A stretch of 31,423 nucleotides of DNA, from the IMG/VR virus record IMGVR_UViG_3300024354_000051, positions 1-31,423 of that record; one strand, written 5' to 3'. Shown here one piece after another: positions 1 through 31,423 of the stretch. Positions within the stretch are counted from its first letter, which is position 1; each line of letters begins with the position of its first letter. This DNA comes from a virus. The notes under the pieces were generated by a model that did not search any database, was not told where the DNA came from, and worked only from the letters and a program-made list of their open reading frames with translations. The position numbers and the translations under genes were made by a program.

Positions 1-7095: not shown

Positions 7096-8208
7096 ATGGA
7101 ATTAGAAAACCAAATCAGCCAAATGGCTGAAAACGTTAAGGGCATCAAGAGTGATGTTGCTAACGAAATTGAATCAGCAAAGACTGAAATCAAGAGTGAA
7201 ATCAATGTAGTTAAGGATGAAATGCAAAAGCAAATTGATGGTGTATTAGCATCTCAAAAGAAAGCTGAAGCTAAGAAAGAATCTAAGACTATCGATCAAA
7301 TGATCCTTGAGAAATTAGATGGTAAGATGGGCGAGTTCGAGATGGCATTAAAATCATCTTCTGGCTCTTATCGTATCGAATTACCAGAGGTAAAAACAAT
7401 GTTATTAAGCAATAGCTTAACTGGTGATCCAGTAGCTACATATGCTCCTAACCAAGCTATTTTCCCATCTCAAAAGATCAACTTTAGAGATTTAGTGCCA
7501 ACAGTTCGTTCTACAACTGGATTGTATGTGTACTATGCTGAAGATACTGGCGAAACAAACAACATCGGTAAGCAAACAGAGGGTAACGATAAAGGCGAAA
7601 ACAACTACGCATTAACTGAAACTAAAGTTGTTACAAACTACATCGCTGGTTTTACAACTTTCTCTAAGCAAATGAGCAAGTCTTTACCTTTCATCTCTCA
7701 AACTTTACCTCGTTTGTTACAAAGAGATTTCTTTAAGAAAGAGAACGCATTATTCTTCGCAACTGTTTCTGCTGCTGCAACTGGTAGCACTACAACTGCT
7801 GAGACTAACGACTTATTACAATTAATCGACTACATCGGTAACCAAAAAGCTGCTAACTACAACGCATCTTATGTGTTAGTAAGTGAGGCTCAAATGGGTA
7901 AGTTATTGAAAGCTACTGTAACTGCTGGTTACTATGCTGGTAACGGATCTGTAATTGTTAATCCTAATGGTGGCATGACAATCTGGGGTGTTCCAGTTGT
8001 ATCTGCATCTTGGGTAACTAACGACAAGGCTTTAGTAATCGACAACGACTACATCGAGAGAGTAGAAACCGAATCTTTAGCAATCGAGTTCTCTTACGAG
8101 AATGGAACAAACTTCCAAAAGAACTTGATCACTGCGAGAATTGAGTGCATGGAAGAAATCAACTTAATGTTGGCTAACTCTGCTATCTACGCTACAATGA
8201 ACGCATAG
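7096..8208 (+). CDS. Major capsid protein (HK97 fold) with N-terminal delta-like domain
   Basis: 370 residues. The first ~75 are a charged coiled coil (ISQMAENVKGIKSDVANEI, AKTEIKSEINVVKDEM) matching the HK97 delta domain that serves as an internal scaffold and is cut off by the protease encoded just upstream. The rest has the HK97-type pattern: 'INFRDLVPTVRSTTGLYVYY', 'KVVTNYIAGFTTFSKQMSKSLPF', 'SYVLVSEAQMGKLL', 'GGMTIWGVPVVSASWV'. Codon choice is more uniform than in the neighbours, as expected for the most abundant protein. A strong terminator follows. Confidence 0.93.
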   Translation: MELENQISQMAENVKGIKSDVANEIESAKTEIKSEINVVKDEMQKQIDGVLASQKKAEAKKESKTIDQMILEKLDGKMGEFEMALKSSSGSYRIELPEVKTMLLSNSLTGDPVATYAPNQAIFPSQKINFRDLVPTVRSTTGLYVYYAEDTGETNNIGKQTEGNDKGENNYALTETKVVTNYIAGFTTFSKQMSKSLPFISQTLPRLLQRDFFKKENALFFATVSAAATGSTTTAETNDLLQLIDYIGNQKAANYNASYVLVSEAQMGKLLKATVTAGYYAGNGSVIVNPNGGMTIWGVPVVSASWVTNDKALVIDNDYIERVETESLAIEFSYENGTNFQKNLITARIECMEEINLMLANSAIYATMNA

Positions 8209-8234
8209 TTTGGATGATTTAGTGAATATCCCCC

Positions 8235-8270
8235 AAAGGGTGTGGCTTAACCGCTGCACCCTTTTTGTTT
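8235..8270 (+). terminator. Rho-independent terminator after the capsid gene
   Basis: An 8-base-pair stem, AAAGGGTG (8235-8242) with CACCCTTT (8257-8264), encloses a 14-base loop in which GG and CC can also pair. T-rich bases follow to 8270. It sits 26 bases after the capsid stop and is followed by a promoter-like element, so it marks a transcription boundary. Confidence 0.85.
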
Positions 8271-8283
8271 TATAAAAAAAGAG

Positions 8284-8291
8284 TAAATTTG
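8284..8291 (+). promoter_or_regulatory. Promoter element TAAATTTG opening the connector/tail operon
   Basis: Matches TAnnTTTG, lies directly after the capsid terminator, and is 14 bases before the connector ATG at 8306. Its position between a terminator and the next gene makes it one of the more credible promoters here. Confidence 0.55.
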
Positions 8292-8305
8292 TAAAAACAT
8301 AAGAA

Positions 8306-8836
8306 ATGTATAGTTATCAAATAGATTATGTCATCCAAAACAACACTCCAACTGTTGAATGTATTACAGTTGCAGAGGCTAAGCAATATTGCAGAGTGAG
8401 CAATGATGTTGAGGATGATTTGTTTGTTGATTTGATTATTCAAGCACGACAAATCGTTGAGAAAGTGACAAACCTAAAATTAGTTCCTTGTCAAGTGGAT
8501 GTGTGGTTCAATAATGCTGGAGGTAACTTCCAATTGCCATTTGGACCAGTATCATACATATTGGGGATGTGGGATTATCAAAACACTCAAATTCCATCTA
8601 ATATTTATCGTTTAATGGGTGCTCAATATCCAGTCGTGAGATACCCTCTTTATGGGGAAATCAAGATGTCTTACATTGCTGGATTTGATTGTGTTCCTAC
8701 TGATTTAAAGGTGGCAATGTTAGATCAAATAAACTATGATTATGAGAACAGAGGAATGGATGTAAATGACATGGGAATATGTGAAAAAACAATGAGAGCG
8801 TGTCAAAGATGGACAAGAACAAGCCCAATTTTATAA
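8306..8836 (+). CDS. Head-tail connector (HK97 gp6-like)
   Basis: 176 residues. The N-terminal helical pattern is that of gp6-type connectors: 'CITVAEAKQYCRVSNDVEDDLFVDLIIQARQIVEKVTN' (residues ~20-56). A beta-rich middle follows (LPFGPVSYILGMW), then a Tyr-rich helix. These proteins form the adaptor ring below the portal. The gene is the first after the capsid terminator and is followed one base later by the head-tail joining gene, as in HK97. Confidence 0.85.
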   Translation: MYSYQIDYVIQNNTPTVECITVAEAKQYCRVSNDVEDDLFVDLIIQARQIVEKVTNLKLVPCQVDVWFNNAGGNFQLPFGPVSYILGMWDYQNTQIPSNIYRLMGAQYPVVRYPLYGEIKMSYIAGFDCVPTDLKVAMLDQINYDYENRGMDVNDMGICEKTMRACQRWTRTSPIL

Positions 8837-8837
8837 A

Positions 8838-9179
8838 ATGAGAATAGGTTTACACAAAGACAATTATGTTGATGCCAACTCAATGACAAGGTTGGTTGAA
8901 GTTTATGCCCCTACAAGGGTTGCAGATGGTCAAGGTGGGTACACAACCACATTTGCCTTACAACAGACTGTTTGGGGAGATTATCGCCCACAAGAGCAAA
9001 ACAGAGCCCTTTTGGAAAGTGAGTTGAGTTTTACTCGAATGGCTAAACTTTTTATAAGATGGGATTTAACAATAACTGACAATTACCAACTCGAAGTTGA
9101 GGGGCAACGTTACACAATCCATTCAATTAAGGATGTGGACAATGCTCATCGATTTTGGGAAATCATAATGTACGCATAA
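8838..9179 (+). CDS. Head-tail joining (head-closure) protein
   Basis: 113 residues in the expected length range for SPP1 gp16/HK97-type head-closure proteins. The pattern is typical: 'RVADGQGGYTTTFALQQTVWGDYRP' followed by 'FIRWDLTITDNYQLEVEGQRYTIHSIKDVDNAHRFWEIIM'. It plugs the connector channel and provides the surface for tail attachment. The stop overlaps the next ATG (TAATG). Confidence 0.85.
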   Translation: MRIGLHKDNYVDANSMTRLVEVYAPTRVADGQGGYTTTFALQQTVWGDYRPQEQNRALLESELSFTRMAKLFIRWDLTITDNYQLEVEGQRYTIHSIKDVDNAHRFWEIIMYA

Positions 9180-9760
9180 TGGCTGGATTTGCACTTAATC
9201 TTAGTGGTCTTGAGAACTTGCAAAACAAGTTAAAGAAACTTGAAAATAACCTACAAACGGAGGTTGCTTTGGAGTTAAGTGCATCCACAATGAATATCGA
9301 GAAAGGTGCAAAAAGGAGAGCCCCAGTAAACTTGGGTACTTTAAGACAAAGCATTCATGCCGTGTCATCAAGTCCATTGACTCACTCGGTTGTTGCCCAA
9401 GCATCTTATGCTCCTTATGTTGAGTTTGGTACTGGTGGCAAGGTTGAAATCCCTCCAGGATTTGAACAATTTGCTGCTCAATATAAAGGCAAAGGGAGTG
9501 GGAGTTTGGAGGATATGATACAAGCCTTAACCTTATGGGTAAAGAGAAAGGGATTGGCTGGTACTTATAGTGTAAAGACACAGAGAAGAACTGGAAGTCG
9601 TGGTGTTCAAAAATCACAAGATGAGAAAATGGCTCGTTATATAGCAATAAAAATATTGAGAAACGGATTAAGGGCTCAACCATTTTTAATACCAGCTTAT
9701 GAGGAGGAAAAACCAAAATTGTTTGAACGATTAAAAAAGTTAATAGATGCTAAATCCTAA
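9179..9760 (+). CDS. HK97 gp10-like tail-completion/neck protein
   Basis: 193 residues. 'IEKGAKRRAPVNLGTLRQSIHA' near residue 45-65 and 'YAPYVEFGTGGK' near 80-90 are signatures of the HK97 gp10-like family. The C-terminus has 'LRAQPFLIPAYEEEKPKLFERLKKLI', also typical. Such proteins sit at the head-tail interface. The ATG at 9179 overlaps the preceding stop and fits the family better than one at 9155. It overlaps the next gene by 14 bases. Confidence 0.87.
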   Translation: MAGFALNLSGLENLQNKLKKLENNLQTEVALELSASTMNIEKGAKRRAPVNLGTLRQSIHAVSSSPLTHSVVAQASYAPYVEFGTGGKVEIPPGFEQFAAQYKGKGSGSLEDMIQALTLWVKRKGLAGTYSVKTQRRTGSRGVQKSQDEKMARYIAIKILRNGLRAQPFLIPAYEEEKPKLFERLKKLIDAKS

Positions 9761-10154
9761 TGTTGAAATAAAGAAATGGTTTTACACCCATTTAGCAAGT
9801 GCCACTGGATTGAGTGTATATGATGGTTTTGCCCCAGATAATGCTGGGAGTGAATACATCATTTTAGATAGTAGAACATCATCACAAGAGGATGGCAAAA
9901 GTGGTTATACAAACTCGATTTCTATTGGCGTGGACATTGTCACAAAAAATGCTAACTTTGGGTATAAACGATCCGAAGAAATAAGCAATTTGGTGTTAAC
10001 GGAAATCAATTCCGATACTGATATAACATTACCAGCTGGATGGGGTTCCACCAGTTTGTTTGTTCAAAGTATAAGAAACATTGACGGCTTAAACCCTTTA
10101 GACAACGTTTTTAGGACATTAATAACATATAATTTAACAATAACTCAAAATTAA
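9747..10154 (+). CDS. Tail-completion/terminator protein (DUF3168-like)
   Basis: 135 residues, between gp10-like and tail-tube genes, the usual place for the tail terminator. The N-terminus 'EIKKWFYTHLASATGLSVYDGFAPDN' and the central 'EYIILDSRTSSQ...SISIGVDIVTKN' resemble DUF3168-type proteins, whose ring caps the tail tube. Assignment rests on position and overall pattern more than on fixed residues. Confidence 0.68.
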   Translation: MLNPNVEIKKWFYTHLASATGLSVYDGFAPDNAGSEYIILDSRTSSQEDGKSGYTNSISIGVDIVTKNANFGYKRSEEISNLVLTEINSDTDITLPAGWGSTSLFVQSIRNIDGLNPLDNVFRTLITYNLTITQN

Positions 10155-10159
10155 ATACA

Positions 10160-10600
10160 ATGGCAGAAACTAAAGTATCAGCAAGGGATTACATCTTATT
10201 AGCTGACATAGACAACGATGGCACATTTAAGCCAGTTGCTTGTTTAACTTCAAACTCATTAACATCAACTGTAAACACAATTGATGCAACATCTAAGTGT
10301 GGAGATCAATTCCAACCTGGTCCAGCATTCAACCAATCTTTTAGAGGAGAGGGGTTTGCTATCGATGAGACTGGAACTCCAGCTAAAGACTCTTATCAAC
10401 AACTTTACACGGCTCACGCTGCTGGTACTATTTTCCCAATGAAAATGGGTAAGGCGAGTCCAGCTGCTGGAGACATCACTTACTCTGGAACTGTGTTCAT
10501 TAGCAACTTTGATGTAAACGCTGCTGATAAAGATGATGTTAAGTTTAGTGCAACATTTGTTGTGGCTTTACCTCCATTAACACAAACCGAAACAGTATAA
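10160..10600 (+). CDS. Major tail (tube) protein, TP901-1 type
   Basis: 146 residues, directly upstream of the tail-assembly chaperone pair. The sequence has the TP901-1-like tube pattern: 'YILLADIDNDGTFKPVACLTSNSLTSTVNTIDATSKCGDQFQ' at the start, 'DSYQQLYTAHAAGTIFPMKM' in the middle, and 'YSGTVFISNFDVNAADKDDVKFSATF' at the end. It polymerises into the tail tube. Two further proteins at 14966 and 15389 look like relatives of the same fold. Confidence 0.82.
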   Translation: MAETKVSARDYILLADIDNDGTFKPVACLTSNSLTSTVNTIDATSKCGDQFQPGPAFNQSFRGEGFAIDETGTPAKDSYQQLYTAHAAGTIFPMKMGKASPAAGDITYSGTVFISNFDVNAADKDDVKFSATFVVALPPLTQTETV

Positions 10601-10616
10601 TAAATAAAAAAACGTT

Positions 10617-10970
10617 ATGTTTAAATTAGTATTGAAGAACAAAACCATTGATTTAAAATGGGGTACTTGGGCTATGCGTGAGTTTTGCAAACAAAACAAC
10701 ATCACAATTGACAAGTATTTTGAGACCTTAAGTAAGACACAATTTGACCTGGAATTGATTGTGCAATTAGTGCACATTGGTTATAAGGCAGCTTGTGTAA
10801 GTAACAAACAAGACATCGTTTACACAGATGTTGATGTTTGCGAATGGCTTGATGAAATTGGATCTGTTTTTGCAACGGATGGAGAGTTGGTAAACTATGT
10901 CAAATACATTGTCGAGAGTACAATGGTTTCGGTTTCCGACAATTCCGAAGATGACAAAAAAAAAGATTAA
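10617..10970 (+). CDS. Tail-assembly chaperone, G-type part
   Basis: 117 residues, acidic C-terminus, located between tail tube and tape measure where lambda carries G and T. The pattern 'LKNKTIDLKWGTWAMREFCKQNNITIDKYFETLS' is typical of short tail-assembly chaperones. The last codons run through nine A residues (10956-10964) before GAT TAA, an efficient -1 slippage site that would fuse the protein to the downstream frame. These chaperones bind the tape measure protein during tail assembly and are not found in virions. The start has a GTT instead of GTA before ATG but otherwise the same A-rich leader as other genes. Confidence 0.8.
   Translation: MFKLVLKNKTIDLKWGTWAMREFCKQNNITIDKYFETLSKTQFDLELIVQLVHIGYKAACVSNKQDIVYTDVDVCEWLDEIGSVFATDGELVNYVKYIVESTMVSVSDNSEDDKKKD
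10956..10964 (+). promoter_or_regulatory. Predicted -1 ribosomal frameshift site (A9 slippery run)
   Basis: Nine consecutive A residues are read AAA AAA AAA in the G frame, giving an A_AAA_AAA heptamer followed by G. A -1 slip continues as AGA TTA AAG AGT CTT ACT TGG, entering the downstream frame without a stop. The downstream segment has no ATG near its start, so frameshifting is the natural way to make it. Confidence 0.78.
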
Positions 10971-11281
10971 AGAGTCTTACTTGGGATGATATTTTGGTTA
11001 AAGCTGCTGAATGTGGAATAAGACCATCGGAGTTTTGGGAAATGACTTGGAAAGATTTTTCCATTATTGTGATGGGCAAAGAACGACAAGATTTGAACGA
11101 ATGGGCAAGAACAAGAAATCTTGCCTATATCGTTTATCTTTCTAACACGGCAGAAAGGTCGCCTAAATCGATGAGAGAGTTTTGGCATATCCCAGAGATT
11201 GATGATGTCGAAAGGGAGGAGGTTGAGATGATGACTCAAAATCAATTTATGGAAACATTAAAAATGTACGGAGCAAACTAA
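10964..11281 (+). CDS. Tail-assembly chaperone, T-type extension made by -1 frameshift
   Basis: After the slip at A9 the reading continues RLKSLTWDDILVKAAECG..PSEFWEMTWKDF, the normal start of T-type segments (W-D-x-L...A..CG..P..FW..T...F). The segment ends in an acidic helix (DDVEREEVEMMTQNQFMETLKMYG). The only in-frame start candidates are a TTG at 10994, which would cut off the conserved TWDD part, so I treat it as the 3' portion of a G-T fusion. The fusion would cover 10617-11281. It lies seven bases before the tape measure gene. Confidence 0.75.
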   Translation, partial: RLKSLTWDDILVKAAECGIRPSEFWEMTWKDFSIIVMGKERQDLNEWARTRNLAYIVYLSNTAERSPKSMREFWHIPEIDDVEREEVEMMTQNQFMETLKMYGAN

Positions 11282-11287
11282 AAACAA

Positions 11288-13012
11288 ATGGCACAAGAAC
11301 AGTTACAACTCATTATAACGGCTGACAACAAAGAGGCATTAAAAGCCATTGAAGATTTAGCCAAATCAACGGAGGGTTTAAAGACCAGGTTTGTGCAAAA
11401 TAAGGGAGCTACCGATGCAGCAACTCAATCCTTGATGAACTTATCAAGAGTTGCACAAGATGCTCCTTATGGTTTTATGGGTATCGCCAACAACATCAAC
11501 CCATTGTTGGAATCATTTCAAAGATTAGGAGAACGTACAAAAGAATCTGGAGGGGCATTTAAAGCCTTAAAGGAAGCGATGGTTGGTCCAGCTGGTGTTG
11601 GTCTTGCCGTTGGTGTTTTATCTTCCGTTATTGTTAAATATGGCGATGCTATTGTTGAGGCAATGTTCAAGGTGTCCGACTTTGAGAAAGCACAAAAGGC
11701 GATGCGTGATGCATTAGCTGATAGTGTTAAGTCTGTTGCCGATGATATTGCTAAGAACGAGGCTTTATTGGCGGTTGTTACTAATGTAAACGAGTCAACT
11801 AAAAATAGACAAGCTGCATTAGAACAATTAAAAAGCACATACAAGGGTAACCTTGAATTACAAAAGACTGACATTGAAGATGGTGCCAAGTTGATTAATA
11901 TTGTTAATCAAATATCGGAGGCTCTATTAAGAAAGGCAAAGATTGAGGCTTATGCTAAATTGATTGCCGAAGAACAAGCAAAAATTACAAGAGATCAAAT
12001 TGCAACAGTTGAGGAACAAGTTGACAAACTTAGTATTTGGGAAAAATCAATACAAGTTGTAACTGGTGCATTTAAAAATATAGGAGGAGCAAATGTTGGG
12101 ATTGCATTAAACTTAATTGACTCTGGGTTACAAAAGAACCAACAAGAAATTAAGACATCAACAAATGTTGTTAATACATTAACGGAATCTTTAAAGAAAT
12201 TGACACAAGAGTCTGTTAACGCTGGGGATGCAATGTCAATATCAACTACGGCTCCAAAGAAAGTTAAAGAGAAAAAATCAAAACTTAAGTTTACCGATCC
12301 AGTTCTTTATGATGCTGATCTTGAGGAAATGATAAGAAAGCAAGATAGAGAATTAGGAATTGGAGGTCGCCCTGATATAATAGGAGACACATTCAAAACT
12401 GATACAGATAAAAACAAAGCGGCAAGTAAGTTAGGATTTACAAGTGGAAAGAAAGAACAAGATCAGTGGTTCAAAGATACCCAAGACAATTTTGATAAGT
12501 TGAATGAACAAGCGTTGCAATTTGCCGACACTTTATCATCAACAATTACTAATGCAATCATGGGAATGTGGGATGCCTTACAACAAGGAACTCCAGTTCT
12601 TGAGGCTTTAGGAAATATGTTTTTGGATTTGGCAAAGCAAATCGCTGCCGCTGCTATTAAAGCTGCCGTGTTTGCTACGATTTTAAATGTTGTCTTTCCT
12701 GGTGCTGGTGGGGCTGCATCCGCTGGAGGATTTGGAGGAATCTTCAAATCTCTTTTAGGAATCCCAACAACTAAGAATGCTGAGGGTGGAATAACTAACG
12801 GACCATCTTGGGGATTGATTGGAGAGGGCAACGAGAGAGAGGCAATCATGCCTTTAAGCAAATTAGGTTCAATGATGAAAAATACTTTTAATGCTGGTGC
12901 AATGAGTGGCAATGGTGCTGCTGGAGGTGGATCATTTGTATTAAGGGGCAATGATTTAGTTTTGGCTTTACAAAGGTCTAATTATTCATTAAATCTAAGG
13001 AGAGGAGCATAA
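11288..13012 (+). CDS. Tail tape measure protein (short)
   Basis: 574 residues, next after the chaperones. The N-terminal part has the pattern seen in Bacteroidota phages (LSRVAQDAPYGFMGIANNINPLLESFQRL, residues ~50-80). Hydrophobic segments follow: VGPAGVGLAVGVLSSVIVKYG near 95-118 and AAAIKAAVFATILNVVFPGAGGAASAGGFGG near 455-485. The C-terminus has the common 'LIGEGNEREAIMPLSKLG' motif. It sets tail length; at this size the tail should be under about 100 nm by the usual residue-to-length rule. An AGGAG lies just before the next ATG, one of the few Shine-Dalgarno-like sites. Confidence 0.9.
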   Translation: MAQEQLQLIITADNKEALKAIEDLAKSTEGLKTRFVQNKGATDAATQSLMNLSRVAQDAPYGFMGIANNINPLLESFQRLGERTKESGGAFKALKEAMVGPAGVGLAVGVLSSVIVKYGDAIVEAMFKVSDFEKAQKAMRDALADSVKSVADDIAKNEALLAVVTNVNESTKNRQAALEQLKSTYKGNLELQKTDIEDGAKLINIVNQISEALLRKAKIEAYAKLIAEEQAKITRDQIATVEEQVDKLSIWEKSIQVVTGAFKNIGGANVGIALNLIDSGLQKNQQEIKTSTNVVNTLTESLKKLTQESVNAGDAMSISTTAPKKVKEKKSKLKFTDPVLYDADLEEMIRKQDRELGIGGRPDIIGDTFKTDTDKNKAASKLGFTSGKKEQDQWFKDTQDNFDKLNEQALQFADTLSSTITNAIMGMWDALQQGTPVLEALGNMFLDLAKQIAAAAIKAAVFATILNVVFPGAGGAASAGGFGGIFKSLLGIPTTKNAEGGITNGPSWGLIGEGNEREAIMPLSKLGSMMKNTFNAGAMSGNGAAGGGSFVLRGNDLVLALQRSNYSLNLRRGA

Positions 13013-14955
13013 TGGCATACGCAAACAAATACAAGATAACTTTTGCCACTAAAACGAGCAAAACGGCTTATTTATACTTGCAAGAGGATGGGTATTCTGG
13101 TACTGTTTATGAATATCCTGGCAAGAGTTTACAATTGCAATATTTACCTCAATCGGATGATCCATTTGAACCAATATTTGCAAGTCAATTAAGTGTTACC
13201 ATAGATGTTACCGATGATTTGGCTAATATGCCAAACTTGGTTACAATGAACGATAAAAAGTATTTTGCTAAACTTTTGTTAAATACAGATGTTGAATGGG
13301 TGGGTTATGCACTATCGGATAGTGTTGATTTGTCTTTCTCAACTGGTAGAAAAGAATTGTCTTTTGATTGTGTTGATGGATTAGGAATGTTGCAAGATGT
13401 GCCATTGCCAATACCAGACACGACAAACATAAACTTAAATAATAATCTTATTTATTTTATTGCGTTAGCGTTTAACCAATTGACTTTCCCTACAACTCCA
13501 AATATTAGAACGGCTTGTAATTTTTACTCAGCTGGTATGACAAATAGGGGGGCGAGTGCAAGTGCTGATCCATTTGCTCAAACTTATTTGCCTTATAGAA
13601 CATTTGTTGATGAAAACTATTCCTATTTAGATTGCTTTAATACTATTAGAAACATTGTGCAATCTTTGGGATGTAGGGTTTTCCAAGCTGGAGGCAAATG
13701 GTGGATTGTTTCTATTAATCAATTTGCCAATGAGAATGTTGCTTATAGTGAGTACGATTATACTGGAACATTAAGCACAAGTGGAACATTTAATAATTTA
13801 AGCACAATTCAAGGATATTCTGGGAATACAAGTGGATTGTTTTTTGTTGATAATAGCCAAACAAAATTATTTAGGAAAGGTTATAACAGAGTCCAAAAGT
13901 CTAAGAGAGTTGAAATGAGTAACAACTACATTTCAAATGGTAACTTGAGACCTTTGACAAGTGGTTCAACTAATAGACCACAAAACTGGACTGTTGCTGC
14001 CTCTGGCACTGGTGCATCGGTTACTTATGTAAGCAATGCAAACGATACATCTGCAATAATTTACATGGATCGTGGCTCATCTGGTGGATATGCAAATCTT
14101 AAATGTAATGGTTTACCAAAAGTAAACGGACAAGAAACATTGAAATTTAGTTGGACATATAGGAGCCAAGATTTCACATTAAATGACATGAGAGGGTTTG
14201 TTTACCTAACAATTAATGATGGGTTACAGACTTATTATTACGATGGGGATGCTAAAAAATGGAGAGATACTGGAGGGGTTAACTATTATCAAGTACCAGC
14301 CCAAACATCTGGAACTAACTCAATCAATGAATTTAGCTTTAGTGTACCATCAACCCCAATCGCTGGGCAATTAGGCTTTGAATTTTGGCTTCAAACAATA
14401 TCATGTAGAACTGTTGCCGTTAGTGATTTTAGATTGGAAATTGGGGTTGTTTATAGCCAAGTTGACTATGCTGGTTATTTAAACAATTCAAAACAATATG
14501 TTAAAGATGTTGATATTGCTTATGGATATTATTCTCCGTATGGTACATATCCAACGGAAGCTGGAATATTCCTTTTGAGTGATGGTTCAAAGGCTGCTGA
14601 TTGGTATCAATATGGTAAAGCTGGAACCTACCCAAGTTTGGCTCAAATGTTAATGCAACAATACATGAACGTTTATGGAAAAAACATTATAAACATAGAT
14701 TGTAGTCTAACAAGTTTTGCGACTACAAATGGTATTTTAAATGGTGCTAAATTGTTTAAAGCTACCGACACTGATCCAGCAATAGTAAATGTTGAGGGAA
14801 ATTCTTATATGTTGGGAAATGCGACTATTGATTATGTGGAAGATACAACTCAAGCTACCTTGTTACAAATATCCGACACGACAATAACTGCAACAACGGC
14901 TTACGAGGTGGCTTATAATCAAAATGTAACTGGCACAAACAGTATAATAGTTTAA
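13012..14955 (+). CDS. Tail-tip/baseplate hub-like protein (647 aa)
   Basis: First gene after the tape measure, where Dit/Tal-type baseplate proteins lie. The first ~280 residues have the pattern seen in tail proteins of Bacteroidota phages: an early TVYEYPGKSLQLQYLPQSDDPFEPIFASQLSVTI segment, 'LLLNTDVEWVGYAL', 'LSFDCVDGLGMLQDVP', 'SYLDCFNTIRNIVQSLGCRVFQAGGKWWIVSI'. Residues ~320-485 look like an inserted beta-sandwich (RPQNWTVAASG...YANLKCNG...GFVYLTINDG), reminiscent of carbohydrate-binding modules. It probably forms part of the tail tip; a receptor- or glycan-binding role is an inference. Overlaps the tape measure stop by one base. Confidence 0.72.
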   Translation: MAYANKYKITFATKTSKTAYLYLQEDGYSGTVYEYPGKSLQLQYLPQSDDPFEPIFASQLSVTIDVTDDLANMPNLVTMNDKKYFAKLLLNTDVEWVGYALSDSVDLSFSTGRKELSFDCVDGLGMLQDVPLPIPDTTNINLNNNLIYFIALAFNQLTFPTTPNIRTACNFYSAGMTNRGASASADPFAQTYLPYRTFVDENYSYLDCFNTIRNIVQSLGCRVFQAGGKWWIVSINQFANENVAYSEYDYTGTLSTSGTFNNLSTIQGYSGNTSGLFFVDNSQTKLFRKGYNRVQKSKRVEMSNNYISNGNLRPLTSGSTNRPQNWTVAASGTGASVTYVSNANDTSAIIYMDRGSSGGYANLKCNGLPKVNGQETLKFSWTYRSQDFTLNDMRGFVYLTINDGLQTYYYDGDAKKWRDTGGVNYYQVPAQTSGTNSINEFSFSVPSTPIAGQLGFEFWLQTISCRTVAVSDFRLEIGVVYSQVDYAGYLNNSKQYVKDVDIAYGYYSPYGTYPTEAGIFLLSDGSKAADWYQYGKAGTYPSLAQMLMQQYMNVYGKNIINIDCSLTSFATTNGILNGAKLFKATDTDPAIVNVEGNSYMLGNATIDYVEDTTQATLLQISDTTITATTAYEVAYNQNVTGTNSIIV

Positions 14956-14965
14956 TTTTACAATC

Positions 14966-15376
14966 ATGGCAGATAAAGTTCAAGGCAAAAATATAATTCT
15001 TTACAAGTCGGTTGGTGCTACCAATACGGCTTTTGCGTGTTCAACAAATTGCACCTTTAATGTGCAAGTAAGCCAAAAAGATGTGACAAGTCAGTCATCG
15101 GCATGGTTTACGGAATACAAAATCGATGTTGCCTCTTGGAATGTAAGTTGTGAGGGAATTGTGACTTTGGCTGGTTATTCTTATGCTGATATGTTAGCGA
15201 CTCAATTGGCAAGGACTCCAATAAACATTAAATTTAGCATTGACAATGGAGTTGATGGATTTGTTATTTTAGGTGGCTCGGCTATAATTACATCGATTTC
15301 AATCAATGCTCCATATAAGGACATTTCAACTTATTCGGTTTCACTTCAAGGGGTTGGGGCTTACACAATAACTTAG
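14966..15376 (+). CDS. Tail-tube-like protein, paralogue A
   Basis: 136 residues of beta-rich sequence. It shares with the N-terminal ~138 residues of the next protein the order KVxGxNxILxK, FACSTNCTF, a SxW(F) segment, SWxxSCxGIVTLxGxSY, FxIDNGVDG, and YKDIxTYxVxLxGxGxY. The fold pattern (central 'SWxVSCxG', conserved 'DNGVDG') resembles TP901-1-type tail tube proteins. Location after the tail-tip gene argues against being the main tube; it could be a minor ring, decoration or base for the adhesin that follows. The short gap to the next gene holds a promoter-like element. Confidence 0.68.
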   Translation: MADKVQGKNIILYKSVGATNTAFACSTNCTFNVQVSQKDVTSQSSAWFTEYKIDVASWNVSCEGIVTLAGYSYADMLATQLARTPINIKFSIDNGVDGFVILGGSAIITSISINAPYKDISTYSVSLQGVGAYTIT

Positions 15377-15384
15377 TAACTTTG
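15377..15384 (+). promoter_or_regulatory. TAACTTTG promoter element four bases from the adhesin ATG
   Basis: A TAnnTTTG match starting one base after the stop of paralogue A, with ACTT and then ATG at 15389. The layout copies that at 6325 and would again give a leaderless transcript, here for the adhesin and glycosyltransferase genes. Confidence 0.4.
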
Positions 15385-15388
15385 ACTT

Positions 15389-17083
15389 ATGGCAGTTAAA
15401 GTAAATGGCACGAATGTAATCTTGTTTAAAATAGATACAAGTACAATTCCAGCAACGGAGACTCCATTTGCTTGTTCGACTAATTGCACATTTTCAAGTG
15501 AAACGGATTTGATTAATGTGGCATCTTCAACCGATGCATGGTTTAATGTTCCTAAAGATAATCTCACAAGTTGGACAATGTCTTGTGATGGGATTGTTAC
15601 TCTTGATGGATTTTCTTACGATGAGATTGCTTTGGCACAAAAGAATAGAACTACATTTTTGACTCGATTCCAAATTGACAATGGAGTTGATGGATATAAA
15701 TACATAAGCGGATATTGTTTCATAGGTGGCTTTTCAATTAGTGGGAATTATAAGGACATTGGAACTTACAATGTTAACTTAACTGGCACTGGTCGATATT
15801 ATACGGATTCGACTCCAACAACGACATCAACAAGTACGACCACTAGCACAACAAGTACAACAAGCACGACCACAAGTACCTCAACGACCACTACATCAAC
15901 AAGCACAACAACAACATCAACAAGTACATCAACCACAACGAGTACATCAACGACAACTCAACCACAAGTTTGGTACAAATTGTACAATTGTAATACTGGG
16001 GCAATTGAATACTCAAGAGATTATATAAACGGAACATTTGCATTAAATGATCGAGTTACTGCAATTGGTCAAACATGGAGAATTGATCCTCCGATTCAAT
16101 ATACCAATCCAGGCGGTTCGGCTTTGAGCATCACTGCAACTGGATTAACTGGATGTCCAGCGACAACATCGACAACCACAACTTTGCCACCATTAACGAC
16201 ATCTTTGTCGATTACTTGTGATAATACTCAACCAGGTGCAACATACTTAGGTAAGGCGACAATCACTATCTCTGGAGGTACTGGAGTTTATGAGGTTGCT
16301 GCTGGGTTTGTGGGTAGCATTGGGGCTTATGTAAGCATAGGAACTAATCCTTTTGTAATTACAAGTCCAACGGCTCCTTACACTGGCTCAATAGGTTTAA
16401 GGAACTCAACTGGTCCATCGGATCAATTTGTTGTTCAAGTTAGAGATAGCAATGGAACTGTTGTAAGTAAAAGTGGATTGGTTTCTTGTACTTATACGAC
16501 TACAACAACCACATCAACAACAACTACAATTGCATTGCCTCCGTTCTCTTTTTACACTAACACTGGTCGAAATAGTAGCATTGGTGCTTGTTATGCAACT
16601 CCATCAATTTATTTATGGGCTTACTCAAATATTTGGGGTTCTGGGAATACTTACTATCAAGGTACAAGTGGTGGTCCAGATGTTCCCTTAACTTTATATC
16701 CTGGAGCAAATCAATGGTTTTCAAATAGTGGAACGGCTATTCAAATCGATGATTATGGTGTAAGTTATAACGACACGGCTTGTACACCAACCACAACCAC
16801 AACAACAACAACAACAACAACTGCTCCTCCTATTACTTGTAATCATTTATTGGTTACAGTTACCTCAATTGATAGGGCTGCATCCGATGACGGCTATGTT
16901 TACTTTGAGGCTGGAGATTGTGCTGGTAACCCAATTTATTTGCAATACAATACAAATAAGACTAACTTTGATACTGGGTACTGTTACTCATCTGGATATG
17001 CAACCAATGTTTACATTTTAGTTGGTGGTGTTCCAACTGCCCCAACTGGAGGCAGCACGATTGTAATGGGTTCCCCATGTTAA
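15389..17083 (+). CDS. Modular tail adhesin: tail-tube-like domain plus mucin-like Thr/Ser linkers
   Basis: 564 residues. Residues 1-138 are a paralogue of the preceding protein. Then four Thr/Ser-rich linkers (about residues 142-190, 258-272, 368-384, 466-482) separate four beta-rich, Cys-containing domains. The linkers recur as 'C-x-x-T(n)...PP', e.g. CPATTSTTTTLPP and CTPTTTTTTTTTTTTAPP. Domain 2 (LSITCDNTQPG...KATITISGG) has an Ig-like look. The natural reading is a surface protein anchored to the tail by its tube-like domain with outer domains on flexible stalks. Long Thr/Ser tracts are classic O-glycosylation targets, and three glycosyltransferase genes follow directly. Function (adhesin) and glycosylation are inferences; the domain layout is visible in the sequence. 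Confidence 0.75.
   Translation: MAVKVNGTNVILFKIDTSTIPATETPFACSTNCTFSSETDLINVASSTDAWFNVPKDNLTSWTMSCDGIVTLDGFSYDEIALAQKNRTTFLTRFQIDNGVDGYKYISGYCFIGGFSISGNYKDIGTYNVNLTGTGRYYTDSTPTTTSTSTTTSTTSTTSTTTSTSTTTTSTSTTTTSTSTSTTTSTSTTTQPQVWYKLYNCNTGAIEYSRDYINGTFALNDRVTAIGQTWRIDPPIQYTNPGGSALSITATGLTGCPATTSTTTTLPPLTTSLSITCDNTQPGATYLGKATITISGGTGVYEVAAGFVGSIGAYVSIGTNPFVITSPTAPYTGSIGLRNSTGPSDQFVVQVRDSNGTVVSKSGLVSCTYTTTTTTSTTTTIALPPFSFYTNTGRNSSIGACYATPSIYLWAYSNIWGSGNTYYQGTSGGPDVPLTLYPGANQWFSNSGTAIQIDDYGVSYNDTACTPTTTTTTTTTTTAPPITCNHLLVTVTSIDRAASDDGYVYFEAGDCAGNPIYLQYNTNKTNFDTGYCYSSGYATNVYILVGGVPTAPTGGSTIVMGSPC
15812..15958 (+). repeat. Long degenerate ACN/AGY/TCN triplet tract (Thr/Ser stalk)
   Basis: About 49 consecutive codons are almost all Thr or Ser, using every Thr codon (aca, acg, acc, act) mixed with agt, agc, tca. 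Direct repeats such as ACAAGTAC and ACATCAACAAG recur. Because the unit is three bases, unequal recombination would change stalk length without losing the frame. Confidence 0.85.
16787..16824 (+). repeat. ACA/ACC triplet microsatellite (poly-Thr linker)
   Basis: A run of about twelve Thr codons, including seven or more consecutive ACA codons, encodes the fourth linker. The near-perfect CAA/ACA repeat is more prone to slippage than the mixed tract at 15812. Confidence 0.8.
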
Positions 17084-17092
17084 AATAAACGT

Positions 17093-18052
17093 ATGATTGT
17101 AAGATATGTGTCGGCACAACCAGCGACAAAATATTATGCATGGCAAGTCGAGGTCATGTTAAACAATTTTGTTAGCGTTGGGATCAACTTAAACTATGTT
17201 GACATTGTTTGTTGGAAACAAGATGGCATTGTTCCACCAGAATGGTCAAAACTTGCTCAAGGTTATGCAGCAAGATTTTTCTTTTACGATGACAAACGAA
17301 TAACCAAATATTATGTTTCATCTATTAGACCAAACATCCTAAAACAACATTTCAAGGAACATCCGTATTTGGCACAAGATGCCATATTTTACCATGATTG
17401 CGACATTGTATTTACTAAGCAATTGATATTTGGTCCGTTCTTATACGACAACAAATGGTATGGTTCCGATACAAGATTTTATATTAGCCATGATTACATT
17501 TTAAGCAAGGGAAAGGATGTTTTGGATAAAATGTGTAAGATAGTAGGCATCAAGAAAAGCGTTGTAAAAAAGAACGAATTGAACTGCATCGGTGCTCAAT
17601 ATCTTATGAAAAACATCGATTGGGTATTTTGGGAGAATGTGGAACGAGATTCCGAGATGTTATTTAAAGAAATAACAGACTTGAACAATGAAAAATTAAT
17701 AATTGATAGAAGAACAATGCCACCTGGACAAGCGAGACAATCATATCATCCATTGCAAATTTGGTGTGCTGATATGTGGGCGGTTTTATGGAACGGATGG
17801 AAAATGGGAGTTGAAACAGTTGTACATAAGGACTTTGAGTTTGCATGGGCTACATCTCATGTGAGAGAATGGGAGAAATGCTACATATACCATAACGCTG
17901 GGGCAACTGGATTAATAAAGGGAATGTTCTTTAAATCGGAATACATGGAGGAATATCCCTACAACAAAGAGTTGGATTTGGACAAAGAGTTTGCCAGTTA
18001 CAATTATTGGGAATTAATTCAAGACACTGCAAAAAAATCAGTTTTACTATAA
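17093..18052 (+). CDS. Putative glycosyltransferase, GT-A type (DCD motif)
   Basis: 319 residues. After an N-terminal beta/alpha segment, 'DAIFYHDCDIVFTK' gives a D-x-D motif (D102-C103-D104) with a hydrophobic strand before it, as in GT-A enzymes that bind a nucleotide sugar through a metal ion. Further conserved-looking segments are 'NCIGAQYLMKNIDWVFWENVERDSEMLF', 'HPLQIWCADMWAVLWNGWKMG' and 'CYIYHNAGATG'. The overall order resembles glycosyltransferases of the peptidyl-Ser/Hyp type, but this is a weak impression. It follows the mucin-like gene by nine bases, its start is preceded by the ACGTATG motif, and it overlaps the next glycosyltransferase by one base. Confidence 0.65.
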   Translation: MIVRYVSAQPATKYYAWQVEVMLNNFVSVGINLNYVDIVCWKQDGIVPPEWSKLAQGYAARFFFYDDKRITKYYVSSIRPNILKQHFKEHPYLAQDAIFYHDCDIVFTKQLIFGPFLYDNKWYGSDTRFYISHDYILSKGKDVLDKMCKIVGIKKSVVKKNELNCIGAQYLMKNIDWVFWENVERDSEMLFKEITDLNNEKLIIDRRTMPPGQARQSYHPLQIWCADMWAVLWNGWKMGVETVVHKDFEFAWATSHVREWEKCYIYHNAGATGLIKGMFFKSEYMEEYPYNKELDLDKEFASYNYWELIQDTAKKSVLL

Positions 18053-18696
18053 TGGAAAAAATAATACATCAAATTTGGGTTGGTCCTTACGAAATGCCAG
18101 ATCGTGAAAGATTATTCGTTCAAATGGTAAAGGACAAAAATAAAACCTACGAGCACAAGTTATGGACAAATGACAACATCCCAGAGTTGCCAGATAACTT
18201 AAAAGAGTTATACCAAAAGTTTGAATTAGCCGAAGATTATGCCCATCAAGCCGACATTTTAAGGATATTCCTTATTGCCAAATATGGAGGCATTTACATG
18301 GATGTTGACTTCCATTGTGTTGGTTCTATCGACAATACTGATTTAAGCCAATCTAATGGCTTTTTTTGCTATCATGGAGGAAATGATTACACAATGCCCA
18401 ACGGAGTGTTTGGCTTGTCTAAATCGGCTGAAATAGCCCAATTTTTACTTGATTCGGTGCAACCAGATAACGGATGGTATGGTCCATCTTGGTTAGGGGA
18501 TAAAGTGAAAGAGTTTTTGGGCTTTAATAGGGAGACTGATCATGAGTTGGTAAAACAAGGACTTGACAATATTGGCATCAAATACATTATGTTCCCTTAT
18601 TGGGAAACTAAGTTTTTTAGACATCATGCTTTGTACTCATGGAGTCCAGAGAATAAGGCAAATTTTAAGAACGGAAACATTAACTATTTATGGTAA
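18052..18696 (+). CDS. Glycosyltransferase, GT32-like (DXD-containing)
   Basis: 214 residues. 'IIHQIWVGPYEMPDRE' at the start and 'ADILRIFLIAKYGGIYMDVDFHC' (D84-V85-D86) are the two signatures of GT32-type sugar-transferase domains (the Och1/capsular sugar transferase group). 'GFFCYHGGNDYTMPNGVFG' and 'HHALYSWSP' are also in keeping. The enzyme moves a hexose from a nucleotide sugar to an acceptor. The ATG overlaps the preceding stop (TAATG), and the end overlaps the next gene by seven bases, so the three genes are coupled. The ATG at 18052 is chosen over 18007 because the family begins at this point. Confidence 0.87.
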   Translation: MEKIIHQIWVGPYEMPDRERLFVQMVKDKNKTYEHKLWTNDNIPELPDNLKELYQKFELAEDYAHQADILRIFLIAKYGGIYMDVDFHCVGSIDNTDLSQSNGFFCYHGGNDYTMPNGVFGLSKSAEIAQFLLDSVQPDNGWYGPSWLGDKVKEFLGFNRETDHELVKQGLDNIGIKYIMFPYWETKFFRHHALYSWSPENKANFKNGNINYLW

Positions 18697-19478
18697 GTTT
18701 TGTTTGCACTACATATAGGAGGTTTTATTGTGTTAGGAGGATTTTGGCTCAATTTTATGCTCAAACATACCCTCACAAGGAACTTATCATATTCAATACC
18801 GACATGGAGTTTCCTTATGAAATGTTGGTAAATGTCTCCAATGTGATTGTAGTAAATAATGACAAAGACTACCAAACTGGATTACCTTATACAAACAGAG
18901 GGCAAATTTGCCGAGATGCAGTCACTCATGCAAATGGAGACTATTTTATGTTAGCCGATGATGATGACATATACTTGCCTTATCACATGGAACAAGCGGT
19001 CAATGGAATTAAATCAAATGGGATGGATGCCTGGAAACCAGAAAAAAGCCTATTTGCTACGAGAGAGGAAATAAAACCAGTACAAAATACACTTGAGGCA
19101 AGTGTAATTGTTAAAATGAACCGAATTAGGGAAATAGGATTTAGATCCGATATAACTGGTTATGAGGGATTAAGTTGGTACACTCAATTAAGAGATGAGG
19201 GACAATTGGATGAAAACAACAAAAAGTATGTTCCATCGTATTGTTTCAATTGGTCCGATCCATCGGAATTGGCTGGGCATAAGCAAAGCGGAGACATAGA
19301 CAACCCAAATAACTTTGACAATCACAAAGAGCAAAGCCGAGACCACGCAAAAGAAAAATTGACTCCAATTAGCAAAGATGAATTGAACAAAGAATATATT
19401 AAGTATTATGATTGTATTGTCAAATACAAATCCCACTTTGACTCTAAAAGTTATGAAAGATACATTTTAACTGAGTAG
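18690..19478 (+). CDS. Glycosyltransferase family 2-like
   Basis: 262 residues. The N-terminus 'MVSFVCTTYRRFYCVRRILAQFYAQTYPHKELIIFNTD' is the GT2 opening strand-helix-strand, and 'GDYFMLADDDDIYLPYHM' supplies the metal/nucleotide-sugar acidic motif (D90-D93). The rest is less conserved; 'DAWKPEKSLFATREE' and 'TQLRDEGQLDE' may contribute to acceptor binding. Third gene in a row after the mucin-like tail protein. A target on the virion (Thr/Ser linkers) is an inference; modification of the host surface is an alternative. Confidence 0.83.
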   Translation: MVSFVCTTYRRFYCVRRILAQFYAQTYPHKELIIFNTDMEFPYEMLVNVSNVIVVNNDKDYQTGLPYTNRGQICRDAVTHANGDYFMLADDDDIYLPYHMEQAVNGIKSNGMDAWKPEKSLFATREEIKPVQNTLEASVIVKMNRIREIGFRSDITGYEGLSWYTQLRDEGQLDENNKKYVPSYCFNWSDPSELAGHKQSGDIDNPNNFDNHKEQSRDHAKEKLTPISKDELNKEYIKYYDCIVKYKSHFDSKSYERYILTE

Positions 19479-19501
19479 CCAACGAATTGTTTAAAATTAA
19501 G

Positions 19502-19509
19502 TAATTTTG
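19502..19509 (+). promoter_or_regulatory. Promoter element TAATTTTG before the fibre genes
   Basis: Matches TAnnTTTG in the 47-base gap after the glycosyltransferases, 16 bases before the ATG at 19526. No convincing -33 element is seen. Confidence 0.38.
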
Positions 19510-19525
19510 GAGAAATACCAAGATT

Positions 19526-19894
19526 ATGGCTTGTAATAATAGTGCTGATTTAAGACCAGCAAACTACAACATTCAAATTTGGAAAGAAGATAACTGGGCT
19601 CAAACCTTTGCTCTATTTGCAAACACTGTTCCAATCGATTTGACTGGAGCTTATTGTGAAATCCAAATTCGACCAAGTATAAATTCAACAACTGTTTCTG
19701 CAACATTAGATAGCGATGGAAATGGTATAACAATAGGAGGGGTTGACAACAACTTAATTTCAATTGATTATCCAATTACAATTGATGCTGGTACTTATGT
19801 TTACGACATGACAGTTGTCTTTCCTGGCGACTTTACAAAAACTTATATTTGGGGCAATTTCGTAGTTTATCAAGATATAACACAAATTTCATGA
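19526..19894 (+). CDS. Small baseplate/fibre-associated protein (BppU N-terminus-like)
   Basis: 122 residues of beta-rich sequence: 'YNIQIWKEDNWAQTFALFANTVPIDLTGAYCEIQIRPS' and 'LISIDYPITIDAGTYVYDMTVVFPGDFTKTYIWGNFVV'. This looks like an Ig-type module in which the first half resembles the N-terminus of baseplate upper proteins that hold fibres. It overlaps the big fibre gene by four bases (ATGA), fitting a fibre-attachment role. The family call is tentative. Confidence 0.62.
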   Translation: MACNNSADLRPANYNIQIWKEDNWAQTFALFANTVPIDLTGAYCEIQIRPSINSTTVSATLDSDGNGITIGGVDNNLISIDYPITIDAGTYVYDMTVVFPGDFTKTYIWGNFVVYQDITQIS

Positions 19895-22800
19895 GTACAG
19901 AGATAACAATACAACAAGATCAAATCGACATAAACGTTGACACTACAACCATTGTGATTGAGTCGCCTCAAGGCGGTTATCCTTTGCCAAGTTCGGTTTA
20001 TTCGGTGTTTGGTCGTGTGGGCAATGTAATTGCACAAGATGGAGACTACAATTTGACTCAATTAGGGGATGTGACAATCTCAAATCCTTTGACTGGTCAA
20101 GCCTTAGTTTATAACGGAACGGCTTGGGTAAATAATACCGAGACTTACACTGGTACAGTTACATCTGTAAATATGAGTGTGCCAACTGGTTTAACGATTA
20201 GTGGCAACCCAATTACAACGGCTGGAACTTTAGCGGTAGGATTGGCGAGTGGATATTCTATTCCTACGATTGCATCTCAATCAACTTGGGACACGGCTTA
20301 TTCTCGTAGTTTGACATCTGCATCCGTAACTGGAACCACAACAAAGACTTTGACTTTAAACGAGCAAGGTGGTGGAACTATTACGGCTACATGGAGTGAT
20401 TACGACACGGCTCCAGTAACATCGGTTTTTGGTCGTACTGGTGCGGTGGTTGCTCAAAGTGGCGATTATACTACTTTATTAGTACCAGAAAATACAAACT
20501 TATATTTTACTAACCAACGTGCGAGATATGCCATTAGTGGCGATGCTACATCTGGTGTGGTTTATTCAAATACAACTGGTATAATTGCTTTAGATGATAT
20601 CCCAAATACAAGTCTATTAAACGACTCAATTACTATTAATGGTTACTTGACTCCATTAGGAGGAACAGTGACTTTAACAACAACGGATGTTGCAGAGGGA
20701 ACAAACCTTTATTACACTCAAGCAAGATTTAATTCGGCTTTTGCTGCTAAGACAACAACTGATTTAACAGAGGGAACAAACTTATACTTTACAAATGCAA
20801 GGGCTCAAGCTGCCATCACTGGCACAAGTCCAATTTCGGTTACAAGTGGAAACGTATCAATTAGTCAAGCAAACTCAACAACAAATGGTTATTTGAGTTC
20901 AAGTGATTGGATTTCATTTAATGCAAAACAAGCGGCTTTAACATTAACCACAACTGGTAACAATGGATCAGCAACTTTAGTAGGTTCAACTTTAAACGTA
21001 CCAACTTACACATTGGCTGGTCTTGGGGGTATTAGTTTAACTGGTTTGAGTGCTACGAGTCCATTGTTGTACGATAATACAACTGGAACATTTAGCATTC
21101 AAGTTGCGAATGTATCACAAAACGGATATTTGTCAAGTACAGATTGGACAACCTTTAATGGCAAACAAGCTGCTTTAAGTGGCACTGGATTTGTTAAAAT
21201 AAGTGGAACAATTATTTCTTATGACAACTCAACATATTTAACAACAATTGAGGGAATTACTGCTGGTGGCGAATTGAGTGGAACTTATGCATCCCCATCA
21301 TTAGTAAATAGTGCAGTAACTGGAAAGGTTTTGACTGGTGTAAATATCACTGGTGGAACCATTCAAGCGACTGACTCAATTTTAACTGGCTTTGGTAAAT
21401 TACAAAACCAAATCAACGGATTGATTGGTGGTTCAATATACAAGGGAACTTGGAATGCATCTACAAATACTCCAACATTAACTTCAAGCGTAGGAACTGC
21501 TGGTTGGTATTATATCGTAAATGTTGCTGGTTCTACAAATCTTAACGGCATTACTGATTGGAATGTGGGAGACTGGGCAATATTCAACGGAGGTGTTTGG
21601 CAAAAGGTAGACAATACAGATGCGGTTATTTCTGTAAACGGCTTTACTGGTGCGGTTTCTTTAACTACATCAAACATAAGCGAGGGAACAAATCTTTATT
21701 ATACCGATGCAAGAGCAAGAGGTGCGTTAAGTGCTGGTACTGGAATTAGTTATAACTCAACAACTGGAGTTATTACGAATAGTGCTCCAGACCAAACAGT
21801 AAGTTTAACTGGTGCTGGAACTACATCAATAAGTGGAACATATCCAAACTTTACTATAACAAGTAACGACCAATATGTGGGCACTGTGACATCCGTTGGA
21901 ATTACATCAACTTCGGCTGCATTAACAATATCAAACACTCCAATCACATCAAGTGGAAACATTGGTGTAAACTTTGCTGGAACATCTGGTCAATATGTGG
22001 CTGGAGATGGATCATTAGCAACTTTACCAAGTTTGACTGGGTATGTACCTTATACTGGTGCAACACAAACTGTTGATTTAGGTGCATGGGATTTGAATGC
22101 AAGAGGAATAAAAGTAAACGGAACTGGTGGTCTTGGTCATGTGGACATGAAGCATCAAAGTGGTGCACCAACTGGAAGTGCAAGTTCATCAACTTTATAT
22201 GCGAATGTAAACGGAGACATAGCGTGGTTAAATGACCATAGTTATACAATGACTTTAGTGGCAAGTGCTAATACTGCAAATCGTAATTATACTTTACCAG
22301 ATGCAAGTGGAACAATTGCTTTAACATCTAACATTAGTTATCCAGTTACAAGTGTGTTTGGTAGAACTGGAGCAGTAACGGCTCAAAGTGGAGATTACAC
22401 AACAACACAAGTAACTGAGGGTACAAATTTATATTATACGGATGCTCGTGCAAGAGGTGCAATTAGTTTAACGACTACTGGCAACAACGGAGCATCAACA
22501 TACAATAGCACAACTGGTGTTTTAAATGTGCCTACTTATACTTTAGCTGGTTTAGGAGGTATTAATTTAACATCTTTAAGTGCGACAAGTCCTTTGCTTT
22601 ATAACAACACAACTGGTGTTTTCTCAATTCAACAAGCATCTGGTTCACAAGCTGGTTACTTATCAAGTGCGGATTGGACAACATTTAACTCTAAGCAAGG
22701 AGCATTAACTTTTAGTTCTCCATTAGTAAATACTGCTGGAACTATTACAATAAACCAAGCAACAACATCTACAAATGGTTATTTAAGTAGTACAGATTGG

Positions 22801-24129
22801 AACACATTTAATAACAAGCAATCTGCAATTACTTTAACTACAACTGGTACAAGCGGTGCTGCGACATTTAGTGCTGGAACTTTAAATATACCACAATATC
22901 AAGCAGCATTAACAAACCCAGTAACTGGAACTGGTACAACAAACTATCATGCTAAGTTTACTGGAACATCAACTTTAGGTAATAGCTTAATTTATGATGA
23001 TGGTACAAATGTTGGTATAGGTACAACAAGTCCAGCACAAAAATTACAAGTTAATTCAACAACTGGAGATGGTTGTTATGTATCATCTTTTTTAACTACA
23101 ACTGGTGCTGCTGATACTGGTCCAATTTTAGCTTTTGGATTTAATGATGGCACGAACAATAGAGATGGAGTATATATAAAAGGTTTAAAAGAAAATTCAA
23201 CTTCTGGCAACTACGCATCTTATTTATCTTTTTTTACAAGACCAGCAGGTAGCGGACTTACGGAAAAAATGAGAATTACCTCTACTGGTAATGTTGGAAT
23301 TGGTACAAGTAGTCCAGCAAGTGTATTAGAAGTTGCAGGTACTCCTGTTGTTGGGGATGCATTAACAGGTATTATACAAACTTTAACAAATAATTCAACT
23401 GCATATAATGCTTCACCACAATCAGGTGTAGCATTTCAATATAAATATAATACTGGCGGTTCTCTTGTAACTGGTGGTGGTATTGCAGGATTAAAAGAAA
23501 ATGCCACAAGTGGTGATTATGCAACTGCATTAGGATTTTATACAAGAGCAAATGGTGGTAATATTACCGAAAGAATGCGTATTACAAGTGGGGGTATAAT
23601 TTTTATAAATAGAACTGGCTCTTGGACGACTTTTGGTGATTCTGGTGGAGCATCCATAAGTTCAGATGCAAATGGTAGTGCTTATTATGCAGTTTATGAT
23701 GGTGGAGAATCTTTAGGTTTATCAAGAAGAGGAAGTGATGGAACTATTGCATTATTTAGAAGGGCGACTGTAACTGTTGGAACAATATCAGTTACAGGTT
23801 CTGCAACATCATATAATCAATCTGGTTCTGATTTAAATTTAAAAAAGAATATTGAAGATTGGAATGAAAATGCTTTTGAATTATTTAAAGATTTAAAACC
23901 TAAATTATTTCATTTTAATAGTCAAGAAGATTCTGAAGAAAAAGTTAAGGGTTATATAGCCCAAGATAATATTGATAAATTCCCAGAAGCATATCCTAAA
24001 AATGATGAGGGATTTTATATGTATAACCCATCTGGTATGATGGTATATGTAATGAAAGCACTACAAGAAGCATATTCAAAAATTGAACAATTAGAGGCTA
24101 AAGTATCAGCATTAGAGAATAAATCATAA
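19891..24129 (+). CDS. Tail fibre with C-terminal S74 intramolecular chaperone domain
   Basis: 1412 residues from the ATG at 19891, which overlaps the preceding stop (ATGA). The shaft consists of recurring modules: (T/S)EGTNLYYTDARARGA-type units (five), YLSSTDWTTFNGKQAAL-type units (four), and TSVFGRTGAVVAQSGDYTT-type units (three). Near residues 1040 and 1135 there are NVGIGTTSPAQKLQV-type units that commonly precede S74 domains. The C-terminal ~100 residues form the self-cleaving chaperone: Ser1313 in SGSDLNLKKNI with Lys1318 five residues on, the same S-x4-K spacing as the endosialidase dyad. Cleavage would fall before Ser1313, releasing a chaperone ending in a coiled coil (YSKIEQLEAKVSALENK). 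It should form a trimeric receptor-binding fibre. Confidence 0.9.
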   Translation: MSTEITIQQDQIDINVDTTTIVIESPQGGYPLPSSVYSVFGRVGNVIAQDGDYNLTQLGDVTISNPLTGQALVYNGTAWVNNTETYTGTVTSVNMSVPTGLTISGNPITTAGTLAVGLASGYSIPTIASQSTWDTAYSRSLTSASVTGTTTKTLTLNEQGGGTITATWSDYDTAPVTSVFGRTGAVVAQSGDYTTLLVPENTNLYFTNQRARYAISGDATSGVVYSNTTGIIALDDIPNTSLLNDSITINGYLTPLGGTVTLTTTDVAEGTNLYYTQARFNSAFAAKTTTDLTEGTNLYFTNARAQAAITGTSPISVTSGNVSISQANSTTNGYLSSSDWISFNAKQAALTLTTTGNNGSATLVGSTLNVPTYTLAGLGGISLTGLSATSPLLYDNTTGTFSIQVANVSQNGYLSSTDWTTFNGKQAALSGTGFVKISGTIISYDNSTYLTTIEGITAGGELSGTYASPSLVNSAVTGKVLTGVNITGGTIQATDSILTGFGKLQNQINGLIGGSIYKGTWNASTNTPTLTSSVGTAGWYYIVNVAGSTNLNGITDWNVGDWAIFNGGVWQKVDNTDAVISVNGFTGAVSLTTSNISEGTNLYYTDARARGALSAGTGISYNSTTGVITNSAPDQTVSLTGAGTTSISGTYPNFTITSNDQYVGTVTSVGITSTSAALTISNTPITSSGNIGVNFAGTSGQYVAGDGSLATLPSLTGYVPYTGATQTVDLGAWDLNARGIKVNGTGGLGHVDMKHQSGAPTGSASSSTLYANVNGDIAWLNDHSYTMTLVASANTANRNYTLPDASGTIALTSNISYPVTSVFGRTGAVTAQSGDYTTTQVTEGTNLYYTDARARGAISLTTTGNNGASTYNSTTGVLNVPTYTLAGLGGINLTSLSATSPLLYNNTTGVFSIQQASGSQAGYLSSADWTTFNSKQGALTFSSPLVNTAGTITINQATTSTNGYLSSTDWNTFNNKQSAITLTTTGTSGAATFSAGTLNIPQYQAALTNPVTGTGTTNYHAKFTGTSTLGNSLIYDDGTNVGIGTTSPAQKLQVNSTTGDGCYVSSFLTTTGAADTGPILAFGFNDGTNNRDGVYIKGLKENSTSGNYASYLSFFTRPAGSGLTEKMRITSTGNVGIGTSSPASVLEVAGTPVVGDALTGIIQTLTNNSTAYNASPQSGVAFQYKYNTGGSLVTGGGIAGLKENATSGDYATALGFYTRANGGNITERMRITSGGIIFINRTGSWTTFGDSGGASISSDANGSAYYAVYDGGESLGLSRRGSDGTIALFRRATVTVGTISVTGSATSYNQSGSDLNLKKNIEDWNENAFELFKDLKPKLFHFNSQEDSEEKVKGYIAQDNIDKFPEAYPKNDEGFYMYNPSGMMVYVMKALQEAYSKIEQLEAKVSALENKS
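20487..22830 (+). repeat. Intragenic shaft repeats in the tail fibre gene
   Basis: Five copies of an EGTNLYYT-type module begin near 20490, 20695, 20770, 21682 and 22416. Four YLSS-DW--FN-KQ modules begin near 20892, 21126, 22656 and 22776. The DNA of the copies is similar but not identical, giving many short direct repeats through which the shaft could recombine with other phage fibres. Confidence 0.8.
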
Positions 24130-24134
24130 ATTTG
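24127..24134 (+). promoter_or_regulatory. Promoter element TAAATTTG before the lysis cassette
   Basis: Overlaps the fibre stop codon and lies 15 bases before the ATG at 24150. An A-rich leader ending in ACGT joins it to that ATG, as in several other operons here. Confidence 0.48.
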
Positions 24135-24149
24135 TAAAAAATAAAACGT

Positions 24150-24305
24150 ATGATCACATTAACACAACAAGACTTACAACAATTAGAGGCAATTTTAGTT
24201 GATGCACCTTATAAGGTTGCACAACCAGTATTGGCTATTTTAACAAAAGCTATTCAATCCCAACAACAAGCACAACCAGTGCAAGAGCCAACAGTTGAGG
24301 GATAA
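24150..24305 (+). CDS. Small hypothetical protein (51 aa), first of the lysis operon
   Basis: ATG preceded by the ACGT leader motif and a promoter-like element; the TAA stop shares a base with the next ATG (TAATG). The product MITLTQQDLQQLEAILVDAP continues to a Gln/Pro-rich tail ending in VQEPTVEG. The sequence suggests two short amphipathic helices. Unknown function; small proteins of this kind are common next to phage fibre genes. Confidence 0.65.
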   Translation: MITLTQQDLQQLEAILVDAPYKVAQPVLAILTKAIQSQQQAQPVQEPTVEG

Positions 24306-24814
24306 TGAAAAATCTGTTCATAGCAGTTTTACTTGTGATTATGGGGTGGTTGATTTTCAGCCGCCCTATATCCAATATTGAGACTCGTACCGAGATAGAC
24401 ACAATCTATAATTACGACACTCTAAAAGTCTATAAAAAGGGCAAAGACATACCCTATAAAATATTAGACACTACCTACCTAATAGATGAGATTCACGACA
24501 CTCAATTTATAGTTAAGGACTATTCGCAAATAAAGGCTTATTCCGACACTATTTACAAGGACTCAAGCCGTTTTGTTATCAACGATACAATCGGTCAAAA
24601 TAAGATACTTTCAAGGGGATTTGAGGCACTATTACACGAAAAAACCATCATTAAAAATAATTATATCTTTGAGAATAGAAACAACCTTTATTTAGGTGTT
24701 ATCGGAGGCAAAGACAAAATCGGCTTAGGGGCTATTTATAGCACTAAAAAGGGAATGTTTATGTTGTCTTATGACAAACAAATAAATGTTGGCTATTTTA
24801 AAAAGATATATTGA
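24305..24814 (+). CDS. Membrane-anchored periplasmic protein (DUF6808-like, 169 aa)
   Basis: An N-terminal hydrophobic segment (LFIAVLLVIMGWLIFS, residues ~4-19) anchors the protein; the rest is hydrophilic and likely periplasmic, with 'IDTIYNYDTLKVYKKGKDIPY' and several YSDTIYKDS-type turns. The C-terminal part (NLYLGVIGGKDKIGLGAIYSTKKGMFMLSYD) looks like beta strands. Proteins with this anchor plus 'DTI..YDT' pattern are frequent beside lysis genes in Bacteroidota phages; their role is unknown, possibly in envelope disruption. Overlaps both neighbours by one base. Confidence 0.62.
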   Translation: MKNLFIAVLLVIMGWLIFSRPISNIETRTEIDTIYNYDTLKVYKKGKDIPYKILDTTYLIDEIHDTQFIVKDYSQIKAYSDTIYKDSSRFVINDTIGQNKILSRGFEALLHEKTIIKNNYIFENRNNLYLGVIGGKDKIGLGAIYSTKKGMFMLSYDKQINVGYFKKIY

Positions 24815-25113
24815 TGGCAACAAGCAAAAAAATCGGAGTAAATCCTCTCCCAATTTCGTTCAAGGATTTCGCAAAAAACCCAATTGTAGGCACATTATTC
24901 GTTGTCTTGATTGGGATTTCTTATTTATACATAGACATAAAAGGTACATTTCAAGGTCAAATCCAAAGCCAGGAGTTTAGGATCAGTAACCTTGAGCATA
25001 AAGATTCTATAAAAACACAAGCATTAATTGAGTGTAAAACGGCTTTAAGTGCTACAAATACCAAGTTGGAGACTTTGGATGCAATGGGAGCCATTAAAAA
25101 ATCAGTAAACTAA
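24814..25113 (+). CDS. Single-span membrane protein with helical tail (99 aa)
   Basis: A hydrophobic stretch (VGTLFVVLIGISYLYI, about residues 25-42) is followed by a helix that could form a coiled coil (QIQSQEFRISNLEHKDSIKTQALIECKTAL). The ATG at 24814 overlaps the preceding stop (TGATG). Position suggests a lysis role, for instance an inner-membrane spanin or holin regulator, but no family is recognised. Confidence 0.6.
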   Translation: MATSKKIGVNPLPISFKDFAKNPIVGTLFVVLIGISYLYIDIKGTFQGQIQSQEFRISNLEHKDSIKTQALIECKTALSATNTKLETLDAMGAIKKSVN

Positions 25114-25442
25114 TGAAAGCGTTTATATTAACTTTTTTATTCTCTGGGATGTTGTTCATAAGTAATAAGGTAGCAAAGGCACCAGAGGTATCTAATGAAG
25201 ACAAAGAGTTTGAGCAGTTAATGAGTGATTTTAATAAAACAATGGAGCATAATAAGATTATGCAATCCAAAGCTGACTCAACAAAGGATCAAATTATAAT
25301 TGAGACAACTAAGGAAATTAGTAAACTTTCAAACGAAAACAAACAATTAAAAACCGAGTTAAATGAGGTCAAAGCGATTCTTGATAGTGTTATCGTTGAT
25401 ACTGGTCGTGCGTTCGAGTTACTGCCAATATCCCATAACTAA
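25113..25442 (+). CDS. Inner-membrane spanin-like protein (109 aa)
   Basis: The N-terminal ~18 residues (AFILTFLFSGMLFIS) form a signal-anchor. Residues ~30-95 are a charged helix with coiled-coil character (EQLMSDFNKTMEHNKIM, EISKLSNENKQLKTELNEVKAILDSV). This is the layout of Rz-type i-spanins. The next gene starts inside it in another frame, as Rz1 does within Rz. There is no sequence match to lambda Rz; the call is from topology and gene arrangement. Confidence 0.55.
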   Translation: MKAFILTFLFSGMLFISNKVAKAPEVSNEDKEFEQLMSDFNKTMEHNKIMQSKADSTKDQIIIETTKEISKLSNENKQLKTELNEVKAILDSVIVDTGRAFELLPISHN

Positions 25443-25758
25443 GATAATAGGTCAAGATACTGTTGTTATAATGACCTTAAAACAAGGCGAAGAAATAAAC
25501 AACTTTTATAGGAACTACAACAAACAAATAGTCTTATTAAAGGATTCAATAAAAATTAAAAGACAAGATTATGATAGCTTATATAAAACAATTGCTGCTA
25601 AAACAGATTCATTCTATTCTTGGAAATATCGATATGGACTCAACAAAGCCATCTTCGAAGCGAGGGAGACCGACCAAGAAAAAATCAACAAAATCCACGC
25701 ATTAAGCAAGATATTGTTGATGTTTATTATTATTTTACAATTCTCACAATTACATTAA
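25363..25758 (+). CDS. Exported spanin-partner-like protein (131 aa), overlapping the upstream gene
   Basis: Begins 80 bases inside the preceding gene in a different frame. A clear signal sequence (FLIVLSLILVVRSSYCQ) ends with a Cys at residue 21; the 'SSYC' is not a standard lipobox, so this may be either a lipoprotein or a normal signal peptide with cleavage before Gln, common in Bacteroidota. The middle is a charged helix (NNFYRNYNKQIVLLKDSIKIKRQDYDSL), and the C-terminus is hydrophobic (ILLMFIIILQF). The overlap and the exported N-terminus suggest the outer partner of a spanin pair, though the C-terminal hydrophobic end is unusual. Confidence 0.55.
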   Translation: MRSKRFLIVLSLILVVRSSYCQYPITKIIGQDTVVIMTLKQGEEINNFYRNYNKQIVLLKDSIKIKRQDYDSLYKTIAAKTDSFYSWKYRYGLNKAIFEARETDQEKINKIHALSKILLMFIIILQFSQLH

Positions 25759-25759
25759 T

Positions 25760-26008
25760 ATGATTAAGAATTTTATTTGGCATTTATTTAGCGACAAGAG
25801 TCCTTTAAACGCTGCAATCGCAATCGGAGTGGGTGCATTTCTTATGATGACAATCTTTGCTTTAGCGGACATTGGAACTGGGTTAATTCAAAAGGATTTA
25901 GTTGTTAGTGATACAATTTATCATTCATTTGTACTGATTGTATTTGCTGCATTCTTTAAATCGAGTTACGAAAACGTAAAAGGCAACAAGAACTTAAACA
26001 ATGAATAA
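25760..26008 (+). CDS. Holin-like protein, two transmembrane segments (82 aa)
   Basis: Two hydrophobic segments (AAIAIGVGAFLMMTIFALADIG, residues ~18-39, and FVLIVFAAFFKSS, residues ~56-68) and a charged C-terminus (YENVKGNKNLNNE). Size, topology and position before two cell-wall hydrolase genes match a class II holin, which forms inner-membrane pores and times lysis. No family motif is recognised. Confidence 0.6.
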   Translation: MIKNFIWHLFSDKSPLNAAIAIGVGAFLMMTIFALADIGTGLIQKDLVVSDTIYHSFVLIVFAAFFKSSYENVKGNKNLNNE

Positions 26009-26093
26009 AAGAGAAAAACAAGCATTTTTAGTCGGTGCAATCGTTTGGGTTGTATCTTTAACTTATTTTAGTATTAAATTATTAGAACGATGA
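26001..26093 (+). CDS. Tiny single-span membrane protein (30 aa)
   Basis: Its ATG lies eight bases before the end of the holin-like gene and its TGA overlaps the ATG of the M15 peptidase gene (ATGA), so it fits the chain of coupled genes. The product MNKREKQAFLVGAIVWVVSL continues to a basic end (KLLER): one membrane span with positive ends. It could modulate the holin. Too short to classify. Confidence 0.5.
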   Translation: MNKREKQAFLVGAIVWVVSLTYFSIKLLER

Positions 26094-26578
26094 AATTAAG
26101 CGAACATTTGGAACTTGCAGAGGTTACAAGAAGTGAAACGGCTAAAAGGCACGGAATAAGTAATATGCCTACGGCTGAACATATTGAGAATTTTAAGAAA
26201 TTGGCTGAAAATTGTTTTGAGCCTATTAGAAATCATTTTAGGGTTCCAATCCATTTATCTTCTGGGTATAGATCAGCTGAACTAAATGCTTGTACTCCTG
26301 GCAGTTCAAAAACATCCGATCATTGTTTTGGTCGTGCAATTGATATTGATATGGATATGAGTTCACATGGAATAACTAATAACGATGTATTTCATTGGGC
26401 AATTGCAAACTTAAAGTTTAAGCAAGTGATTGCAGAATATCCAGTTGATGGAAAATTGTCTTGGGTTCATATTAGTTATGATCCAAACAACTTAAAGCAA
26501 GAGATTTTGATTTGCGTTAAAAAAGATGGTAAACCACATTATTTACCATATAAAGGCAATGAAAGTTTAGTGAAATGA
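26090..26578 (+). CDS. Peptidase M15A-type endolysin (zinc carboxypeptidase/endopeptidase)
   Basis: 162 residues. The M15 zinc site is complete: H78 and D85 in 'SDHCFGRAIDIDMD' and H127 in 'SWVHISY'. 'HLSSGYRSAELN' (residues ~55-66) is the usual substrate-site segment. M15A enzymes cleave D-Ala-containing cross-links in peptidoglycan. No signal peptide is seen, so export depends on the holin. Overlaps the following muramidase gene by four bases, giving two hydrolases that cut different bonds. Confidence 0.9.
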   Translation: MKLSEHLELAEVTRSETAKRHGISNMPTAEHIENFKKLAENCFEPIRNHFRVPIHLSSGYRSAELNACTPGSSKTSDHCFGRAIDIDMDMSSHGITNNDVFHWAIANLKFKQVIAEYPVDGKLSWVHISYDPNNLKQEILICVKKDGKPHYLPYKGNESLVK

Positions 26579-27174
26579 TAAGTAAGAAAGCCATTGATTT
26601 GATTGTTCAATTTGAGGTTGGTGGCAAAAGTTACTATGACAAGGTTTTGCATCGACCTAACTTTCCAGGTTATGGAGGCATTAAGATTGGCATCGGTTAC
26701 AATTTGGCTTATACTTATCAAAAACAGATCATAAACGATTGGAGTGGGAATATTAACCCAAACTACTTTCCAGCGTTGTTTAGGGTGTTAGGGTTAAAAG
26801 GAATACCAGCCAAACAAATGTTAATTGGCGATTTGTTAAAGGTTACTATCCCTTACTTAAATGCTTATGATGTGTTGGTTAAAAGGACAATTCCTCGTTA
26901 TTATTTGATGGCTTTGGAAATATACCCAGAATTAAGCCTTTTAAACGAAGATACAAAGGGTGCAATTGTTTCGATGGTTATGTGTCGAGGAATTAAATTA
27001 GAGGGCGAAAATAGGGCTGAAATGAGGGAATTAGTGGATTTAATTGCCGACCAGGACTATGAGGGGATTGCAGATGCAGTGGAAAGGTCTAAAAGGCTAA
27101 ATGAGGCAAGGGGATTTGATGATTTGGTAAGGAGGCGAGAGGCAGAGGCAGACTTGATTTTTAATTCGATATAA
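26575..27174 (+). CDS. Lysozyme-like muramidase (GH24/pesticin-like)
   Basis: 199 residues. 'LIVQFEVGGKSYYDKVLHRPNFPGYGGIKIGIGYNLAY' near the N-terminus has the lysozyme arrangement: catalytic Glu14 in FE, then a G-rich 'GIKIGIGYNL' strand. The C-terminal half is helical (GAIVSMVMCRGIKLEGENRAEMRELVDLI; RSKRLNEARGFDDLVRRREAEADL), the last part being the common 'R...A.L' lysozyme ending. It should cut the glycan strands. It lacks a signal peptide. Last gene before the terminator and control region. Confidence 0.78.
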   Translation: MISKKAIDLIVQFEVGGKSYYDKVLHRPNFPGYGGIKIGIGYNLAYTYQKQIINDWSGNINPNYFPALFRVLGLKGIPAKQMLIGDLLKVTIPYLNAYDVLVKRTIPRYYLMALEIYPELSLLNEDTKGAIVSMVMCRGIKLEGENRAEMRELVDLIADQDYEGIADAVERSKRLNEARGFDDLVRRREAEADLIFNSI

Positions 27175-27183
27175 GGACTTCAT

Positions 27184-27200
27184 ACGTTTAAACCAAACGT
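27184..27200. repeat. Perfect inverted repeat ACGTTT-AAACC-AAACGT
   Basis: Six-base arms with a five-base spacer lie ten bases after the lysozyme stop and directly before the terminator hairpin. It may extend the terminator structure in RNA or be a protein-binding dyad. Confidence 0.7.
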
Positions 27201-27202
27201 TC

Positions 27203-27235
27203 CCCGCTTAGTTTCTACTATGGCGGGTTTTTTTT
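27203..27235 (+). terminator. Rho-independent terminator closing the lysis operon
   Basis: CCCGC (27203-27207) pairs with GCGGG (27223-27227), and inside it TAGT pairs with ACTA around a short TTCT loop. Eight T residues follow (27228-27235). It is placed 28 bases after the muramidase stop. Confidence 0.88.
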
Positions 27236-27242
27236 GCCCATT

Positions 27243-27269
27243 TGTTAAATATGTTAAAATATTGTTAAA
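27243..27269 (+). repeat. Three phased TGTTAAA direct repeats in an AT-rich stretch
   Basis: TGTTAAA occurs at 27243, 27252 and 27263, about one helical turn apart, within a stretch of some 50 bases that is nearly all A/T apart from the G of each repeat. This is upstream of the promoter at 27315. It could bind a regulator such as the nearby ribbon-helix-helix protein, act as an UP-type element, or be a DNA-unwinding element. Confidence 0.6.
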
Positions 27270-27289
27270 GTAAATAAATATTATAAATA

Positions 27290-27306
27290 GTGTACTTTGT
27301 GTACAC
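27290..27306. repeat. GTGTAC direct repeat and GTGTACAC palindrome near the early promoter
   Basis: GTGTAC is repeated at 27290 and 27299, and the second copy is part of the 8-base palindrome GTGTACAC (27299-27306). It lies over the expected -33 region of the promoter at 27315, a place where a repressor would bind. Confidence 0.5.
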
Positions 27307-27314
27307 ATTTCCCC

Positions 27315-27322
27315 TATCTTTG
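27315..27322 (+). promoter_or_regulatory. Probable early promoter, TATCTTTG
   Basis: Matches TAnnTTTG, with TTTG at 27296-27299 upstream (spacing about 15). It follows a terminator and repeat-rich DNA and precedes the whole early/replication gene set, which makes it the most likely early promoter. The leader to the ATG at 27392 is about 60 bases. Confidence 0.5.
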
Positions 27323-27340
27323 GTCTCACAATGCGTTTAG

Positions 27341-27367
27341 GTCGGTATCGCCAATGGAACAACCGAC
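27341..27367 (+). promoter_or_regulatory. Leader hairpin GTCGGT...ACCGAC in the early transcript
   Basis: Perfect six-base arms (27341-27346 and 27362-27367) enclose 15 bases. It lies between the promoter and the first early start codon, so the RNA would carry it in its 5' leader. There is no T tract after it, so it is not a terminator; it may stabilise the message or control translation. Confidence 0.5.
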
Positions 27368-27391
27368 ATACTTTAATCTTAAATAAAACGT

Positions 27392-27598
27392 ATGAAAGAA
27401 TTAATCGCCCAAATGAAAGAGGCAATGAAAATGACCTATTGCCTAAGAACTGACTGGGATTTTAACAATCTAAGCACAACCCAAAAAATGATCCTAAACA
27501 TTTACACAAACCTATTATTTGAATATAATGGGGATGAGGTAAAGGCTTTGGAGACATTATCAAACCGAATTGAATCACTTTTATTAAACTCTAAGTAA
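27392..27598 (+). CDS. Small early hypothetical protein (68 aa)
   Basis: First gene after the control region; its ATG follows the AAAACGT leader motif. The product is helical and amphipathic (LIAQMKEAMKMTYCLRTDWDFNNLSTTQKMILNIYTNLLFEY, read in parts) with no known motif. Early small proteins in phages often interfere with host functions, but nothing in the sequence indicates a target. Confidence 0.6.
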   Translation: MKELIAQMKEAMKMTYCLRTDWDFNNLSTTQKMILNIYTNLLFEYNGDEVKALETLSNRIESLLLNSK

Positions 27599-27599
27599 C

Positions 27600-27695
27600 A
27601 TGAACCAGTATCAAAAAGACTCAATCAAACCTATTTATGGCTTTATCATTGTTATGGTAGCCTTGTTATTAACGGCAATAGTCGAAAATTTATAA
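27600..27695 (+). CDS. Tiny membrane protein (31 aa)
   Basis: Starts two bases after the preceding stop and ends four bases before the next ATG. Polar N-terminus (MNQYQKDSIKP) then one hydrophobic segment (IYGFIIVMVALLLTAIV). The tight packing and clear membrane span favour a real gene. Function unknown. Confidence 0.48.
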   Translation: MNQYQKDSIKPIYGFIIVMVALLLTAIVENL

Positions 27696-27698
27696 GAT

Positions 27699-27902
27699 AT
27701 GAAAGGAACAATGACCATAAGAATCGATGATAAAACCAAAGAAAACATCGTAAAAGAAGCAAACAAACTTTACTCAACTCCAAGCCGTTTGGCTTACGAA
27801 ATCTTAAAACAACGATATGAAACTAACTCATCAAGCAAGACAACTAATCTTGCACAAAAGGGCAGCAATCTTATTGGAAATGCTAAAAAACGCACAAAGT
27901 AG
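27699..27902 (+). CDS. Ribbon-helix-helix-type DNA-binding protein (67 aa)
   Basis: 'GTMTIRIDDKTKENIVKEANKLYSTPSRLAYEILKQRYE', in order strand (MTIRID), helix (KTKENIVKEANKLY), turn (STPS), helix (RLAYEILKQRYE), is the Arc/MetJ ribbon-helix-helix pattern. Such small dimers bind operator repeats and act as repressors. The C-terminal tail is polar and basic (NAKKRTK). The phased repeats and palindrome upstream of the early promoter are natural candidate operators, which is an inference. Confidence 0.68.
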   Translation: MKGTMTIRIDDKTKENIVKEANKLYSTPSRLAYEILKQRYETNSSSKTTNLAQKGSNLIGNAKKRTK

Positions 27903-28101
27903 GAAAGATGTCTATGCCGTTGATTTATACAACCATAGATCAAATGGAGCCAACAATTACACAAGTGAAAACGACATTCTTATCAAGATTGCCAGAATTA
28001 ACGGAATCCAAAAGAGAATATTAAAATCTTATCACTTTTTGATTGTGGAACTCTATCAATTAACCGATGATTTTATCTTACCAGTAAATATAATATTCTA
28101 A
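27817..28101 (+). CDS. Hypothetical early protein (94 aa; start uncertain)
   Basis: In a different frame from the ribbon-helix-helix gene, which it overlaps by 86 bases if the ATG at 27817 is used. An ATG at 27880 would reduce overlap to 23 bases and give 73 residues. The product is helical at the start (QARQLILHKRAAILLEMLKNAQSRKDVYA) and end (RILKSYHFLIVELYQL). The stop overlaps the next ATG (TAATG). Function unknown. Confidence 0.55.
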   Translation: MKLTHQARQLILHKRAAILLEMLKNAQSRKDVYAVDLYNHRSNGANNYTSENDILIKIARINGIQKRILKSYHFLIVELYQLTDDFILPVNIIF

Positions 28102-28352
28102 TGACACCAAAAGAAAAAGCACAAGAATTAATAGATAAAATGAAAAGACCATTAAATGATGATTATTTTGTAGATTATAATCCTTATTATAAAGAATGTG
28201 CATTAATTGCAGTAGATGAAATAATAAAATCAAATCCATTAGAACCAAATGATACACCAGAATGGCTTCAACCAGAAGATTGGTTTTCAGATTCAAATAT
28301 ATCTGCTGAAAAATATTGGTTGGAAGTTAAAAAAGAGATAACAAATCTATGA
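28101..28352 (+). CDS. Small hypothetical protein common in Bacteroidota phages (83 aa)
   Basis: Begins 'MTPKEKAQELIDKM' and has 'KECALIAVDEIIKSNP', a combination I recognise from many Bacteroidota phage genes without known function. The C-terminal half is Trp-rich and acidic (EWLQPEDWFSDS). Its codons are distinctly more AT-rich (att, aat, gat, tta) than those of neighbouring genes, hinting at separate acquisition. Coupled on both sides (TAATG and ATGA). Confidence 0.68.
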   Translation: MTPKEKAQELIDKMKRPLNDDYFVDYNPYYKECALIAVDEIIKSNPLEPNDTPEWLQPEDWFSDSNISAEKYWLEVKKEITNL

Positions 28353-28525
28353 ATTACCCATCTAAAGAAACCTATTTAATACAGTTAGAAAATGAAACAT
28401 TACGAGAAAGAGTTAAAGCCCTCAAAGAAAGAATTAAAGAGTTGGAACTATTGGTCAATGCCCAATCTAAAGCCAAGACCGAAAACGCACCTGGAACAAA
28501 TCCAGGAGGCACAAAGAATCATTGA
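28349..28525 (+). CDS. Small coiled-coil protein (58 aa) upstream of and overlapping the DnaA-like gene
   Basis: The ATG overlaps the preceding TGA (ATGA). Residues ~8-40 form a leucine-zipper-like helix (YLIQLENETLRERVKALK followed by ERIKELELLVNAQ), then a Gly/Pro/Asn-rich tail ending in GGTKNH. It overlaps the DnaA-like gene in another frame by 68 bases. A dimerising partner of that protein is conceivable but not shown. Confidence 0.55.
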   Translation: MNYPSKETYLIQLENETLRERVKALKERIKELELLVNAQSKAKTENAPGTNPGGTKNH

Positions 28526-28784
28526 GGTGGTTTGTCACTATTACGAATATTCCTATAAAGACCTTGTTGGTAAATATAGGGCTCCAGCTTTGGTAATAGC
28601 GAGGCACATTGCCATTCAATTTATCAAAAGCAAGACTGATTTAAGCCTAAAAGAGATTGGCAAATTGTTTGACCGAGATCATACTACCATTATTCATGCC
28701 CTTAGGAATATAGAAGCCAAAAGGACTCATCCTTATGATGAAAGCGTAAAAACCGACCTTTTTAACATTAATTTAATACTTTAA
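28458..28784 (+). CDS. Stand-alone DnaA domain IV-like DNA-binding protein
   Basis: 108 residues from the ATG at 28458. The sequence is the C-terminal DNA-binding domain of the bacterial initiator DnaA: 'IIEVVCHYYEYSYKDLVGKYRAP' (start of domain IV), 'LVIARHIAIQFIKSKTDLSLKEIGKLF' and the signature 'FDRDHTTIIHALRNIE', in which the D-H-T-T loop contacts the DnaA box. The AAA+ ATPase domain is absent. An ATG at 28392 would add 22 residues in a stretch overlapping the coiled-coil gene. Two TTATTCACA boxes lie in the 59 bases directly downstream, between this gene and the annealase gene, suggesting a regulator or an origin-binding role. Confidence 0.88.
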   Translation: MPNLKPRPKTHLEQIQEAQRIIEVVCHYYEYSYKDLVGKYRAPALVIARHIAIQFIKSKTDLSLKEIGKLFDRDHTTIIHALRNIEAKRTHPYDESVKTDLFNINLIL

Positions 28785-28789
28785 AGAGG

Positions 28790-28798
28790 TTATTCACA
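28790..28798 (+). promoter_or_regulatory. DnaA box TTATTCACA (first)
   Basis: Fits the DnaA box consensus TTWTNCACA exactly. It starts five bases after the stop of the DnaA-like gene, upstream of the -7 element at 28809. A 10-base version (TTATTCACAA) is repeated at 28821. Confidence 0.65.
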
Positions 28799-28808
28799 AT
28801 AGAATTAG

Positions 28809-28816
28809 TATATTTG
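28809..28816 (+). promoter_or_regulatory. Promoter element TATATTTG before the annealase gene
   Basis: Matches TAnnTTTG and lies between the two DnaA boxes, 27 bases before the annealase ATG. The first box covers the expected spacer/-33 area and the second the expected transcription start, so a bound DnaA-type protein should affect this promoter. Confidence 0.5.
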
Positions 28817-28820
28817 ATTA

Positions 28821-28829
28821 TTATTCACA
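28821..28829 (+). promoter_or_regulatory. DnaA box TTATTCACA (second)
   Basis: Identical to and in the same orientation as the box at 28790, 31 bases (about three helical turns) downstream. It would overlap or closely follow the transcription start of the annealase promoter. Confidence 0.65.
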
Positions 28830-28843
28830 AGTAAAACAAACGT

Positions 28844-29554
28844 ATGGAACTGCAAAAAACACTGGTTTATACTAAAGACCAGGTCGAGTTAATCAAGACT
28901 CAAATCGCACCAGATGCGACAATGGATGAACTAAAACTATTCCTTTACCAAGCACAACGCACTGGATTAGATGCTTTGTCAAGGCAGATTTATTGCATCC
29001 ACCGAAACACTAAATTGCCCAACGGATCATATGGCAAAAAGATGACCATTCAAACATCAATTGATGGTTTCCGAGTAATTGCCGAAAGGTCTGGAACTTA
29101 TGCTGGACAATCCGAGCCAATTTTTACAACCGATGCCAATGGAAACTTGGAGTCTTGTAAAATATCGGTATTTAGATTTAAAGGAGATATAAGATACGAG
29201 GCAGCCGTTGGAGTGGCTTACTGGTCCGAATATGTACAAACGGATAAAAGTGGCAACCCAATGGGTTTATGGGGTTCTAAGCCGAGAATTATGTTGGCTA
29301 AGGTATGTGAGTCAATTGCACTTAGAAAGGCATTTCCTCAAGACTTGAGTGGTCTTTACACTGGCGATGAATTGCCAGAGGAAATTGTTGAGAAATCCCC
29401 TTACATCAAACGACACGAAACATTTGAAGACTTAGAATTGGCGATTGATTTGTGTCTAAACTTAAATGAGTTAGTAAAGTTATATGAACTCAACTTACAC
29501 CAAGAAAGCGACAAAATGAAATTATTGTTTACTACTAAAAAAGAGACTTTATGA
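28844..29554 (+). CDS. bet: Bet/RecT-family single-strand annealing protein
   Basis: 236 residues. The lambda Bet pattern is clear: 'IKTQIAPDATMDELKLFLYQAQRTGLDALSRQIYCIHR' (residues ~17-53), 'MTIQTSIDGFRVIAERSGTYAGQSEP' and 'WGSKPRIMLAKVCESIALRKAFPQDLSGLYTGDE'. These proteins anneal complementary strands in phage recombination. No exonuclease gene is directly visible nearby, though lambda-type systems pair the two. The ATG is preceded by the ACGT leader motif. The end overlaps the next gene by four bases. Confidence 0.93.
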   Translation: MELQKTLVYTKDQVELIKTQIAPDATMDELKLFLYQAQRTGLDALSRQIYCIHRNTKLPNGSYGKKMTIQTSIDGFRVIAERSGTYAGQSEPIFTTDANGNLESCKISVFRFKGDIRYEAAVGVAYWSEYVQTDKSGNPMGLWGSKPRIMLAKVCESIALRKAFPQDLSGLYTGDELPEEIVEKSPYIKRHETFEDLELAIDLCLNLNELVKLYELNLHQESDKMKLLFTTKKETL

Positions 29555-29739
29555 AAGCAATAGAAATGTACATTTTGAAGTTAGATCAAACAATCAAGGA
29601 CTCTAAAAGAGCACCAAATCAAGATGTGGTCAAAACAATGGAGGCTTGTTTACAATTAGCCAAAGACCTTTACGAGATGGAAAAACAAGGGGATGAACTT
29701 ATCCAACAATTATTTAAAGCTATAAAAGTAAAACCATGA
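29551..29739 (+). CDS. Small helical protein (62 aa)
   Basis: Coupled to both neighbours by ATGA overlaps. Entirely helical in appearance (IEMYILKLDQTIKDSKRA; VKTMEACLQLAKDLYEMEKQGDELIQQLFKAI). Unknown function; a place beside the annealase suggests a role in recombination or replication. Confidence 0.62.
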   Translation: MKAIEMYILKLDQTIKDSKRAPNQDVVKTMEACLQLAKDLYEMEKQGDELIQQLFKAIKVKP

Positions 29740-30155
29740 ACGATTTATTAATCTGGTCTGTCGCACCAACTAAAGCCGACATTGAAAAGTATTGTGATAA
29801 CATTGCAAACGAGTTATCGGATGGATTGACAAAACCAGAGGATGTGGCAGTTAAAATAGGAGCCATTGAGGTATTTGCTAAAACCTTACGATCTAAAGCA
29901 GAGGAACACATTGTTGATTTCCTTAACAAATGCCCTAAAGGTGCATACAATCATTTAGGTGCTGATTTAAAGTTAAAGGACTCTCAAACTTATGATTATG
30001 GGGCATATTCCGAGAGATGGGCAGAATTACAAGCCCAAATTGATGTACTTAAAGCCGAGCAAAAGGAAATCGAAGAAAACGGCAAGAAATTCGAAAGAGG
30101 TCAAATCCCATTGAAGACCTATAAACAAACTTATTCAATCACTTTAAACAAATAA
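29736..30155 (+). CDS. Hypothetical protein of the recombination block (139 aa)
   Basis: 139 residues; 'TKADIEKYCDNIANELSDGLTKPEDVAVKIGAIEVFAKTLRSKAEEHIVDFLNK' is one helical domain, followed by a short beta-like 'GADLKLKDSQTYDYGAYSERW' and a coiled coil (LQAQIDVLKAEQKEIEENGKKF). Similar proteins often accompany Bet/RecT genes in Bacteroidota phages. No enzymatic motif is seen. Confidence 0.68.
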   Translation: MNDLLIWSVAPTKADIEKYCDNIANELSDGLTKPEDVAVKIGAIEVFAKTLRSKAEEHIVDFLNKCPKGAYNHLGADLKLKDSQTYDYGAYSERWAELQAQIDVLKAEQKEIEENGKKFERGQIPLKTYKQTYSITLNK

Positions 30156-30157
30156 AA

Positions 30158-30439
30158 ATGATAGTATTAAACATCAAAAAAGAGGACATCAAATTCACTA
30201 AGCACAAGAACGGCAACCATTATGCAACCATTGTAGTTGAGAAACGCAAAGAGGTTGACAAGTACGACAACACTCACACAGTTTATAACGGACAAACTGC
30301 AACCGAAAGAGCCGAGAAAGCCAAAAAGGAATATTGTGGCAATGGAAAAGAATATGTTTGGAGTCCAGAGGGAAAGAACGAGTTTAAGACTGTTAAGGTT
30401 ACCGAAATACCAGTTGATAATGATGATTTACCATTTTAA
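30158..30439 (+). CDS. Small protein with SSB-like acidic C-terminal tip (93 aa)
   Basis: A beta-rich N-terminal part (IVLNIKKEDIKFTKHKNGNHYATIVVEKRKEVDKYDNTHTVY) is followed by a basic helix (TATERAEKAKKEYCG) and a beta segment, ending in VDNDDLPF. The last five residues match the D-D-(I/L)-P-F tip by which bacterial SSB proteins recruit partners. It lies in the recombination/replication block. It may be a small single-strand binding protein or a decoy that binds SSB-interacting host proteins; the body is too short and different for a normal SSB. Confidence 0.68.
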   Translation: MIVLNIKKEDIKFTKHKNGNHYATIVVEKRKEVDKYDNTHTVYNGQTATERAEKAKKEYCGNGKEYVWSPEGKNEFKTVKVTEIPVDNDDLPF

Positions 30440-30453
30440 CATAAGATTAACGT

Positions 30454-30765
30454 ATGAAGACATTATTTGATGATTTGGAAACTAAGGAACACAAATGGTT
30501 TGTTGAATACGACAAAGAAAACCCAGAGATTTATGAGTTTTTTAAGCGTTATTCTTTAACGGCAATTCAACGAGGGCATAAGAATTTATCAGCCGAGTTT
30601 ATCTTCAATGTGATTAGATGGGAGACTCCCATTAAAGCTGGGGATGACTTTAAAATAAACAACAATGCCAAACCATTTTACGCTCGAAAGTTTATGAGGG
30701 AATTTCCCCAATATGAGGGATTTTTCCGCAAAAGAACCAGTAAAGCCGACCAGGTTTACTATTAA
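30454..30765 (+). CDS. Hypothetical conserved phage protein (103 aa)
   Basis: Starts after the AACGT leader motif. It has the order 'WFVEYDKENPEIYEFFKRYSLTAIQRGHKNLSAEFIFNVIRWET', 'FKINNNAKPFYARKFMREFPQYEGFFRKR', which I recognise as a widespread phage protein of unknown function, usually in replication regions. The basic residues and 'NNNAKPFYARKF' segment suggest nucleic-acid contact. It is the last gene before the structured leader of the replication gene. Confidence 0.72.
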   Translation: MKTLFDDLETKEHKWFVEYDKENPEIYEFFKRYSLTAIQRGHKNLSAEFIFNVIRWETPIKAGDDFKINNNAKPFYARKFMREFPQYEGFFRKRTSKADQVYY

Positions 30766-30770
30766 AGTCT

Positions 30771-30778
30771 TATATTTG
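30771..30778 (+). promoter_or_regulatory. Promoter element TATATTTG before the structured leader
   Basis: Matches TAnnTTTG and starts five bases after the stop of the preceding gene. Transcription from here would start near 30783, exactly at the first leader hairpin. Confidence 0.48.
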
Positions 30779-30782
30779 TTCC

Positions 30783-30866
30783 AGGTATTGCAGACCTATT
30801 ACGAACTTTTTGCCCTTGATACAACCTACTATCTGCAATGTAGTAGGGGGTTGATAGGGCTTTTTT
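30783..30866 (+). ncRNA. Structured leader RNA with complementary loops and terminator-like hairpin
   Basis: Hairpin 1: AGGT (30783-30786) pairs with ACCT (30794-30797), loop ATTGCAG. Hairpin 2: CCTACTA (30825-30831) pairs with TAGTAGG (30841-30847), extended by GCCCT (30812-30816) with AGGGC (30856-30860) and possibly CAACC with GGTTG; its loop TCTGCAATG contains CTGCAAT, the exact complement of loop 1. Six T residues (30861-30866) follow. The result could be an attenuator in front of the gene at 30870 or a short stand-alone RNA of about 84 bases. No known riboswitch class is recognised. Confidence 0.55.
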
Positions 30867-30869
30867 ATT

Positions 30870-31423
30870 ATGAAGAAAAATGATTTCTACTTTAGCCATG
30901 ATTACAATTCGGCTAATGATACTAAAATCCTATTTCTTAGGCATCAATTAGGGATGGAGGGATATGGGATTTATTGGTTTCTTATTGAACAATTAGCCAT
31001 TGCTGGAGGTAAATTACCACTTGATCTTATTCCAATTTTGGCAATGCAGATGCAATCAACCGATGTTAAGGTAAAGGGTGTTGTTTTAAACTTTGATCTA
31101 TTTAAAATTGAACATGAGGAGTTTTATTCGGATCGTTTACAAAAGCATCTTGAACTAAGAACAAAGTTGTCCGATAGTGGCAAAAATGGTGCTGCTAATA
31201 GGTGGGGTAATAGGGGGGCTAATGGGGTGGCTATTGGGGAGGTTAATGCAAAGGAAAGGAAAGGAAAGGAAAGTAAAGGAAAGGAAAACAAAGTAAAGGT
31301 TAGTAGGCAAACCCTATTTAGTGAGACCGAGTTTAATGATCTTGATAAATTCAAGGAAGCGTTTATAGGTACTCAATATGAAAATGCAAACTTTGAATAT
31401 TATCACGAAGTCATAAAGAACTG
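30870..31423 (+). CDS. Replication protein with DUF4373 (Lin1244/Lin1753-type) N-terminal domain, 3' truncated
   Basis: The N-terminus 'MKKNDFYFSHDYNSANDTKI', then 'LFLRHQLGMEGYGIYWFLIEQLAIAGGKLPL', matches the DUF4373-type winged-helix domain found in phage DnaD-like replication proteins (residues ~4-60). 'FYSDRLQKHLELRTKLSDSGKNGAANRWG' ends the domain. A low-complexity linker rich in Lys, Glu, Gly follows (KERKGKESKGKENKVKV). The gene runs off the window without a stop. It probably initiates phage DNA replication. The start codon lies four bases after the T tract of the leader hairpin. Confidence 0.75.
   Translation, partial: MKKNDFYFSHDYNSANDTKILFLRHQLGMEGYGIYWFLIEQLAIAGGKLPLDLIPILAMQMQSTDVKVKGVVLNFDLFKIEHEEFYSDRLQKHLELRTKLSDSGKNGAANRWGNRGANGVAIGEVNAKERKGKESKGKENKVKVSRQTLFSETEFNDLDKFKEAFIGTQYENANFEYYHEVIKN
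31204..31239 (+). other. Four G-runs, candidate G-quadruplex
   Basis: Runs of four, six, four and four G (31204-31207, 31213-31218, 31224-31227, 31236-31239) are spaced by five, five and eight bases in an otherwise AT-rich genome. The sequence fits a relaxed quadruplex pattern on the coding strand. It encodes the Gly-rich linker of the replication protein. Confidence 0.5.
31251..31300 (+). repeat. AAGGA pentanucleotide tandem repeat (about ten units)
   Basis: Ten five-base units, six of them exactly AAGGA and the first four perfect in tandem, the others one- or two-base variants. It lies within the coding sequence, so gain or loss of one unit would shift the frame. Purine-only strand bias continues from the G-runs just upstream. 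Confidence 0.85.

Follow-up and report, generated by a model that had tools for sequence, protein, structure and literature searches.

A phage gene that encodes the box-binding domain of bacterial DnaA alone is followed by a DnaA box, and both gene and box are conserved in distant relatives of the phage. The box lies in the predicted promoter of an operon that begins with a single-strand annealase gene. The chances appear about evenly balanced that the domain IV protein (DnaA-C) would bind this box and control, probably repress, the annealase operon; the binding, the promoter and the repression are all predicted from sequence. A more tentative proposal is that the gene, a single DnaA-box operator and the promoter may travel as a unit, kept while the annealase is swapped between unrelated families, and that this unit would tie phage recombination to the DnaA box code of the host.

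The analysed DNA (the window) is itself a virus record of 31,423 bases. Its terminase has the closest isolate match in Flavobacterium phage 11b (53%), followed by other Bacteroidota phages; judging from these matches and from a TAnnTTTG promoter element, the virus is probably a phage of Bacteroidota. Two long same-strand ORFs, 13–609 and 21–683, overlap in different frames and match two different PHROG DNA methyltransferase families, phrog_1008 and phrog_363; the relative L145 (7967–8998 and 8112–8933) likewise has the second frame open, with a match to phrog_1008. Three consecutive genes at 17093–19478 lie between structural-type genes, and two of them contain glycosyltransferase domains (Gly_transf_sug and Glycos_transf_2). 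The features of the DnaA-C region are collected in Table 1.

Table 1. Features of the DnaA-C and annealase region of the window.
Feature	Position	Strand	Remarks
Small coiled-coil-like ORF	28349..28525	+	Overlaps the beginning of the DnaA-C gene; homologues in relatives
Stand-alone DnaA domain IV (DnaA-C) gene	28392..28784	+	Bac_DnaA_C match; 130 aa from ATG 28392, 108 aa from ATG 28458
Box 1, TTATTCACA	28790..28798	+	DnaA box conserved in relatives; putative operator at −31 to −23 relative to the predicted start
Predicted −7 element of the annealase promoter, TATATTTG	28809..28816	+	Bacteroidota TAnnTTTG promoter rule; lies between the boxes
Box 2, TTATTCACA	28821..28829	+	Predicted position +1 to +9; kept intact by the window and L001 alone
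Annealase gene (RecT/Bet family)	28844..29554	+	Pfam RecT 4.9e-26, TIGR01913 1.3e-25, phrog_2780 2e-43

The Pfam domain Bac_DnaA_C (PF08299) covers residues 41–107 of the 130-aa protein (E = 3.7e-21; 75.4 bits against a gathering cut-off of 31.5), and the Pfam search found no AAA+ domain in it. The full-length DnaA model TIGR00362 gives 79.1 bits, below its cut-off of 343.9, and is matched only at positions 347–433, approximately the last 90 of the model; the ATPase part is therefore absent, and the protein is not a full-length DnaA with AAA+ domain III. The top solved structure for the family profile is domain IV of E. coli DnaA (1J1V, 5e-17). As judged by these matches, the protein is the DnaA box-binding domain alone, as the earlier note had described it. 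The start assigned there, 28458, is an in-frame ATG, but the gene may begin at 28392 instead, because the relatives begin M-N-Y-W-S just upstream of 28458. Residues corresponding to E. coli R399, R432, H434 and H439, which are among the base-contact positions of E. coli DnaA (PMC5043019), are invariant in 13 of 13 members according to an alignment with hand-counted numbering; the contact positions D433, T435 and T436 vary in some members. The family also shares a conserved N-terminal NYWS[MIV]P-like motif. Homologues of the small overlapping ORF (MSYIDN.../MTYIDN...) are present in the same arrangement in L145, L147, L149, L156 and L262.

Both boxes fit the host-type consensus TTATNCACA and are the only copies of TTATTCACA, as well as the only matches to TTATNCACA, in the whole record. 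As claimed previously, they are identical, lie in the same orientation on either side of TATATTTG and are spaced 31 bases start to start, or three helical turns. None of 20,000 dinucleotide shuffles of the 59-nt gap between the DnaA-C and annealase genes contained two or more such sites, and 1.3% contained at least one; two copies anywhere in the window are not rare per se (15 of 100 shuffles). A box pair with 31-bp spacing was rejected as a general signal, the profile having found a DnaA-C gene at none of at least 120 IMG/VR loci with this pattern.

Profile scans of IMG/VR added roughly 40 loci from this phage family, with approximately 40–45% identity to the window protein; at the loci inspected, the small coiled-coil ORF again overlaps the start of the gene, and the neighbouring genes match as well. 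The 95%-identical relative L001 retains both boxes in the same places. In L017 (identical to L263), which has 57% identity in DnaA-C and 84% in RecT, box 1 and TATATTTG are exact and box 2 is changed to GAAATCACA. Box 2 is likewise degraded in every relative with an ERF-type annealase, L225, for example, having TTATTTACC at the aligned place. Box 1 itself, TTATTCACA, is found 7–8 nt past the DnaA-C stop codon in L225–L249 and directly after the TGA stop in L262. The subgroup L251–L261 has TTATTAACA at the aligned site, or TTATTGACA in L254, with C changed to A or G at position 6; here, the one-base-variant box contains the TAA or TGA that ends the DnaA-C gene, so that box remnant and stop codon use the same bases. 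The earlier note had regarded relatives with the gene kept and the boxes gone as evidence against its proposal, and this subgroup, with one base changed, is a partial exception of that kind. It indicates that the consensus box is not required everywhere, which counts against the proposed operator role.

Across the 18 distinct downstream regions of the family, an exact box conforming to TTATNCACA occurs at the conserved place, within 80 nt, in nine, and the other nine retain 8/9 of its bases. The fifth base is T in all members, which is tighter than TTATNCACA. The position of box 1 is also constant, 0–8 nt past the stop codon and 9–10 nt ahead of TAnnTTT[G/A] or a near match. In the eight sequences with an exact box (the window, L001, L263, L262, L225, L231, L243 and L249), all 9 of the 9 box columns are invariant, against 4 of the 47 flanking columns, and TTATTCACA is the sole invariant block; the hypergeometric probability of about 1e-7 is inflated, as the sequences were aligned with the box as anchor. 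The lineages were counted by protein divergence because the protein tree has weak support at its deep branches. This gives three (the RecT type, L262 and L225/L249), and the ERF relatives form one close group, so that independent lineages are few. Thus, of the pair described in the earlier note, box 1 is old and exact in three deep lineages, whereas box 2 is a local feature of the window and L001.

The box was sought elsewhere as a control. Other stand-alone DnaA-C genes of phages, with 50 distinct downstream regions, have no copy within 80 nt, and the box was also absent upstream of recT in five more distant RecT relatives without a DnaA-C gene (L018–L022). Of two genome-contig scans, one returned nothing and the other returned chromosomal DnaA and unrelated stand-alone domains, the latter in short genes with no adjoining box. 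The fecal ‘Bacteriophage sp.’ matches that were retrieved proved to be full-length bacterial DnaA and were rejected.

The annealase is the first gene past the predicted promoter, and the regulator–box unit is retained across three types of annealase core. The gene behind the box is RecT in the window, L001 and L263, and ERF in the L225–L261 group (PF04404, 1.9e-25 in the L149 copy). In L262, it is of a third type with no Pfam match (phrog_19042, 1.6e-6), possibly an annealase not described before. The RecT, ERF and phrog_19042 proteins have in common a C-terminal tail, some 52 residues long and approximately 50% identical (window 29370–29551; L262 5393–6016; L149 6387–6941); the operon partner has therefore been swapped by its core and not by its tail.

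The predicted promoter follows the Bacteroidota pattern. The −7 element of Flavobacterium occupies −12 to −5 (PMC6847099; PMC9723704), so transcription is predicted to start at about 28821, which gives the box positions listed in Table 1. TATATTTG is kept in L001 and L263. Most ERF relatives have a TAnnTTTA-like element in its place, 9–10 nt after the box, and TTTG or TTGA immediately upstream of the box, where a −33 element is expected. In the window, no TTTG was found at −33, where the sequence is AGAGG. Box 1 would thus sit inside the predicted promoter, with the −33 element on one side and the −7 element on the other.

With this geometry, the phage domain IV would act alone as a sequence-specific transcription regulator. 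Bound to box 1 between the two promoter elements, DnaA-C would most likely compete with RNA polymerase, and this competition would hold back or time expression of the annealase, the SSB-like gene and the genes that follow. In the window and L001, box 2 at the start site would strengthen repression. Repression appears to be the simplest consequence of the nested position of box 1, and activation is conceivable, mainly since the window promoter is without a −33 TTTG. That host-type sites control the annealase promoter, one of the roles suggested in the earlier note, remains the best reading, given the conservation of the box in distant relatives; the box pair as its operating unit does not stand.

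Activation would use the same operator and protein, bound DnaA-C beside the −7 element helping the polymerase where the −33 element is poor; we regard it as unlikely, though the foremost of the alternatives. A site overlapping the polymerase footprint near −27 usually blocks transcription, and box 1 is centred near that position. Most ERF relatives, moreover, do have TTTG or TTGA just before the box. The −33 motif is required for full promoter activity (PMC2483708), which fits a helper role at the AGAGG of the window, but this element is weak in most promoters (PMC6847099). The conserved N-terminal motif could contact a partner in such a role.

Somewhat less probable is that the box serves host DnaA: the phage would read the replication state of the host, and DnaA-C would keep host DnaA from this box or from host sites, by blocking or displacing it. 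The box does fit the host-type consensus, and an isolated DnaA domain IV is able to occupy boxes and yet not initiate replication. The box is present only where a phage DnaA-C gene adjoins and is tighter than the host consensus at its fifth base; these observations argue for the phage protein, while both are compatible with host DnaA too. Host DnaA may share the box 1 site with the regulator proposed here.

A phage replication origin at the boxes, with DnaA-C as initiator or initiation helper, was also suggested earlier and is improbable. PHROG labels such proteins replication initiators, and the gap resembles many bacterial origins in being A+T-rich and adjacent to the gene, but neither the box cluster nor the skew turn of a DnaA-type origin was found in the window: two boxes are present, a single one is conserved and GC skew does not turn near 28.8 kb. 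DnaA-C has no AAA+ or helicase-loading part. A better candidate is the replication-type Lin1244_N gene at 30871–31423, which runs off the record end and contains ten internal AAAGG repeats (31250–31299), a candidate phage origin; an initiator gene with internal repeats is the commoner initiator-plus-origin layout of phages. An origin at 28.8 kb is accordingly less likely. Least probable of all is a box that is a chance match or a functionless leftover: the relatives share ancestry and the ERF types have a conserved right-hand box flank as well, but the RecT, L262 and ERF lineages have all nine box bases in common and essentially dissimilar flanks, and the 50 other stand-alone loci have no such box.

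Covariation of contact residues with box changes was considered and set aside. It is suggestive, since D433N accompanies C6G in L254 and mostly T435S accompanies C6A in L251–L261, but the D433 and T435/T436 positions also vary in L263 and L262, where the box is unchanged.

DnaA domain IV alone is frequent in phage genomes, and databases label it a replication initiator without test. The conserved site beside the gene points to another role, that of a promoter regulator, which, if true, would explain at least part of this widespread orphan domain. The natural protein–box pairs (consensus, C6A and C6G) should be useful for understanding how DnaA reads DNA. Stand-alone phage DnaA-C proteins have already been annotated; the conserved gene–operator–promoter unit appears to be new, and searches of an open-access literature collection found no account of a phage-encoded DnaA domain acting as a regulator.

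In Flavobacterium phage 11b, a small coiled-coil ORF, the annealase gene (erf) and SSB are arranged as in the window, but no DnaA-C gene was found and TTATNCACA is absent from the 36 kb of this phage. The stand-alone Bac_DnaA_C proteins of Pelagibacter phages (Greip, HTVC100P and Skadi), Polaribacter phage P12002L and Rhizobium phage RHph_N28_2 also comprise domain IV without AAA+, and several of them are encoded near replication or recombination genes, as here; they differ in their frames of 160–199 aa, in their identity of about 33–40% and in having no adjoining TTATNCACA in those read. Bacterial DnaA (TIGR00362; domain IV 1J1V) shares with the phage protein the domain IV sequence, the basic-loop arginine, the R-D-H-T-T helix and the box TTATNCACA, whereas the phage protein, of 108–130 aa, is without domains I–III or an ATPase and its box lies in a predicted phage promoter. 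DnaA regulates transcription at E. coli dnaA, mioC and others. The DnaA box overlapping a promoter is common to those sites and the present one; what distinguishes the phage arrangement is a dedicated protein, with no ATP control and a single conserved box.
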